Source: Planctomycetota bacterium
GTDB taxonomy: Bacteria > Planctomycetota > Planctomycetia > Pirellulales > PNKZ01
NCBI GenBank assembly: GCA_018242585.1
Contig: JAFEBQ010000015.1
Coordinates: 62,001-126,000 of the forward strand
Length of the DNA stretch: 64,000 bases
Direction: 5' to 3'
The position numbers and the translations under genes were made by a program. Position 1 is the stretch's first letter, and each line of letters opens with the position of its first letter. Below the pieces are notes generated by a model. That model had not been told where the DNA came from and did not search any database. It saw nothing but the letters and a program-made list of their open reading frames with translations. Shown piece by piece: positions 1 to 64,000 of this stretch.

Positions 1-263
1 CCGAAGACCCGGTCCACGTCATCCGCTCGCTGCAAGGTCGCTTGTTCGGCGTCCACCTGAAGGACTTCGCCGAGCAGGCCGACAAGACCAAGGGCGTGAT
101 CCTGGGCAAAGGTCATCTGAACGTGGCGGCGGTGTTCGACGCGCTGCGCCAGGTGAACTTCCCCGCCGACGGGGTGATCGCCCTGGAATACGAAGAGAAC
201 CCCAAGGACCCGATCGACGAGATTCGCCAATGCCGCGAAGTGGCGATCAAGGCGCTGGGATAG
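1..263 (+). CDS. Sugar phosphate isomerase/epimerase, C-terminal part
   Basis: The gene is cut by the left window edge; the reading frame is open from base 3. The visible 86 residues (EDPVHVIRSLQGR, then LFGVHLKDF, then a C-terminal IALEYEENPKDP segment) match the end of the xylose-isomerase-like TIM barrel family, in which the HLKD and E-x-E/EYE strands carry metal and substrate ligands. The likely role is interconversion of a sugar, inositol or hydroxy-acid phosphate in the cytoplasm; the substrate cannot be told from this fragment. The gene converges on the FAD-dependent oxidoreductase across a hairpin-rich spacer. Confidence 0.75.
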   Translation, partial: EDPVHVIRSLQGRLFGVHLKDFAEQADKTKGVILGKGHLNVAAVFDALRQVNFPADGVIALEYEENPKDPIDEIRQCREVAIKALG

Positions 264-286
264 AGCGCTGCGGGAGGCGCGGGCTT

Positions 287-323
287 CCATGCTAAGCCCC
301 AATGTCCAAATCCCAATGACCAA
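287..323. repeat. Dispersed CCAATG-rich repeat, copy 1
   Basis: This 37-bp stretch beginning CCATGCTAAG and ending CCAATGACCAA recurs in inverted orientation at 2029-2065 with only a few mismatches and one single-base shift. The two copies flank the FAD-dependent oxidoreductase. A third, looser copy lies at 62834-62912. Comparison was by eye. Confidence 0.7.
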
Positions 324-376
324 TGAAAAGGGGATGTGTTGCGGCGTGATGCTGTGGCACATCCCCTTGGTCATTG
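314..376. terminator. Bidirectional hairpin between convergent genes
   Basis: CAATGACC (314-321) pairs with GGTCATTG (369-376). Inside it an 11-bp perfect stem AAGGGGATGTG (328-338) pairs with CACATCCCCTT (358-368) around a 19-nt loop. It lies between two convergent genes and overlaps the last codons of the minus-strand gene, so it may terminate transcription from both sides. The outer arms belong to the CCAATG repeat family. Confidence 0.55.
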
Positions 377-2011
377 AGGCTTCTCAGCCGCAGGCAAATC
401 CAGCACTTGGCGCTGAGCCAGAAGTCGCTTGCGCAGCGCGGCGTAGTCGAGTTCTTGCACCGCTGTCTTTTGCTTGGAAGCCAGCGCGGCGGCGACGCCG
501 GCGCTGTGGCCGATGGTCATCCAGGCCGGCTCGACGCGGATTGAGCTATATGCCACGTGAGTCGCTGACAGCGCCACGGGGACCAGTAGATTGCCGCATT
601 CAGCGGCCTTCGGCGTGATGGCCCGGTAGGGCACCTGATAGGCGTAGCCGTGCCGCTTGCCCGGGATGCGAACCGGGAAGATCGTCCCTTCGTTGATCAC
701 TTCAGTCGTGCCGCGAGCGACGCGCTGGCAATCGTGGGAATCGATCGGGAACGACACCACGGCAATCGAGTCGGGCTTCGCGCCGGTGGTCAGGATGTCG
801 GCCTGGGTCATCACGGCCGCGCCGCGCATTCGCCGCCCTTCGCGCACATAGAGCTGGGGCGACCAATGGTCGTAGCTGGCGAACTCGTCGCGGCAGAGTC
901 CCAGTTTCGCCAGTTGCTCGCGCAGCTCGCTCGGCACGGCCGGATCGGTCGTCAGAAACTGGTACAGTTCAAGGGTGTACTGCTTGTGCGCTTCCCAAAT
1001 CGCTGCGCGCTCGGCGGGGCTCGCCTCGCACCAGCGGTTACCAGCGCCGATCAGTCCCATCGAGAACTGCTTGCCAATCCCGTTGTTGGCGTCGATCTTG
1101 CCGTTCGGCAACGGATACAAATCCCACAACAGGATCGGCTTCTTCTCCTGGGCGAAGTAGCGACGAACCGCTTCGAACCGCGCCGGGTCGTAGTGCTGGG
1201 GCTTGGGGAACGACACGCGGTTCTCCGGCGTCGTCGTCAGGCAGAGCCGAAAGCTGTAAACCATCACGTTCTTGTCGCCGGCCGCGGCGTCGCCGGCGTC
1301 GGTCGTCGTCAACAGCGGCAGCAATTTGCCGCTGGCGTCAAGCCCCGACATGGCCATCGCTGGCTTGGGATATTGCTTGCCGGCTAGCGACTCGCCGTAC
1401 TCGTCGCGCCCCTCGCGGCCGATCGTCCAACTGACTCCGGCCCCGGCCAGCAGGTCGCCTTCGTAGGTGGCGTCAACGAAGACCGGGGCCTCGAACTTTT
1501 TTCCGTCAATCGTGGCCAGGGTGGTGATCCGCGCGTCTTGCTTTTCCACGCGCGCTAGGACGGCGCTCGTGACGATCTTCACACCGGCTTCTTTAAGCAT
1601 GGCCAGGGCCACGCGCTCGGCCACGTGCGGCTCGTAAGTCCACTTGCTCTGGTCCTTCTCGGCCACGCGGTAGGGAAGAGTGATGCCGCGCCGAGTGTAA
1701 TCGTCCTCGATCCGCTGATGGAACTCCTCGAACAAACCGCGTAGCGCGCTGCGCACCATCTGGTTCGAGTCGCTGAAACAGAGGCCGCCGCTGTTGACGC
1801 CGCCGATCAACTGGCTCGGTTCGACGAGGACCGTCTGGGCCCCTTCGCGCGCGGCGCCAATGGCCGCGCACACACCGGCCGGCGTCGCCCCATAGACCAC
1901 CACGTCGGCCTGCACGACGCCCGCGGCGTGCAGTGGCGAATGAACTGCAAATGTGAGATAGACAGCGGCGGCTAAACCGCAAGCGGAGAAGAAACGCGCA
2001 ACATTTCTCAT
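371..2011 (-). CDS. Exported FAD-dependent oxidoreductase
   Basis: This 546-residue protein has an N-terminal signal peptide (residues 1-30, hydrophobic core FSACGLAAAVYLTFAV) followed directly by a dinucleotide-binding fold: VVVYGATPAGVCAAIGAA, then an acidic VEPS strand end and LIGGVNSGG. This order is typical of the PF12831 FAD_oxidored family, common in planctomycetes beside sugar-catabolism genes. A role in oxidising a carbohydrate-derived substrate outside the cytoplasm is inferred. The start is the ATG at 2011, giving an intact signal peptide. It lies 68 bp downstream of the Gfo/Idh/MocA gene on the same strand, but the spacer is a repeat copy, so co-transcription is uncertain. Confidence 0.85.
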   Translation of the reverse strand: MRNVARFFSACGLAAAVYLTFAVHSPLHAAGVVQADVVVYGATPAGVCAAIGAAREGAQTVLVEPSQLIGGVNSGGLCFSDSNQMVRSALRGLFEEFHQRIEDDYTRRGITLPYRVAEKDQSKWTYEPHVAERVALAMLKEAGVKIVTSAVLARVEKQDARITTLATIDGKKFEAPVFVDATYEGDLLAGAGVSWTIGREGRDEYGESLAGKQYPKPAMAMSGLDASGKLLPLLTTTDAGDAAAGDKNVMVYSFRLCLTTTPENRVSFPKPQHYDPARFEAVRRYFAQEKKPILLWDLYPLPNGKIDANNGIGKQFSMGLIGAGNRWCEASPAERAAIWEAHKQYTLELYQFLTTDPAVPSELREQLAKLGLCRDEFASYDHWSPQLYVREGRRMRGAAVMTQADILTTGAKPDSIAVVSFPIDSHDCQRVARGTTEVINEGTIFPVRIPGKRHGYAYQVPYRAITPKAAECGNLLVPVALSATHVAYSSIRVEPAWMTIGHSAGVAAALASKQKTAVQELDYAALRKRLLAQRQVLDLPAAEKPQ

Positions 2012-2028
2012 TCGTGCTTCGTCTTCAC

Positions 2029-2065
2029 TTGGTCATTGGTGATTGGGCATTGAGACTTAGCATGG
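2029..2065. repeat. Dispersed CCAATG-rich repeat, copy 2 (inverted)
   Basis: TTGGTCATTGGTGATTGGGC followed by ATTGAGACTTAGCATGG is the reverse complement of the repeat at 287-323, almost base for base. With that copy it brackets the gene at 371-2011 as an inverted pair. Confidence 0.7.
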
Positions 2066-2079
2066 AAAGTCTCAGACGC

Positions 2080-3159
2080 TCATTGCGCGCTCCGGCTCGC
2101 ATTCTGCTGCTCGGCCTTTTTCAACACCGATTCCAGCGTGACCGGGCAGCCCCCTTGGCGTTTGCTCTCGTCGGCCGCTTCCATGAAGGCGAAGATTTCC
2201 GTCGTCACCTCGGCGGGCACCGGCGCGCGGCCGGTCTGGAAGAACTTGCCGATCTCGACCAACAGCGGCTGGTAGCTGACGCGGATCGCCTTGCCACCTT
2301 CGGCCAGGATCGGCTCGGTCCCCTTGGCGCCGTAGACCATGCCGCCATAGCCCGGCTTGCCGCCGCGCACGCCGCGGAACGTGGCCACGCGTCCGTCGCG
2401 CCACACGCCGGTCACGACATCGGTGTCGGCCGTCGTGGTCCGCTGGACCGAAACGCAGCCCGGGCCCATCAGCGTGAAGACCATCTCGACGCCGTGAATG
2501 CCGTACCAGAACAAGTCGGGATGATGCGGCTCGAGCGAGCATGGCGAGTGGACCAGGCACCCTTGCACGGGTCCGAGTTTCTCGCTGTTGGCCAGTGCGA
2601 TCAGGTCAGGGCTGTAACGCAGCGACGAGCTGGAGAACAACGGCACGCCTGCTTCCTTGGCCAGGCGGAAGATTTCCACCGCGTCGGCCAGGCTGCCCGC
2701 CACCGGCTTATCGACAAAGACCGGCTTGCGAGCCTTGATCACCGGTCGCACCTGGTCCAGGTGAGGACGGCCGTCGACGCTTTCGAGCAACACAGCATCG
2801 ACGCGCGTCAACAATTCATCGATCGACGGCACGATCTCCACGCCCAGGCTCTTCAACTCGGCCGTGTAACCTTCGACGCGGCTGCGACTGGACTCGACGT
2901 CGGGGCTGCCGCCGGGGAAGGCGGCGACGATTTCCATGGACTTCAATTCGGGGGCCGCGTTCGGGTCCTTGATGGCCTTGGTAAAGGCGGCGCAGTGCGA
3001 GGTGTCGAGACCGATGATGCCCACGCGGAGTTTTTTCATCGTGGCGGTTCCTTCGTTCTGAGCATTTGCCAGCGAACCGATCGACAACAAGGCCAAAGCC
3101 AACGACGCGACGAGCAGCGCGGAGCGACGCGCGGAGTTCGACCAGGAAACGCTGAGCAT
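2080..3159 (-). CDS. Gfo/Idh/MocA family oxidoreductase, exported
   Basis: A 359-residue NAD(P)-dependent dehydrogenase. The start is set at the ATG at 3159, which has GAGGAG upstream and gives a signal peptide (hydrophobic SALLVASLALALLSIGSLANA); the frame stays open further upstream without a better start. The Rossmann fold begins KKLRVGIIGLDTSHCAAF (about residue 41), and a VFVDKPVAG segment about 90 residues later is the usual EKP-type lysine motif of the family, here DKP. Planctomycete members act on sugars or inositols, some after export. It precedes the FAD-dependent oxidoreductase on the same strand. An alternative start at 3039 would give a cytosolic protein. Confidence 0.85.
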   Translation of the reverse strand: MLSVSWSNSARRSALLVASLALALLSIGSLANAQNEGTATMKKLRVGIIGLDTSHCAAFTKAIKDPNAAPELKSMEIVAAFPGGSPDVESSRSRVEGYTAELKSLGVEIVPSIDELLTRVDAVLLESVDGRPHLDQVRPVIKARKPVFVDKPVAGSLADAVEIFRLAKEAGVPLFSSSSLRYSPDLIALANSEKLGPVQGCLVHSPCSLEPHHPDLFWYGIHGVEMVFTLMGPGCVSVQRTTTADTDVVTGVWRDGRVATFRGVRGGKPGYGGMVYGAKGTEPILAEGGKAIRVSYQPLLVEIGKFFQTGRAPVPAEVTTEIFAFMEAADESKRQGGCPVTLESVLKKAEQQNASRSAQ

Positions 3160-3656
3160 GATGTGAGGACTCCTCGGCGGGAAGGGTGGAGCGGTGCAGG
3201 GGGGCGACACAGTGTCAGTAGTGGGCAGGCAACACGGCCTGGGCTCAGGCAATGCAGACCATGAACGAAGTCGGCAGAGTCGCCGGCTTCAAAAATAGTG
3301 TATTCCGTTTTCCGGGCCGAACAACCGGCGGCGAAATACGGGCGTTTGCGGGTGGAAATGCCAGCGTCGGCCGCGTGTAACGAGTTGCGGGCGGGGGGCG
3401 GATTTGCGATACTTGGCCCCTGTTCGACAGGCGCGATTCCATCGCCCAAGACCGCGAGTGGCCGCTTCCCCCAAGGCGTCGCCGTGGTTCGCCGTGTTGC
3501 TTGCTTCGATGTAAGTCAGCCGGCAGCAACTCGCCCAGCGAGTTGGCTTTGCGACTCGAGAACGTGTTTGACGTGAAAGCTCCGCCTGGATGGCGTTGTC
3601 TTGCTGGCAGCAGTGCCGTTGCGACAAGCGTGCCGAACCCAAGCGGAATCAAATCG
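3160..3656. other. Intergenic region upstream of tRNA-Pro
   Basis: About 500 bp lie between the divergent Gfo/Idh/MocA gene and tRNA-Pro. Several short open frames run through it on both strands but none has a domain pattern or a convincing ribosome binding site. The promoters of both neighbours must lie here; I could not place clear -35/-10 boxes. Confidence 0.5.
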
Positions 3657-3731
3657 CGGGGCGTGGCGCAGCCTGGCTAGCGCGCTTGACTGGGGGTCAA
3701 GAGGTCGCAGGTTCAAATCCTGTCGCCCCGA
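3657..3731 (+). tRNA. tRNA-Pro (anticodon GGG)
   Basis: A full cloverleaf folds by eye. The acceptor CGGGGCG (3657-3663) pairs with CGCCCCG (3724-3730), with discriminator A. The D stem is GCGC/GCGC, and the anticodon stem CTTGA/TCAAG has loop CTGGGGG, giving anticodon GGG at 3692-3694. The T arm is GCAGG-TTCAAAT-CCTGT. CCA is not encoded. The 3' part of the gene is also the end of a recombinase-derived reading frame on the other strand. Confidence 0.95.
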
Positions 3732-4063
3732 CTTAACGAGATAGAAAGCCCTTCGGCGAGCACGTCGAAGGGCTTTCTTATTTGTGGGACGAGACTTGCG
3801 TCGTCGAGTCGGCAGTTCAAAAACACGATTTCCAAAATTCGCCGCTTGGCGGCGTAGTCGGCCGTAAGCCACCGCTGCCGCAGGGTTTGCGAAAGTTCAA
3901 AAACTTTCACCGCTAACTCGGCCGTTTCATCATGCGACCGGTCCAGCACGTCGAGTTGCAGCTTGATCGAGGCGAGCCGATCCCGTATCTGGCGCGCGGG
4001 GCGAACCATCGGACTAATCATCTCGGCACGAGCGAGCCGGGGCTGATTCTCTCTCCGCCACAT
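3713..4063 (-). pseudogene. Serine recombinase, C-terminal remnant
   Basis: The frame encodes about 116 residues matching only the extreme C-terminus of large serine recombinases/resolvases: a coiled-coil-like stretch IRDRLASIKLQLDVLDRSHD, then FELSQTLRQRWLTADYAAKR, then RILEIVFLNCRLDD and RKPFDVLAEGLS. The resolvase catalytic domain (about 150 residues with the nucleophilic Ser) and the zinc-ribbon region are absent; upstream sequence is unrelated. The frame terminates inside the tRNA-Pro 3' end, so the last residues (SRGDRI) come from antisense tRNA sequence. I read this as the relic of an element that used the tRNA 3' end as its attachment site. Confidence 0.7.
3743..3778 (+). terminator. 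Hairpin downstream of tRNA-Pro
   Basis: AGAAAGCCCTTCG (3743-3755) pairs perfectly with CGAAGGGCTTTCT (3766-3778), followed by a T-rich stretch, 12 bp after the tRNA. It is placed to act as the tRNA terminator, although the T-run is broken. On the minus strand the same bases encode the conserved RKPFDVLAEGLS end of the recombinase remnant. Confidence 0.65.
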
Positions 4064-4104
4064 GACAAGTCACGATGTTCGCAATCACATTCTCGACTGC
4101 GGAA

Positions 4105-4479
4105 TTACGCAGTTAGCCAGGTCACCGCCAAAAAGCCGAAATGAACAAGGAGTCTAGCGCCGTTAGCAGAAGCCACGCGGACAACATCATTCACGCGATC
4201 CGAGGGTGCTTCGACGGCGATAATCGCATGTCCGGCGCGCAACTCTTCAAGGTGCCGGCGCAGAACGCGGTCTTCCATGTCGCTGAAGAAGAATTGATTG
4301 ACCCTTTCCAGCAACTGAACTCCCGCGTCCCCAACCAGAACCTCAGTCTTGGGAAATCCCGCTGCGGCAAGTGCATGCGCAACCTTTTCGCAATCGGCAC
4401 GCGAATCAACGATTCCCAGCACTTTGCCCGTGGGAATGCCTAAAGTTTGCCCTTCGTCGCGAATTTTTTCGATGCTCAT
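4105..4479 (-). CDS. Small conserved hypothetical protein, stress-protein-like
   Basis: A 124-residue protein with an excellent ribosome binding site (GGAGGAGG, 8 bases before the ATG at 4479). The pattern GIVDSRADCEKVAHALAAAGF, then a VLVGDAG strand, then LRAGHAIIAVEAPSD and VVRVASANGARLLVHFG suggests a small alpha/beta sensor fold. It resembles general-stress proteins that open with a residue-pairing 'VDS/FDS...A..AV..L..AGF' motif. No catalytic residues are evident and the function is unknown. It lies next to the recombinase relic; its final residues may have been altered by that insertion. Confidence 0.6.
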   Translation of the reverse strand: MSIEKIRDEGQTLGIPTGKVLGIVDSRADCEKVAHALAAAGFPKTEVLVGDAGVQLLERVNQFFFSDMEDRVLRRHLEELRAGHAIIAVEAPSDRVNDVVRVASANGARLLVHFGFLAVTWLTA

Positions 4480-4863
4480 CGGTTTCCTCCTCCGTAAACG
4501 GGTAATTCAACTCTCTGAATTCTACCAAATCCGTCTTGAAGCGTCTCCACGTGCCGCACGGCTCCCAGCAACGGCACACGAGCTGCGCGAAATACTGGGA
4601 AAGGTCGGCGAACCAGCCTCCAATCGGTGCTTTGCGCAACCGGTTCGATTTCCGTCCCTGTGGCTGCGCCCGCTCCCATACGAGGTACGAGTTCACACCC
4701 TTTCCGCCGGAATGAATGAGCGACGCCGTGCCGAGATGCGGCGTCTGCCCCTCGGTCTTGACGACACGCGGTTGAGCCTGGCCGACCCAGTTGGGAAAGC
4801 AGCGAGATAAACATCGTGTGCGATAGCGTCTGCTTGCGATCATCACGCCTCGCGGAATTCTTC
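4480..4863. other. Intergenic region, no supported gene
   Basis: About 380 bp between the stress-type protein and the amidohydrolase (both on the minus strand). Overlapping open frames on both strands show no recognisable domain, no signal peptide and no good start site. It may hold decayed sequence from the adjacent element relic. Confidence 0.4.
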
Positions 4864-6201
4864 TTACTTCTTCGGCGCTTCGCCAAGAAAGTTTACCGCC
4901 AACGAGGCCAGTGTTCGAGTTCCCACCACCAGTGCGCTCTCATCGACAAAAAAATCAGGGCTGTGGTTAGGCGCGGCTTTGGCGGGGTCTTGATCGACCG
5001 GCGTGATGCCTAGGAAAATGAATAATCCGGGCATTTCCCGAGCATAGACGGAGAAGTCTTCGGACGCTCCCACCAACGGCGATGTCGTCACCTTGCCATC
5101 AGCGGCACGCTTTAGAACGGGGGCCATTTGTGCCGCCAAGTGCTCGTTATTGATCGTCGTGTCATAATTCTTCGTAATCGATACGGCGGCTTTCGCCCCC
5201 GCGCTTTCCGCAATTTTTTCCACTGTCAGGCGAATGTCGCGGTGTGCCTGCTGCCGAACTTTCTCGTCATATGCCCGAATGGTGCCCGTCATTTTGACCG
5301 TTTCAGCCACGATGTTCGACGCTGTTCCGCCATTGATGGTACCGATCGTGACGACCAGGGGTGATTCGATGAGATTGGCTTTTCGGCTGACTACTGTTTG
5401 CAGCCCGGAGATAATGCTGGCCGAGGTCACGATCGAATCCACCGTGTTCCAGGGCATGCCGCCGTGCCCTTGTTTTCCCGTGATGGTAATCTCCAGGTCA
5501 TCCCCGCTGGCAGTCGTGGCGCCAGTTCGGTAGGCAATCTCGCCGGAACGACTAGGCATCACGTGAAGAGCGAAGATGGCGTCGGGCTTAATGTCCTTGA
5601 AGAGGCCCTGCTCCATCATCAGCTTGGCTCCCCAGCTTTGGCCCGAGGTCGGATCGAACAGGCTCGAACCTTCTTCGGCCGGTTGAAAGATGAACATCAC
5701 CGTGCCCGGCAGGTCGTCCTTGATGCTGGCCAGCACCTTTGCGGTTGCCAGCAACATTGCGGTGTGCGTGTCGTGACCACAGGCGTGCATCACGGGGACC
5801 ATCTTTCCGTGATAGTTCCCCATTTCCTTGGAAGCAAAGGGAAGCCCAGCCGGCTCTTTGACCGGAAGCGCGTCCATATCGGCGCGCAGGGCAACAATAC
5901 GTCCCGGCTTTCCCCCTTTCAGGATTCCGACAACGCCCGTTCGTGCAACGCCTGTTCGCACGTCCAGCTTAAGGTCACGCAGATACTTTGCGACGAGCCC
6001 CGCGGTGCGCCTCTCCTGATCGCCAAGCTCCGGGTGCTGGTGAATGTCTCTGCGTAATGCGATGAGTTCCGCCTCGACATCCTTGGCCCGTTGGCGCACT
6101 TCCGCCTCCAATGATTCGGTGTCGGCGCGCGCCGCGCCAGCCAGAGGCAGAAGCAACGTCAGTACCGTGACAAAAGGCACGGCTAATCGCTCTTTGCTCA
6201 T
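4864..6201 (-). CDS. M20D-family amidohydrolase (hippurate/IAA-amino acid hydrolase type), exported
   Basis: A 445-residue metallopeptidase-like enzyme. The ATG at 6201 follows AAGGGAG and opens a signal peptide (VPFVTVLTLLLPLAGAARA). LRRDIHQHPELGDQE is the family's N-terminal signature. Metal ligands are visible in MHACGHDTHTAM and QPAEEGSS, and the C-terminal GASEDFSVYAREMPG carries the last ligand region. The family hydrolyses N-acyl or N-aroyl amino acids and related amides using two metal ions. Export implies action on extracytoplasmic amides; the substrate is unknown. It is transcribed away from the FMN reductase gene. Confidence 0.9.
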   Translation of the reverse strand: MSKERLAVPFVTVLTLLLPLAGAARADTESLEAEVRQRAKDVEAELIALRRDIHQHPELGDQERRTAGLVAKYLRDLKLDVRTGVARTGVVGILKGGKPGRIVALRADMDALPVKEPAGLPFASKEMGNYHGKMVPVMHACGHDTHTAMLLATAKVLASIKDDLPGTVMFIFQPAEEGSSLFDPTSGQSWGAKLMMEQGLFKDIKPDAIFALHVMPSRSGEIAYRTGATTASGDDLEITITGKQGHGGMPWNTVDSIVTSASIISGLQTVVSRKANLIESPLVVTIGTINGGTASNIVAETVKMTGTIRAYDEKVRQQAHRDIRLTVEKIAESAGAKAAVSITKNYDTTINNEHLAAQMAPVLKRAADGKVTTSPLVGASEDFSVYAREMPGLFIFLGITPVDQDPAKAAPNHSPDFFVDESALVVGTRTLASLAVNFLGEAPKK

Positions 6202-6412
6202 CGCGGACTCCCTTGAATTACGGAAATATTGGAAATCCGTGGCGCCCTCGATTGCGGGGGCCGCAACCAATTCAACCAGGAAAGCGAACGGCTGACTTCC
6301 AGCGGTAACGATTGTTGTCTTTCGCCAACTGCCGTGATAGGGTTCAGGTCATCAACTACGCCTGTCCAGTGCGGATTCCACCGTCGGCGCGCAGCATTTT
6401 TAGGAGATTAGC

Positions 6413-6964
6413 ATGGACAAGTTTCAAATCGCGGTAATCGTGGGCAGCTTACGCAAAGACTCTTTCAACCGAAAGCTGGCCACCGGTATCACGCGACTGG
6501 CACCATCGGAATTCGAGTTCAAACAAGTTTCGATTGGCGACTTGCCTCTGTACAACCAGGATGATGACGCCCATCAGGCGGAATCCGTCAAACGACTCAA
6601 GGCCGACATCGCGGGTGCGCGGGGCCTTCTGTTCGTTACGCCGGAATACAATCGCTCCATTCCCGGCGTATTGAAAAATGCCATCGACCACGCATCACGC
6701 CCCTATGGCCAGAGCGTCTGGGCAGGCAAGCCTGCTGGCGTGCTTGGCGCATCGATCGGCTCGATCGGTACCGCGTTGGCACAGCAGCACTTGCGAAATG
6801 TCCTCGCGTATCTGGATGTGCCGACGATGGGTCAACCAGAAGCATTTATCCATGCGAAGGACGACTTATTCGATGGAGAAGGCAACATCGGCCCAGCGAG
6901 TAGGCAATTCCTCCAGAACTGGCTGGACCATTACGTGGCCTGGGTTAAATCGCATTTAGCGTAA
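6413..6964 (+). CDS. NADPH-dependent FMN reductase family protein
   Basis: A 183-residue flavodoxin-fold reductase. The start at 6413 has AGGAG eight bases upstream. The FMN phosphate loop is GSLRKDSFNRKL (residues 12-23), and the family motif PEYNRSIPGVLKNAIDHASR follows near residue 77. Relatives (ChrR/azoreductase type) reduce quinones, chromate or azo compounds with NAD(P)H in the cytoplasm. Its stop codon overlaps the start of the next gene (TAATG), so it is translationally coupled to the DOPA-dioxygenase-like protein. Confidence 0.9.
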   Translation: MDKFQIAVIVGSLRKDSFNRKLATGITRLAPSEFEFKQVSIGDLPLYNQDDDAHQAESVKRLKADIAGARGLLFVTPEYNRSIPGVLKNAIDHASRPYGQSVWAGKPAGVLGASIGSIGTALAQQHLRNVLAYLDVPTMGQPEAFIHAKDDLFDGEGNIGPASRQFLQNWLDHYVAWVKSHLA

Positions 6965-7764
6965 TGGCAGAAAGGCGACCTCCTTTGACGGAAACGCTAC
7001 CCGCTCTCTTCATTGGCCACGGCAATCCCTTGAATGCGCTGCGGCAGAACAACTTCACCGAAGGCTGGTCGCGCATCGGAAAAGAAATCGCTAGGCCCAA
7101 GGCGATTCTCGCCATCTCGGCACACTGGTTTGTCCCCGGCACAGGCGTCACCATCAGCACCTCGCCGCGAACCATCCACGACTTCGGCGGATTCCCCCGC
7201 GAGCTTTACCAGGTACAGTACTCGGCCCCCGGCGATCCGACGCTGGCGCGCCGAGTTCAACAATTGCTCGCGCCGTTGCCAGTCAACTTGGATGATTCCT
7301 GGGGGCTCGATCACGGGACGTGGTCGGTGCTCACTCATGTTTATCCCGCCGCGGATATTCCGGTCGTGCAACTGAGCATCGATGAATCGAAGGGGGCGCT
7401 ATTCCACTTCGAGATCGGCAGGAAACTCGCCCCGTTGCGCGACGAGGGTATCCTGATCGTTGGCAGCGGCAATATCGTCCACAACCTGCGCACCTATGCT
7501 TGGGGACAGCACATGTCCGAACCCTACGACTGGGCTGTTCGGTTCGAGTCGGCAGCGCGGCAAATGTTACAAGCCGGCGAGTTCGACCCGCTGATCCAGT
7601 ACGAGAAACTGGGACGTGACGCCCAGCTTTCGATTCCGACCCCCGATCATTTCCTGCCCCTGCTGTACGTTGTCGGGACTAGTCAGAAAAACGACCCGAT
7701 TGCGTTCCCCATCGAAGGCGTGGATGGTGGCTCCATTTCCATGCTGACCGTTCAGGTTGGCTAA
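6964..7764 (+). CDS. 4,5-DOPA dioxygenase extradiol-like protein (YgiD family)
   Basis: A 266-residue member of the class III extradiol ring-cleavage dioxygenase family. Metal-ligand and active-site histidines appear in FIGHGNPLNALR, in ISAHWFVPGTGV, in DHGTWSVLTHVYP and in GSGNIVHNLR. Family members cleave catecholic rings such as DOPA using a single metal ion; the true substrate in bacteria is often unknown. Its ATG overlaps the stop of the FMN reductase by one base. A two-gene operon pairing quinone/flavin reduction with catechol cleavage suggests detoxification of catechols or quinones. Confidence 0.9.
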   Translation: MAERRPPLTETLPALFIGHGNPLNALRQNNFTEGWSRIGKEIARPKAILAISAHWFVPGTGVTISTSPRTIHDFGGFPRELYQVQYSAPGDPTLARRVQQLLAPLPVNLDDSWGLDHGTWSVLTHVYPAADIPVVQLSIDESKGALFHFEIGRKLAPLRDEGILIVGSGNIVHNLRTYAWGQHMSEPYDWAVRFESAARQMLQAGEFDPLIQYEKLGRDAQLSIPTPDHFLPLLYVVGTSQKNDPIAFPIEGVDGGSISMLTVQVG

Positions 7765-8103
7765 CGCTGACTTCCGTTGCCCCGCGCTTGTCCCGCCCGC
7801 GATATGACTGCTCGTTCCGCGACGCCCGTCGTCGATTCCCACGTTCAGAAGGCTGCTCCATGGCGAAGCAAACACCGGCGGGCAGGCAGAACAAAACGCT
7901 GCTCAAGGTGATCGACAAGTATAATGCCGATCCGAGTGAGCCTGGAAACGGTGGCCATCGTCAACGACTTGCCGGCGTATTCGATGGAAGGGTGAAGCGA
8001 GGCAGCGCGCGGGTCGGTGGGATGTCGCGCCCGATTGACGCGCGACCCTCATCTGCCGTCTCGCGCCGCGGCAAGTTCTAGCGGGTGCATCAAGGAGGCG
8101 ATT
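7765..8103. other. Spacer between convergent genes
   Basis: About 340 bp between the dioxygenase and the SGNH hydrolase end. One short open frame (7860-8081, 73 residues, preceded by AGAAGG) begins MAKQTPAGRQNKTLLKVIDK but then becomes arginine/glycine rich with no recognisable pattern. It could be a decayed small gene. No terminator hairpin was obvious. Confidence 0.35.
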
Positions 8104-9318
8104 TCAGCAGTCGCAATGCACCAGCAGCGCCGCGATGCGAATCCAGGTTCCCTTTGATTGAGCGTTCTTGTCGCCCAACACCTTGATCTTCAGGGTGTGT
8201 TCGCCCGAGGGAAGGCTGTCGGACAAGATCGCGTAATTCGCGCGGGTGAACTTGAGAGCGTACTTGTCCCAACTGGAAAGACGCTGGGGCGGGCTGTCAT
8301 CGATGCTCCATTCGATGTCGCCGCTGTCCGGCGCAATCAACCAGAAGACGCCGATGGTGGTGCCGCTGAACTTGTGGACCAATTCCGTGCCCGGTTCGTG
8401 GCAGGCCAGATAGTGGGGAAAGTGCCCGGCGAATGACTTCTCTTCCTTGGTCCAGCCTGGCGCGTAGAGCGCGGTCACGTCTTGCATGTGCGCCCCGCTA
8501 AACGGATCGTTAGTCAGCGGGTCGGGCAAGTCGGTGGAACCTGGCGCGGGAGTGTCGCGCTGATGAGCCGCCAGGTACTCAGCGATCGTCTTCATGTACA
8601 GCGCGTACCCAGCGTCGTTGGGGTGGACGCCGTCCGTGGTCAGTGTTTCCCAAGTGCCGTTGCCTTGAGCGATCTGTTCCACCAGTGCGCGGCCGACATT
8701 AATTTCGGGAATGCCATAGTGCTGGGCAATCGCGTGGTGATACGTGACCGCCTTGGGTAGTTCTCCCTGGGCGTACGCCGGCGCCAGGGTTTTGGTGGTG
8801 GTGTAAACGAAGACAATCTCCGCCCAGGGATTGGCCAACAGGATTTGCCGGACAATCCCCTCGGTCGCGCGCTTGACGCGCTGCTCGGCCGAGCCGCCGT
8901 CGTTGACCGCGAATTCGACGAACACCAGATCGGGATCCTTGGCCAGCAGGTCGCGTGGGCAGCGGAACGCTCCCAGATCGGAGCCTGTTCCGCCGATCGC
9001 CGCGTTGACTTCCTTGATCGTGGCGTCGGGAAACTGCTGTTGAAACCAGGCGGTGGTGAGCGCCCGCCAGGAGGTCTTTCGACTGTCCGAAGCGCCAGCG
9101 CCGGCGGTAATCGAACCTCCCAGGTAGCCGATGGTCAGCGACTTCTTCGTCTTCAGCTTCTCGATCGCGCGCCCGATCGATTGCCGGGGCTCGGCGGCGG
9201 TGGCCCGCGCCGCGAACGCCACCAACCCAAGGAGGACAAACGCGACACTGGCGGCCCGGGCTTTTCGTATCGTCACCGGAAGTCGACTCCTCGTTTGACC
9301 AGTCGCCATGCCACACAT
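8104..9318 (-). CDS. Exported SGNH/GDSL-type hydrolase
   Basis: A 404-residue protein with a signal peptide (VAFVLLGLVAFAARATA, residues about 26-42). SGNH blocks are visible: LGGSITAGAGAS (block I, nucleophilic Ser), an AAIGGTGSDLGAFRC Gly block (II), FVEFAVNDGG with the Asn block (III) and DGVHPND with the Asp-x-x-His block (V). The C-terminal ~150 residues form an additional beta-rich region of unknown function. Such enzymes deacylate or deacetylate carbohydrates and lipids. The upstream SMP-30-like gene ends 47 bp before its start on the same strand, so the two may be co-transcribed. Confidence 0.85.
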   Translation of the reverse strand: MCGMATGQTRSRLPVTIRKARAASVAFVLLGLVAFAARATAAEPRQSIGRAIEKLKTKKSLTIGYLGGSITAGAGASDSRKTSWRALTTAWFQQQFPDATIKEVNAAIGGTGSDLGAFRCPRDLLAKDPDLVFVEFAVNDGGSAEQRVKRATEGIVRQILLANPWAEIVFVYTTTKTLAPAYAQGELPKAVTYHHAIAQHYGIPEINVGRALVEQIAQGNGTWETLTTDGVHPNDAGYALYMKTIAEYLAAHQRDTPAPGSTDLPDPLTNDPFSGAHMQDVTALYAPGWTKEEKSFAGHFPHYLACHEPGTELVHKFSGTTIGVFWLIAPDSGDIEWSIDDSPPQRLSSWDKYALKFTRANYAILSDSLPSGEHTLKIKVLGDKNAQSKGTWIRIAALLVHCDC

Positions 9319-9365
9319 TCAACGGCGCGAAGACCGCGACCAGGCTTCCACCACCAAAAGTAGAA

Positions 9366-10310
9366 TCACCTGTTCAGCTTAATGAACGCCACGGCGTTGT
9401 TGGGGTTCATGGGGATAATGAGCTGATGCTGCTTTGAGTCGTAGCCCATCGAGGCGGCGCTCGGGATGCCGGCGGCGATGATCGTGGCCTGCTGCCCCGG
9501 GACAATCTTCGAGACGCTGCCGAACTTGACGCTGCTGACGTACTTGGTGCCGTCGGCCAGGACGACGATGCCGTCGTTCCCTCCTTCGGCGGCATGCTCG
9601 GTGCGGACGAGCTTGCCATTTGAATCGAAAGTCAGCACGGCGTTGTCACCGACGTTGACCACCACCACGTTGCCATCCTGGTCAATCGCCACACCGTTGG
9701 GCAGCGCCAGCGGCTTGCCTTCGACAAAGCTCGAGACGTCGCCCGACGGCGTGATCTTGTAAACGCACTCCGGCGGCCGCGTGTTCGAGACAAAGATCGT
9801 GCCATCCTTGGTCACGGCAATGCCGTTGAGGAACGTGGAGCCCGGCACCGGGTACGCGCGGCCCGGCTGGCCCGTGGCCAAGTCGAACGTGCGGACGGTG
9901 TCGATGTCGGCCGTGTACAGTGTGCCCCCTTGGATGCAGCTACCCAAGGGATGATTCAACGTCAGCCCGTCGCGCGTGGCGCCGATCCATTTGGCCGTGT
10001 GAACCGTGCCATCGGGGTTCAACAGCGAGACATAGCCATCGTTCGGCTCCTGCTTCTCTGTCACGCCAGCGTTCATCACCACGATCAAGTTGCGCGTGGG
10101 ATCGTAGGTGACGCTTTCAGCAAAGCGGAAGCTGCCATAGACCTTGACGTTGCTGGTCAGCGGGACGAACTGCCCCGCTTCGTTCACCGAGCCCAGCGGC
10201 TTACCCGCTTGAAACGCCTTGGACTTGGCCGCCGGCGCTAGCTGTTGAGCAAGCGCGGCTCCACCACCCAACAACACCATCGTGACGAGTGCAACAGCGA
10301 ACATTTTCAT
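9366..10310 (-). CDS. SMP-30/gluconolactonase/NHL-repeat protein, exported
   Basis: A 314-residue six-bladed beta-propeller. It has a signal peptide (MFAVALVTMVLLGGGAALAQ). Repeating blade motifs include FLNGIAVTKDGTIFVSNTRP, ALPNGVAIDQDGNVVVVNVG and GNDGIVVLADGTKYVSSV, the pattern of SMP-30/gluconolactonase-like proteins. Known family members hydrolyse sugar lactones, but many planctomycete versions have no proven activity. It is upstream of the SGNH hydrolase on the same strand. The 254 bp upstream region presumably holds its promoter. Confidence 0.8.
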   Translation of the reverse strand: MKMFAVALVTMVLLGGGAALAQQLAPAAKSKAFQAGKPLGSVNEAGQFVPLTSNVKVYGSFRFAESVTYDPTRNLIVVMNAGVTEKQEPNDGYVSLLNPDGTVHTAKWIGATRDGLTLNHPLGSCIQGGTLYTADIDTVRTFDLATGQPGRAYPVPGSTFLNGIAVTKDGTIFVSNTRPPECVYKITPSGDVSSFVEGKPLALPNGVAIDQDGNVVVVNVGDNAVLTFDSNGKLVRTEHAAEGGNDGIVVLADGTKYVSSVKFGSVSKIVPGQQATIIAAGIPSAASMGYDSKQHQLIIPMNPNNAVAFIKLNR

Positions 10311-10564
10311 GAGTGCGCTACTTTCTGATTGGCAAGGTTGTTATTCAACTCGGAATCGATCTGCCGTCGAGACCACTGCCGCGACGCTGAACGCTTATGA
10401 TCTTATGTAAGGGCGAATGTTGTATAGGCGTGTCCTGGTGGCTTGTCAAGAAATGCACGGTGGCAACCGCAAACTATCCATCGCGCGCGGAATTGGCTGG
10501 CGTGTTGGCTCGGATCAAACGCCGGCAAAGGATTGTCGCTCGCTCTCGCCAAATACGCGATCTC

Positions 10565-11323
10565 TTAACCGCGGCCGACGAACGGCATTTGCGTGGCCAT
10601 GATCGTGACGAACAGCATGTTGGCGTCGAGCGGCAAGCCGGCCATGTGTAGCACCGTTCGCGCGACGTGTTGCACGTCCATGGTTGGCTCTGGCGCCATC
10701 GTGCCATTGGCCTGCGGAACGCCGCGACTCATCCGTTCGGTTAACTCGGTGGCCGCGTTGCCGATGTCGATCTGGCTGACGGCTATGTTGTGGGCCCGGC
10801 CATCGAGCGCCCCCGACTTGGTCAACCCGGCAATCGCGTGCTTGGTCGCTGTATAAGGTGCCGAATTGGGCCGCGGCGTGTGAGCAGAGATCGAGCCGTT
10901 GTTGATGATTCGTCCGCCGCGCGGCGACTGGGCTTTCATCACCCGAAACGCTTCGCGCATGCACCAGAACGCGCCCGACAGGTTCACATCGACCACCGAA
11001 CGCCATTGCGCGTCGCCGAGTTCGTCGAGCGGCACTGGCGGCGCGCCGATGCCGGCGTTGTTGAACAACAGGTCGACGCGGCGGAACTCTTGCATCACTC
11101 GATCGAAAAGCGACCGCACGGCAGCCGGATCGGTAACGTCGCAGGGGACTGTCAACGCGCTCGCGCCGTGCTCGCCCGCCAGTTCCTTTGTGGCAGCCAA
11201 CGCCTCGGCGCGACGGCCAACCAGCGCCACGGCGTACCCGTCGTGCAGCAACGCCAGCGCCACGGCTCGGCCAATTCCCGAGCCCGCGCCGGTGACGATG
11301 GCAATTCGGCGTGGCGTACTCAT
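10565..11323 (-). CDS. Short-chain dehydrogenase/reductase (SDR)
   Basis: A 252-residue classical SDR. The cofactor loop [11 protein letters not shown] opens the protein, NNAGIGAPP is the central NNAG motif, the catalytic Ser lies in NNGSISAHT, and YTATK is the active-site Tyr-x-x-x-Lys. The frame is open far upstream, but the start is set at the ATG at 11323, which has GGAG nine bases away and gives the normal family length; an ATG at 11338 overlapping the upstream stop is also possible. It follows the MFS permease by 14 bp, suggesting oxidation or reduction of the imported substrate. Confidence 0.9.
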
Positions 11324-11337
11324 GGGAGGCTTCTCCA

Positions 11338-12609
11338 TCAATCTAACACGCGGCGATTTGGGTCGATGACGCACCAGGCCGCGGCGCCGACGGCGAACAA
11401 GCTGGCGATCAGGATCAGCGGCGCGTTCCAATCGGCGAATCGTTCCGCCAGGTAGATGACGACGATCGGGCTCAAGATGCTGCCGATCTGCCCCGACGTG
11501 TTCATCGTGGCGCTGAGCGCGGCCGTGTGGCTGCCCGCGATGTCCTGGCACGTTCCCCAGGCGGCCCCCAGCGTGAACATGCTGGCCGCGGTGCCAATCG
11601 AAATCAACGACGCCGCCACCATCGGTTCGCTGACCACGGTCGCTAGCGCCGTCGCCACGGCGGCCATCGCATAAGCGACAAAGCCGACGCCGGCGCGCCC
11701 CAGGCGGGCCCCGAATCGTCTCACCGCCCAATCGGTGGCCACGCCGCCGAACAAGTCGGCCAACACACTTAGCAGCAGCGGCAAACCCGCGAACACGCCC
11801 AATTCGGTATCGGAGAAGCCATGCTTCTCGTGCAGGAACGTCGGCAGCCAGGTAATGCAAAAGTAGAACACGAAACTGTTGGGAAAGTACATCACGCACA
11901 GGGCGATGACATTGCGATGCCTGAGCAGTTTGCGCCAGAAATGCCCATCGATGGCGTGTGGCGAGGCCAGATCGCGGCCGGCGTAGATCAAATCTCGCTC
12001 GGCCTCGTTCACTCGTGGATCGAGCGCCGGATCGTCACGGTACCAGCGCTGCCAGGCCGCGGCCCAGGCGAAGCCAATCACCCCGAACAGCACGAAGATC
12101 ATGCGCCAATGAAGATGGCCCAGCAGCAGCAAGACCAGCGAAGGAGTGAGCCCGCCCGAGAGATGCGCGCCGGCAAAGAAGACTCCCTGTACCGTGCCGC
12201 GCTCGCGGCGCGGTATCCACTGCGAGAAGGTGCGCGCCGCCGAGGGCCATGCGCCGGCTTCTCCCATGCCGAACAAGAAGCGAATGGCCATTAGCGAGTA
12301 CTGTCCCCAGGCAACGGCAGTGGCCACCGTGAAGGCCGACCACCAGCCGACGATGCGTGTAAGCACCAGGCGCGTTCCCAGCCGGTCGGCCCAAAGCGCG
12401 GTGGGAATCTCGAAGGCGGCATAGGCCAGCGCAAAGGCGCTGTAGACGTAGCTCATCTGGTCCTTGTCGAGGTCCAGGTCCGCCATGATCTGCGGCGCCA
12501 GGGTCGCGATGCAAGCGCGATCGAGGTACGTAACCATCGCCAACAGCACGCACAAGCCCACGACTCGATAGCGAGCCCGGCTGGGCGTGTACTGCTGTGT
12601 AACGGCCAT
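11338..12609 (-). CDS. MFS transporter, anion:cation symporter (hexuronate/phthalate) type
   Basis: A 423-residue inner-membrane permease with about 12 hydrophobic segments. The first helix contains [21 protein letters not shown], and [26 protein letters not shown] carries motif A, the arrangement of the ACS family (ExuT/GudP type). These import organic acids such as hexuronates with protons. It starts at the ATG at 12609 and is followed 14 bp later by the SDR gene, so the pair probably forms an uptake-and-oxidation unit for a sugar acid or related acid. The substrate is not certain. Confidence 0.85.
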
Positions 12610-12682
12610 GAAGGGTCACATGGTTGAATTGCTGATGACGGCAGGCGAGATGGTGAGAAATCGAAAGAGATCACCGACCCGG

Positions 12683-13819
12683 TCACTTGGCGCGGCTGGC
12701 GTAGGTGCGGCCAAGTTTATCGACAATCGCCCGGCGGAGTTCCAGGACGTCGAGCTGGCCGCTTTTGCGATAGCACACTTCGCCGCCGGGGAGAATCAGC
12801 AGCGTGTGCGGGACCGGCCCCTCCCACTTGGCATCGAGCAAGTCGGCCAGCCGGTCACGGTTGCTGATCGTCGACAAATAGTTAGTGGTCGATGCGTGAT
12901 GCTCTTGCAAAACCTTGAGCACTGCATCGCGCTGTTCCGGCTCATCGATGCTGATGGTCACCAGCTGAAAGTCTCGCTTGCGATACATGCGATTGATGGC
13001 CACCAACTCGGGCATCTCGGCCACACAGGGCCCGCACCACGTGGCCCACACATTCACCAACAGCAATTTGCCGGTCTCGTTCTTCACCAACTTCTGCAGC
13101 GTCGCTTCATCGAGCGACTTCACCTCGGCGGTTTCCTGGTTGGCCTTGGCCAGCCAGGCCTCGGCTTCGGCGCGTTTTTCGGCCCACTTGGTCGAACAGC
13201 CAAACGTGCGGGTTCGTTCGACCGGCACGGCGCTTCCGGCCAGCAAGGCCTCGATGGCGTTGCGCGTGTCTTGACTGGTGACCAATCGGACGTCGGAATC
13301 GTCGATCCGTCCCACGTAGCGCAATTTGCGCCGGGCGTCGAATAAGAAGACTTGCGGCGTGGCGACCACGCCATAAGCGGCCGAGGTCTTTTGCGTCTCG
13401 CCGTCGTACAGGTAGGGGAACGCGAAGCTTCGCTCCTTGGCGCGGAGTTTCATATCTTCGAGCGAATCGCCGACGTCGGTGTAGCCCAACTCATCCAGCC
13501 GCAGCGCTTGATCATCATTCGGCGAAATGGCCACCAGCGCCACGCCACGATCCTGATAATCGGCATGCAACTTGATAATCCGCTCCTCGTAGGCTTGCGC
13601 CGTCGGGCAATGGTTGCAGGTGAACACAATCAGCAGCAACTTGGCATCGGCAAAGTCGGCCAGCGCATGTTGCTTGCCATCGACGCCAGGCAGCGAGAAA
13701 TCAGGCGCCGCGTCGCCTATTTCCAGCGATTTGAACCCAGGGGGCGCTGCCAGAGACGAAAACGCCGTACCCAGCGCGAGTGACAAGGCGATGAAGGCAT
13801 GAAGGCAGACAGATCGCAT
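12683..13819 (-). CDS. Exported two-domain redoxin (AhpC/TSA-like plus TlpA-like)
   Basis: A 378-residue protein with a signal peptide (residues 1-24). The N-terminal domain begins IGDAAPDFSLPGVDGK and has TCNHCPTAQAYEERI (C68-x-x-C71), as in peroxiredoxin-like thioredoxin proteins common in planctomycetes. The C-terminal domain (from about residue 235) has VNVWATWCGPCVAEMP (C262-x-x-C265), a TlpA/ResA-type thiol-disulfide motif. Periplasmic disulfide reduction or thiol peroxidase chemistry is likely. The start at 13819 was chosen because it opens the signal peptide. It lies 75 bp downstream of the small protein gene on the same strand. Confidence 0.85.
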   Translation of the reverse strand: MRSVCLHAFIALSLALGTAFSSLAAPPGFKSLEIGDAAPDFSLPGVDGKQHALADFADAKLLLIVFTCNHCPTAQAYEERIIKLHADYQDRGVALVAISPNDDQALRLDELGYTDVGDSLEDMKLRAKERSFAFPYLYDGETQKTSAAYGVVATPQVFLFDARRKLRYVGRIDDSDVRLVTSQDTRNAIEALLAGSAVPVERTRTFGCSTKWAEKRAEAEAWLAKANQETAEVKSLDEATLQKLVKNETGKLLLVNVWATWCGPCVAEMPELVAINRMYRKRDFQLVTISIDEPEQRDAVLKVLQEHHASTTNYLSTISNRDRLADLLDAKWEGPVPHTLLILPGGEVCYRKSGQLDVLELRRAIVDKLGRTYASRAK

Positions 13820-13894
13820 CGAGATGCTCTCTTGTGGTGCAAGTGGAATGTTCGTAATCCCCTTGTGGCAACTGCGGTGGAGTCGCATTGGTGA

Positions 13895-14146
13895 CTATCG
13901 GGCCGCTTTCACTCGGCGGGGCTTTTTCGACGGCGCCGCCTTGGCGGGCACGACTTTCCAGGTGAGCGCTCGTTCGGCGCCGCGTTCACGCGACAGCCCG
14001 ATTTCCTTCTCAAGCCGCTTGACCCATGCGGGGCATGGCGTGCTGTAAGGTAAATTGAGCTGGCTTTTCAGTTTGCCCCACGTCAGCCCGGCCGGCGACC
14101 GGCGCAGCGCTTGCTGGATCGCATCTCGAAACTCGACGTATCGCAT
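13895..14146 (-). CDS. Small conserved basic protein
   Basis: An 83-residue protein of unknown function. The ATG at 14146 follows GAGG. The N-terminal 50 residues (MRYVEFRDAIQQALRRSPAG, then LTWGKLKSQLNLPY and CPAWVKRLEKEIGL) look like a winged-helix-type fold. The tail is rich in Lys, Arg, Ala and Pro (PAKAAPSKKPRRVKAAR), as in nucleic-acid-binding proteins. It sits 26 bp below the caspase-like gene on the same strand. DNA or RNA binding is an inference. Confidence 0.6.
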   Translation of the reverse strand: MRYVEFRDAIQQALRRSPAGLTWGKLKSQLNLPYSTPCPAWVKRLEKEIGLSRERGAERALTWKVVPAKAAPSKKPRRVKAAR

Positions 14147-14172
14147 CAAAGACCTCGTGAAATCTGAAAGGG

Positions 14173-16065
14173 CTAGTCTGAGTTGCCGATATGTACGAAC
14201 GCGCGGCGGACGCGGTTGCCCGTGACCACTTCCTCCTCGTGCCAGCCCAGGTAGTGGACCTTGTACCGATCGCCGACCTTGGCCACCAGCCGGGCCGGGT
14301 ACCAGACGCCATTCTGCTCGACTTCGAGCGGCGGGCCTTCATGCGGCAGGCACACCTGGTCGCGCGTCGCCGAGTTGGCCACGTAATAGGGCCCCGGCTG
14401 ATTGTTGAAGCCCAGCACGTGGACGGCGAACTTCTCGCCGTGGTTCGGAGTTTCCGCCGGCGTGCCGATCAGCGCGGCGTACAGCCAACCATCGTGAACC
14501 ATCGCCCCCAGCCGGGGCGAAGCCTGGGTCAGTCGCAGCGAGCCCGGCATCCGCGGCGACTTGACCACCACGGGGCGGGTCAATTGCCCTTCATGGTTCG
14601 GCGTGGGGCACATCACCTTGTAGCGCGCCTCGACATAGCGTAACAACTCGTCCAGGTCGACGACGCCGTCGCGGCTGAAGTCGGCCTTGCCCCACAACCC
14701 TTCGAGCGCGGCGATGTCGAGTTCGTTGCTGGCCGTTTGCTTGCCCGAGCAGGCGCACAGCGCCGTCACGTTCGCCGGCACCGGCGGGTCGTTCTGATGC
14801 GCCGCGGCAAAGCCCCCGCTGCCGCAGGTTTCGATGAACACCAGGGCGTGACAGGCCAGCTTGGCCAACTCGGCCTTCAGATCATGGGCGTGCAGAATTT
14901 TGCCGTCGGCGGTCTCGACGCTCCAACCGGTCGTGGGATCGGTCGCTCCGTGCGAGGTGAAATAGATCACGACCTGGTCGTGGGCCTTGGCCTCGCGCTG
15001 CAGCCATCGCAATTGGTCGACAATCGCCTGGTGAGTACACTGTTTCCCCAGCAATAGCCGCGTTTGGGACGCGCGATAGAAGCTCTTGGCCTGTTCCTGA
15101 AACACCTTTTCAAACTCGCGCGGAAAGCAATCCCAACCGTCGATGCTGTCGATCGGGTGCAAGAACACTTCGTACAGCGAGCCATCCCGTTCGATCGTGT
15201 AGCACTGCCGCGGGCCGCCGAACAGGAACGCCGTGTTGGCGAATTCGGCTTTGCCAAGCTGAGGGCCGCGCCCTTCAGCCAACAGGGTTTCATGCAGGGT
15301 GCCATCGTTGCGAACCGTGTACAAGACGTCCTGCACGACGGTCGCGGCCAACGTCGAGGCCAGGCCCCGCGACGGGCCAAGGCGTTGTCGCGAGCCCGAT
15401 TGAAGATCAATCTTGGCCAAGTCGCCAGCCTTGTCGATGACGTAAAGCTGATCGCCGGCCGCCACCAGCGAAGTCACATCGTCGAAGTTCGCCGAACCGA
15501 CGCGGGAACGATTGCCGTCGGCCAGATTGGCAACCTGCAACGCGCCGCCAGTTTCGACGGTGTAGAGGTGGCCTTTCAAGATCGCGCCGGCCCGCGCGCC
15601 GACCCAGGCCCGCTGGGCTCCCACGAATGCCCACGCCCCGTTGGCCGGGTTCACCTTGTACAGTGTGCCGCTCTGCTCGATCGTCCACAGACTGCCGCCG
15701 CCGGCGAACATCAGCCGTGTCTGATCAAAGCCCGGCGCCGCCACTTGAGCCCATTGACCATTGTCGAGTCGCGTGACGTAGAGCGCGCCGTTGGCTTCGG
15801 CCGTGTACAGCCGATCGCCGAGGATCGCCCCGGCGCGGGTGCCGCGCCAGGCTTGCGGCTTGCCCAGTTGCCGCCAGTGCCCGCGTATGCCTTGCTGGTT
15901 CAGCGCGATGCCAAGCTGATAGAGGTCTCCGGTTGGCTCGGCGGCAAACAATTTTGAGTCAGCATCGACTCCTGTGAACGCCGCGACCAATAACAGCAGC
16001 ATCAAAAGTCTCGCCACGAAGCGGCGCGACGGCGACCAGCGGTGAATGAGGAGCACGCAGTCCAT
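14173..16065 (-). CDS. Exported propeller-caspase protein with EF-hand and Tudor-like C-terminus
   Basis: A 630-residue multidomain protein. Residues 1-42 form a signal peptide. Residues about 46-300 hold six or so repeats of about 40 residues (GDRLYTAEANGALYV, GGSLWTIEQSGTLYKV, GHLYTVETGGALQV, DQLYVIDKAGDLAKI, DVLYTVRNDGTLHE), a tectonin/propeller-like array. Residues about 305-485 form a caspase-like (C14) domain with His372 in YFTSHG and Cys414 in FIETCGSGG, followed by an EF-hand-like loop DFSRDGVVDLDE (462-473). Residues 580-625 (GVWYPARLVAKVGDRYKVHY) resemble an agenet/Tudor-knot barrel. The gene lies 36 bp downstream of the kinase-WD40 gene, suggesting joint function. The substrate is unknown. 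Confidence 0.8.
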   Translation of the reverse strand: MDCVLLIHRWSPSRRFVARLLMLLLLVAAFTGVDADSKLFAAEPTGDLYQLGIALNQQGIRGHWRQLGKPQAWRGTRAGAILGDRLYTAEANGALYVTRLDNGQWAQVAAPGFDQTRLMFAGGGSLWTIEQSGTLYKVNPANGAWAFVGAQRAWVGARAGAILKGHLYTVETGGALQVANLADGNRSRVGSANFDDVTSLVAAGDQLYVIDKAGDLAKIDLQSGSRQRLGPSRGLASTLAATVVQDVLYTVRNDGTLHETLLAEGRGPQLGKAEFANTAFLFGGPRQCYTIERDGSLYEVFLHPIDSIDGWDCFPREFEKVFQEQAKSFYRASQTRLLLGKQCTHQAIVDQLRWLQREAKAHDQVVIYFTSHGATDPTTGWSVETADGKILHAHDLKAELAKLACHALVFIETCGSGGFAAAHQNDPPVPANVTALCACSGKQTASNELDIAALEGLWGKADFSRDGVVDLDELLRYVEARYKVMCPTPNHEGQLTRPVVVKSPRMPGSLRLTQASPRLGAMVHDGWLYAALIGTPAETPNHGEKFAVHVLGFNNQPGPYYVANSATRDQVCLPHEGPPLEVEQNGVWYPARLVAKVGDRYKVHYLGWHEEEVVTGNRVRRAFVHIGNSD

Positions 16066-16101
16066 GATGTCACGATACCGATTCGGTGAACGTATCGAAA
16101 G

Positions 16102-19100
16102 TTAATTCGCGCCGAACATGCCCGTCTTGCCTGGCGACGGTTGAAACTCGACCGGGATTTCTTTCAGCAACCGCTGGTGGAGTGACTGAATCTGCCCGCT
16201 GTCCAAGGGCTTGATCACGCCGCGCGGGTCAATGCTGCGCGTCGCGAGCAGTTGGCACATGGTTTCGAGTTGCTCGGCCGGAAACGGCGCCGGCTGCAAT
16301 CGCCACCATCGCAATTCCTGGAAATCGAGCGTGGTCAGCCACTGCCCATCCGGGCTGAAGACGATCGACTTGGCCGGCACACCGCTCAGTCGTGGCACGA
16401 TCGATTCTCCTGTTTCGAGATCGATCAGCTTCACGCCGCGAAAGGTCGTCGCGGCCACGAATTCACCGCTTGGGTGAATCGCGAGATCGATCATCAAGTC
16501 GCGCGTGGGGATCAAGACGGGGGGCAGGTCCGCTTGTTGCCAATCCCAAACCTTGAACTCGCGGTCAAAGCCCGACGTCAGCAGCCGTCGGCCATCGGGC
16601 GAGAACATGCCTCGGACAATGGCCGAGCGGGCTTCGAACGAGCGCGCCAGCCAGGGTTCACGCGAAAAATCCCAGACACGCAACGCGCCGCGATTCCCCC
16701 CCGCCAAGGCCACCGGCTCTCGTGGGTGAAACGCCAGCACGTCGATCATTTCGCCCGGCCCGCGCTCGTGCAAAGGCAGCGGCTTGCCGCGCGGCGCTCC
16801 GGTGGCCGGATCCCAAACCTTGACCACGCCGTCAGCGCCGCCGGTAATCAGCCAGCGTCCGTCCGCGCTGAACGCGGCGTCGCTGACCTGGCCGGCGTGT
16901 TGCAGGACCGCTTCGAGCGGCTTTCCGGTGGCCACGTCCCACAAGCGGGCCGTCTTGTCGGCGCTGCAAGAAACCAGCCGTTGGCCGCGTGGATCGAAGC
17001 GCAACTGGGTAATGGAGCCCTGATGTTGCGTCGCGGCGTCGCGCCGCCTACCGTTGTCGGCCTGCCACCAGTGGACCGAGCCGTCGGCACAACCCGCGGC
17101 CAGCCAGCGGCCATCGGGTGAAAGCGCCACGGCGCTGACAGTCGACGGGTGATCCAAGGGGCCATGTCGCACCGAGCCCGACGTGGGGTCAAGCAGCCAG
17201 GCTTGAGCGCCGCCATAGGCCGCCAAGGTGGAACCGTCTGGAGCAAAGGCCACGTGGGCCAGTTGTTTGACATCGGTCAGTCGCGCGTGGCCCAGGCGCG
17301 CTGACCGGCTGACGTCCCACCGCGCGCCGAATCCGCCGTTAGCGATCAGCACGCCCTCCGCAGTCGGTTGTACGACGGGCGCCGCCGGATGCCGCCACGG
17401 CGCGGCCAGCGACTCGCCCGTAGCGCTGCTGAAAAGCTGTACGGTGTGATCGTACGTCACGGTGACAAATCGCGCGCCGTCGGCGCTGAACCGCGCCGAG
17501 AACGGCGCATCGCGCAGTTCGATCGAATCGCCCGCCGGTTTGCCCGTTGCCGTGTCCCACAGTCGCACGGTGCGGTCGCCACACAGGGTCAGCATGCGAA
17601 TCGAGTCGGGACTGAACACCGCCCGGGTCACCACCCCGCGATGAAGCAGCGGCGGCCCGGCCGGCTCGTGGGTCTGGGCGTCCCACAGTTGAGCGGACGA
17701 TTCGCCGCTGGCGCTAACGATCTGCTTTCCATTGGGGCTGAACGTGGCGTACCAGAGGCTGGGCACGTTGATCGCCGGCTCGATCGGTTGGCCCGTGGCC
17801 AGGTCAAACACTTCCAGCTTGTTATTCGAACCGATCAACAAACGCTGATTGTCGACGCTCCAACTCAGGGCGCGAATCTCGGCGGGAAAGAGCAACGGCT
17901 TGCCTCGCGCCGCGCCAGTTTCCAAGTTGAACACTTCCACGGCCCGCGCCTTGCCGGGCAGAGTGACCACCGCCAGCCAGCGCCCGTCGGGGCTGATGTA
18001 CGAGTCGGCCTCAACGGCCGAGGTGCCCATGGGAGGGGCGAAGCCATATTGCGTCTGGATCGCGGGTTCAAGTTGCTTGCCCGTCGCCGCGTCCCAAATG
18101 AAAACCGACTTGGGAATCACCTGCGTGACGATCCGCTTGTTGTCGGGCGTGAAACCTTCCCAGCAAGTCACCTCGTTGTGAACCAGCGGCGGCCACAATT
18201 CGCGCCCCGTCGTTGTGTCGACACCAAACACCTTTCCGTCACCGCTGGCGGCCAGCACGAGTTGCCCGTTGGGCGAGATCGTGTTGCGAATGATCCACCG
18301 CTGTTGCTGCAAGGGCAGCGCCCAAAGCCGCGTCGGCCGAGGCAGGTTCTTGAGCAACAATGACAGCCGCAAGCGATTGAGTCGGGCTTGTTGTGGATCG
18401 AGGTCTTCCATCGCGGCCAGCGACTTGGAGTACCAGAGGGCCGCTCCGCCCGGATCCCCCTCGTCTTCCAGGCGCGCCCCGTTGGCCAGTTCCAGGTTGA
18501 TGAGCGAGTGCTGCGCCGACTCGCGCTGGGTCACCGCCTCGCGACGGGCGCCTTCGACGACGAAGGTCGCCGCGGTCACGATCGTCAGCAGCAGCGGCAA
18601 GACCACGGCAACGGCCATCGTCCAGGTCCGATGCTTGCGCATCCGCCGGAACCAGCGCTCCTGAAACCGTTCACGATAGTTGGCCACCGGTTCGTCGGCC
18701 AGCCAGTGCTCGACCTCGCCGGCCAGCGCACGGGCCGAGGCAAAGCGGGCGTCGGGGCGCAGCGCCATGGCCGTCGAGCAGATCGCTTCGAGGGGCGGGC
18801 TGACGTCGGCCCGCACCTGGCGCGCGGGGGGAATCTCGCCGCGCTGCACGCGGACGATCACCTCGTCGAGCCGCGCCCACTCCAACGGAGCCTGCGCGGT
18901 CAGCAGATGGTACAGCGTCGCCCCCAGGCTGTAGATATCGCTCCGCGTGCCGACGCGCGTGAGGTCGCCGAGCGCCTGCTCGGGGCTCATGTAATTCGGC
19001 GTGCCAATGGTCGAACCCTGCATGGTCATCGCGGCGGGACTCAACTGCGGCATCACGGCATGGCGCGGCTCGTGATCGGTCTCGTCGAGCAACTTGGCCA

Positions 19101-19974
19101 GCCCCCAATCGACCACCAACGTCTCGCCATAGGGGCCGAGCATCACATTGGCCGGCTTCAGATCGCGGTGAATCACGCCCCGGCTGTGGGCGTATTCCAT
19201 CGCGTTGCAGACATCGATGAACCGGCGCAGCAGCTCGCGAAAGGCCATCTTCCGCTGGTCGGCGTCGGGCTGGCCGGGGCGATAGAACTCGTCAATGGCG
19301 TCGCACAGACTGCGCCCCTGGATGAAGCGCATGGCGTAATACGGTCGCCCGTCGGGCGAAACGCCCATGCCATAGACCGGCACGATGCCAGGGTGTTCGA
19401 GGCTGCCGGTAATCTCGGCTTCGCGCACGAACCGCGCCCGCGACGCCGGGTCGTCGGCGAATCGGGATTGAATTTCCTTGAGCGCCACTTCGCGGCTCAA
19501 CTCTTCGTCGATGGCCAGCGAAACTTGCCCCAGCCCGCCGCGCGCGTGAAGCCGAACGATGCGAAACCGGGAGGTTGCGCTGGGTGCTAGTCCCTGCGCC
19601 GGTGGCGTGTCGAGCGTGCTGGGGGGCGTATCGTGGAGCGACGCGGTGGCGAAAGGGTCGGCCGGCGTGACGGGATCGCTGACGGTGTCGAAGCCACTGT
19701 TTGAGTCCTCCGACGCCAGCGCCTGTTCGAGCGATTGTACCCAGGCGGCTTGCGGTCGCGGCAACTGGCGCGCGACGAGCCGTTGGGCCAGCCGCTCGAC
19801 GAGCCCTTCGTCTTCGGCGGTGAGCGCACCCGTTGCCACTAGCGCGCCGGCCAGTGACAGGTCGCGCTCGCGGCACCATCGCGCCGCGGCGATCACCGCC
19901 TCGGGCGTTGCCAAGCCAATTTGCGCGGCGACGAGACCCTGCCAGAGATCGTCTTGAAGTTTCTTCCCCGGCAT
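16102..19974 (-). CDS. Membrane Ser/Thr protein kinase with C-terminal WD40 repeats
   Basis: A 1290-residue protein. After an N-terminal helical region (about 1-135) comes a Hanks-type kinase: Gly loop ARGGLGQVSLA, ALKEI with the ATP lysine, HRDLKPANVML catalytic loop, VVDWGLAKLL (DWG in place of DFG), GTPNYMSPEQALG activation segment. A transmembrane helix follows (TWTMAVAVVLPLLLTIVTAA, near residue 470), then about 14 WD40 blades with recurring 'FSPDGRRLLTSG...VWDW' and 'LWDVATGKP'. The architecture is typical of planctomycetes. The ATG at 19974 was chosen; a TTG at 20004 is possible. It is transcribed divergently from the amine oxidase and is the first of six co-oriented genes. Confidence 0.9.
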   Translation of the reverse strand: MPGKKLQDDLWQGLVAAQIGLATPEAVIAAARWCRERDLSLAGALVATGALTAEDEGLVERLAQRLVARQLPRPQAAWVQSLEQALASEDSNSGFDTVSDPVTPADPFATASLHDTPPSTLDTPPAQGLAPSATSRFRIVRLHARGGLGQVSLAIDEELSREVALKEIQSRFADDPASRARFVREAEITGSLEHPGIVPVYGMGVSPDGRPYYAMRFIQGRSLCDAIDEFYRPGQPDADQRKMAFRELLRRFIDVCNAMEYAHSRGVIHRDLKPANVMLGPYGETLVVDWGLAKLLDETDHEPRHAVMPQLSPAAMTMQGSTIGTPNYMSPEQALGDLTRVGTRSDIYSLGATLYHLLTAQAPLEWARLDEVIVRVQRGEIPPARQVRADVSPPLEAICSTAMALRPDARFASARALAGEVEHWLADEPVANYRERFQERWFRRMRKHRTWTMAVAVVLPLLLTIVTAATFVVEGARREAVTQRESAQHSLINLELANGARLEDEGDPGGAALWYSKSLAAMEDLDPQQARLNRLRLSLLLKNLPRPTRLWALPLQQQRWIIRNTISPNGQLVLAASGDGKVFGVDTTTGRELWPPLVHNEVTCWEGFTPDNKRIVTQVIPKSVFIWDAATGKQLEPAIQTQYGFAPPMGTSAVEADSYISPDGRWLAVVTLPGKARAVEVFNLETGAARGKPLLFPAEIRALSWSVDNQRLLIGSNNKLEVFDLATGQPIEPAINVPSLWYATFSPNGKQIVSASGESSAQLWDAQTHEPAGPPLLHRGVVTRAVFSPDSIRMLTLCGDRTVRLWDTATGKPAGDSIELRDAPFSARFSADGARFVTVTYDHTVQLFSSATGESLAAPWRHPAAPVVQPTAEGVLIANGGFGARWDVSRSARLGHARLTDVKQLAHVAFAPDGSTLAAYGGAQAWLLDPTSGSVRHGPLDHPSTVSAVALSPDGRWLAAGCADGSVHWWQADNGRRRDAATQHQGSITQLRFDPRGQRLVSCSADKTARLWDVATGKPLEAVLQHAGQVSDAAFSADGRWLITGGADGVVKVWDPATGAPRGKPLPLHERGPGEMIDVLAFHPREPVALAGGNRGALRVWDFSREPWLARSFEARSAIVRGMFSPDGRRLLTSGFDREFKVWDWQQADLPPVLIPTRDLMIDLAIHPSGEFVAATTFRGVKLIDLETGESIVPRLSGVPAKSIVFSPDGQWLTTLDFQELRWWRLQPAPFPAEQLETMCQLLATRSIDPRGVIKPLDSGQIQSLHQRLLKEIPVEFQPSPGKTGMFGAN

Positions 19975-20183
19975 GTACGTGTGCTCGTCGAACTTCGTGG
20001 ACAACTGGGATGTTTCAGGCGTCGGATACCATTACCCAGTACAGACCAAAGTACGTGACTTGATTGACCCGGGGTGGCTGATGAGATAGATCAATATTGG
20101 CTGATAATTTCGGCCAAGTCGAGTCTGCCCGAGTTCCAAAGTACAAGATCAATCTACATTCCCCTCGCGCGAGGCACGCTACG

Positions 20184-21674
20184 ATGCCACGAATTTCCCG
20201 CCGCACGTTGCCCCCTTTCCTGTTTTCGCGGCGCGAGACGCTGCAACTGGCCGGCGGGGCGATCGCTTCGGCGGTGCTACTGGACCAGGTCGCCTTCGCG
20301 GCGGCGGCTCGGGCCCGCAAGCGGGTGATTGTCGTTGGCGGCGGCATCGGCGGGCTGTGTACCGCGTTTGAATTGATGGACCGGGGGCATGATGTGACCG
20401 TGCTCGAGGCGTCGATGCGGGCCGGCGGGCACGTGAAGACGGTGCGTGACCCGCTGGCCGATGGCTTGTACGCCGACGTTGGCGCCGAGCATTTCACGCG
20501 ACCCGGTTACACCCAATACTGGAAATACGTCGAACGGTTCAAGCTGCCGTTCGCGTTCTATCCGCGGCGTCTCAACATGCTGCGCCGCATCGAGGGCCGC
20601 TGGTACACCGAGGAGCAATTGCAAGACCCGGCGGTGCTGAAGGCGTTTGGGTTCAATCAGCGCGAGCTCGATTACATTGTTCAGCACGGCTGGTACGCCT
20701 TGCCAGAATTGTATTTTGGCCCGTACCTGGATGCGTTTGGCGACGAGTACCAGCCATTCGGCGTGGGGCACGACGCGCTCGATGAAGTACCCGCCAGCGA
20801 AATCTTTATCAAGGACGGCGCGTCGGACGCCGGGCTGCGATTCAATGGCATGCGCCGCGGCGACGAGACGCCGGCCGCGCGGCTCAATGAAGTGTCGGCG
20901 CTGTTTCGGATTTGGCAGCAGGCGATCATGAAACGCCGCGGGCTGCCATCCTTCAAGCGGGAGGTCTTCCGGCTGGTTGGCGGCAATCAGGAACTGACCG
21001 ACCGGTTCGCGCGTGAGCTTGGTCCGCGGGTGAAGCTAGGTTGCCCGCTCACGCGAATTGATCACGGCGACTCGGGCGTGACGGTCGAGTTTCAAGAATT
21101 CGGCGAGCCGCGGAAGCTCGAAGCGGACTACCTGGTCTGCTGTCTGCCTTTGGCCTTGCTGGCCAAGATTCCGACGACGCCCGACTGGCCCGAGTCAAAA
21201 CGGTACGTACTCGAAAACGTGAAGTTCGGCTCGCAGTCGCGCGTGCTGCTGCAGTCGCGAGACAAGTTCTGGAAAGGGGATCTGCCGAGCATCAATCTCG
21301 AAACCGGTGAGTCGGCGATGTACACCACGTATCAGACGGCCGATGAAGTCGCGTGCGAGCGGGCCGTACTGATGGGAAGCGGCAAGCCTGATGTGACGCC
21401 CGACGAGGCGATGGCGGCGTTTCGCAAGGTCTATCCCGGCAAGCGCCAGACCGTCGAGGCGGCGTACGTTCACAATTGGTCGCGCGACCCGTGGTCGATG
21501 TTCTGTGAGCGGCATCCGTTCCCGCAGGGGGCGCTCAAAAAGTTCTGGCCGCACATCATGCAACCAGTCGGGCGGATTCACTTTGCCGGCTGCCACGCCG
21601 ACAACATGCCCTGGGGCATGGACGCGGCCACCCGCTCGGGCAACCGCGTGGCCGAACAGATCGACGCCTTGTGA
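20184..21674 (+). CDS. Tat-exported FAD-dependent amine oxidase-type oxidoreductase
   Basis: A 496-residue flavoprotein. The start at 20184 (GAGG nine bases upstream) opens a twin-arginine signal with [20 protein letters not shown]. The FAD fold follows: [20 protein letters not shown], then [14 protein letters not shown], the GxGxxG and GG doublet pattern of the amino-oxidase family (PF01593). The C-terminal [20 protein letters not shown] is the family's terminal FAD-binding stretch. Substrates could be amines, carotenoids or related compounds. Its 3' end overlaps the convergent epimerase gene by 97 bp. Confidence 0.9.
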
Positions 21675-22669
21675 GCGGCGTCGCCAGCGATTGACGAGTG
21701 TTGCGTAATGGCCGACTTTGGCTGGCGATTGGCGATGATCTCATCAAGGGCCGCGTCAAGCGTCGGGAACTGGAACTCGAAACCCTCGGCGGCCAATCGT
21801 TTCGAGACGACGTAGCGACCGTAAAGGGCCAGGTCGGGATCGGTGCGTAACACGTGGCCGACCATTAGCCGGACGAGCCAGGCGCTAGCCGGCAGGCCGA
21901 TCGGCATGCGTACCGCGCGGCGCAGGCTGCGCATGAATTCAATTTGCGAAACAGGCGCTGGCGCCGAGGCGACGTAGGTGCCGCGCATGGTTGGATTGGT
22001 CAGGGCACGCTCGAAGAGCCGATTCATATCAGTCTCATGAATCCAACTCATCCCTTGACGACCTGAGCCGATACGCCCCGCCAGACCCAGGCGCGCCAGC
22101 GGCATCAACCGCCGCAAGGCGCCGCAACCTGCCCCGCGGTCGCGTCCCAGGACGAAACTGGTCCGCAGCACAACGCCACGCTGTGTTGGCAGTACCGCCT
22201 CGCGAAAGGCTGCTTCCCAGGCGGTGCCCACGGTCGGGGCCAGTCCGACGCCGGGAGGTGAGTCTTCGTCGCACCAGACCTCGGGCGGGTCGCCATAGAT
22301 ATGTGCCGTGCTCATTTGCACCCAGACGGGCGGCGGCCCTTCGATCGCGCGCATTGCCGCGCCGAGGACGCGCGTCGACTCGATGCGCGAGCGGAGGATT
22401 TCGTCTTGATGGCCCGGCGTCTTCAGGCAGTCGACGTTACGCCCAGTCAGGTTCACCAGCCCGGCCGCGCCGTCAAGTTCGCGTTTCCAGTCGCCGAGCG
22501 ACCGGGCGTCCCAGGGGACATGTCGCCACGGACCCGGTGGTTTTGGCGCGTGACGCGAGAGGATTGTCACGTTCCAGCCCCGCTCGGCCAGGTGAAACGC
22601 CAACGAAACGCCCAGGAAGCCCGATCCGCCGGCAATCACGACTCGTTTGTTGTCGCTTGGTGAAATCAT
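21578..22669 (-). CDS. TIGR01777-family NAD-dependent epimerase (YfcH/SDR39U1-like) with C-terminal read-through
   Basis: A 363-residue extended-SDR protein. The Rossmann loop is [19 protein letters not shown], and [12 protein letters not shown] and STAHIYGD mark the TIGR01777 group. The C-terminal helix bundle contains [20 protein letters not shown] and ends with [13 protein letters not shown], where family proteins normally stop (about 300 residues). Here the frame continues about 50 residues and runs antisense through the end of the amine oxidase gene, so the tail looks acquired by stop loss. Physiological function of the family is poorly known. Confidence 0.8.
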
Positions 22670-22975
22670 GTTCGTGCCACCTTGGTTTGAGAACGCCTGA
22701 CCCGAGGAATCAACCGCAGCCGGCGGCGATGATTAACCGGGCTCGTGTACTGTGGGAGCCAAAAACCTTGCGGCTGTTCTATTCGCGCGAGCTGATCATG
22801 TCGCCGCGCGCCCGGCGCGAGTTCGCCGAATCTGATTTGGCAGGTTTGCCGAAAGTGAGTCTCAACGGGGCGAACGGTGGCTAAGGCGATTGCTCAGCGA
22901 TTTCGCGGCTGGGTAGAATCGGCGTATTCCTCCCACGCCTGCATTACCTTCCTCTTCGGTTGGAGTCGCTGCTCG
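22670..22975. other. Divergent intergenic region
   Basis: About 306 bp separate the epimerase and the alpha/beta hydrolase. A short open frame at 22731-22884 (50 residues, beginning [20 protein letters not shown]) has no recognisable domain and a weak start. It is noted but not called. Promoters for both flanking genes must lie here. Confidence 0.35.
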
Positions 22976-23884
22976 ATGAAATCCCTCGCCGTCGTAGCGT
23001 CGCTCGTCATGTTGGCGATCGTTGCAACTTCACTCGCCGCGCAGGCTGCGCCCCCAGCGCCGGCGCACGCCAACATTTCATATGGTCCGCACCCGGATCA
23101 GTTGATCGACATCTATGTGCCGACCAACGGGAGTGGACCCTATCCGGTGCTCGTCTGGTACGGCGGGCTGTGGAAGCCGGCCAAGCACGCGGCTCGGCTC
23201 GATTACTTCCTGCCGGCCGAGGTGGCCGTCGTGGCGGTGCAATTGCGGACCATGACCGAGGCGGTGCAAGACAAGCAGCCTGAGCCGGTCAAGTACATCA
23301 TGGACGACGCCTGCCGGGCGGTGCAGTTCGTGCGGCTGAACGCGTCGAAGTGGAATCTGAATGGCCAGCGGATTGCCGTGGGAGGCGGTTCGCAGGGGGC
23401 GCTGCCGGCATTGTACGTCGGCTGCTCGGCCGATCGAGCGAATCCGAAGTCCGACGATCCCGTCGCACGCGCCTCGTCACGCGTGACCTGCGTGGCCGCC
23501 TATCGCAGCCAGCCGACAATCGATCCGCAATTGATGCAGCAATGGGAGCCGGGCGTGAAGTGGGGCGCACCAGCGCTGGGTGTTTCGTTCGAGGAGTCGC
23601 TGAAGCGGCGTGACGAGTTGCTGCCGATCATCAAGCGTTGGTCCCCCGACGCGCTGCTGCATGCCGGGGCGGCGCCGATGTACTTTGAGAACGAGTGGGG
23701 GCTGATCAAGCCAGACGACATCGAGGAAGTAAACTACAAGGTCCACTCGCCCCATTGGGGACTGGGCTTCCAGAAACTGGCCCTGGCCGCCGGGGCGAAG
23801 TGCCATGTGAAATATCCCGGGCACCCGACCGAAGGGTACGACGACATCTGGGGTTTTCTGAAGCAGAATCTCAAATCGCCGTAA
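22976..23884 (+). CDS. Exported alpha/beta hydrolase
   Basis: A 302-residue protein with a signal peptide (SLVMLAIVATSLAAQAA). The hydrolase fold begins near ISYGPHPDQLIDIYVP, the oxyanion-type strand is VLVWYGGLWKP, and the nucleophile elbow is IAVGGGSQGALPA (G-x-S-x-G, here GGSQG). A C-terminal HPTEGYDDIWGF supplies the probable catalytic His region. It resembles the dienelactone hydrolase/carboxylesterase type. The start is the ATG at 22976, which opens the signal peptide; the frame is open 99 bp further upstream. The substrate is unknown. Confidence 0.8.
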   Translation: MKSLAVVASLVMLAIVATSLAAQAAPPAPAHANISYGPHPDQLIDIYVPTNGSGPYPVLVWYGGLWKPAKHAARLDYFLPAEVAVVAVQLRTMTEAVQDKQPEPVKYIMDDACRAVQFVRLNASKWNLNGQRIAVGGGSQGALPALYVGCSADRANPKSDDPVARASSRVTCVAAYRSQPTIDPQLMQQWEPGVKWGAPALGVSFEESLKRRDELLPIIKRWSPDALLHAGAAPMYFENEWGLIKPDDIEEVNYKVHSPHWGLGFQKLALAAGAKCHVKYPGHPTEGYDDIWGFLKQNLKSP

Positions 23885-23965
23885 TTGCCCTACGAAGCCG
23901 CTGATTTGGAACCAGTGATAAACTGCCAGCCCTGCCTCGATAGGCGCGCTAAAAGGACAGCCGTT

Positions 23966-25129
23966 CTAGTCGCCGAGCAGCGCCGTCGGCAATCGCGGAA
24001 TGTTCAGCGAGATGCAATGCAGCGCGCCGCGGTGCTCGATCAGCTTGGTGCAATCGATGCCGACGACCTTCCACGCGGGAAGCAGACGCTGAAACGTCTC
24101 GATCGCTTGGCGGTCAAGGTCGGACGCCACGCCCGGATACTGCGGCACCAGCAGCACATCGTTGGCGAACAAGACATTGTTGTAGGTCCGCCATTGGCCG
24201 TCACGGTGCGTGGGCATGGGCAATCGCACCACGCTCATTGGTCCGCTGCTGGTTTGAATCTCGGCGAGTGCCCGGACATTGTCGTCCAAAATCTTGGCGT
24301 TCTCGGGGTCTTCGCCGGGGTCGCAACTGGCCACGACCGCGACGTTCGGCCCGGTGAGGGTCAGGAACATATCGATATGTCCCAGCGGCTCGCCCTTCAA
24401 CTGCTGCAAGTGGGTCAGCTTGTTGAAGTTCAAATGCTTGCGCAGGGCGCTGGCGATCTCGGGCAGCTTGTGACCGCGCTCGAGATTCATGTTCACCAGA
24501 GTATTCGTTGCCAGGCACAGTCCCTGGCCGTTGGTGAGCCAGCAGCCTCCTTCGAGCGCCAGGTTCGAGTGATCCAGCGGCAAGCCACACCACGACGCGA
24601 ACGCGGCCGGCAGCAAGCCGTCAAACCCTCGGTTTGGATAGTGATATTCAAAGTCGACGATGCGGGGCTCGTCCCCGACGACCACCTGGGGGCCAAAGTC
24701 CTGCACCCACATCGACGCCGCGGGCCACACGAAGTAGTGGATGTTGTCGCTCGACAGCCCATGCTTGTGCAGTAGTTCGATCATCTGCACGCGTTGCTCT
24801 TGCGAGCGGACGAGCGCGACGATCGCGATGTGACCGTCGAGTTCACGAACCAGGTCGATCAGCGTTTCCGGGTAGATGTCGACCAATTCGTTGCAGCCGA
24901 GCATCATGGCGTCTTGACGCTCGAACTCGGCCACGACGCGTCCAGGAGTGAGCGCCTCCGCTGGCACCAGGGTCGACTTGCGCGGCGTCGCGCGTTGCGC
25001 AACATAGATGCCGCCGGCGAAGCTGGCTGCGACCAGCATCCCCACCAGCGCCAAGCGCATAGGAAATGGAAACGTCTTGACTCGCGCGTTTGACCGACGC
25101 ACGAGGGGCGGACGATTGACCGTTGACAT
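23966..25129 (-). CDS. Membrane-anchored agmatine-deiminase-like protein (PF04371)
   Basis: A 387-residue protein with an N-terminal transmembrane anchor (LALVGMLVAASFAGGIYVAQ, about residues 26-45). Guanidine-deiminase landmarks follow in order: WVQDFGP (usually W-x-R-D-x-GP), NLALEGGCWLTNGQG, GHIDMFLTLTG with the His-x-Asp pair, and ALHCISLNIP with the catalytic Cys near the C-terminus. The family hydrolyses agmatine or peptidyl arginine to N-carbamoyl derivatives and ammonia. The replacement of the usual Arg by Gln and the export anchor suggest a different substrate from cytosolic AguA. Confidence 0.75.
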   Translation of the reverse strand: MSTVNRPPLVRRSNARVKTFPFPMRLALVGMLVAASFAGGIYVAQRATPRKSTLVPAEALTPGRVVAEFERQDAMMLGCNELVDIYPETLIDLVRELDGHIAIVALVRSQEQRVQMIELLHKHGLSSDNIHYFVWPAASMWVQDFGPQVVVGDEPRIVDFEYHYPNRGFDGLLPAAFASWCGLPLDHSNLALEGGCWLTNGQGLCLATNTLVNMNLERGHKLPEIASALRKHLNFNKLTHLQQLKGEPLGHIDMFLTLTGPNVAVVASCDPGEDPENAKILDDNVRALAEIQTSSGPMSVVRLPMPTHRDGQWRTYNNVLFANDVLLVPQYPGVASDLDRQAIETFQRLLPAWKVVGIDCTKLIEHRGALHCISLNIPRLPTALLGD

Positions 25130-25480
25130 GTGAGGCAAACCCGGTCCAAACCATCGACCTGTGTTCCGGCCCAGGCCGTTCAATACCGTAGACTCAAATC
25201 ATAGTGCGCGCGACGCGGGCGCTTGCGACCTTAACAGGAAAGCAACGAAGCGCCTGTCAAAGTGAAGCGACTTGCTAGCCGTCATTTCCGCCGGCGAGGG
25301 AATAACGAGTACCGCAGCCAAGGCGGGAATGACGGGTACGGCAACCAATCGTTTCCACACCACCCCGGGAACATTACGACCGTAACCTTGAATTTAACGA
25401 TCGCGCCTCAGAGCAATTGCGACAGTTTGCCGCAGGATCGACTGCCGTACCACTCCGCGCTCAGGGGGTGTGGAAAACCG
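25130..25480. other. Intergenic region upstream of the deiminase-like gene
   Basis: About 350 bp with short inverted similarities (TTTCCACACCACCCC near 25349 and GGGGGTGTGGAAA near 25466). No supported gene. It contains the promoter of the deiminase-like gene and the 3' region of pntB; the inverted pair could help terminate pntB transcription. Confidence 0.35.
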
Positions 25481-26866
25481 CTACAGCGCTTTGATCGCTG
25501 AGACGAGCTCCAGCACAGCCTTCTTGCCGTCGCCGAAGTACATGCTGGTGTTCTCTTGATAGAACAGCTCGTTCTCGATGCCGGCGAAGCCCGGGTTCAT
25601 GCTTCGCTTGATGACGATCACGCGCTTGGCCTGATCGACATTCAGAATGGGCATGCCGTGAATCGGGCTGGATGGATCGTTTCGCGCCGCCGGATTCACG
25701 ACGTCGTTGGCTCCGATCACCAGCGCCACGTCGGCGCGTTGGAACTCGGAGTTAATCTCATCCATATCGTAAAGCCGATCGTACGGCACGTTCGCTTCGG
25801 CCAGCAGCACGTTCATATGTCCGGGCATGCGCCCCGCCACCGGGTGAATGGCGTACTTCACTTCGCCGCCGTGCTTCTCGACCAACTCGGCCAGCTCGCG
25901 CACCTGGTGCTGGGCCTGGGCCACGGCCATGCCATAGCCCGGCACGATGATCACGCTGCGGGCATAGGCCAACTGCATGGCGGCGTCTTCGGCCGAGATG
26001 GCGTTGACCGTCAGGTCCTTGGCACTCTTGGCCGGGCCGGCCGCCGTGTCACCACCACCGAAGGCGCCGAAGATCACGTTGGTGAACGAGCGATTCATCG
26101 CCTTGCTCATCAAGATCGACAACAAGAACCCCGACGCCCCGTCGAGCGCGCCGGCGATGATTAACACATTGTTGTGAATGGCGAAACCCGTGGCCGACGA
26201 CGCCAGACCGGCGTAGCTGTTCAACAGCGAAATCACCACGGGCATGTCGGCACCGCCGATGGGCAAGACGATTAGCACCCCGACGGCCAGTCCGATGACG
26301 ACCATCGCGTAAAACGCCCACTGGGCCGTGGGATTGAAGATCAAGAAGATGAACAGCAGAAACGCCAGAATGAACAGCCCGATGTTCGACGCATTTTGCA
26401 GCGGATAGGTGACGGGCGAGCTTTTGACAAAGCCTTGCAACTTGCCAAAGGCCATGAAGCTGCCGGTGATCGTTAGCGAGCCGAACATCACCTCGAAGCC
26501 AAGCGCGGCCATCTTGACACTGTCGATGTGGCCGACGTGATCGTAGTATTCGGCCACACCGACCAGCGTGGCCGCCAGCGCGCCAAAGGCGTGCGAGATG
26601 GCCGTCCGCTGAGGAATGGCGGTCATCGGCATGAAAACCGACATGATCGCGCCGATGATCGAACCGATCACTAAGCCGACCAGGATCCAGGTGTAGTCGA
26701 CGATCATGTGGTTCATCAGCGTGCCGATCACGGCCGCCAACATGCCCAGCGCGGCCAACTGCATGCCGCGTCGTGCCTGGTCCGGGCGCGTCAGCCCGCG
26801 AATGCCCAGGATGAACAGCACCGAGGCGACCAGGTACGCGAATTGGATCAGGTACTGTCGGTTCAT
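25481..26866 (-). CDS. pntB: NAD(P) transhydrogenase subunit beta
   Basis: A 461-residue membrane protein, the normal length for PntB. About nine hydrophobic segments precede the cytosolic NADP(H)-binding domain III: VIIVPGYGMAVAQAQHQ, HPVAGRMPGHMNVLLAEANVPYD (split motifs), then ADVALVIGANDVVNPAAR and the C-terminal VIVIKRSMNPGFAGIENELF. It couples hydride transfer from NADH to NADP with proton translocation, supplying NADPH. Its start overlaps the stop of the upstream pntAB by four bases (ATGA). It is the last gene of the pntAA-pntAB-pntB operon. Confidence 0.97.
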   Translation of the reverse strand: MNRQYLIQFAYLVASVLFILGIRGLTRPDQARRGMQLAALGMLAAVIGTLMNHMIVDYTWILVGLVIGSIIGAIMSVFMPMTAIPQRTAISHAFGALAATLVGVAEYYDHVGHIDSVKMAALGFEVMFGSLTITGSFMAFGKLQGFVKSSPVTYPLQNASNIGLFILAFLLFIFLIFNPTAQWAFYAMVVIGLAVGVLIVLPIGGADMPVVISLLNSYAGLASSATGFAIHNNVLIIAGALDGASGFLLSILMSKAMNRSFTNVIFGAFGGGDTAAGPAKSAKDLTVNAISAEDAAMQLAYARSVIIVPGYGMAVAQAQHQVRELAELVEKHGGEVKYAIHPVAGRMPGHMNVLLAEANVPYDRLYDMDEINSEFQRADVALVIGANDVVNPAARNDPSSPIHGMPILNVDQAKRVIVIKRSMNPGFAGIENELFYQENTSMYFGDGKKAVLELVSAIKAL

Positions 26867-27189
26867 TGCTGCTTTTCCTGCCGCTTGAACATCTTGAGCA
26901 TGCGATCGGTAATCATGAACCCGCCCACGACGTTGATGGTGGCGGCCGTGACCGCCACGAGTCCCAGAACGGTGCTGGCGGTGCTCGATTGGCTGCCCGC
27001 CGCAACCAGCGACCCGACCAGCGAAATGCCCGAGATGGCGTTCGTGGCCGACATCAGCGGCGTGTGAAGCAGCGGCGGCACGCGCGTGATCAACTGATAG
27101 CCGACAAAGCCGGCCAGCACGAACACGTACAATTCCAGGATCGCGGTAATCGGCGCGCCCAGGTCAACGGCCGCTTCGGTCGGAGGCAT
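26863..27189 (-). CDS. pntAB: NAD(P) transhydrogenase subunit alpha part 2
   Basis: A 108-residue, three-helix membrane subunit. The segments ILELYVFVLAGFVGYQLIT, TNAISGISLVGSLVAAGS and LGLVAVTAATINVVGGFMIT match the short PntAB subunit found where the alpha chain is split (Rhodospirillum type). The ATG at 27189 is preferred over an upstream GTG because GAGAG precedes it. The 3' end overlaps pntB by four bases, giving translational coupling. A gap of 58 bp separates it from pntAA upstream. Confidence 0.95.
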   Translation of the reverse strand: MPPTEAAVDLGAPITAILELYVFVLAGFVGYQLITRVPPLLHTPLMSATNAISGISLVGSLVAAGSQSSTASTVLGLVAVTAATINVVGGFMITDRMLKMFKRQEKQQ

Positions 27190-27247
27190 GATTTGGCTCT
27201 CGCAAGGCACTAGGCTCGGACATGGTCAACGTAAAGCGGCGGCCCGA

Positions 27248-28408
27248 CTAGTGGCCGGCCGCGGCGATCAAATCTTTCACGCGCTGATTCACCACTTGCC
27301 CGCCATGCACGACCAGCGACTCGCGCGTGATCTCGTCGTCGAGGTTCAGTTTCATCTCGCCGCCGTGGACCAGGTGGCACAGCAACGTCGCCACGTTCTT
27401 GGCGTACATCTGACTGGCGTGGTGCGGCACCGTGGCCGGCAAGTTCAGCGGCCCCATGATGCGAATCTCGCGATAGGTGATCGTCTCGCCTGGTTTCGTC
27501 AGCTCGCAGTTGCCCCCTCGCTCGGCCGCCAGATCGCACACCACCGAGCCGGGCGTCATTCCTTCGACCATCTCGCGGGTAACCATGACCGGGGCCTTTT
27601 TGCCAGGGACCGCGGCCGTGGTGATGACCACATCGTTGGCAGCGACGGCTTTGGTCAGCAGCTCGCGCTGCTTGCGAATCGTCTCGTCGTCCAGCGCCTT
27701 GGCGTAGCCACCCTTGTCCTGGGCATTGGTGGTTTCGAGTGGCAGGTCGAGGAACTTGGCGCCCAGGCTTTGCACTTGCTCCTTGACGACCGCGCGCACG
27801 TCGTAGGCTTCGACCACGGCACCCAGTCGCCGCGCCGAGGCAATCGCTTGCAAGCCCGCCACGCCAGCTCCCAGGACCAGCACCTTGGCTGGCGAGATCG
27901 TGCCGGCCGCGGTCATCATCATGGGGAACATCTTGGGCAGCTCGGCCGCCGCCAGCAGCACCGCCTTGTAGCCCGAGATCGTGGCCATGCTCGACAGCGC
28001 GTCCATACTCTGGGCCCGCGTGATCCGCGGAATGAGTTCCATCGCCAGCAGGTTCACGCCGCGCGCGGCCAGTTGCTGGGCCGCGTCGAGCGACGTGAGC
28101 GGGTCGGAAAAGCCCAGCACCGTTTGACCACTGCGCAACAGTCCGAGGTCGGTGATGCCCGCTTCGAGATTCGCCCCCAGCGTCCGCACCTGGGCCAGGA
28201 GGTCCGACTGGGCAAAGACTTCGGCTCGTGACGGCACGACCAGCGCGCCCCGGTCGGCGTACGTGTGGTCGGGAAAACCGGCCGCCATGCCGGCGCCGCT
28301 TTCGACGATGACGGTTAAACCTGCTTTTTGCAGGGGGGCTAGCGTCGCCGGGACCGCCGCCACCCGCGTCTCGCCGGGGAAGGTTTCCTTGATAATGCCG
28401 AGCTTCAT
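27248..28408 (-). CDS. pntAA: NAD(P) transhydrogenase subunit alpha part 1
   Basis: A 386-residue cytosolic NAD(H)-binding subunit related to alanine dehydrogenase. Landmarks are MKLGIIKETFPGETRVAAVP, the substrate-region TVIVESGAG, MELIPRITRAQSMDALSSMA, and the Rossmann loop VLVLGAGVAGLQAIASARRLGA written in two parts as VLVLGAGVAGLQ and AIASARRLGA. Length and order are normal. It is the first gene of the pnt operon, divergent from rplM across about 220 bp that must hold both promoters. Confidence 0.96.
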   Translation of the reverse strand: MKLGIIKETFPGETRVAAVPATLAPLQKAGLTVIVESGAGMAAGFPDHTYADRGALVVPSRAEVFAQSDLLAQVRTLGANLEAGITDLGLLRSGQTVLGFSDPLTSLDAAQQLAARGVNLLAMELIPRITRAQSMDALSSMATISGYKAVLLAAAELPKMFPMMMTAAGTISPAKVLVLGAGVAGLQAIASARRLGAVVEAYDVRAVVKEQVQSLGAKFLDLPLETTNAQDKGGYAKALDDETIRKQRELLTKAVAANDVVITTAAVPGKKAPVMVTREMVEGMTPGSVVCDLAAERGGNCELTKPGETITYREIRIMGPLNLPATVPHHASQMYAKNVATLLCHLVHGGEMKLNLDDEITRESLVVHGGQVVNQRVKDLIAAAGH

Positions 28409-28630
28409 GCGGATTTTCTCGCTTCCCGGCGTGGTAAACGGGGCAAGTCATGGCCCCAACTGCCCTGGGCCTTGCAACTTCGGGATTTAAGGTAAATTGC
28501 CCGCCTTGAACTGGCAAGCCGCGAGCGGTAAATTAGCGGTTTCCCATATTCCAGCCGAGCGGCCCCAGGGTGGGTCGCATCGTGCATCTGGCCGACGGCA
28601 CCGTCCGCGGTCCCACGAAGGTGATTTGTA

Positions 28631-29065
28631 ATGAAGACGTTTTTGGCCAAGCCCGCCGAAGTCGAACACAAGTGGTTCATTGTTGACGGCAAAGACAAGG
28701 TCGTCGGTCGTTTGGCATCGGATATCGCGATGGTGTTGATGGGCAAGCACCGCCCCACGTACACGCCGCACGTCGACACGGGCGATTATGTGATCGTGAT
28801 CAATGCCGAGCAGATGGTCATGACCGGCCGCAAGCTCGAGCAGAAGCAATACACCTGGTACACCGGCCACACGCGGCTGCGCAGCGAAACGGCCGGCGAG
28901 CGGTTGGCCAAGAACCCCCACGAGATGCTCAGCGAAGCCGTCCGCCGGATGTTGCCCAAGAACAAGCTGGCGACCAAGATGCTGGCCAAGCTCAAGGTTT
29001 ACACCGGCAGCGAGCACCCGCACCAGGCGCAAATGCCCGAGCCGAAAGATTTGGGCGCTAAGTAA
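28631..29065 (+). CDS. rplM: 50S ribosomal protein L13
   Basis: A 144-residue ribosomal protein, normal length. WFIVDGKDKVVGRLASDIAM and LMGKHRPTYTPHVDTGDYVI are the family's N-terminal signatures, and YTGHTRLRSETA plus SEAVRRMLPKNKLATKML follow in the usual order. AAGGTGAT precedes the ATG. It is paired with rpsI downstream as in most bacteria, with an 87-bp spacer. It binds 23S rRNA early in assembly. Confidence 0.98.
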   Translation: MKTFLAKPAEVEHKWFIVDGKDKVVGRLASDIAMVLMGKHRPTYTPHVDTGDYVIVINAEQMVMTGRKLEQKQYTWYTGHTRLRSETAGERLAKNPHEMLSEAVRRMLPKNKLATKMLAKLKVYTGSEHPHQAQMPEPKDLGAK

Positions 29066-29152
29066 ACTTGGTCACTCGCGCTTGAGAGTCGACCTAAAAA
29101 CGCAATTCACTTCAGCAACACAGTTCACATCAGCAACCAGGTAGGGATCGTC

Positions 29153-29569
29153 ATGGCAGAGGCCACTGTTGTAAAGGGAACGCCCGGCGACGCATTGGGC
29201 ACCGGTCGTCGCAAGACTTCGATCGCTCGTGTGCGGCTGCACGCCGGCTCGGGCAAAGTGGTGGTCAATGGCCGCCCGGCCGAAGAGTACTTCAAGAACG
29301 AGCGCGACTTGGCCGACGTGCTGGCCCCGCTGGTGGCGACCGATCGCCGCAGCGCGGTCGACGTGACCATCAATGCCCACGGCGGCGGTTCGACCGGCCA
29401 GGCCGGCGCAATCAAGCTGGGCATCTCCCGGGCACTGAAGCTGTTCGACGCTTCGCTGGAACCGGCGCTGCGACAGAACAGCCTGCTGACGCGCGATAGC
29501 CGCATGAAGGAACGCAAGCACTACGGTCTGCGTGGCGCCCGCCGCGGCACCCAGTTCTCGAAGCGTTAA
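29153..29569 (+). CDS. rpsI: 30S ribosomal protein S9
   Basis: A 138-residue ribosomal protein. TGRRKTSIARVRLHAGSGK is the family signature, GGGSTGQAGAIKLGISRALK the central motif, and the C-terminus RGARRGTQFSKR is the conserved basic tail that reaches the P-site tRNA. It is preceded by AGGGATC and starts at the ATG at 29153. It is downstream of rplM and ends before a clear Rho-independent terminator. Confidence 0.98.
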   Translation: MAEATVVKGTPGDALGTGRRKTSIARVRLHAGSGKVVVNGRPAEEYFKNERDLADVLAPLVATDRRSAVDVTINAHGGGSTGQAGAIKLGISRALKLFDASLEPALRQNSLLTRDSRMKERKHYGLRGARRGTQFSKR

Positions 29570-29608
29570 TTCGCCGCGGCGAACCACGCTCGATTGTCGA
29601 ATCACAAA

Positions 29609-29636
29609 CCCAGGGGTTCCACCCCCTGGGCTTTTT
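29609..29636 (+). terminator. Rho-independent terminator of rplM-rpsI
   Basis: CCCAGGGG (29609-29616) and CCCCCTGGG (29622-29630) pair around a short loop, followed directly by CTTTTT. It lies 40 bp after the rpsI stop and has the classic GC stem plus T-run. Confidence 0.9.
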
Positions 29637-29882
29637 CATGCGCGCAGGTTCGATAACGCAACAATCGTGAGCGAGTCACAAAGGGTGGCCCAGGTGCATG
29701 CACCTGGGCGGCCGCAGGCCGCAAGAAACCTCAGGCAACGGCAAGCACAGATGGCGACTTTCCACTGGGTCAGCGCGTGGCTCATCGAGTTTCTTGTTGC
29801 TTCGCAACACCGATAGCCAAGCTATCGGTGCCACCCGCGAAACTCGCGCCTACGATAACCCATTCAAGCTCTCGAGTGCGCC
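29637..29882. repeat. Intergenic region with palindromes
   Basis: No gene. It holds a perfect 22-bp palindrome at 29688-29709 (half-site GCCCAGGTGCA), a nearby GCGGCCGC/GCAGGCCGC inverted repeat, and a 10-bp hairpin at 29808-29830 (see separate entry). These look like mobile or REP-like intergenic sequences rather than regulatory sites of the adjacent genes. Confidence 0.55.
29808..29830. repeat. CACCGA...TCGGTG hairpin element
   Basis: Stem CACCGATAGC (29808-29817) and GCTATCGGTG (29821-29830) with a CAA loop; the following bases are CCACCCG. The same outline, with stem CACCGACAAC and followed by CTACCCG, recurs at 51849-51870 and 52080-52101. This marks a dispersed hairpin family with a constant outer arm and a covarying inner arm. 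Confidence 0.75.
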
Positions 29883-30197
29883 TCATTCAGCGTGAATGGA
29901 AAAGCGATCTTGTGGGAGAGCAAATTGTTGAAAATCTAGCCAAAGGTTTTTTCCGTTCCCACTCGGATTCCAACCTTCGGAAAGGGCGAAGCGTATAGCT
30001 GCCTCAACTTCGGCGGGATTCATAAATGGGAATATTGCCTCGGTCGCAGGTGTCGCAAATAAATCTATTTTGACGTAGGGTCCTTTCCCCGAACCGTGCT
30101 GGATAACGATCCACCCCTGCGGGTGCCGCCCGGGCGTCCAGTGGTATTGCGTGCCATCAACGACGATGGTTCGTCTTTTGTGTTTTGGAATTGTCAT
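29883..30197 (-). CDS. Conserved hypothetical protein
   Basis: A 104-residue protein with no recognised domain. It begins MTIPKHKRRTIVVDGTQYHW when the ATG at 30197 is used; the frame remains open for about 60 bases upstream without a credible start. The repeat-like pattern VDGTQYHWTPG, then WIVIQHGSGKGPYVKIDL and MNPAEVEAAIRFALSEGWNP suggests a small beta-sheet plus helix fold, seen in short proteins of planctomycetes. No Shine-Dalgarno is obvious. It is convergent with rpsI. Confidence 0.55.
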   Translation of the reverse strand: MTIPKHKRRTIVVDGTQYHWTPGRHPQGWIVIQHGSGKGPYVKIDLFATPATEAIFPFMNPAEVEAAIRFALSEGWNPSGNGKNLWLDFQQFALPQDRFSIHAE

Positions 30198-30313
30198 CGT
30201 GGGGAGAGTAGAAGGGATCTTCTGCCGTTTCAGAAACGCGGAATTTCTGTTTACCACAGTTCAGCACCCCGCGCGTGACATAGCGCATCATCTGACGGGC
30301 ATAGCAGCCGTCA

Positions 30314-31219
30314 TCACACGCCCAGGTATTCTTCCACGGCGTCGCGCATCAGCGCTTTGTCGGGGTCCAGCCCCGTCCACAACCGGAAGCCGATCGCTCC
30401 TTGATTGACGATCATCCCCAGGCCGTCGAGCGTCCGCGCGCCGCGGGCTTTGGCTTCGTGCAGGAACCGCGTGTCGACCGGATTGAAGATCACGTCGGCC
30501 ACGACCGCGCCCGACGCGAGTTGATCGAACTTGACCGGCACGCGCGCCTCCGGCTCGAACAGCCCGATCGACGTCGCGTTGACGACCACCTGCGCATCGG
30601 CCGGGATTTCATACTCCCCTTCCCAGGGAACGTACGTGGCGTTGGCCGACGCCTTCTCGCGCAACAGCTTGGCCAGTGCCTCGCCTCGCTCGGCTGAACG
30701 ATTGACGACCGCGATGCTGGCCGCGCCGGCCAAGGCCAATTCGACGCCGATCGCCCGCGCCGCGCCACCAGCGCCGAGCAACACGACGCGCTGACCCGCC
30801 GGGTTGATCAGTTCTTTAAGTGACTCAAGGAACCCTTTGCCGTCGGTGTTCTCGCCCAGCAACTTGCCGTCGTCCTGGCGAACGATGCAGTTGACCGCCC
30901 CCATCATCTCGGCGGCCGGCGACAATCGATCGAGGAACTCGATCACGGCCACCTTGTGGGGCTTGGTGATGTTGCCGCCCCGGAAACCCATCGCCCGCAT
31001 GCCGCGGATCGCGTCGCCGAGCGCCTCGGGCGGAACCTCGAACGATAGGTAGCGCCAATCGAGCCCCAGCCGCGCGAAGGCCTTCTCGATCATGAACTGG
31101 GTCGGGTTGCCGGCCACCGGCTGGCCTAGCAGACAGCAAACCTCTTGCACGCCCGCGTTGATTGGTGCTGCCTCGGCAGCTTGGCTCGAGGACTTCGACG
31201 ACTCGCTCACCCGTGACAC
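30314..31219 (-). CDS. aroE: Shikimate dehydrogenase with altered substrate loop
   Basis: A 301-residue cytosolic enzyme of the chorismate pathway, reducing 3-dehydroshikimate with NADPH. The start is a GTG at 31219 with GGAGG six bases upstream. NITKPHK holds the catalytic Lys (residue 89), ENTDGKGF the catalytic Asp (126), LLGAGGAARAIG the NADP loop (149-155), and NATSIGLFEP and LGMIVNQGAIGF complete the family pattern. The shikimate-binding Ser-x-Ser of E. coli AroE is replaced by NPT in LLGQPVAGNPTQF. It is followed by a hypothetical protein 116 bp away. Confidence 0.9.
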   Translation of the reverse strand: MSRVSESSKSSSQAAEAAPINAGVQEVCCLLGQPVAGNPTQFMIEKAFARLGLDWRYLSFEVPPEALGDAIRGMRAMGFRGGNITKPHKVAVIEFLDRLSPAAEMMGAVNCIVRQDDGKLLGENTDGKGFLESLKELINPAGQRVVLLGAGGAARAIGVELALAGAASIAVVNRSAERGEALAKLLREKASANATYVPWEGEYEIPADAQVVVNATSIGLFEPEARVPVKFDQLASGAVVADVIFNPVDTRFLHEAKARGARTLDGLGMIVNQGAIGFRLWTGLDPDKALMRDAVEEYLGV

Positions 31220-31439
31220 CCCTGGCCTCCACTCGCCGCACGAACTGGTCTGGATTGCGTCCGATCGACGGGGTGTATCTTCCCCCCTCGCGTCGGCGAT
31301 TGCAACCTTTCGTCGGCTTGGAGTGAACCTCGATTCAATGCAACGCTGGCGTTTTTCCCAAGCTGGTGGCTTGGCCACCGCTCTCGGCGGCAGAGCCGCC
31401 GGCTTGGGTGAGCAGCGAGACACAGACGCGAGAGTCGTT

Positions 31440-32675
31440 CTAGCCGTCCGAGGGCATGGCAGGGAGCTTTTTCGCTTTGGCCGGCGCTTGGGCGCTACTC
31501 ACCAGCCATTGCAAGCCGCGCTCGACGAGCACCAGCAGCCCCACCAGTGCCAGCGCCGCTTTGATCTGCTCGATCGCCGAGGTGCCGACGAACACGCGCC
31601 AGTCAAAGCCAGCATCGCCGCCGGCATCGGACAAATCATGTGGCTGGTGTGGATAGCCGTCGGCCGGAATCGCCGTCGGCAAAATTGCGGCATTGTCGCC
31701 GCTCGACACGAGCGTGCCGGCGACGCTCGTGGTCGGTCCCACCGACGACATGGTCGAGGTGGCCGTGGCGCCGCCAATCGGCACGTCGAACGTCTGGGCC
31801 GGCGCGGCGCGCGGCTCCAGCGGATTGGCGGCGGCAACCGTCGTCGTGTTCGGTTGCATCACGGCCGCCGGCGATGCTTGTGCCACAGCCGTCGGATCCC
31901 AATGTCCCAGTTCCTTGTCGGGGACAATCGATTGCAGGAACCAGCGCAGTCGCAGCGCGTGGCTGCCGCTGGTCATGCCCTGGGCCGAGCCGAACAACAC
32001 GCCGGCCAGTTCACCTTGCTGGTTGAAGATCGGGCCGCCCGAGTCACCCTGCCGGGCTTCGGCTGACAGTTCGATGATATCGTGCGGCATGCCGACGCCC
32101 GGGGCCAGGTACTGCGCGCCGCAAGCTCCTTGCGCGGCCCGATAGCTGCCATCGCCGTAGCCCGCAATGGTCAGCCGGTCGCCGGCCCGTGGGACGCTGC
32201 GCGCCACTTGCACCGGCGCGATGTTCGGCCGCCAGACGGCCAGCGCCGCCAAGTCCCAATCGCGATCGACCTTCAGCACATAAGCCGTCGAGCGGAAGCC
32301 ATCGGGAAAGATCACGTGCAACTGCCCGGTCGCGTCGCGGACCACGTGCCAATTGCTGACCACCAGGGCGTACGACCCGCGGACGTCGACCAGCGTGCCG
32401 GTTCCCAGCGACAGCCCGTCGCGCTCGGGCACAACCACGCGCACCACGGCCGGGTGGGGCGTGTACGACTCGTTCATCCCGCGTGGCGGGGCGCTGCTGG
32501 TCGAGGGGGGGCTGACGAAGCTGAAACGCTCGACCTGAGCGTGCGCGGGGCACGCGGCTATCGCGCTCGCAAGCAACGCCAGAATCGCACGCGCACACCG
32601 CCAGCCAACACGGCGAGGCCAGTCTCGTCGTTGCCCCAGCGGGCGGTCATCGTTGCAAAGCGCTTCGGCAGGCAT
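31440..32675 (-). CDS. Trypsin-like serine protease with C-terminal membrane anchor
   Basis: A 411-residue protein, start ATG at 32675. A signal-like helix (RAILALLASAIAACPAHA) comes first. The protease domain has His110 in SNWHVV, Asp141 in DRDWDLAAL and Ser212 in RQGDSGGPIFN, the chymotrypsin-fold triad. Instead of PDZ domains the C-terminus is low-complexity Ala/Thr/Pro-rich and ends in a membrane helix (ALALVGLLVLVERGLQWL) near residue 375. It is therefore an exported, probably membrane-tethered protease. It lies 220 bp downstream of the divergent side of aroE. Confidence 0.85.
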   Translation of the reverse strand: MPAEALCNDDRPLGQRRDWPRRVGWRCARAILALLASAIAACPAHAQVERFSFVSPPSTSSAPPRGMNESYTPHPAVVRVVVPERDGLSLGTGTLVDVRGSYALVVSNWHVVRDATGQLHVIFPDGFRSTAYVLKVDRDWDLAALAVWRPNIAPVQVARSVPRAGDRLTIAGYGDGSYRAAQGACGAQYLAPGVGMPHDIIELSAEARQGDSGGPIFNQQGELAGVLFGSAQGMTSGSHALRLRWFLQSIVPDKELGHWDPTAVAQASPAAVMQPNTTTVAAANPLEPRAAPAQTFDVPIGGATATSTMSSVGPTTSVAGTLVSSGDNAAILPTAIPADGYPHQPHDLSDAGGDAGFDWRVFVGTSAIEQIKAALALVGLLVLVERGLQWLVSSAQAPAKAKKLPAMPSDG

Positions 32676-33124
32676 CCAGGCAATTGTCCGAAAGTACGTG
32701 AAGGGGCCGTCGGCGCGCACGGTGTGCGCTCGGGCGACAACGCCCCCCATCGGTTGGTGATCGACCGCTCGGAACTCGCGCCGTGACTTGTGGCCCGAAA
32801 GGTCGGCTTAACCCGATCGTTCGCTGTCAGCGGGACACGATCGGTGCTCTGCTCAAAACCCTTGGCCGGGCGAGTCGTCTGCGAAGCACGACGATCCGTC
32901 GCCAGAAAAACCGCTACGCGCGGCGCCTTGCGAAGTGCAGGCCAGCGGGGCGTTACGTCTTTGTCAGAATCGCAGAACGACGGCTCAAGTTTTCGCGTAC
33001 AGAAAACCGGCTGGTGGCAAGTTCAGCGACGCCGCTGCTTCGCCCGGCGAATTCATGCTCGGGCTTGTCACACACCTTTGGTTACAGGGGGAGCAATTCA
33101 CACGGCGAGCGGGAGAGTGCTGCG
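32676..33124. other. Divergent intergenic region
   Basis: About 450 bp between the protease start and the Gly/Tyr-rich protein start. Open frames here have no recognisable pattern. It carries the promoters of both neighbours; GGGAGAG near 33112 is the ribosome binding site of the plus-strand gene. Confidence 0.4.
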
Positions 33125-33439
33125 ATGAGACGCTTACTGTTGTCGGTGGTCGCGCTGGCGGCGTTGGCCGTTCCGGCCGGCGCGGTGATGGCCAACCCTT
33201 ACCATCACGGTCACCATCATCACCACGGTTACTATGGCGGCGGGTGGGGCGGATACGGCGGTGGCTGGGGCGGGTACTACCAACCGTACTATGCTCAGCC
33301 TTACTACTCGCCGTATTCGTACGGCGTGCCGGGCTACGGCTCGTACTACCAGGGGTACTACAACCCGGGCGTCTCGTTCGGCTTTGGCTACGGCGGACGC
33401 CCGTACGGGTACTTCAACTACGGCGGCGGGGTGTACTAG
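33125..33439 (+). CDS. Small exported Gly/Tyr/His-rich protein
   Basis: A 104-residue protein with a clear signal peptide (MRRLLLSVVALAALAVPAGA). The mature part is almost wholly low complexity: a His cluster (HHGHHHHHG), then GGGWGGYGGG, YYQPYYAQPYYSPYSYG and GYYNPGVSFGFGYGG. A ribosome binding site GGGAGAG precedes the ATG. Such proteins are common in planctomycetes and may bind metals through His or form surface material; no function is proven. It is followed by a terminator-like hairpin at 33489. Confidence 0.8.
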   Translation: MRRLLLSVVALAALAVPAGAVMANPYHHGHHHHHGYYGGGWGGYGGGWGGYYQPYYAQPYYSPYSYGVPGYGSYYQGYYNPGVSFGFGYGGRPYGYFNYGGGVY

Positions 33440-34110
33440 AGCGACGATCTAAGGGCGACACCCTGTCGCGGTGGATTCGCCCGCTATCGCCCAGGAGCCA
33501 ACGCTTCTGGGCTATTTCATTAAGATATTGAAAACAAAAGACTTGTGGTGGACTTTGGTGGCCGAAATAATCGGCTAATATTGCTGAATTGTAATGTTTA
33601 GCCGGTCCCCAGGTGACAGCAGGGCCACTAAAATCGTCGGCACTTGCCGTCGCTTTCGCGACGCAAATTGGCGCGTGCAGCGAACGGATTCCGCTCGGCT
33701 CGTACGTGCAAGGCGGCATGTCTTGGCGCTTACCGGTTCGGTTGATTCCGGGCCATGATCTCGCCACGGCGCGCTCGGTATTTCAGACAAACCCATCACG
33801 TTCCTGCGGCAAGCGGCCCCCAATGTCGTTCTGCCGTGCCAAGCGGCGTCAGCCATTGGTCCGACCAGGCGCGTGATTGAACGGATCGATGGTTTGAATC
33901 GTTGCGGTCGACCGTGAAATCGGCGGCGAAGGTTAAAGCTTCGTCAAGTTCCGCCGTTTCGCGACCTCGATTCGTAGGAACGGTGTTTCATTTTTGGTTG
34001 TGTTTCATTGTTAGCCGCGCTGAACCAGGCTGCGACAGCGCGACCGTGACGAGACGATCTCGTCCGGTCTCGGGCAGGGCGCTTGCGATTCGATACAGGC
34101 AGAGACTTTC
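33440..34110. other. Intergenic region upstream of the racemase operon
   Basis: About 670 bp with no supported gene. A hairpin GCCCAG...CTGGGC at 33489-33512 follows the Gly/Tyr-rich gene. Short open frames at 33575-33876 (minus) and 33613-33876 (plus) overlap each other and have no domain pattern. A T/A-rich stretch at 33515-33600 and the region just before 34111 are the best candidates for the operon promoter. Confidence 0.45.
33489..33518 (+). terminator. Hairpin after Gly/Tyr-rich gene
   Basis: GCCCAGGAGC (33489-33498) pairs with GCTTCTGGGC (33503-33512) with one mismatch around a short loop, followed by TATTTC. It lies 50 bp after the stop of the preceding gene. Confidence 0.6.
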
Positions 34111-35076
34111 ATGTTGCCGAGCAATGACGCTTGGAGTCAGTTACTACAGTCGAAGCATGCTTCGCCTTGGCTGACTGATGTGTACCTGCGCGGATTGCGC
34201 CGCCGCGCCGTCGAGCTTGGCTTGGCCCGCGCGCAGGTGACGCTGGGCGAGACGTTTGGCAACCGCTTTCTGCTGGTCTGGCAACAGACGGGCGTCGCCG
34301 ACCAATCGGCCGCCGAGCGCAGCTTTTGGAGCGAAGTCGCGCAACAAGTCTGCCAGCGCGGCCTGCGTGTTGACGATACGTTGCACGTCGCGCCGGCTCA
34401 GCGTGGGCCGGACCACCATTTCTGGGTCGTTGGTGGCGATGGCCGCGTGGCCACGCACTGCGCCAATGGTTTACTCCTGGCCGGCTGGTTGGTCGCCACG
34501 CGCGACAACCTCAGCCGATTGGTCTTTCACTGTGGCGCGGAAAGCCGGCAGATTGAACTGCTGTCCGAGCGTTTGGCGCGCGTGAACCTGGGCGTGCCGC
34601 GGATGCTGCCACGCTCCAGTTCATTGCCGGCGAGCTTGCTCAGCGCGCCGTCGGCCATTCACACCGGCGAGCCGCACGCCGTTAGTTTTGTTGAAGAGTT
34701 GGCGATCGCCGAGCCGCCGTACCACGATCGCTGCTTGGAAATCGGCCGCGAGGTGTGTGACGCTTCGCCCGACGGGGGGATCAACTGGAATCTGGTGGCC
34801 GTCGAGCGCGGACAGTTGCATATTCGCACGTTCGAACGTGGCGTGCGGCGAATCACGCGCAGCTGTGGCACCGGCTCGGCCGCCGCATTCACGGTGGCCT
34901 TGCTTCGCGGCAAGCTTAAGCAACGGCAAGCGCTCGTCAGTTCGGCTGGCGGCACGCACATGGTCGCCATGAAGGGTGGCGAGGTGTTCCTCGGCGGGCG
35001 TCCCCGCGTGGAGCGGCACCTGACGCTCGAACAACTGCTGCACGACGCCGGGCGTAAGCCCCTGGCGAAATCATGA
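34111..35076 (+). CDS. DapF-fold amino acid racemase/epimerase-like protein
   Basis: A 321-residue protein of the diaminopimelate epimerase fold. Both catalytic cysteines can be placed: Cys117 in THCANGLLLAG (usually CGNG) and Cys252 in SCGTGSAAA, with FERG (242-244) and INWNLVAVE as family landmarks. The canonical N-terminal GNDF is GNRF (residues 50-53), and the usual F-N-x-D-G-S is VGGDGR, so residues that bind diaminopimelate in DapF are changed. A racemase acting on another amino acid is more likely; DapF-fold racemases with such changes include the CntK histidine racemase. Its stop overlaps the next start (ATGA). Confidence 0.75.
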   Translation: MLPSNDAWSQLLQSKHASPWLTDVYLRGLRRRAVELGLARAQVTLGETFGNRFLLVWQQTGVADQSAAERSFWSEVAQQVCQRGLRVDDTLHVAPAQRGPDHHFWVVGGDGRVATHCANGLLLAGWLVATRDNLSRLVFHCGAESRQIELLSERLARVNLGVPRMLPRSSSLPASLLSAPSAIHTGEPHAVSFVEELAIAEPPYHDRCLEIGREVCDASPDGGINWNLVAVERGQLHIRTFERGVRRITRSCGTGSAAAFTVALLRGKLKQRQALVSSAGGTHMVAMKGGEVFLGGRPRVERHLTLEQLLHDAGRKPLAKS

Positions 35077-36773
35077 CCACGCCGCCGGCGCCAATTGCGC
35101 CGCTGCGAGCGTCAAACGACTCGGCTCACGAGTCGGTGGCCTGCACCACGGTTCGCGTCCCCATGCCTGACGGTGTCGAGTTGGTGGGGGATCTGTACAT
35201 TCCGCCGGGGGCTGGCCCTTGGCCCGCGGTGCTCACGCGCACTCCTTACGAAGCGGCCGACTTGCACGAGCGCGGGCACATGTACGCCGCGCACGGTTAC
35301 TTGTTTTTGGTCGTCGATGTCCGCGGGCGCTATCGCAGCCCGGGGCAGTGGGATCCGATGATCCACGAAACGGTCGATGGGCCGGCCACGATCGCCTGGC
35401 TGGCGGCCCATCCAAGCTGCGACGGTCGGGTGGCCACACGCGGCGCTTCGTACAGCGGCGCGAACCAGCTCATGGCCGCGCCTCATGCGCCCAGCGCGCT
35501 GAAAGCAATGAGCGTCCGATCGGCGCCGGCCGACGCCTTTGAGAATGTTCCGTTTCAGGGAGGCGCGTACGAGCTGTCCGACTTGGACTGGGCGTGGGAG
35601 AACAGCGGCCGCACATCGCTGTACGATCCGCTGGAAGCGGAGATGGACGATGCCAGCCGGGCCGCCAGCGCCCGGGCCGCGCTGACGGCGCGTCCATTGA
35701 TCGACGCCGACTTGCGCTTGGGTGTGCGCAGCGAACTGCTCCGTACTTGGATGCAGCACTGGAAGCTCGACAAATACTGGGAGCGTCGCGCCTGGCTGCC
35801 GGCGCTTACCGCGGCGCGCGTGCCCGCGCTGCACGTGTCGGGCTGGTGGGACAATAACGCTCGCGGCAGCGTGCTGGCGTTTCAAGCCATGGGGGGTGCG
35901 GCCGGTGGACAGCGATTGTTGATCGGTCCCTGGGATCACTCAATGATCGCGCCACAGGTTACCGACCTGCCCGAGCATGAACAGGCGCTGGTGCTGCGTG
36001 CCGCCTGGCGCAAGCCGGCGACCGATGAGTTGGCCTGGTTCGAGCATCATCTGAAGGGGCAGCCAAACCGACTGGCTCCGGTCGAGGTTTTCGTCACCGG
36101 CGACTGGAACTGGCACGAATGGCCTGATTGGCCGCTACCCGCCGAGACGCAGGATTGGCATCTGGGGGCCGATGGTTCGATTGCGCAGAAACGGGCCAAG
36201 CGCGGGGAGCGGAGCTATGACTTCGACCCCGCGCGGCCCAACACGATCAGCTCGGCCACGACCTTTCCGATCGAGCCCTTCCCCTACAACACGGCGCTGG
36301 ACGAGCGCGACGATGTGCTGGTCTATCGCTCGACGCCGCTCGACGACGAGCTATTCGTGGCCGGTGACGTCTCGGCCGCGATCGTCGGCAGCTCGACGGC
36401 GCTCGATTGCGATTGGGTGGTGCGGCTGGTTGACGAGTACCCCGATGGCCGGGCCATTTGCGTGCGCGACGGCATTTTGCGTAGCCGCTTCCGTCGTGGT
36501 TTCGCCCGTCCTCGGTTACTGACGCCAGGTCGCAAAGAAACATTCAACGTCAACCTCTGGCACATCGCTCATCGATTCCGCGCGGGGCATCGGCTGCGGG
36601 TCGAGATCGCGTCGTCGGCGCTGGGACGCTGGGATGTGAACTTGCAAGACGGAGGCGACCTGGCCACGGCGACCACGCCCGTCGTGTCGCGGCAAACGGT
36701 TCACAGCGGCCCGCGCGGCTCGCACCTTCGACTGCCCGTCGCGGCGGGAGCGGCCCTCGCATGGGAGCGTTAA
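35073..36773 (+). CDS. CocE/NonD-family alpha/beta hydrolase (S15-like)
   Basis: A 566-residue hydrolase, no signal peptide. VRVPMPDGVELVGDLYIPP begins the fold, and VVDVRGRYRSPGQWDP is a family signature. The nucleophile is Ser126 in TRGASYSGANQ, the acid Asp260 in SGWWDNNARGS and the His289 in GPWDHS. A beta-sandwich (jelly-roll) domain follows (DELFVAGDVSAAIVG onwards to the C-terminus), as in cocaine esterase and X-Pro dipeptidyl peptidases. These cleave acyl or amide bonds, including prolyl peptides. Its start overlaps the racemase stop, and its stop overlaps the MFS start by 13 bp. Confidence 0.85.
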   Translation: MTTPPAPIAPLRASNDSAHESVACTTVRVPMPDGVELVGDLYIPPGAGPWPAVLTRTPYEAADLHERGHMYAAHGYLFLVVDVRGRYRSPGQWDPMIHETVDGPATIAWLAAHPSCDGRVATRGASYSGANQLMAAPHAPSALKAMSVRSAPADAFENVPFQGGAYELSDLDWAWENSGRTSLYDPLEAEMDDASRAASARAALTARPLIDADLRLGVRSELLRTWMQHWKLDKYWERRAWLPALTAARVPALHVSGWWDNNARGSVLAFQAMGGAAGGQRLLIGPWDHSMIAPQVTDLPEHEQALVLRAAWRKPATDELAWFEHHLKGQPNRLAPVEVFVTGDWNWHEWPDWPLPAETQDWHLGADGSIAQKRAKRGERSYDFDPARPNTISSATTFPIEPFPYNTALDERDDVLVYRSTPLDDELFVAGDVSAAIVGSSTALDCDWVVRLVDEYPDGRAICVRDGILRSRFRRGFARPRLLTPGRKETFNVNLWHIAHRFRAGHRLRVEIASSALGRWDVNLQDGGDLATATTPVVSRQTVHSGPRGSHLRLPVAAGAALAWER

Positions 36774-38131
36774 TCCCGTCGGCGGCCGAGCGCTGCTTGC
36801 TCGGAAGATTCTACTTGGCGACGGTCGTTTCAGAACTGGCCCACTTGGCCATGCCGTTCCAGGTGCTGTTCATGGTCCGCTACCTGGGCGAGATGAATGT
36901 TGGCTGGGTGTTGCTGGCTGAGCGAAGCGTGGGGCTGCTGGCCGAAATTCCGACCGGTGCGCTGGCCGATCGATTCGGCCGCAAGCTGAGCGTCCTGGCG
37001 GGGCACGCCATCGCGGGACTGGGTTGGCTGTGCATTCCGGGCAGCACGCTCGCGCCCCAGAGTTACTGGCTGCCGCTGGTTTGTCTGGCGTTCAGCGTCG
37101 TGGCGGCGGGGCACGCGCTGACTTCCGGCGCGTTCGAATCGTGGGTAGTCGACGACTTGCGCGCTGCCGGACGGCGCGATTTGATCTTGAGTTTCTTTGG
37201 GCGCGAGCGTTCGCTGGCTTCGACCGCGGGAGTCGTTGCCGACGTCGTGGCGTTGTACTGCGTGTCGCAGGCACTGTTCGACTTTCGCTGGTTCTTCGTG
37301 ATGACGGCACTGGGCGAGTGGTTCGCGCTGGCGATTCTGGCAACTCAGTCCGAAGCGCCGTTCCGCGCGGACCACTACTCCTCCTCGTCGGCAACGGGGG
37401 CCCAAACGGGCAAGAGCGAGTGGGTCTTCGACGCCGATGATCCACAGGCCGAAGAGCTTGAAGAACTCGAAGCCGAGCTTGCCGGCGCGGAAGGGGGCGT
37501 CATCGAAACCGCGCGGCGCGGCTGGCGAAACATCGTTCAGCACCCGAGCTTGATCGCGCTGGCCGCGATCCTGTTCTGGTCGGTGCTAACGCTGGGGAGC
37601 GGCTCGGAAGCGATCCAAACCGTGTTCAGCGAAGCTCACGAGGCGATGGCCCGACCGGCGCAGAACGAAGAACACGATTTCGCGCTGTTGGAGTTGGGAA
37701 GCGACGTGTTGGGCATGGCCGCGCCGTTGGCGGCCGTGTGGCTGGTGACGCGATTGGGAACCCGTCGGGTGATGGCCCTGGGCGTGCTGCTGCCGGCGAT
37801 GGTCTCGCTGGCTATGTACTGGACTGGCGGCCAGATTGGCGCCGTGGCGGCGGCCTTTTTGATAACGACGTCGATGTACCATGTTTTTCAAACGGCCGCC
37901 GACGAGTATCAGCATCGCCTGCTCGACTCGACCCATCGAGCCACCACCTCGTCGGCGTTCAATCTGCTCACCGGGCTGGCAGGGGCATTCTCCGGCGCGC
38001 TGATCGCGGGCTTATTTCATTGGTTTTCTCCCGCGGTGGGCGTGGCCTGCTTGGGCGTGTTGGCGTTACCCTGTTTGGTGTTGTTGTTGCCGCGCTGGTT
38101 TGCCCAGGCCGAAGTCGAGGATGTCGCATGA
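36761..38131 (+). CDS. MFS transporter
   Basis: A 456-residue inner-membrane transporter with about 12 hydrophobic segments. GALADRFGRKLSVLAGH is motif A of the MFS. The cytoplasmic loop between the two halves is long and strongly acidic (DADDPQAEELEELEAELAGAE, about residues 226-246). GGGAG precedes the ATG at 36761 by 10 bases. Nested inside a racemase-hydrolase-ligase-like operon, it is more likely an exporter than a nutrient importer. Its stop overlaps the next start (ATGA). Confidence 0.8.
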   Translation: MGALIPSAAERCLLGRFYLATVVSELAHLAMPFQVLFMVRYLGEMNVGWVLLAERSVGLLAEIPTGALADRFGRKLSVLAGHAIAGLGWLCIPGSTLAPQSYWLPLVCLAFSVVAAGHALTSGAFESWVVDDLRAAGRRDLILSFFGRERSLASTAGVVADVVALYCVSQALFDFRWFFVMTALGEWFALAILATQSEAPFRADHYSSSSATGAQTGKSEWVFDADDPQAEELEELEAELAGAEGGVIETARRGWRNIVQHPSLIALAAILFWSVLTLGSGSEAIQTVFSEAHEAMARPAQNEEHDFALLELGSDVLGMAAPLAAVWLVTRLGTRRVMALGVLLPAMVSLAMYWTGGQIGAVAAAFLITTSMYHVFQTAADEYQHRLLDSTHRATTSSAFNLLTGLAGAFSGALIAGLFHWFSPAVGVACLGVLALPCLVLLLPRWFAQAEVEDVA

Positions 38132-39471
38132 GTTCCACGCTTGCCCCTTCGCCGACGCTGGAATCGCTGCTCGATCGGCGCGACCGTGTGCAAGCGCTTC
38201 TCGATCGACATAACCCAGGTCGCAAGGTCGATTGGATGCTCAGCGACCGCCCTTGGCGGATTCCGCCGCACTGCCTCGAACGAATCGAACGCGCTGGCCC
38301 GGCCATGCACGCCTTTTATCGTGCGGCACAACAGATTTTCCACGACACGCCTTGGGTCCGCCAACTGACCGAAAAGCGGTATCACCCGAATTATCGTCGC
38401 TTTAACGATTCACAGCCCGAGGCGATTCCGCTGAACCCTCGCCCCGACATCGTGCCCGACGCCGATTGGAACCCGAAGTTCGTTGAGCTCGAAATCACGG
38501 TGGGCGGGCGGAGCGATAGCGAACTGATGCGCCAGGCGTACGGACTGCCCGGCGACAAGTCGTCGGTGAAGTTGTACGCCGAGATGCTGCGCCGCCGTGG
38601 GCTGACGAACCAGCCAGTTGCAATCTTGTGCGCGCACCATCCGACCTATGCCGAGCTGATGGACGATGCGCGGTGTTACGTGTCGCTGCTGCAAGAAGCC
38701 GGCGCGAATGTGGAAGCCTTGCTCGAAGAAGACTTGCCTTACTTGTCGTACCGAGATGGCAAGATGCAATGTCTGCGGCCGGGGCATCGGTTCGAGTTCA
38801 CCCACTTCGATCGGCTGATCGATCTGTTCGAGTTGGCCGAGTTGGCCCACCTGGGCATGCGGCCGCTGCTGGACGCCTACTTGGACGGCGCGGTCCAGGA
38901 AATGAACACCTGCAAACAGTTCTTCGACGAGAAAATCTGGATGGCGCTGTTCTGGGATTGCCGCTTGCAGGATCGTTGGCGCCGCTTGATTGATGACGTG
39001 TCGCACGAAGTGCTGAGCCAGATCATCCCGCGCACCATCTTACTCGCGCCGGGGGCCGAAGTGCCGATCGATGGGCGCTGGCTGCCGTTCGAGCGGCTTG
39101 CCGAGTTGCCCGACGAAGAGCGCCGCTTCGTGACCAAGGAGTCCGGCACCAGCGAAACCGCCGCCGCCGCCCAGTCGTTCGTCGTCCTTTCGCAGATGGG
39201 GCGTGACGAAGCGGCGGAGCATTTGACGAACCTGGTTGAGAATGGTCCCCCCAGCGTGCTGCAAGAGTTGGTCGAAAGCACCAAGGTCGAGTTCACCGGG
39301 CTCGATCCCGATACGCAGCAGGTGGTTCATCAAACTGGCGCGCGGGTGAAGATGTCGGCCTTCTACATCGATGGGGCGCTCGGCGACGTGCTGTTCATCA
39401 GCAGCAACCGGCAATATGCCGTCCACAACGAAGGCTATCTCGAAACGGTCGTCGACCGAAACGGCGAATAA
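38128..39471 (+). CDS. Putative ATP-grasp-like ligase
   Basis: A 447-residue protein of uncertain family. WNPKFVELEITVGGRSDSEL and KIWMALFWDCRLQDRWRR resemble the central part of ATP-grasp/glutathionylspermidine-synthase-like proteins. The end FVTKESGTSETAAAA, then SVLQELVESTKVE and KMSAFYIDGALGDVLFISSN followed by AVHNEGYLE fits a C-terminal ATP-grasp lobe. These features are suggestive only; no single canonical signature is decisive. The start (ATG 38128) overlaps the MFS stop by four bases. If it is a ligase, it could join an amino acid made or racemised by the first gene. Confidence 0.5.
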   Translation: MSSTLAPSPTLESLLDRRDRVQALLDRHNPGRKVDWMLSDRPWRIPPHCLERIERAGPAMHAFYRAAQQIFHDTPWVRQLTEKRYHPNYRRFNDSQPEAIPLNPRPDIVPDADWNPKFVELEITVGGRSDSELMRQAYGLPGDKSSVKLYAEMLRRRGLTNQPVAILCAHHPTYAELMDDARCYVSLLQEAGANVEALLEEDLPYLSYRDGKMQCLRPGHRFEFTHFDRLIDLFELAELAHLGMRPLLDAYLDGAVQEMNTCKQFFDEKIWMALFWDCRLQDRWRRLIDDVSHEVLSQIIPRTILLAPGAEVPIDGRWLPFERLAELPDEERRFVTKESGTSETAAAAQSFVVLSQMGRDEAAEHLTNLVENGPPSVLQELVESTKVEFTGLDPDTQQVVHQTGARVKMSAFYIDGALGDVLFISSNRQYAVHNEGYLETVVDRNGE

Positions 39472-39725
39472 GCGGCCGCGAATGCCCTATTTGGCCGCTG
39501 CGGGTAGCAACCGGCGACCTATATTTTTAGCGCGGGGCACTCGCTTCCGATGCGTGCGCAAGTCGATTTGGCGTGGGTTTTGCTATTTAGTGATTACGCC
39601 GAATATCGGTTCGTTGCGTCGCAGCGCCAAGCGAATCACAATTTGCAGCAACCTATATCTGTGACAAAGGTTAAGGGGTATAGCAGTCGACCTGCTTCGG
39701 GGCGGCGCTTGCTAATGAATTACAC

Positions 39726-41168
39726 ATGATTGCCCGAGTTTCGGACTCTTGGCTACGTCAATCTGTCGCGCACCTCAGCTATGGGCTGGGGGTTGTGGCG
39801 GTGATTTCACTGGCACTTTGGGGGCACTGGACAGGCTGGCGATTGCGCCCCGTGGCACAACCGGTACAACCTGCGCCGGTGGCCTGGCGAGCCGAGATCG
39901 CCAATCAAGCGATGCCGCTCGCCGCCAAGGCGCGTGAAGTCGGCGATGATTCGAAGCCGCGCGAGCTATCGGCGATTCCCAATCCGGGCACGATCGATCT
40001 GCGCAACTCGGCTACGGTTGCCAAGGCGGGCATTGAGTTGGCCACGGTTGAGCAACAGCCGATGGAGCAGCATCTCGTGGCCAATGCGGTCGTCGAATAC
40101 GACCAAAATCGCCTGGCCCAGCTTTCGGTTCGCACGCCGGGGACGGTCTGGCGAATCGAAAAGCAAATCGGCCAGCCGATTCGCGAAGGTGACGTGCTGG
40201 CCGTGATCGAAGCGGTCGACATCGGTAAAGCCAAGGCCGACTTCCTGCAAGCGATCGTTGCCGAAGAACTGGCCGCCAAGACTCTCGAACGGCTGCAACA
40301 GGTGGCCGACTCGGTCCCTGACCGGCAAGTGCGCGAAGCGGCGGCCGCCGCGCGTGAAGCCCATATCACGCTGCACAACAAGCAGCAAACGCTGATCAAT
40401 CTGGGTCTGCCAATTCGTCTGATCGACTTTGCCAATTTGTCCGACGACGAGCGCGTGCGCCGCTTGCATTTTCTGGGGCTGCCTCCCGCACTGACCAAAA
40501 CGCTCGATCCCGAGGTGGCCACGGCCAATCTAGTGGCATTGCGAGCTCCGTTCGATGGAGTGGTGATCGGCCGTGGCATCGCGCTGGGCGAGGTCGTGTC
40601 GCCGAATCAAACTCAATTCACCATCGCCGACATCAGCCGGATGTGGATCAAGCTCGATGTCCGTCAGGAAGACGCCATGTTGGTTCGCGTGGGTCAGCGC
40701 GTGGCGTTCCATGACGACAGCTCGGCCGATGTGGTGGTCGGGACCATCGATTGGATCAGCACCGCGATCGACCCCCAGACGCGAACCCTGGAAGTCCGCG
40801 CCGAAGTCGACAATCCGATGGTCCCTGGCACCCTTGCCGGCAACGCGCCGCAACGCGCCTTGCGTGCTAATTCATTCGGCTCGGGTCGCATTCTGGTGCG
40901 CGAGACACAGACCGCGTTCGTCGTCCCCAGCGCCGCCGTGCAAACGGTCGGCGAGCAGCACGTCGTGTTCGTCTCCCATGGAGACGTCGAGTTTCGACCC
41001 CAGATGGTCGAACTGGGTGTGATTGGCCCCGAGGTCACCGAGGTCCGCTCGGGCCTGGCGGCTGGTCAAACGATTGCCGCGCGCGGCAGCCATGTCTTGA
41101 AGGCGGAGCTCACCCGTCGTCGGCTGTCGATTCACGTGCCGGCCGAGCCGGTCTTGGCGGCGCCGTAA
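39726..41168 (+). CDS. RND efflux periplasmic adaptor (CzcB/CusB-like)
   Basis: A 480-residue HlyD-type adaptor with an N-terminal membrane anchor (LSYGLGVVAVISLALWGHW). PGTVWRIEKQIGQPIREGDVLA is the lipoyl-like half-motif, followed by an alpha-hairpin (AEELAAKTLERLQQVADSVP). ALRAPFDGVVIGRGIALGEV and the beta-barrel TIADISRMWIKLDVRQEDAM complete the adaptor core. The C-terminal membrane-proximal part runs to RGSHVLKAEL. It bridges an inner-membrane RND pump to an outer-membrane channel. It precedes the pump gene by 99 bp. Confidence 0.85.
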   Translation: MIARVSDSWLRQSVAHLSYGLGVVAVISLALWGHWTGWRLRPVAQPVQPAPVAWRAEIANQAMPLAAKAREVGDDSKPRELSAIPNPGTIDLRNSATVAKAGIELATVEQQPMEQHLVANAVVEYDQNRLAQLSVRTPGTVWRIEKQIGQPIREGDVLAVIEAVDIGKAKADFLQAIVAEELAAKTLERLQQVADSVPDRQVREAAAAAREAHITLHNKQQTLINLGLPIRLIDFANLSDDERVRRLHFLGLPPALTKTLDPEVATANLVALRAPFDGVVIGRGIALGEVVSPNQTQFTIADISRMWIKLDVRQEDAMLVRVGQRVAFHDDSSADVVVGTIDWISTAIDPQTRTLEVRAEVDNPMVPGTLAGNAPQRALRANSFGSGRILVRETQTAFVVPSAAVQTVGEQHVVFVSHGDVEFRPQMVELGVIGPEVTEVRSGLAAGQTIAARGSHVLKAELTRRRLSIHVPAEPVLAAP

Positions 41169-41267
41169 TCGTCAGCTCGTTCGTGACTCGTTCGCGTCGT
41201 TTCGCTCGATCAAAAACATTACAGAAACTTTAACCAGCACGCCGCCAAACAAGTTTCGAGTTCGACC

Positions 41268-44200
41268 ATGGCAACCTGGCTCATCGACTGGTCGCTGCGA
41301 CATCGCCCGCACGTGTTGGTGTGCGCCGCGCTGTTGGTGCTGGCCGGAGTCTGGGCCGGACGTCGGCTGAACTTTGACGCTTTTCCCGACACCACGCCCG
41401 TCCAGGTACAGATCAACACTTCGATTTCATCCCTCGTGCCCGAGGAAATCGAGCGGCAGGTCACGATTCCGATCGAGCAAGCGATCGCCGGGTTGCCGGG
41501 CTTGGAGCAGGTGCGGAGCATTTCGCAGTTCGGGCTGTCGCAGGTCGTGGCGACGTTCTCGGATCGGACTGGGATTTACTTTGCGCGGCAACTGATCGCC
41601 GAGCGTCTGCAAACCGTGGAACTTCCGCCGGGCATCGAACGCCCGAAGATGGGGCCGGTTTCGACGGGGCTGGGTGAGGTGTTTCATTACTTGCTCGTGC
41701 CGCGCGAGACTGACCCGGCGGGCAAGGCGCTGACCAACGTGCGCACCTATCAAGACTGGGTGCTGAAGCCGGCCTTGCGCCCCACGCGCGGCACCGCCGA
41801 GATCAACTCGTGGGGGGGCCTCGAAAAGCAGTACCAGATTCGCATCGACCCCAATCGGCTGATTCGCCACGAGTTGTCGTTCGAGGAAGTCGTCGACGCG
41901 GTGATGAACAACAATCTCAGTGTCGGCGGCGGCAATATCGAGCGCGATCGCAGCGGCGAAATGCTGCTCCTGCATGGCATGGGGCGGACGATCGATGTCA
42001 ATCAGATTGGCAATATCGTCATCACCGCCAAGGAAGGGGTTCCTATCCGCGTCAGCAACGTCGCCGACGTGGTGATCGGCCATGAGCTGCGCCGCGGGAT
42101 GGTGACGGCCGCCGGGCGGGGCGAAGTGGTGCTCGGGCTGGGCTTCATGCTACTGGGCGAAAACAGCGACGCCGTGACACGCCGCCTACGGGCGAAAGTC
42201 GAAGAGTACCGCAGCCGGCTACCAGCGAACATCGACCTACTGGTTGTTTATGACCGCAGCGAGCTGGTTGACCAGGTGATCAACACCGTTCGGCTCAACT
42301 TGCTCGACGGGGCGACGCTGGTCGTGCTGGTGCTATTGCTGTTCCTGGGGAACCTGCGAGCCGGAGCGATCGTGGCGGCCGCCATTCCGTTGGCCCTGCT
42401 GTTTGCCTTTCCCAACATGCTCTGGTCGGGCATCGCGGGAAGTCTGTTGTCGCTGGGCGCGATCGACTTCGGCATTGTCGTCGATAGTTCGGTGATCGTG
42501 ATCGAGAATATCGCCCGACACCTGGCCGCTCATCCAGACGACGCGCGTCAGCCGGCTTGTCGTCTGCAACTGATTCGCCGCGCCGCGATCGAGGTGCGCC
42601 AGCCGGCCGTATTTGGCCAATTGATCATCATTATCGTCTACCTGCCGATCCTGACCCTGGAGGGGATCGAAGGAAAGATGTTCCGGCCGATGGCGTGTAC
42701 CGTGATCTTCATGCTGGTCGGTTCGCTGCTGATCTCGCTGACGGTGATTCCCGTGTTGGCCAGTTTTTTCCTGCCCAGGGTGATGAGTCATCGCGAGCCG
42801 TGGTTGGTCCGCCTGGCCCAGAGCATCTATCAACCGGTGCTGGCCGGCGTGCTCCGCGCGCGTTGGTTGGTGGCGGGCGCGGCGGCTCTGGTCTTGGCGA
42901 TCGTCGCTGTGCTGGCGTTGCAGATGGGGACCGAGTTCGTGCCGCGACTTTCCGAAGGCGCCATCGTCGTCGGCGTGATTCGCCCGGCGGGGACCGATCT
43001 CGACGAGTCACGCCGCTTGAATACCCTGACCGAGCGTTTGTTGCTGGCTGAGTTTCCCGACGAGATACGCTACGTGTGGAGCCGCGCCGGCGGACCCGAG
43101 GTGGCGACCGATCCTGGCGGCGTGGAATCGACCGATGTGTTCATCACCTTGACCCCGCGCGACCGGTGGCGCCGCGCCCGCACGCAAGGCGAGCTAGTCG
43201 AGCAGATGGCCGCGGCGATCGGCGACTTGCCTGGTCAGACCACCTGGTTCACGCAACCGATCGAGCAGCGCTTGAATGAAATGGTGTCGGGCGTCCGCTC
43301 GGACATCGCGTTGAAATTGTTCGGCGACGATCTCGAAACGCTGGTCGATCGGGCAGCGGTGCTGGAACAATTGTTGCGCACCGTGCCGGGCAGCGCCGAC
43401 GTGGCCGTCGAACAAGTCTTTGGCCAGCCCGTGTTGCAGGTGAAGATCGACCAGGACGCCATCGCTCGCTACGGCGTGCCGGCCAGCACGGTGTTGGAAC
43501 TGGTCGAGGCGGTTGGCGGCAAGCCGGTCGGTCAGATCGTCGAGGGGACGCTTCGGTTTCCCTTGGCGATTCGTTTGCCCGACGCCTATCGGCAGCGGCC
43601 CGAGACGATCGACCGCATGCTGGTGCCGACAGCGCTGGGCGAGCGGATTCCGCTGTCGCGGCTAGCCGATGTCAGCGTGCAAGCCGGCCCGCGCGTGATT
43701 TCGCATCAATGGGGCCAGCGCTGCATCACGGTCCAATGCAACGTCCGCGGCCGTGACGTCGGCAGCTTTGTGGCCGAGGCGCAGGAACTGCTCGACGAGC
43801 GATTTGAGCTTCCCTCAGGCAGCTATCGCCTGGAATGGGGTGGCCAGTTTGAAAACATGCGCCAGGCAACCGAGCGCTTGACCGTGGTGGTTCCGCTGGC
43901 CCTGGCGTTGATCGTGCTGCTGCTGTATCTGACGTATCGCAATGTCGTCGATACGCTGCTAGTGGCCACGAGCGTGCCGATGGCCTGTGTCGGAGGAATC
44001 CTAGCGCTTGAGTGGCGCGACTTACCGTTGTCGCTTCCGGCCGCCGTGGGGTTCATCACCCTGGCGGGCGTGTCGGTGTTGAACAACATGGTCTTCTCGA
44101 CACAGGTGCGACATTTGCAGGCTCATGGCCTCGAGCTTTGGCAAGCGATTCGCCAGACCGGGCTAACGCGACTCCGGGCGGTGATGATGACGGCCGTTGT

Positions 44201-44387
44201 GGCGTGCGCCGGGTTCATGCCGATGGCGTTAAGCCAAGCTGTCGGCGCCGAAGTGCAACGCCCCTTGGCCACGGTGGTGATCGGGGGCGTGCTGTCGAGC
44301 ACGCTGATGGAGTTGCTGCTGATGCCGGTGCTCTACTCGTTCTTCGGCCGTTGGCGGCATCATCCGCCGACCGTGACGAGCAATTGA
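41268..44387 (+). CDS. Heavy-metal-type RND efflux pump (CzcA/CusA-like)
   Basis: A 1039-residue inner-membrane pump, the normal length. TTPVQVQINTSISSLVPEEI and ITIPIEQAIAGLPGLEQVRS in the porter region match the HME-RND family. GAIDFGIVVDSSVIVIENI (about residues 398-416) is the transmembrane-4 proton-relay motif D-x-x-x-x-x-D-...-E of CzcA proteins. Later membrane segments include VVPLALALIVLLLYLTYRNV and FITLAGVSVLNNMVFSTQV. It extrudes metal ions or other substrates with proton antiport. No outer-membrane factor gene is adjacent within the window. Confidence 0.92.
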   Translation: MATWLIDWSLRHRPHVLVCAALLVLAGVWAGRRLNFDAFPDTTPVQVQINTSISSLVPEEIERQVTIPIEQAIAGLPGLEQVRSISQFGLSQVVATFSDRTGIYFARQLIAERLQTVELPPGIERPKMGPVSTGLGEVFHYLLVPRETDPAGKALTNVRTYQDWVLKPALRPTRGTAEINSWGGLEKQYQIRIDPNRLIRHELSFEEVVDAVMNNNLSVGGGNIERDRSGEMLLLHGMGRTIDVNQIGNIVITAKEGVPIRVSNVADVVIGHELRRGMVTAAGRGEVVLGLGFMLLGENSDAVTRRLRAKVEEYRSRLPANIDLLVVYDRSELVDQVINTVRLNLLDGATLVVLVLLLFLGNLRAGAIVAAAIPLALLFAFPNMLWSGIAGSLLSLGAIDFGIVVDSSVIVIENIARHLAAHPDDARQPACRLQLIRRAAIEVRQPAVFGQLIIIIVYLPILTLEGIEGKMFRPMACTVIFMLVGSLLISLTVIPVLASFFLPRVMSHREPWLVRLAQSIYQPVLAGVLRARWLVAGAAALVLAIVAVLALQMGTEFVPRLSEGAIVVGVIRPAGTDLDESRRLNTLTERLLLAEFPDEIRYVWSRAGGPEVATDPGGVESTDVFITLTPRDRWRRARTQGELVEQMAAAIGDLPGQTTWFTQPIEQRLNEMVSGVRSDIALKLFGDDLETLVDRAAVLEQLLRTVPGSADVAVEQVFGQPVLQVKIDQDAIARYGVPASTVLELVEAVGGKPVGQIVEGTLRFPLAIRLPDAYRQRPETIDRMLVPTALGERIPLSRLADVSVQAGPRVISHQWGQRCITVQCNVRGRDVGSFVAEAQELLDERFELPSGSYRLEWGGQFENMRQATERLTVVVPLALALIVLLLYLTYRNVVDTLLVATSVPMACVGGILALEWRDLPLSLPAAVGFITLAGVSVLNNMVFSTQVRHLQAHGLELWQAIRQTGLTRLRAVMMTAVVACAGFMPMALSQAVGAEVQRPLATVVIGGVLSSTLMELLLMPVLYSFFGRWRHHPPTVTSN

Positions 44388-44403
44388 CGTCGCTTGAGGC
44401 TCG

Positions 44404-46329
44404 TCACTTTGCCTCGCGCAAACGAGCAATCGCGGCGTCGATCGCTGCACGTTGAGGCGAGTCGTTCGGCAGTTGGTCGCGGCGCTTTTCAAGCATAGCA
44501 GTCGCCGCGTTGCGGTTTCCCTGGCGCGTCATCACTTCGGCCAGGTTAACGAGGATGCCGGTGTTTTCCGGCTGAGCGGTTAATGCCGCGCGGAAGTCTT
44601 GCGCGGCCGCGAGGGTGTGACCCAGCGTCAGTTCGACCGCGCCACGATCGTTGAGCAGTTCGGGCGTTGGATTTCCCTCGGCCACGGCGCGGTTCAGCGC
44701 GTCGAGCGCCGCCGCCAGTTGACCGACGGCCGCTCGCGAGCGCCCCAAGAGGTGCAACGCCCGAACGTCGTGCGGCGACGCCTTCACGGCGCGGGCCAGA
44801 TCGGTGACCGCTTCGGGCCAGCGTTCGAGTCGCGTCAGCGCCTCGCCCCGGTTGATATACAGCAGCGGATGTTCCACGCCCGCCGCCACGGCACGGTCGA
44901 ACCAGGCGAGCGCTTCGGCCGGCCGGTTCCGGCGCAGCTCGATGCCCCCCAGGTTGTTCATCGCCCGGGTGTGCCGTGGATTCAGCTTCAGTGAACGCAG
45001 GTAGAACTGTTCGGCGTCGTCCCAGTCGCCGAGCCGATCTTCGTGCAAACCCAGGTTGAACAGCGCCGCGTCGGTCTGGCGGCCAACGGCGAGTGCGTGG
45101 GTAAATAGTGTGTGCGAATCTTGCCAGACCGGCACCTGGGCTCGCGTGAGCCAGATGCAGCCGGCCGATAACGCGACCAGCAATGTTGTGTTGATGCCGT
45201 TGCGCATCGCGGCCGATGCAAGCCAGCGCGGCAGCCAATCGTTCCAGGTCCAGACCACCGCGACCAACAGGCCAATCATCGGTAGGTACATATATCGATC
45301 GGCGTGGGCCTGTTCGCCGACTTGCACCAGTCCGATCACCGGAAGCAACGTAACCAAGTACCAGCCCCAGCCCATCCACGCGGCAGGAAGAGCACGTCGC
45401 TTGAAGCACAACACGAGCGTGAATGTCGCCACGACCGCCAGCGATGCAAGCCCTTGCCAGAGCCAGGTTGCATCGAGCGCGAACGACTCGTCGCCACCAC
45501 CGGGCAGGGGGTACATGCACGACAGTTCGCGCGGCCATAGAAACTGCCACAGATAAATGCCGTAAGACCGGGCGGCATTGACCGCGCGCAAGTTCCAGGG
45601 AACCAGTTCGGCGGTCTGAACCGCGCCAAAGCGCGCCTGGGCCAGCAGCGTCATCACCGCCGCGGCAATCGCCAGGGCAAGCAACAAACACTTGCCGCGC
45701 AGCGCTGTTCGCAAATTAGATGCGTGCCGGAACGGCCACCAGTCAACGAGCATCAAGGCGACGGGCAGCGTCACCGCCATCGGCTTGGCCAACAGCGCCA
45801 GCGCGCAGCAAATCGCCACAAGCGCATCGCGGAACATCCCGCCGTGCGAAGCGTAACCCAGCCAGGCGTGCATCGTCAGCAGCCAAAACAACGCGCAGAG
45901 CAGATTCTTGCGCTCGGACACCCAAGCCACGCTCTCGACGTGCAGGGGATGAACCGCGAACAGCAAGGCCACGGCCAAGGCCCGCCAGGTCTGGCCGGTG
46001 GCGCGGTGCCAGAAGCTGAACAGCAGCCAGCAAACGACGAAGTGCAGGAGCGCGTTCTCGACGTGCGGCCCACGCGGCTCCAAGCCGAACAGCGAGCAGT
46101 CCAATTGGTGCGAAAGGGTCGTCAGCGGATGCCAGTTGCCGACGTGGGTGGCGGTGAAGGCCCAGCGCGCGTTGGCCAGCGACAGCCCCGTGCGTACTTG
46201 GGGACGTTCGGCGAGGTATTGGTCATCATCCCAATTGGTGAACCCGAGTTCGCCGACTTGGGCATAACAGGCCGCGACTGCCGCGAGCAACACCAGCAAT
46301 GGGACAAAGCGCGTCAGGGGACACCCCAT
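44404..46329 (-). CDS. TMTC-like membrane glycosyltransferase with TPR repeats, copy 1
   Basis: A 641-residue protein. The N-terminal half has about ten membrane helices with the GT-C style first-loop acidic motif (LGFTNWDDDQYL) and the conserved VHPLHVESVAWVSERKNLL and DRYMYLPMIG. The C-terminal half holds about six TPR units (ALFNLGLHEDRLGDWDDAE, AMNNLGGIELRRNRPAEALA). This is the layout of eukaryotic TMTC O-mannosyltransferases and their bacterial relatives, which are thought to glycosylate exported proteins. The ATG at 46329 lies inside the upstream paralog (16-bp overlap), so translation is coupled. It converges on the RND pump gene. Confidence 0.75.
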   Translation of the reverse strand: MGCPLTRFVPLLVLLAAVAACYAQVGELGFTNWDDDQYLAERPQVRTGLSLANARWAFTATHVGNWHPLTTLSHQLDCSLFGLEPRGPHVENALLHFVVCWLLFSFWHRATGQTWRALAVALLFAVHPLHVESVAWVSERKNLLCALFWLLTMHAWLGYASHGGMFRDALVAICCALALLAKPMAVTLPVALMLVDWWPFRHASNLRTALRGKCLLLALAIAAAVMTLLAQARFGAVQTAELVPWNLRAVNAARSYGIYLWQFLWPRELSCMYPLPGGGDESFALDATWLWQGLASLAVVATFTLVLCFKRRALPAAWMGWGWYLVTLLPVIGLVQVGEQAHADRYMYLPMIGLLVAVVWTWNDWLPRWLASAAMRNGINTTLLVALSAGCIWLTRAQVPVWQDSHTLFTHALAVGRQTDAALFNLGLHEDRLGDWDDAEQFYLRSLKLNPRHTRAMNNLGGIELRRNRPAEALAWFDRAVAAGVEHPLLYINRGEALTRLERWPEAVTDLARAVKASPHDVRALHLLGRSRAAVGQLAAALDALNRAVAEGNPTPELLNDRGAVELTLGHTLAAAQDFRAALTAQPENTGILVNLAEVMTRQGNRNAATAMLEKRRDQLPNDSPQRAAIDAAIARLREAK

Positions 46330-48248
46330 TGACGAAAGTAGGCGCGAATCACTTCGCTCTCGGGCGCATCGTCGCGCAACTGGGCCAGTGCTTTTCGCCA
46401 GACGGCTATCGCTTCGTCTCGCCGCTCTTGCCGCGCGAGCGAAAGGCCCAGGCTGCACTGCGCCTCGATGTCGTTCGGCTCGCGGCCCAGTACCTCGCGC
46501 CACAACGCCTCGGCCGCGGCCCAGCGTTCTTGGCTCTCATGCAAGTGCGCGAGCGTGCGATAGGGGACCAACGAATCGGGCTTGCCGGCGACGGCCTCTT
46601 CGAGTTGCTGTGTTCCTTCGGCCATGCGTCCCAGCGCGATTAGCAACAACGCAAAGTTGCCGCGAATGGTCGCCTGGCTCGGGTCGATTTCCAAGGCGCG
46701 GCGGTACTCGCCGATGGCGCCGGGGGAATTGCCGAGCGTTTGCAGGGCGTTGGCCAGATTGCCGTGCGCGTTGACGTACTGGTCGTCCAGCTTCAGGGCG
46801 GCGCGGTATTCGATCTCGGCCTCGGCCCAGCGGCCGCGCTCGGCCAGCGACACGCCCAGCGCGTTATGCGCCAGCGCATAGTCCGGGTTGATCGCCAGGC
46901 ACGCGCGTAATCGCTCGTCGGCCGCGGCAAAGTCCCGGCTACGCAACTCGGCCGCCCCCAGATTGTATTGCGCCGTGAAACTCCGCGGGTTCACTTCGAG
47001 CCCGTGATTGAATAACGCCGGGCTGTCGGTCCAGAAGGCGGCCTGTTCAAAGCTCAACAGCGCCAACACGCCCAGCCCCGCGCCGGCAATGGCCATCGCG
47101 AGGCCTCCACTGGCGCGCTTGAGCGCCGCCGCCAGCGCGAGCGCCACGCCAACCATCGGCAAGTACATGTACCGATCTGCGACCGTGGAGACTTCCTGGT
47201 AGACGAACGGAACCAGCCCCAGCACCGGCGCGAGGGCTACGATCAGCCAGCCCCACGCGACCAGCCAGGTTCGCCGCGACGCGGGCAGCAGCGCCACGAG
47301 CGTGACCAACACCGGCAGCAGCCAAGTGATGTAGGCCTGGCCCGCTTCGAGCACGTCCTGTGGACGCCGGCCGTAGTCAAAGCCCAACTCAACCGGCCAG
47401 ACGAGCTTGGCCAAGTAGAACGCCAGCGCGTCACCGGCCACGAAAGGTCGCAAGAACAGCGAGGGAACAAACGTCAGCTCGTCATTTCCTTGCAGTCGCT
47501 TGGTCAGCAGCAGTGCCGCGACCGAGAGCGCCAGCCAAGGCGTCAGTGACTTCATGGCCCGCCGCCAGGGCAATTCGAGCCAGCCAACGGCCACGATCAA
47601 TACGAGCACCGGCACGACGGCCGCGCTCGGCTTGGCCAGCAAGCTGGTGACAAAAAGCAGTGTCGCCAGCAAGTAGCGATCCCAGCGCCAAGCCGTGGCG
47701 GTTGGCGCCGATGAATTCACTGCCGTGGACCACACTGACAAGTACACGTTGATCGCGGCCAGCGCCAATGCGGCACTCAACAACCCGCGCTGCTCGCTGA
47801 CCCAGGCGACCGATTCGGCCTGCAAAGGATGAACGGCGAACAGCAACACGCCGAACAAGGCGCTGATCTCATCGCGCACCAACGAGCGAATTAGCCGCCA
47901 CGCCAGCAGCGTACAAGCCAGGTGCAGCAGCACGCTGACGGCGTGAAACAGCGCCGGCGAAAGCTGACGCGGCCCCAGAAAAAGCTGCGACACCCAGGCT
48001 TGCAAGGCGAACCAGGTGTAGCTGAGCGGAATGTAAAGATGGTCGTACGGCGTCGACCAGACTTGTGACAGACCCGACCAACTGGCCGGATTGATCGCGC
48101 GATTCTCGACAAGGTGCCGCTGGTCGTCCCAATCGACAAAGTCAAAAGTGACCGCGCGTCCGTACACGACCGCCACGGCCAACACGAGCAGGCCGATCGA
48201 CTGGGCGGCATGCAGCCACGTGCGGCGGGTCACAACGCGAGAAGTCAC
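46314..48248 (-). CDS. TMTC-like membrane glycosyltransferase with TPR repeats, copy 2
   Basis: A 644-residue paralog of the next gene. VTFDFVDWDDQRHLVEN carries the first-loop acidic motif, VHPLQAESVAWVSEQRGLL and DRYMYLPMVGVALALAAA the family motifs, and the C-terminal third holds TPR units (AQYNLGAAELRSRDFAAAD, AHNALGVSLAERGRWAEAE). The open frame runs far upstream antisense-free into ilvB, so the true start must lie after the ilvB stop; a GTG at 48248 is used, a GTG at 48233 is possible. It is 20 bp downstream of ilvB and overlaps the next copy. Confidence 0.75.
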   Translation of the reverse strand: MTSRVVTRRTWLHAAQSIGLLVLAVAVVYGRAVTFDFVDWDDQRHLVENRAINPASWSGLSQVWSTPYDHLYIPLSYTWFALQAWVSQLFLGPRQLSPALFHAVSVLLHLACTLLAWRLIRSLVRDEISALFGVLLFAVHPLQAESVAWVSEQRGLLSAALALAAINVYLSVWSTAVNSSAPTATAWRWDRYLLATLLFVTSLLAKPSAAVVPVLVLIVAVGWLELPWRRAMKSLTPWLALSVAALLLTKRLQGNDELTFVPSLFLRPFVAGDALAFYLAKLVWPVELGFDYGRRPQDVLEAGQAYITWLLPVLVTLVALLPASRRTWLVAWGWLIVALAPVLGLVPFVYQEVSTVADRYMYLPMVGVALALAAALKRASGGLAMAIAGAGLGVLALLSFEQAAFWTDSPALFNHGLEVNPRSFTAQYNLGAAELRSRDFAAADERLRACLAINPDYALAHNALGVSLAERGRWAEAEIEYRAALKLDDQYVNAHGNLANALQTLGNSPGAIGEYRRALEIDPSQATIRGNFALLLIALGRMAEGTQQLEEAVAGKPDSLVPYRTLAHLHESQERWAAAEALWREVLGREPNDIEAQCSLGLSLARQERRDEAIAVWRKALAQLRDDAPESEVIRAYFRQWGVP

Positions 48249-48268
48249 GGCGCGAGTGCTCGCGGCGG

Positions 48269-50038
48269 TTATTCCTTGATCAGGTCTTGCACGGTCTTGC
48301 CCGTCGGAATCATCGGCAGCACGTGCTCCTGATACGGCACTTCGACATCGAGCACGTATGGCCCGTCGTAGTCGATCATTTCTTGCAAGGCTTCGGTCAG
48401 TTCCGACTTGAGCCGGATCGAGCGGCCGCCGCAGCCATAGCCCTTGGCGATGGCCACAAAGTCGGGAAAGCGGCGCTTCGGCCCCAGCCCGTCGCCCTGG
48501 CCGGTGGCCTCGGGATCGTCGATCGGACCCAGGTAGGTGTGAGCGCGGTTCGACTGGTGGAAGCGGTCCTCCCACTGCACGACCATGCCCAAGTGCTGGT
48601 TGTTCAGCAGCAACACCTTGACTGGCACCTTCTCGCAGAAGCAGGTGGCCAGTTCCTGGATGTTCATCTGGAAGCTGCCGTCGCCGTCGATGTCGACGAC
48701 CAGCTTGTCGGGGTGGGCGATTTTGGCGCCCACGGCCGCCGGCAGCCCAAAGCCCATCGTCCCCAGACCCGAACTGCTGAGGAACGTGCGCGGATTGCGG
48801 AACTTGTAGAACTGGGCAGTCCACATCTGGTGTTGGCCCACGCCCACGCTGATGATCGTGTCGCGATTCTGCGTCAGCCGCGACAGCTCGCTAATCGCGC
48901 TCTGCGACGTGATACCCGCGAAGTTCGTGTCGTACTTGAACGGGTCCGACTTCTTCCAAGCGGCAATTTGGTCGTACCAGGGCTGCAAGTCGGCGGTCGG
49001 CCGCTCGACAATCTTGTTCAGCTCGGTCAGCGCGTATTTCACGTCGCTGGCAATTGGGATGTGCGCTTCCTTGTTCTTGTTCAATTCGGACGGGTCGATG
49101 TCGATATGAACGATGAACCCGTGCTTGGCGAACTCGGCCACCTTGCCAGTCACGCGGTCGTCGAATCGCACGCCCAGCGCCACCAGCAAGTCGGCCTGGT
49201 CGACGGCCATGTTGGCGTAGACGCTGCCGTGCATGCCCAGCATGTCGAGCGACAACGGATCTTCGTTCGGGAACGCACCCAGCCCCATCACGGTCATCGT
49301 GACCGGAATGCCGGTCTTCTTGACCAGGGTCCGCAGTTCTTGGGCCGCGTCTGAAGAGATAATGCCGCCGCCGGCGTAAATTACCGGCCGCTTGGCGCGC
49401 TTGATGGCCGCCACGACCTGGGCCAGTTGCTCGGGCGGCGCCTTGCGCGTTGGCTTGTAGCCCGGCAGGTTCATCGGGGCGTCATAGTCGGGAACGCAGT
49501 GAGCTTGTTGCACGTCCTTGGGCATATCGATCAGCACCGGGCCCGGGCGACCCGTGGTGGCGATGTGGAACGCTTCGCGCATCACGCGCGTGATGTCGTT
49601 CACATCGGTCACCAGGTAGTGATGCTTGGTGATCCCGCGACAGACTTCGACAATGGGCGTTTCTTGGAAGGCATCGGTGCCGATCACGCGGGTGGGAACC
49701 TGCCCCGTAATGGCGATCAGGGGAATGCTGTCCAGTTTGGCGTCGGCAATGCAGGTAACCAGGTTGGTGGCGCCGGGGCCGCTGGTGGCCATGCAGACGC
49801 TGGGCAGACCTGTCGACCGCGAATAGCCTTGCGCGCCAAAGCCGCAACCTTGTTCGTGGCGGGGCAATACGGTGCGGAGTTGGTCCTTGAACCGGGTCAG
49901 TGACTGGTGCAAGGGCATGCTCGCGCCGCCGGGATAGGCGAACATCACCTTGACGCCTTGATTGATCAGGCACTGCACGGCAATGTCGGCGCCGCTGACC
50001 AGTTGATTGCTGACGTTGGGCTTGGCTGCTGTGGCCAC
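48269..50038 (-). CDS. ilvB: Acetolactate synthase large subunit
   Basis: A 589-residue thiamine-diphosphate enzyme that joins two pyruvates (or pyruvate and 2-oxobutyrate) in valine, leucine and isoleucine synthesis. [16 protein letters not shown] and [17 protein letters not shown] hold the catalytic Glu region, [20 protein letters not shown] is the family signature, [12 protein letters not shown] the FAD region, and [13 protein letters not shown] the thiamine-diphosphate motif. The GTG at 50038 gives the usual length; an ATG at 50110 would add 24 residues. No ilvN or ilvC is adjacent. Two TMTC-like genes follow closely on the same strand. Confidence 0.9.
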
Positions 50039-50073
50039 GGATGGAAACCTGCTTTGAAGGGATCGTTGCGTCG

Positions 50074-50100
50074 AAAAGAGCCCGAGCGGTTGCACTCGGG
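50074..50100 (-). promoter_or_regulatory. Attenuator/terminator-like hairpin in the ilvB leader
   Basis: On the minus strand CCCGAG and CTCGGG (plus positions 50095-50100 and 50081-50086) form a GC stem with an 8-nt loop, followed by CTCTTTT. It lies about 35 bp upstream of the chosen GTG start. A stem plus T-run just before a branched-chain biosynthesis gene suggests attenuation, but no leader peptide rich in Leu, Val or Ile codons was found. Confidence 0.35.
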
Positions 50101-50578
50101 ACAAGATCATTAGCCTAGGGGAGACGGGGCCAGTTTGCAAGGTAAAGCGTGGCCATTTATCGCCTTGCGCTACGCTGTAAGCCATTGCCTTGACGGCAGA
50201 ACCGGCATCGTCGTTACCGCCCGCAACATTCGACCCGTGGGGCCGTCCGTCGCTGCTTTACGGGCGACACCCGGGCAGCCATACGAGGGGCGTCGGGGCG
50301 GCAAGGTTCGCGCCCCTTCGTCCAGTCTGGTGTTGCTGTGACGCAACGTGTGGCGATTTGGCAACGGCCAGCCTGCGGCAAAGCGTTTGCGCTCTTGGCC
50401 GAGCGGTAGCTGCTAAGTCAAGACGGAGTAGGAGGCTAAGCTCGGTGGCTCGCCCCTCCCTGAAAGTCGTTCCTCGACTCTGCAACCGGTGGCACGTGGT
50501 TCGCACTTGATCTTTGCCAATCATTGCGCAAGGGGCGCCAATGAGCATGGCCTGCTTTCTCGAAGGGAACCGCGAACG
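50101..50578. other. Divergent intergenic region between ilvB and GT2
   Basis: About 480 bp with no supported gene. Frames crossing it on both strands show no domain pattern. It must hold the promoters of ilvB (minus) and of the plus-strand glycosyltransferase. Confidence 0.4.
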
Positions 50579-51691
50579 ATGAGTGACAATCTCGCGATTG
50601 GCGCCGGGCCGGGCGTGCCGAACCTGGTCAGCGTGGTCATTCCCACCTACAACCGCGCCGATTTGCTGGGCCGCGCCATTCAAAGCGTGCTGGACCAGAC
50701 ACACACCGAGGTCGAAGCCTTGGTCGTTGACGACGGTTCGACCGACCATACTCGCGAAGTCGTCGCCAGGTTTACTGACCCGCGCGTCCGATATTTCCAT
50801 CAAGCAAACGCTGGTGTTTCGGCGGCCCGGAATACGGGGCTGTTGGCTGCCCGTGGCGAGTTCATCGCCCTGCTCGATTCCGACGATGCCTGGCTGCCGT
50901 GGAAACTGAGGGCCCAGGTCGCGTTCCTGCGTCGCTTTCCCGAAGCGGGCAACGTGTGGACCGAGATGTCGGCCATCGACGAGACCGGCACGATCGTCGC
51001 ACCACGTTACTTGCGCACGTATTACAACGCCTATACGTTTGTCACCACCGACGAAGTCTTTGCCAAGCAGAATGTCGGCGCTGTCGGCCGTGACTTTCCC
51101 GAAGTGCCGGCCGAGTATGCCGACGAGCGGTATTACGTGGGCAATATCTTCCGATACATGATTCTGGGAAACCTGATCCATACGTCGACCGTGTTGATGC
51201 GGCGCGAGCGGTTGCGACAGGTGGGCGGCTTTGATGTCACCTTGCCCGTCACCGGCGAAGATTATGACTTCCACCTGCGGACGACCTCGTTTGGTCCGGT
51301 CGGTTACATGAACGTGCCGAGCATTCTCTACCGGATCGGTTCGACCGATCAACTTTCGTCGGCCGCCAACCAATTGCACATTGCCCGGAACAATCTGCTG
51401 ACGCTCGAGCGCGGCCTGGCCCGCGCCGGCGACCGTAGCGACCTGCCACGCCGGCTGATCAATCGCCGGTTCGCCGAATCGCACAGTTGGATCGGCCGCG
51501 AAGAGTTGCGGGCCGGCGACCGGCAGGCGGCGCGACGTCACCTGGGGGCCAGCTTGCGGTACAAGCCGTTGCAGCCGGCCACTGCGGCGCAGTTTGCACT
51601 GAGTATTCTGCCCAGCGACCTCACGCGCGCGGCCTACGGCGTCTGGCATGGGCTGAAAGCCCTGCGGCAACCGCGCCCCGTAAATGCGTAA
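50579..51691 (+). CDS. Family 2 glycosyltransferase
   Basis: A 370-residue GT-A glycosyltransferase. SVVIPTYNRADLLGRAIQSV and ALVVDDGSTDHTREVV form the nucleotide-sugar fold, FIALLDSDDAWLPWKLRAQV carries the D-x-D metal motif, and GEDYDFHLRT is the usual acceptor-side E-D motif. The ATG at 50579 is preceded by GAAGGGAA. The C-terminal 100 residues are helical. It probably transfers a sugar to a surface glycan or LPS. It is separated from the LPS cluster by a tandem repeat and icd. Confidence 0.85.
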   Translation: MSDNLAIGAGPGVPNLVSVVIPTYNRADLLGRAIQSVLDQTHTEVEALVVDDGSTDHTREVVARFTDPRVRYFHQANAGVSAARNTGLLAARGEFIALLDSDDAWLPWKLRAQVAFLRRFPEAGNVWTEMSAIDETGTIVAPRYLRTYYNAYTFVTTDEVFAKQNVGAVGRDFPEVPAEYADERYYVGNIFRYMILGNLIHTSTVLMRRERLRQVGGFDVTLPVTGEDYDFHLRTTSFGPVGYMNVPSILYRIGSTDQLSSAANQLHIARNNLLTLERGLARAGDRSDLPRRLINRRFAESHSWIGREELRAGDRQAARRHLGASLRYKPLQPATAAQFALSILPSDLTRAAYGVWHGLKALRQPRPVNA

Positions 51692-52318
51692 TCCCTGGGT
51701 TGCCGGCAACAATGGGGTAGCCGCGACAACTCGGTTGTCGGGGCTGCGCGGCAGCAAGAGGGACCGAGCGCCGGAGTCAATCGCGTTTGCCTGAATGACA
51801 CCGGAGAGCGTTGCAGACCGTTCCCGCACCCTCTTGTCGCTGGCGCGACACCGACAACAAGTTGTCGGTGCTACCCGAGTCGAACCCACTGGATGCCGAC
51901 TTCCTGCCTCCGACGTCGTGTCCGTCGTGCCGTCGTGGTCGATTTTGTCTTCTCTGCTGGCTCAAGGCGAGGGGCTGCGCAGCAGCAAGAGGGATCGAGC
52001 GCCGGAGTCAATCGCGTTTGCCTGAATGACACCGGAGAGCGTTGCAGACCGTTCCCGCACCCTCTTGTCGCTGACGCGACACCGACAACAAGTTGTCGGT
52101 GCTACCCGAGTCGAACCCACTGGATGCCAACTTCCTGCCTCCTACGTCGTGTCCGTCGTGCCGTCGTGGTCGATTTTGCCTTCTCTGCTGGCTCAAGGCG
52201 AGCGACAAACCCTGCCGTTTCCCGCTCGTTTGACGCTCCCCGGGGCATCTGATAATTTTGTCCCAGACGACTAACCGCCACCCAGCTTGCCCTGTTTCAA
52301 CCGAAGGTTACCACGCTC
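51692..52318. repeat. Two-copy 231-bp tandem repeat
   Basis: The stretch 51740-51970 is repeated at 51971-52201 with a period of exactly 231 bp and only about six substitutions noticed by eye (for example a G/A change near 51750/51981). Each copy begins GGGGCTGCGC and ends CTCAAGGCGA, and each contains the hairpin CACCGACAAC-AA-GTTGTCGGTG. A further hairpin (CGACAAC-TCG-GTTGTCG) lies at 51724-51740 just before copy 1. No convincing gene runs through it, although 231 is a multiple of three. Confidence 0.85.
51849..51870. repeat. CACCGA...TCGGTG hairpin element (tandem copy 1)
   Basis: Stem CACCGACAAC and GTTGTCGGTG with an AA loop, followed by CTACCCG. The second tandem copy is at 52080-52101. 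Outer arm and trailing ACCCG match the hairpin at 29808-29830. Confidence 0.75.
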
Positions 52319-53413
52319 ATGGCCTACGAAGTTACTCTGATCACCGGGGACGGCACCGGACCTGAACTTGCCGAGGCCGCTCGCCGCTGTGTCGACGCCA
52401 CGGGTGTGAAGATCAACTGGGACGTGCAAGAGGCCGGCGTCGACGTGATGGCCCGCACCGGCACGCCGCTTCCCGATGCGGTGCTGGAAAGCATCAAGCG
52501 GACTCGCTGTGCGCTCAAGGCCCCGATCACCACGCCGGTCGGCACGGGCTTTCGCAGCATCAACGTCCACTTGCGTCAGGCGTTCGGACTGTACGCCTGC
52601 ATTCGCCCCTGCAAGATCTACAAGGGAGTCCGCTCCTACTTCAGCCATATTCCGGTCGACCTGGTGATCGTGCGCGAGAACACCGAAGACTTGTACGCCG
52701 GCACCGAGTTCGAACGCGGCAAGCCCGAGACCGCCGAGCTGATCAAGTTCATCAACGAACATTCCAAGAGCGGCAAGGTCAAGACCAGCGCCGCCGAGAC
52801 CGGCATCAGCATCAAGCCAATCAGCGTGTCGGGCAGCGAGCGGATCTTCCGCTGTGGCTTCGATTACGCCCGGGCCAACGGTCGCAAGAAAGTGACTGCG
52901 GTCCACAAGGCGAACATCATGAAGTTCTCCGACGGGTTGTTCCTGGAAGTGGCCCGCAACGTGGCCAAGGAATACCCGGACATCGAGTTCGAAGACCGGA
53001 TCGTCGACAACATGTGCATGCAGCTCGTCCAGAAGCCCGAGTTGTACGATGTGCTGGTGTTGCCGAACCTGTATGGTGACGTGCTCAGCGACCTGGCCGC
53101 CGGCCTGGTCGGTGGCTTGGGCGTGGCGCCGGGCGCGAACATCGGCCCCGAAGGCGCGGTGTTCGAGGCCACCCACGGCAGCGCTCCCAAGTACAAGGGG
53201 CAGAACAAGGTCAACCCGACGGCGTTGATTCTGTCGGGCATGCTAATGCTCAAGCACCTCAAGGAAGAAAAAGCGTCCCAGCGGCTCGAAAAGGCCGTGG
53301 CCGACGTGATCGCCGAAGGGAAGCGAGTCACCTACGATCTGAAGGCCGACCGGAACGATCCGACCGCCGTCGGCACGCGCGAAATGGCCGACGCCATCAT
53401 CGCCAAGCTCTAA
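52319..53413 (+). CDS. icd: NAD-type isocitrate dehydrogenase
   Basis: A 364-residue member of the isocitrate/isopropylmalate dehydrogenase family, TCA cycle. [16 protein letters not shown] opens the fold, [20 protein letters not shown] is the substrate motif in which S-x-N-x-x-L-R is diagnostic for isocitrate rather than isopropylmalate, and [47 protein letters not shown] and [12 protein letters not shown] complete it. Length is that of the short NAD-dependent/IDH3-like group rather than the 420-residue E. coli type. It precedes lpxK by 20 bp. Confidence 0.88.
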
Positions 53414-53433
53414 ACCGTCGCGCGGGCGAACCC

Positions 53434-54507
53434 ATGGCCGATCTAGCGCAGCGCTGGCGCGATTTGGTCTCGGGGCGCTCGTCGGGACTCAGGGCATCGC
53501 TCGGCCGCGCGGCATTGTGCCTGGCCGAAGTTCCCTACTCGTGCGCCATGCGGCTGCGCAACTGGCGCTATGACTCCGGCCGCGCCGAGATCAAGCATGT
53601 CGATGCGCCGGTGATCTGTGTGGGCAATCTGACGATGGGAGGCACCGGCAAGACGCCGATGGTCTCGTGGCTGGCTCAGCATTTGCGCGACCGCGGTTTG
53701 CGCGTGGCGATTGTCAGCCGGGGTTATGGGGCCGAAGCCGGCGCGCGCAACGACGAGGCGCTCGAACTCGAACAGCGCTTACCCGACGTGCCCCATCTGC
53801 AAAACCCCAATCGGCACGAGGCGGCGCAAACCGCCGTCGAGGAGTTCGCCGCCGAGGTGGTGGTGTTGGACGACGGCTTTCAACACCGCCGATTGGCGCG
53901 AGACTTTGACCTGGTGCTGCTCGACGCCGCCGATCCGACCGGGCTGGGGCATGTCTTTCCGCGGGGGATGTTGCGCGAGCCGTTCTCGGGCATTGTCCGG
54001 GCCGACGCGGTCGTCCTCTCGCGCGCCGACATGCTGCCCATGGCCGAGCGCGCGACGCTACACTCACAAGTCTCAAAGATTTCCCCCGACGCAGTCTGGG
54101 CCGAGGCCGTTCATCGTCCCCAGCGCTTGCTCGCGTCAAGCGGCGCGGCACAACCGCTGGGGCACCTGGCGGGTAAGCGCGTCGCGGCGTTTTGTGGCAT
54201 CGGCAACCCGGCTGGCTTTCGCCACTCGCTCGAACAATGCGGCTATCAAGTTGCCGAGTTGATGACGTTCACCGACCATCACGCCTACTCGCGAGGCGAT
54301 GTCGAAGAGTTGACCGCTTGGGCACGCACGAATTCCGCCGACGCGGTGGTTTGCACACACAAGGATCTGGTCAAAATCGGCGTCGATCAACTCGGCGGCG
54401 TGCCGCTGTGGGCCTTAGCGATCGGGCTCGAGTTCACGGCCGGGCAGGGTGATTTGATCGCGGCCATCGACGCCGTCCTGCCGGTCGACCGGAATTCGCT
54501 CGCCTGA
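53434..54507 (+). CDS. lpxK: Tetraacyldisaccharide 4'-kinase
   Basis: A 357-residue inner-membrane-associated enzyme that phosphorylates the 4' position of the lipid A disaccharide. The signature P-loop VGNLTMGGTGKTPMVSWL lies at residues 63-80, followed by RVAIVSRGYGAEAG and the switch-like VVVLDDGFQHRRLARDFD. FCGIGNPAGFRHSLEQCGY and FTDHHAYSRGDVEEL are further family motifs. Its presence means this organism makes lipid A. It is followed by the HldE-like gene across a 188-bp spacer. Confidence 0.95.
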   Translation: MADLAQRWRDLVSGRSSGLRASLGRAALCLAEVPYSCAMRLRNWRYDSGRAEIKHVDAPVICVGNLTMGGTGKTPMVSWLAQHLRDRGLRVAIVSRGYGAEAGARNDEALELEQRLPDVPHLQNPNRHEAAQTAVEEFAAEVVVLDDGFQHRRLARDFDLVLLDAADPTGLGHVFPRGMLREPFSGIVRADAVVLSRADMLPMAERATLHSQVSKISPDAVWAEAVHRPQRLLASSGAAQPLGHLAGKRVAAFCGIGNPAGFRHSLEQCGYQVAELMTFTDHHAYSRGDVEELTAWARTNSADAVVCTHKDLVKIGVDQLGGVPLWALAIGLEFTAGQGDLIAAIDAVLPVDRNSLA

Positions 54508-54695
54508 CAGCACGTTAAATTCACGGCATTCATGGGTTGCAGTTCCGCTAGCAACCATTCGCTATTGGTCGTGCGGGGCCAGCGAGTTATCTTCCCCGGG
54601 CGTGCGCAACGCGCGCCGCTAGCATTGTGCTTTGGCGACGCGCGAACCCTGCGCGCCTGGCGACTAATTCCTTTGTCCACGACCTCATCCGACCA

Positions 54696-56090
54696 ATGAG
54701 CACTAGCGACTTGTTGACGTGTCTCGAACGATTGGGCCAGCCCCGCGTGCTGGTCCTGGGGGACTTCATCCTCGATCGCTACACCTGGGGTGACGCCGAA
54801 CGCGTCAGTCAGGAAGCGCCGGTCATTTTGCTGCGCGCCGATCATCGCGAAGCCCGACTTGGCGGGGCTGGCAACGTGGCCGCCATGTTGCGCGGACTCG
54901 ACGCCCAGGTCACCTGCGCCGGCATCGTCGGCGACGATCTCGACGGCCGTCAGGTCCGCGAGCTGCTGACGTCGTGCGGCGCCAATGCCGACTTGCTGCT
55001 GGCCGACGCGACTCGGCCGACCACCGTGAAAGAGCGCTTCATCGGCCGTGCTCAGGGCCGACACCCGCACCAGATCCTGCGCGTCGACAGCGAAGTGCGC
55101 GCCCCGATCGGCGCGGCCTTGGAGGCTCAATTCGCCCAGCGGTTGGCGACGCTGATCGGTCAGCACGACGTGGTGCTGATCTCGGACTACGACAAGGGCG
55201 TCTGCACGCCGGCGCTATTGCGCAAGGTGATCGACCGCTGCCGCGAACTCGACGTGCCGGTGCTCGTCGACCCGATCCGCGGCCACGACTATTCTCGCTA
55301 TCGCGGCGCGACCAGCATGACGCCCAACCGAACTGAAGCCGGCCAGGCGACGGGCCTGACCATTGATTCCAGGACGGCAGCCCTCGAAGCGGCCGAGCGC
55401 TTGAAAACTTCGCTCGGCCTCGACTTTTCCATCGTCACGCTCGACCGGGACGGCATGGCCCTGGTCGACCGCGGTGGCGATGGGGAAATCTATCCCACGA
55501 AGCCGCGGGCCGTTTACGACATTACCGGCGCTGGGGATATGGTGCTGGCGATGATCGGCGTCTGCGTGGCCGCTGGTCTGGCGCCGGCCGACTGTGTGCG
55601 ACTGGGGAACGTGGCCGGCGGGCTGGAAGTCGAAAAGGTCGGCGTGGCGGTGATTCCCCGTGCCGAAATCCGCACCCGCTTGCTGGCCGATCGGCCGTTG
55701 CAACTCGGTAAAGTCGTCGAGCCGGACGCGCTGCTGGCCCTGGCCACGGCGCATCGCGCCTCGGGCGAGCGAATCGCCCTGGTGCGCGGCACGTTCGCGA
55801 CGTTCGATCTGGCTCAGGTGCGCGCGCTCGAAGCGGCCGCCAGTTCCGCCGACGTGCTGGTCGTGGCGGTCGATGGCTCGAGCGCCGGTGGTAACGCGAC
55901 GATCTCAATGCTTGGCGCTGCGGCGGACGAGCGGGCGAGTCTGCTCGCGGCCTTGGCCTGTGTCCGCTATGTCGTGTCGCTCCCTGCCGGCGTTGAACAG
56001 CAATTCCTCAGTCAGTTGCAGCCCGACGTGCTGGCCTCGTCGAGCGAATCGTCCTCCGCGCGGCACACGCCCGGCCGCAAAGCCGCTTGA
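54696..56090 (+). CDS. hldE: HldE-like heptose-7-phosphate kinase with degenerate adenylyltransferase domain
   Basis: A 464-residue protein; the ATG at 54696 gives the normal N-terminus. Residues 1-325 form a PfkB/ribokinase-type domain with GDFILDRYTWGDAERVSQEA, RLGGAGNVAAMLRGL and the catalytic DITGAGDMVLAM (D281). It should phosphorylate D-glycero-D-manno-heptose-7-phosphate. The C-terminal part aligns in outline with the HldE nucleotidyltransferase (ALVRGTFATFDLAQVRALEA, then LLAALACVRYVVSL and LQPDVL), but the catalytic H-x-G-H is DLAQ (371-374). The second activity is therefore probably lost, and a separate adenylyltransferase would be needed. Confidence 0.85.
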   Translation: MSTSDLLTCLERLGQPRVLVLGDFILDRYTWGDAERVSQEAPVILLRADHREARLGGAGNVAAMLRGLDAQVTCAGIVGDDLDGRQVRELLTSCGANADLLLADATRPTTVKERFIGRAQGRHPHQILRVDSEVRAPIGAALEAQFAQRLATLIGQHDVVLISDYDKGVCTPALLRKVIDRCRELDVPVLVDPIRGHDYSRYRGATSMTPNRTEAGQATGLTIDSRTAALEAAERLKTSLGLDFSIVTLDRDGMALVDRGGDGEIYPTKPRAVYDITGAGDMVLAMIGVCVAAGLAPADCVRLGNVAGGLEVEKVGVAVIPRAEIRTRLLADRPLQLGKVVEPDALLALATAHRASGERIALVRGTFATFDLAQVRALEAAASSADVLVVAVDGSSAGGNATISMLGAAADERASLLAALACVRYVVSLPAGVEQQFLSQLQPDVLASSSESSSARHTPGRKAA

Positions 56091-56117
56091 TTGGAACGCC
56101 GAGGGCCAAGTGCCGCG

Positions 56118-57167
56118 ATGAACGTCGGAATCTTCTTGCCAAATTGGGTCGGTGATGTGGTGATGGCCACGCCGACGTTGCGCGCGCTGAGTCGCCGGTT
56201 TGGCGACGACCGGCTGATTGGCGTCATGCGGCCCCACGTGGCCGACGTGCTGGCCGGCACGCGCTGGCTCGACTCGGTAATTCACTACGACCCGCGCAGC
56301 TGCGATCCGCACGTCAAGGACTTCAACGTACTGGTCCAGCTGCGCCAAGCTCGGCTCGATGCCGTGGTGCTGATGACCAATTCGTGGCGGACGGCGCTGC
56401 TGGGCTGGCTGAGCGGCGCTAAACAGCGCGTGGGCTACGGCCGCGAGGGGCGGAGCTGGCTGCTGACCCATCCGCTGCGGCCCACGATGCATGGCCGCAA
56501 GTACGTGCCGGGCCCGGTGCTCGATTATTACCTGGAACTGGCCTACGCGCTAGGTTGCGAGCGTGAATCGCCCGTGATGGAACTGGCGACGCGCGGCGTC
56601 GACGAGTTCCAGGTCGACGCCCTGTGGCGCAAGCACGCCCTGGTCGGTCAACGTGTAGTGACGTTGAATTCCAGCGGCGCGTTCGGCGCGGCCAAGCTGT
56701 GGCCGACGGAATACTTCGCCGAATTGGCGCGGCGGATCGTCCTGCAGCTTGATCGTTCCGTGTTGGTGCTGTGCGGCCCGAGTGAGCGGGCGATCGCCGC
56801 GCAAATCGTGGCCGGCGCGAATCACCCCCGGGTGGTCAGCCTGGCCAACGAGGACATCGGCCTCGGGCTCAGCAAGGCTTGCGTGCGGCGCAGCGAGTTG
56901 CTGGTCACTACCGATAGCGGGCCGCGACATTTCGCCGGGGCGTTCGGCGTGCCGGTGGTGACACTCTTCGGGCCGACCGACCAGGCGTGGAGCGACAACC
57001 ACTTTCCTCACGCGACAAACTTGCAATTGCGGCTTGATTGCTCGCCGTGCCAACAACGCGTCTGCCCGCTGGGTCATCATCGCTGCATGCGCGATTTGAC
57101 CGTGGAGCAGGTTTACCGGGCCGTGGCGGCGCACCTGGGCGGAGGAGAACAGGTCCATGCCGCTTGA
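56118..57167 (+). CDS. waaF: LPS heptosyltransferase (GT9)
   Basis: A 349-residue GT9 heptosyltransferase. MNVGIFLPNWVGDVVMATPT is the WaaF opening motif, GYGREGRSWLLTHPL a mid-domain motif, and VTLNSSGAFGAAKLWPTEYF with LLVTTDSGPRHFAGAFGVPV and LFGPTDQAWS the C-terminal ADP-heptose region. It adds a heptose to the LPS inner core. GAGGG lies about 13 bases before the ATG. It is 27 bp downstream of the HldE-like gene and overlaps the WaaP-like gene by 11 bp. Confidence 0.9.
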   Translation: MNVGIFLPNWVGDVVMATPTLRALSRRFGDDRLIGVMRPHVADVLAGTRWLDSVIHYDPRSCDPHVKDFNVLVQLRQARLDAVVLMTNSWRTALLGWLSGAKQRVGYGREGRSWLLTHPLRPTMHGRKYVPGPVLDYYLELAYALGCERESPVMELATRGVDEFQVDALWRKHALVGQRVVTLNSSGAFGAAKLWPTEYFAELARRIVLQLDRSVLVLCGPSERAIAAQIVAGANHPRVVSLANEDIGLGLSKACVRRSELLVTTDSGPRHFAGAFGVPVVTLFGPTDQAWSDNHFPHATNLQLRLDCSPCQQRVCPLGHHRCMRDLTVEQVYRAVAAHLGGGEQVHAA

Positions 57168-58020
57168 ACCCTGTCAGGTTGTCGACGCCGCCGGAGGACA
57201 ATTGTGGGTCGATCCGCAATTCGCCGCGGCGCTCAACCGCGCCGGGCTCGCGACGTTCGCCGACTACCTGACCACGGAGCAAGGTTCGCTGTTTCGCAAG
57301 ATTGCGAACCGCGAGAGTCGCCGGCTGGAACTAGTGCTTGACGATGGCCGGCGCGTCGGCGCTTGGCTCAAGCGGCATCGGTGTCCGGCGAGCGCGTGGC
57401 GCTGGTGGCCGTTTGGCCGCGATGAACAAGCCGACGCCAGTGACGGCCGGCGCGAGGCGCTGAATGCCGAGCGCTTGGCCGCGGCGGGGATCGCGGCACT
57501 GCGGGCGATTGCCTGTGGCGAACGGCAATTGCCCGACGGCGGTTGCGAGTCGTTTGTCTTGACCGAGGAGCTGACCGGTTACACGCAACTCGACCATTTT
57601 CTCGATCAGCGGTTTGCAACCCTGACCGAGCGCGGCACGCGGCGCGATGCCGACCTGGACCGGCTGCTCGATCAGGTTGCCGATCTGGCCCGGCGGTTCC
57701 ACCAGGCCGGTTTCAATCATCGCGACTTTTACTGTTGCCACTTTTTCGTGGCGGAGCCGACGCCGGGGCAATTTGACGTCACGCTGATCGATCTGCAGCG
57801 CGTCGAACATCGCACGCGCGGCCGTCGCCGCTGGCTGCTCAAAGACCTGGGGCAATTGTCCTACTCGGCCGCGCGCGAGCGGATTAGCAATACGCAACGA
57901 CTACGGTTCTTGCGCCGCTACTTGCAAAGCGACAAGCTCGGCGTGGCCCAGCAGCGATTCGCCCGGCTGGTGCTGTTGAAACACGCCCAGCTCGAAAACC
58001 GGCACGGGGTACACGCATGA
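57157..58020 (+). CDS. LPS core heptose kinase (WaaP/InaA-like)
   Basis: A 287-residue member of the lipopolysaccharide kinase family (PF06293). The catalytic segment is ARRFHQAGFNHRDFYCCHFF (HRD at 188-190), characteristic of WaaP, followed by DVTLIDLQRVEHRTRGRRRW with the metal-binding Asp. SLFRKIANRESRRLELV provides the N-lobe region. It should phosphorylate a heptose of the LPS core with ATP in the cytoplasm. It overlaps waaF by 11 bp and the GT4 gene by 4 bp (ATGA). Confidence 0.88.
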   Translation: MPLEPCQVVDAAGGQLWVDPQFAAALNRAGLATFADYLTTEQGSLFRKIANRESRRLELVLDDGRRVGAWLKRHRCPASAWRWWPFGRDEQADASDGRREALNAERLAAAGIAALRAIACGERQLPDGGCESFVLTEELTGYTQLDHFLDQRFATLTERGTRRDADLDRLLDQVADLARRFHQAGFNHRDFYCCHFFVAEPTPGQFDVTLIDLQRVEHRTRGRRRWLLKDLGQLSYSAARERISNTQRLRFLRRYLQSDKLGVAQQRFARLVLLKHAQLENRHGVHA

Positions 58021-59174
58021 GAATTGGCTTGGTGATCGAACATTTTGATCCGCGGCGCGGCGGCGCGGAAATGTGGACGTGCCAGTTCGCGCGGCGACTC
58101 GCTCGACTGGGGCACGAGGTCCACGCCATCGCGCGGGACATCGCCCCGTCGATGCAGGACGCCGGCTTGATCTTCGAGCCCGTGCGGGCCGGCTCGTCGC
58201 GCGTCGAGTTCGCCACGGCGGCCGAAGCCGTCGCTCGTCGGCTGAACTTGGACGTTGTTCACGATAACGGCGACGGCTGGTACGGCGACTTGTTGTTGCC
58301 GCACGCGGGCATTCGCGAGGCGATGTTCGAGCAGCAATTGTTGATCGAGCCGCGCTGGCTGCGGCCGTTCAAGCGCCTGGCCGCGCGCTGGCTGCCGCGC
58401 TATCGCGAGTTCAAGCAGGTGGGGGACCGGCAATACGGCGACCCGCGGCGGATTTACCTGGCCATCTCGCAAATGCTGGCCACGAACATGCGGCAATATC
58501 ACAATGTGCCGGCCAGTCAGATTCGACTGGTCTACAACGGCATCGACACGGCGCGCTTCGCGCCGGACCAGATCGCCGAACACCGCCAGTCGATGCGCGC
58601 CAAGCTGGACGTGCGCGACGGCGAGGTACTGCTGTTGATCGTGGCGATCAACTTTCGCCGTAAGGGAGTGCCGACTCTGTTGCGCGCGACGGCGCGACTG
58701 GCCCAGCAAGGCTTGCCAGTTCGAGCAGTCGTCGTCGGCGGCAAACGATTGGCTCCTTGGCAGCGTCAACTCGACCGACTGGGCATTGCCGAGCGTGTCA
58801 CTCTGGTCGGGCACGTCGATGACCCACGGCCTTATTACGGTGCGGCCGACGCTTACGTGCTGCCGACGTTCTACGACCCGTGCAGTCTGGTGGTGCTCGA
58901 GGCGCTGGCCTGCGGGCTGCCCGTGGTGACCAGCCGCTTCAACGGCGCCGGCGAATTGATCACGCCAGGGCAAGAGGGGTACATCGTCGCCGACCCAGCG
59001 GACGATGCCGAGTTGGCCACAGCGTTGACACCGCTGTTCGATGCCGAGCATCGGGCATCGCTCGGCGCGGCGGCGCGCCAGTTGGCGCTCGATCACGCGC
59101 TGGAACGGAATTGCCGCGAGATACTGGCCGTGTACGACGAGATCGTCGCCCGGCGCGCGGTTCGTGCGGCGTGA
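58017..59174 (+). CDS. GT4 glycosyltransferase, LPS core (WaaG-like)
   Basis: A 385-residue GT-B glycosyltransferase. IGLVIEHFDPRRGGAEMWTCQ is the N-terminal donor/acceptor motif of GT4 enzymes; the C-terminal domain has LLIVAINFRRKGVPTLLRAT, VTLVGHVDDPRPYYGAADAY and PTFYDPCSLVVLEALACGLP, the E-x7-E type nucleotide-sugar site. In E. coli the cognate WaaG adds the first outer-core glucose. It is last in the LPS operon and converges closely on the BON gene. Confidence 0.85.
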   Translation: MRIGLVIEHFDPRRGGAEMWTCQFARRLARLGHEVHAIARDIAPSMQDAGLIFEPVRAGSSRVEFATAAEAVARRLNLDVVHDNGDGWYGDLLLPHAGIREAMFEQQLLIEPRWLRPFKRLAARWLPRYREFKQVGDRQYGDPRRIYLAISQMLATNMRQYHNVPASQIRLVYNGIDTARFAPDQIAEHRQSMRAKLDVRDGEVLLLIVAINFRRKGVPTLLRATARLAQQGLPVRAVVVGGKRLAPWQRQLDRLGIAERVTLVGHVDDPRPYYGAADAYVLPTFYDPCSLVVLEALACGLPVVTSRFNGAGELITPGQEGYIVADPADDAELATALTPLFDAEHRASLGAAARQLALDHALERNCREILAVYDEIVARRAVRAA

Positions 59175-59186
59175 ACTTGGCGCTGC

Positions 59187-59456
59187 TTACCGGTTGCCGT
59201 GAACTTGCAGATCGTTGCTCAGCGCCAGGCCGTGAATGATGTCCATCGCGGCTTGCTGGGCGAGCTGTTTGCAGTAGAAGGTGCTGCAGTTCCCGGTGAG
59301 CCGGACTTCTTCACCGTCGACATCGACTCTCAGGTTGCGAATCTGCCGCCCGGTGCGGGCCAGGACGCAGAGCGTGATGCGACGCGCCAGGGCGTCATCG
59401 TCCAGTCCGTCGTCATCGAGAAACGACTCGTCGGCGCTCCACAGATGAGACTTCAT
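59187..59456 (-). CDS. BON-domain protein
   Basis: An 89-residue protein, start ATG at 59456. LARRITLCVLARTGRQIRNL, then VDVDGEEVRLTGNCSTFYCK and AMDIIHGLALSNDLQV follow the BON (OsmY/nodulation) pattern: helix, VxVxDGxVxLxG strand pair, helix, terminal strand. BON proteins bind membrane phospholipids and are often stress-induced. No signal peptide is evident, so location is unclear. It is convergent with the GT4 gene with a 12-bp gap. Confidence 0.75.
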   Translation of the reverse strand: MKSHLWSADESFLDDDGLDDDALARRITLCVLARTGRQIRNLRVDVDGEEVRLTGNCSTFYCKQLAQQAAMDIIHGLALSNDLQVHGNR

Positions 59457-59601
59457 GCGTTGATCCCTCAACTCGCGAAGAGGCGCCGGCATCGCTCACT
59501 TGCGCAATTTGGCAACTCGCGTCGCCGACACAATCCATTACTTCTCGCGCAATTAGAGCGGCAAATGTCGGCCTGTCAACATTTTCGGCACGCTTCATAT
59601 G

Positions 59602-60270
59602 CTAGCTCTTCGCCGGCCCGATTGCTAGCTTTCCTGATTGACGAAGATAGTTGACGACCTGTTCGGCCAATTGCTCAGCCGGCGCTGTACCCCCGGCCAG
59701 GGTCAACTCGGGGCACTCAGGAGGCTCGTACGGGTCGTCGATTCCCGTCATTCCTTTCAATGTCCCGGCTCGGGCTTGCTTGTAAAGTCCCTTGGGATCG
59801 CGGGCTTCGCAGACCGCCAGCGGCGTGTCGACAAAGACTTCGATGAAGTCTCCTGGCGCGAGTAGCGCCCGGACCCGGTCCCGATCGCGGCGGTAAGGGC
59901 TGACAAACGCGGTCAATACGATCAGGCCCGCTTCGCAGAACAATTGGGCGACCGAGCCGATGCGGCGGATGTTTTCCTCGCGATCCTCGGCGGAAAAGCC
60001 CAGGCCAAAGCGGCGGGCAAACTCGCCGCCGTGCGTCGCCTCGAGCAGCTTGGGCGTCGCGTTCAGGCCGTGCCGCACGTTGTCGCCATCGAGCAGAAAA
60101 GTGTGCATGCCCGCACATGTCAACGCCACGTCGACCTGGTTGGCGACCGTGCTCTTGCCGCTGCCGCTCAGGCCCGTGAACCAGACCACGCAGCCCCGAT
60201 GGCCATTCAATTGTTCGCGCTCGGCGCGGGTGACGCTGGTCGCGTGCCAGACCACTTTGGGATCGGTCAT
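59602..60270 (-). CDS. cysC: Adenylylsulfate (APS) kinase
   Basis: A 222-residue kinase that phosphorylates APS to PAPS in sulfate assimilation or sulfation. [20 protein letters not shown] holds the Walker A loop (33-41), [12 protein letters not shown] is the substrate motif, [20 protein letters not shown] and [13 protein letters not shown] the catalytic/lid regions, and [20 protein letters not shown] the family ending. It lies three bases downstream of the acyl-CoA dehydrogenase-like gene on the same strand. CysC in planctomycetes may serve sulfated carbohydrate metabolism. Confidence 0.95.
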
Positions 60271-60273
60271 TGC

Positions 60274-61356
60274 TTATTCCAGTCCTGCCAGTTCGCACAA
60301 CGTGGCGTTCAGCACCGGCTGCGGGCAGCTCCACACCAGGAAGAACAACGCCTCGCGGCACCAGCGCCCCGTCGGATGTCCCACAACATAGCCGGCCCCT
60401 TTGGCCGCGGCCAGCGCCGCCTGGGTCGAACGGAGGGCGATGCTGTTGGCGCGGCCGCGCAGGTCTTCCGAAGAACACGCCGGCTGCCCTTCGGCCACCG
60501 CCAGCACATCAGCGATAGTTTGCTCGCACTCGGCGGCTAGCGACTCGGCCGGCGCGCGCAGCTCGGTGCGGCCGCGCTCGGCTTCGGTCAGCATATACTC
60601 GGTCGCGGCGCGGCTCAGGCCGAGCGCGAGCGTCGACGTTTGCAGGCCGCCGGTTGATCCGCTGCCACGGGACATGACATTCTCGATCGGGCCGGCCAGG
60701 ATCCATTCGGCCGGAACTTCGACGTTGTTTAGTCGCAGCGGCCCGGTGTGACTGGCCGACAGGGCGACCAACTGGGCCGGCGCTTCGGTTGATACGCCGG
60801 GCGCGTCGGTCGGCAGCGCCACGAGCAGTTGCCGGCCGTCGTCGAGCATCGCGCCAATTACCACGCAGTCGGCGGCATCGGCGCCGGTGACCCAGGGGCT
60901 GTAACCGTCGAGCAGGTAACCTGTGCCGCGCGCTGCGGCACGCAAGACGGGGCGCTGCAGATAACGACGGCTGGTGGTCAGGTGCGAAATGCCGACCGTG
61001 GCGAAGGCTTCGTCAGTCAGCAGCGGCGGCAGCCAGCGCGACTTGCTGGCGTCGTTTTCGCAGTCGGCGATCCGTCGGCACGCGCCAGTGCGCTGGGTAA
61101 CGATAAACGTCGTGGTCAGACAGGCGGCGCTCAGACGCAAGTAGCCGCGAATGACGTCCGCCTCGCTCCAGCCACAGCCGCCGTACTCCTCGGGCAAGAA
61201 CCAACGATAGACGCCCGCTTCGCCCAGCCAGGCCAGTTGCTGGGCCGGCCAAGCGCCGCTGGTGTCGAGCGCATCGGCCGCGCCGCGCAAGCGCTCGCAC
61301 AGCGCATCGAGTGCCGGATCGTCAGGCGCGAGGATTTGTTTCAGCGACTCGTTCAT
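60274..61356 (-). CDS. Acyl-CoA dehydrogenase-like flavoprotein
   Basis: A 360-residue protein of the acyl-CoA dehydrogenase superfamily. GEAGVYRWFLPEEYGGCGWS is the N-terminal helical motif, EAFATVGISHLTTSRRYL lies in the beta domain and the tail has long helices (TEAERGRTELRAPAESLAAE). The canonical catalytic Glu could not be placed confidently, so desaturase versus flavin monooxygenase type (DszC-like) is open. It is 22 bp below purB and three bases above cysC, so it is part of a purB-containing run. Confidence 0.7.
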   Translation of the reverse strand: MNESLKQILAPDDPALDALCERLRGAADALDTSGAWPAQQLAWLGEAGVYRWFLPEEYGGCGWSEADVIRGYLRLSAACLTTTFIVTQRTGACRRIADCENDASKSRWLPPLLTDEAFATVGISHLTTSRRYLQRPVLRAAARGTGYLLDGYSPWVTGADAADCVVIGAMLDDGRQLLVALPTDAPGVSTEAPAQLVALSASHTGPLRLNNVEVPAEWILAGPIENVMSRGSGSTGGLQTSTLALGLSRAATEYMLTEAERGRTELRAPAESLAAECEQTIADVLAVAEGQPACSSEDLRGRANSIALRSTQAALAAAKGAGYVVGHPTGRWCREALFFLVWSCPQPVLNATLCELAGLE

Positions 61357-61378
61357 GGCTTGGCCCGGACCAGAAAAC

Positions 61379-62815
61379 CTAAACGCGCAGGTTCACGTCG
61401 GTGGCGCGCGAGCCTTGGCTGGCCACGATCGGCGTCACGACTTCGGCCAGGAACTCGTCGACTTGTTCCGGCGCGCGACCGACATACTTGGCCGGGTCGA
61501 GCACGTCGCTCAAATCGACGCCGGCCAATGCAGGATCGGCGGCAATGCGCGCCAACAAATCGTTCGCGCCCCCTTCTTGCTTGACAACCGCGCCGGCGGC
61601 CTGGCTGTGGCGGCGAATCTGCTCGTGCAGGGTCTGTCGATCGCCCCCCTGGGCAACCGCGGCCATCAAAATGTTCTCGGTTGCCATGAAGGGCAACTCG
61701 GCCGCCAACCGTTGACGAATCACGTGCGGATAGACCACCAGGTTCGACGCGACGTTTTGATAGATGATCAGAATCGCATCGATTGCCAGAAACGCTTGCG
61801 GCAACGTCAAGCGGCGGTTCGCGCTGTCGTCAAGCGTCCGTTCCATCCATTGCGTGGCCAGCGTGGCATGCCCGCTCGATTGCAAGCTGTGAACAAAGCG
61901 CGCCAGACCGCAAATGCGTTCGGCCCGCATCGGGTTCCGCTTGTAGGCCATGGCCGAGCTACCGATTTGATCCGCCTCGAACGGCTCTTCGACCTCTTTG
62001 AAGCTTTGCAACAGCCGGAGGTCGGTGCCAGTCTTGTGGGCTGAACCGGCGATGCCGGCCAACGTGTCGAGCACTTGCGCGTCGACCTTGCGTGAATAGG
62101 TCTGGCCGGTCACGGCGTAGCTGCTGTCGAATCCCATCTTCTGGCAAACGAGCCGGTCAAGCTGACGAACTTTGGCGTGATCGCCGCCGAACAGTTCCAG
62201 GAAGCTGGCCTGGGTGCCGGTGGTTCCCTTCACGCCGCGCGCCCGCAAGTTGTTGATGCGGAACTCGACGTCGGCCAGGTCTTGCACCAGGTCGTAGATC
62301 CACAGACAGGCCCGCTTGCCCACGGTGGTCGGCTGGGCCGGCTGCAAGTGCGTGTAGGCCAGGCAGGCCAGCGAACGATGCTTGCGGGCGAACTTGCCCA
62401 GCCGTTCGATCACGCCGATCAGTCGATCGCGCACCGTGCGCAACGCGTCGCGAATCAACAACAAGTCGGTGTTGTCGGTGACGTAGCAACTGGTGGCCCC
62501 CAGGTGAATGATCCGCCGCGCGTTCGGGCATTGATCGCCATAGGCGTGGACATGGGCCATCACGTCGTGGCGCAGCTTGCGCTCGTAGACCTCGGCGGCG
62601 GTGAAGTCGACGTTGTCGATGTTGGCGCGTAGCTCGGCGATCTCGGCCGCCGAGATTGGCAGCCCTAGTTCAGCTTCCGCTTCAGCCAGCGCGACCCACA
62701 ACTTGCGCCAGGTGCGAAACTTGGTCCGCGGGCTCCACAACTCGGACATGGCGTCGGAAGCATAGCGGGCGATTAGTGGGTTGTCGTAGACGTCGTACAA
62801 GGTGTGCGCCTTCAC
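61379..62815 (-). CDS. purB: Adenylosuccinate lyase
   Basis: A 478-residue enzyme of purine synthesis that splits SAICAR and adenylosuccinate to release fumarate. [19 protein letters not shown] and [18 protein letters not shown] carry catalytic His regions, and [20 protein letters not shown] is the fumarase-superfamily signature loop. Length suits the longer eukaryote-like PurB group. It is first in a run with the acyl-CoA dehydrogenase-like gene and cysC, below the HD-domain gene. Confidence 0.96.
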
Positions 62816-62833
62816 AAGATTGAGACAGATACT

Positions 62834-62912
62834 CTAAGCACCAACGCCCAAGGCCCAATGTCCATTGGCGAACACTCCCATTTGGTCATTGGTCCTTGGG
62901 GTTTGGTCATTT
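62834..62912. repeat. Dispersed CCAATG-rich repeat, copy 3
   Basis: The purB upstream spacer begins CTAAGCACCAACGCCCAAGG, then CCCAATGTCCATTGG, and ends with TTGGTCATTGGTCCTTGGGG and TTTGGTCATT. It contains both orientations of the element seen singly at 287-323 and 2029-2065, so it can fold on itself. Confidence 0.55.
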
Positions 62913-62941
62913 GCAATCAACGTAAATAATGACTCGTAACG

Positions 62942-64000
62942 TCACATATTGGTTCGATCATCGATCACGCCCGAACCGGCCAACGCATCGAGCGCCGCGG
63001 CCAAGGGCGCGCGGTGCTCGGCCGTTTCGGCATACACGCGGCAAATGCGATAGCCCAGGGGCATCTGGCGGACCAACTCGCTGTCGTCCAGGGGCCGCAC
63101 TTCATCGCGGGCCGGATCGTAGACAAAGTTCTGGCCCGCCGTGGGGCCGCGCGTGCCGGGCCGGTGCATGTGGCGGGGCACGTCAACGCGCAGCGGCAGT
63201 TCACGCAGCGCCGCCGGTAACTGGGCCCGCAGCGCTTGCTCGAAAAAGTCGGGGCGGCTGAAGATGCTGCCCGTCTCGGGCCGGGCCGGATCGAAAAACA
63301 CGGTGCGCTCAGCGGCCAGCTTCCAGCGCAACTGCCGATTTAGCAATGCCTGCCAGCGATCTCCCAGTTCGCGTTGCCGCGGATCGTTCGACAAGGGCCA
63401 ACGGGCCACGTCGACCAGCAACGAGTAATCGGTGAACCGGCGGTACTCTTCGAGCCGTTCGCGCGGATTGCCGGCGAACAAGTACTCGCGGCTGTCGGCG
63501 AACAGATCGGCCAACGTCAGATCGATCGAGCGCACGGTGCGGTGAAAGTAAAGGACGCGAAACAATTCGGCCCGCACGCTCAGGAAGCGGACCAAAGCCG
63601 GTAGCCCTCGGGCATGAATCGTCAGGCCCGAGGCGCTGAAGAAGCTGTAGCGCAGCAACCGGTCGAGATCGAAGGCGTGGGCCGCGTAGCCCGACATATA
63701 GGCGTCGCGGAGGACAAAGTCCATGTTGTCGACCGTGTACAGCCCGCTGAATAGGCTGCGCAAGAATCGGAGCCAGCGTGGCAAGTCGTCGCCGGCGGTC
63801 GGACGCACGATGAGCTGGCAGATTTGCTCGGGGTCGAGCGTCTCAGCCGCAGCCAGCGTGCCATTGGGCGTGCGGCGAATGCCGCGGAGCAGTGGCGCGA
63901 GCTCGCGACGGATGATCTCGCTTCCCAATGTCTCGTGCGTCAGGTCGTAATGTCGGAGCAGGTGCTCGTCGAGAAAATGGCCGAACGGGCCGTGGCCTAC
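62942..64000 (-). CDS. HD-domain phosphohydrolase, 5' end beyond window
   Basis: The gene enters at the right window edge; 352 residues are visible. Near the edge VGHGPFGHFLDEHLLRHYDL carries the HD-superfamily His-x-G-x-x-x-H and Asp pattern, with LTHETLGSEIIRRE following, as in dNTP triphosphohydrolases and related HD proteins. A central FSGLYTVDNMDFVLRDAYMS and HARGLPALVRFL fit the family. The C-terminal 150 residues add a planctomycete-type extension. The protein probably hydrolyses nucleotides; the substrate is not determined. Confidence 0.8.
   Translation of the reverse strand, partial: VGHGPFGHFLDEHLLRHYDLTHETLGSEIIRRELAPLLRGIRRTPNGTLAAAETLDPEQICQLIVRPTAGDDLPRWLRFLRSLFSGLYTVDNMDFVLRDAYMSGYAAHAFDLDRLLRYSFFSASGLTIHARGLPALVRFLSVRAELFRVLYFHRTVRSIDLTLADLFADSREYLFAGNPRERLEEYRRFTDYSLLVDVARWPLSNDPRQRELGDRWQALLNRQLRWKLAAERTVFFDPARPETGSIFSRPDFFEQALRAQLPAALRELPLRVDVPRHMHRPGTRGPTAGQNFVYDPARDEVRPLDDSELVRQMPLGYRICRVYAETAEHRAPLAAALDALAGSGVIDDRTNM

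Follow-up and report, generated by a model that had tools for sequence, protein, structure and literature searches.

A rare and compact four-gene cassette that joins a predicted DapF-fold racemase and a predicted ATP-grasp-fold amide ligase to a hydrolase and an MFS transporter

Amide ligases that work independently of NRPSs offer one way to bioactive small molecules. Among the systems closest to the gene cassette described here is D-cycloserine biosynthesis, in which the O-ureidoserine racemase DcsC (PDB 7vdy) is accompanied by the ATP-grasp protein DcsG. In bacilysin production the ATP-grasp ligase BacD sits beside the MFS protein BacE, an arrangement that resembles the third and fourth genes of the cassette. 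The 2,4-diaminobutyrate racemase PddB, as in the cassette, is a DapF fold recruited to secondary metabolism beside a synthetase, in a genome that keeps a separate DapF and with the distal-carboxylate asparagines replaced, although its partner PddA is described as a homopolymer synthetase making poly-D-Dab (PMC8225329). The histidine racemases CntK and HisR also share the DapF fold, with an acidic pocket in HisR, and Glu46 of CntK and Glu65 of HisR are proposed to contact the imidazole (PMC11602996). On the ligase side, Cp1B and Cp2B of the E-64 pathway are a precedent for pseudodipeptide synthesis by the ATP-grasp type predicted here, although they are fungal and only 15% identical to the cassette protein over the alignment; Cp1B is reported not to accept D-Ile, and the pathway includes an oxygenase, a PLP decarboxylase and an ANL-type synthetase, with no racemase mentioned in the portion of the report drawn on here (PMC12568646).

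The locus lies within a 64,000-nucleotide stretch of a Planctomycetota genome, which we refer to as the window, and has the following features.

34111..35076, forward strand (+): gene 1, 321 aa, predicted DapF-fold cofactor-independent amino-acid racemase with an altered substrate pocket
35073..35076, forward strand (+): overlap of genes 1 and 2, ATGA, 4 bp, from the sequence
35073..36773, forward strand (+): gene 2, 566 aa, CocE/NonD (S15-type) alpha/beta hydrolase, from TIGR00976, the 3pui alignment and triad motifs
36761..36773, forward strand (+): overlap of genes 2 and 3, 13 bp, from the sequence
36761..38131, forward strand (+): gene 3, 456 aa, MFS transporter with an acidic central loop, from PF07690 and an alignment and motif scan of seven cassettes
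38128..38131, forward strand (+): overlap of genes 3 and 4, ATGA, 4 bp, from the sequence
38128..39471, forward strand (+): gene 4, 447 aa, ATP-grasp-fold protein of the glutathione synthetase, YgiC and Cp1B type (predicted amide ligase)

The original prediction that four genes overlap in sequence holds across 34111-39471 (+), with overlaps of 4, 13 and 4 bp. A longer GTG start for gene 4 is available in the open reading frame list at 37738, although we prefer 38128 because it produces the ATGA overlap and agrees with the alignment of relatives. Neither promoters (0 versus 1.0 in shuffles) nor terminators (7 versus 6.6) are in excess in our scans, and the four-gene set includes no regulator and no gene supplying an unusual building block.

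Conservation of the gene order had been proposed as a check, and the set is indeed found in six other species, reaching bacteria that are only distantly related, and in order in five of them. These were returned by a motif-based scan of genome contigs (84,980 species, using the gene-4 alignment), which demands exact peptide motifs and therefore undercounts; all six have the set, with the relatives of CocE, MFS and gene 4 adjacent in every case, and the five with conserved order include one with an extra gene inside and one in which the set runs across two overlapping contigs. Counting the window, the racemase is immediately upstream of CocE in five of seven cassettes. In another (L006) one GNAT-like gene intervenes, and in the remaining genome (L009/L014) the racemase is elsewhere; among the five, the L007 racemase lies on a second contig (L013) whose end is identical to the L007 start over 186 bases. 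The junction between the MFS and ligase genes is a 4-bp overlap (ATGA or GTGA) in five of the seven, a gene fusion in one (L008), and a gap of 242 bases in one. The fusion, a physical link from synthesis to transport, is itself recurrent, in that 11 of 13 hits to the ligase part of the fused protein are 900-935 aa long, ten of them with a precomputed MFS domain. Beyond these cassettes, 13 of 37 gene-4 clusters (the window's included) share a longest contig of identical size with a racemase cluster, or 13 of 26 when the contig is at least 8 kb, as against one coincidence in a control at sizes 1-3 bases off, and two more MAGs (AB1611 and AB1847, matched by locus-tag prefix) carry both genes apart. 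The identity matrices of racemase and ligase are strongly correlated across 19 genomes (r = 0.909) and also within nine window-like genomes (r = 0.936) and the ten others (r = 0.843), and none of 2000 permutations reached the observed value in any of the three comparisons. The presence of the same set in six other genomes indicates that the operon is more than chance, and the set is a conserved, co-inherited gene cassette, rare and compact.

With moderate confidence, we propose that the cassette makes and exports a small molecule containing a D-amino acid. In this provisional order of steps, the cysteine pair of gene 1 would act as racemase on a free amino acid. Gene 4 would activate a carboxylate at the expense of ATP and link it to the racemised amino acid as an amide, and the product would cross the membrane through gene 3. 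Gene 2 may act within the cell, where its target would be an ester or amide of either the precursor or the product. Our best reading is that the pathway needs no NRPS and that the cassette is a compact, NRPS-free one; having only four genes and no carrier proteins, it is small enough to be transferred whole into E. coli. More tentatively, and somewhat short of an even chance, the four genes may be a natural-product cassette that is complete in itself and not recognised before. In it, a new non-DAP racemase subfamily would feed a new sequence family of glutathione-synthetase-fold amide ligases. As some lineages have this ligase fused to the transporter, synthesis of a D-amino-acid pseudopeptide would take place at the membrane, with direct transfer to the exporter and no NRPS involved.

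Gene 1 has the DapF fold and the cysteine pair of this racemase class, and all the sequence features first noted for it (both catalytic cysteines, here C73 and C217, GNRF, CANG and no FNxDGS) are present. Its core starts at about residue 42, preceded by a helical N-terminal extension. The protein could be the housekeeping DAP epimerase caught in a chance operon, and it does pass PF01678 (57.6 versus a cut-off of 34.7), although it falls below the NCBIfam DapF equivalog cut-off (103.1 bits versus 114.65). This candidate was rejected, and we consider it barely credible: contig C46 of this genome encodes a canonical DapF, whose two halves score 117.7 and 104.9 bits, the six other cassette genomes each have one separate DapF, and the DAP-binding residues are altered across the whole racemase group. 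In DapF, the distal carboxylate of DAP is reported to be held by Asn64, Asn157 and Asn190 and bound by Arg209 (PMC12039745, PMC8225329). Compared with the DapF active site, as had been proposed, gene 1 has G, E and N at positions 64, 157 and 190, two of the three asparagines being gone; the comparison with CntK is by counted positions.

The same pocket is seen throughout a racemase group of 82 members (split support 0.98). It was derived from 91 hits by first setting aside nine (P0120-P0128) and then dropping P0107, P0110, P0113 and P0115-P0117, which lie beyond the split, carry E at position 64 and are included in our earlier 88-row counts; a further set (A4, 43 sequences) is the window's gene plus 42 hand-picked hits of the 91. 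C217 is cysteine in 82/82 and C73 in 79 of the 80 with a letter there, and P0119, a linked racemase, has Ser at the C73 position. N157 is replaced by E in 82/82, N64 by G in 80/80 and Q44 by D in 75/79. In control DapFs N64 is invariant (8/8), whereas N157 varies (N in five of eight, V in three), which makes N64 the clearer marker of the two. Since R209 is retained in 82/82 and N190 in 69/82, the substrate may yet carry a carboxylate in its side chain. PddB, in contrast, has lost Arg209, and has Gly at position 44 (PMC8225329). Counted from the first cysteine and unaligned, the acidic residues of CntK and HisR fall near positions 44-47 and 71 (PMC11602996); the group has Asp or Glu at 71 in 54/80 in addition to its usual Asp at 44, and position 71 is Thr in the gene of the window. 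Judged from these residues, we infer that gene 1 would racemise a non-DAP amino acid whose side chain, for instance basic or an imidazole, suits an acidic pocket. The pocket is of its own kind (G64, E157, mostly D44), and the enzyme would accordingly yield a new D-amino acid that can be tested for. Where databases name members of this subfamily at all, they are labelled diaminopimelate epimerase or hypothetical protein.

Gene 2 is an S15-like acyl hydrolase, as had been suggested, of the CocE/NonD type (TIGR00976, 307.8 bits, cut-off 66.3). It aligns with cocaine esterase 3pui at E 5.7e-65, including the Ser, Asp and His positions that we take to be the CocE catalytic triad; the triad motifs are retained in 7/7 cassettes. 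With no hydrophobic N-terminus by eye it is apparently cytosolic, and it would serve in maturation or self-protection, although it could be catabolic instead. Gene 3 passes MFS_1 (PF07690, 51.8 versus 33.4), motif A is present in 7/7 cassettes, and a PDB sequence search gave no match up to E 1. The predicted MFS identity and acidic loop are both real, although a loop of this length (EWVFDADDPQAEELEELEAELAGAEGG) is absent from the MFS proteins of the six other cassettes. A pattern scan for the antiporter motif C, of the G-x-x-x-G-P-x-x-G type, found it in none of the seven cassette MFS proteins. The original prediction of a D-amino-acid production and export cassette is supported in part: the set is conserved and co-inherited, but export is not supported by motif and gene 3 is a putative exporter. 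The missing motif C would also suit a scavenging system, in which the MFS protein imports an acylated compound or one that contains a D-amino acid, CocE cleaves it, the racemase converts D to L and the ATP-grasp protein traps or conjugates the product; CocE/S15 hydrolases are often catabolic, and an MFS protein fused to an ATP-using enzyme could import and modify as well. We think this unlikely, in that breakdown needs no ATP-consuming amide ligase, which is the tightest partner of the MFS gene, and no further catabolic gene recurs in the neighbourhoods.

Gene 4 evades family annotation despite a clear predicted fold. No Pfam or NCBIfam family and no PDB sequence matches it, and searching the PDB with the protein and its profile gave nothing except a lone match at E 0.28 to a globin-coupled kinase, which we took as chance. 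The predicted model (pLDDT 91) is nevertheless a three-domain fold over its full length, shared with eukaryotic-type glutathione synthetase, YgiC/YjfC and Cp1B in the fold comparison, so the initial ATP-grasp guess is correct at the level of fold, by prediction and fold comparison and not by family match. Gene 4 is thus predicted to be an ATP-grasp-fold amide ligase. R105, D107, E120 and K337, the last a candidate ATP-binding Lys, are invariant in the family (alignment A1), which has a divergent glycine-rich loop and an E-x-E/D motif in place of the E-x-N of YgiC and Cp1B; the correspondence with the catalytic R139, D141, E163 and N165 of Cp1B was matched by eye from motif order, with no structural alignment. 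The likeness to the bacD-bacE pair that had been drawn does not survive: the gene has no ATP-grasp family in Pfam at E 1, and a BacD-type ligase was rejected at the level of fold class. BacD itself is not among the 50 fold matches listed but may rank below them. Homology to YgiC/YjfC by sequence was likewise set aside, hhalign of the gene 4 profile giving no usable match (E 0.37, probability 0.2%, with only two YgiC-type sequences used).

YgiC and YjfC carry out conjugations with peptide and spermidine, and the racemase and ligase might similarly conjugate a D-amino acid to a peptide, polyamine or thiol of the cell, in the envelope or pool, for stress protection and not secretion. We regard this as quite improbable given the lack of detectable sequence similarity of gene 4 to those enzymes, the constant MFS partner, and a sparse distribution in the samples searched that is ill-suited to a general stress function. 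A search for gene 4 covered 57 relatives, 392 members of the phylum and 396 of the order (overlapping samples) as well as 295 members of the family of Marimonas, with no match accepted beyond the source genomes, the only candidate there (G402, 19.2 bits) being discarded as weak; in viral contigs 115 pattern matches included no relative.

The transporter weakly resembles tetracycline exporters (38.3 bits, well under the model cut-off of 750), and a beta-lactamase-family gene lies near the L005 cassette with a 25.6% identical gene near L008, which would be in keeping with a resistance system whose hydrolase and efflux protein inactivate and expel a compound from outside, the racemase and ligase being accessory enzymes. 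Yet the hydrolase and MFS protein are no more constant than the racemase and ligase, and gene 4 was not found in 72,556 plasmid records; we find this explanation very doubtful. Only the four cassette genes recur in the neighbourhoods, apart from four minor pairs, one weakly beta-lactamase-like, one between L006 and L014 (30%), a low one between L014 and the window, and one antisense. Class-V aminotransferase folds include an epimerase, and for this reason a FeeM/aminotransferase gene in L009 was weighed as a substitute for the racemase; it was rejected in that the same genome encodes a cassette-type racemase elsewhere, 59.5% identical to that of L005.

The cassette comprises four + strand genes (34111-39471) that overlap successively by 4, 13 and 4 bp in the window sequence. 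Their products are, in order, a protein of DapF fold, a hydrolase of the CocE/NonD type, an MFS protein and one that matches no family; the window is C15:62001-126000 of a 5.57-Mb genome. Upstream, on the opposite strand, are a shikimate-dehydrogenase-like gene and a trypsin-like gene (assigned by eye), and the second half of the ORF at 32783-33439 contains a low-complexity stretch rich in His, Gly and Tyr (HHGHHHHHGYYGGGWGGYGG...). Directly downstream of the cassette lies:

39726-44387, + strand: CusB/HlyD-type adaptor and long RND-type efflux ORF (1039 aa, by eye)

These flanking genes do not recur beside the other cassettes, except that a 28% match to the adaptor lies next to the unlinked racemase of L014, a separate contig of the L009 genome.

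A single motif-based scan of 84,980 species served as the conservation survey and returned six loci:

L005 and L010: two Pseudomonadota MAGs
L006: Marimonas lutisalis
L007: betaproteobacterial MAG
L008: deltaproteobacterial MAG
L009: 'bacterium' MAG

The CocE, MFS and gene 4 products are encoded side by side in all six (38-42%, 30-33% and 38-41% identical to those of the window, respectively), with L010 gene 4 split over two frames in the recorded sequence. The racemase, about 25-33% identical to the window's, is immediately upstream of CocE in L005, L008, L010 and also L007, there across two contigs with an exact 186-base overlap; in L009 it is on a different contig of the same genome. The MFS gene runs 4 bp into gene 4 in the window and in L005, L006, L007 and L009; L008 has the two as a single fused gene, and in L010 they are separated by 242 bases. 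The fused protein as a query gave 13 matches, 11 of them 900-935 aa long, and ten of these 11 have a precomputed MFS domain. The gene-4 relative P0132 (597 aa) exceeds gene 4 by about 150 aa but carries no precomputed MFS domain; the extra length may come from a different fusion partner or from a start codon called wrongly.

A weakly GNAT-like gene (L006:5106-5744; 212 aa, below Pfam cut-offs) between the Marimonas racemase and CocE genes could possibly provide an acyl tailoring step. Just upstream of the L009 cassette, at the expected racemase site (L009:3716-5422), a FeeM-type N-acyltransferase is fused to a class-V (PhnW-like) aminotransferase in one protein of 568 aa. A beta-lactamase-family gene lies downstream of the L005 cassette (L005:10538-11860), and a gene beside the L008 cassette (L008:3665-4756) matches it with 25.6% identity across 168 aa.

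Racemase and ligase are also inherited together. Among 37 gene-4 clusters there are 13, including that of the window, whose longest contig is exactly the size of a racemase cluster's, which is indirect evidence that both genes share a contig; by comparison, one pair differs by 1-3 bases. Racemase and ligase identities correlate across 19 genomes (r = 0.909), and within the window-like (0.936, n=9) and other (0.843, n=10) groups, and in each of these three tests none of 2000 label permutations reached the observed r. Shared whole-genome ancestry can give such values too, though the sparse spread of the cassette would make that less likely. In three overlapping samples, of 57 relatives, 392 genomes of the phylum and 396 of the order, gene 4 was not found outside its own genome save for one weak 19-bit match, and among 295 genomes of the Marimonas family it occurs in Marimonas only. 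Such rarity in a gene that, going by record titles, occurs in Alpha-, Beta- and Deltaproteobacteria (we take Marimonas to be an alphaproteobacterium) fits horizontal spread, though the cassette's GC content bears no recent foreign mark (64.5%, against 57.6-66.0% over the window in 4-kb steps) and searches of plasmids and viral contigs gave no gene 4.

The joint inheritance and sparse occurrence of a dedicated racemase, a hydrolase and an amide ligase that is coupled or fused to a transporter lead us to propose a small cassette that makes a D-amino-acid-containing compound without an NRPS, a reading for which we see an even chance. The data show how the genes are laid out in sequence and that they are co-inherited; the ligase fold and racemase pocket are predicted, and from the whole we infer the reaction, product and transport direction. 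Scavenging, with uptake by the transporter, is retained as a less probable rival, mainly because sequence cannot tell the direction of transport. ATP-grasp ligases that work outside NRPSs are already known, as is the recruitment of DapF-fold racemases to secondary metabolism; the four-gene set was not found described in the literature searched, where coverage of subscription journals is thin.

Gene 2 aligns almost full-length with cocaine esterase (E 5.7e-65), and the serine, aspartate and histidine are in place in all seven cassettes, although family membership alone says little since its own genome holds several more S15-type genes (9 matching stretches). All seven MFS proteins contain motif A and none matched in a scan for motif C, using what we take to be its pattern; of the seven, the window's copy is the only one in which the acidic loop is long.

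The window racemase begins with a helical extension of roughly 40 residues (34111-34230); PddB-type racemases, too, carry a tail at the N-terminus, of 27-28 residues (PMC8225329), which may or may not be homologous. Ser replaces the first catalytic cysteine in P0119, a racemase linked to the cassette by a longest contig of the same size in bases as that of the gene-4 relative P0012, and, as aligned, the second (ASGSSSC) in the Marimonas housekeeping DapF (L021:192-1088, - strand). Six further DapF-fold proteins outside the cassette split (P0107, P0110, P0113, P0115, P0116 and P0117) share E157 and D44 but have E at position 64 (DapF numbering), and by these residues may perhaps represent another non-DAP racemase family.
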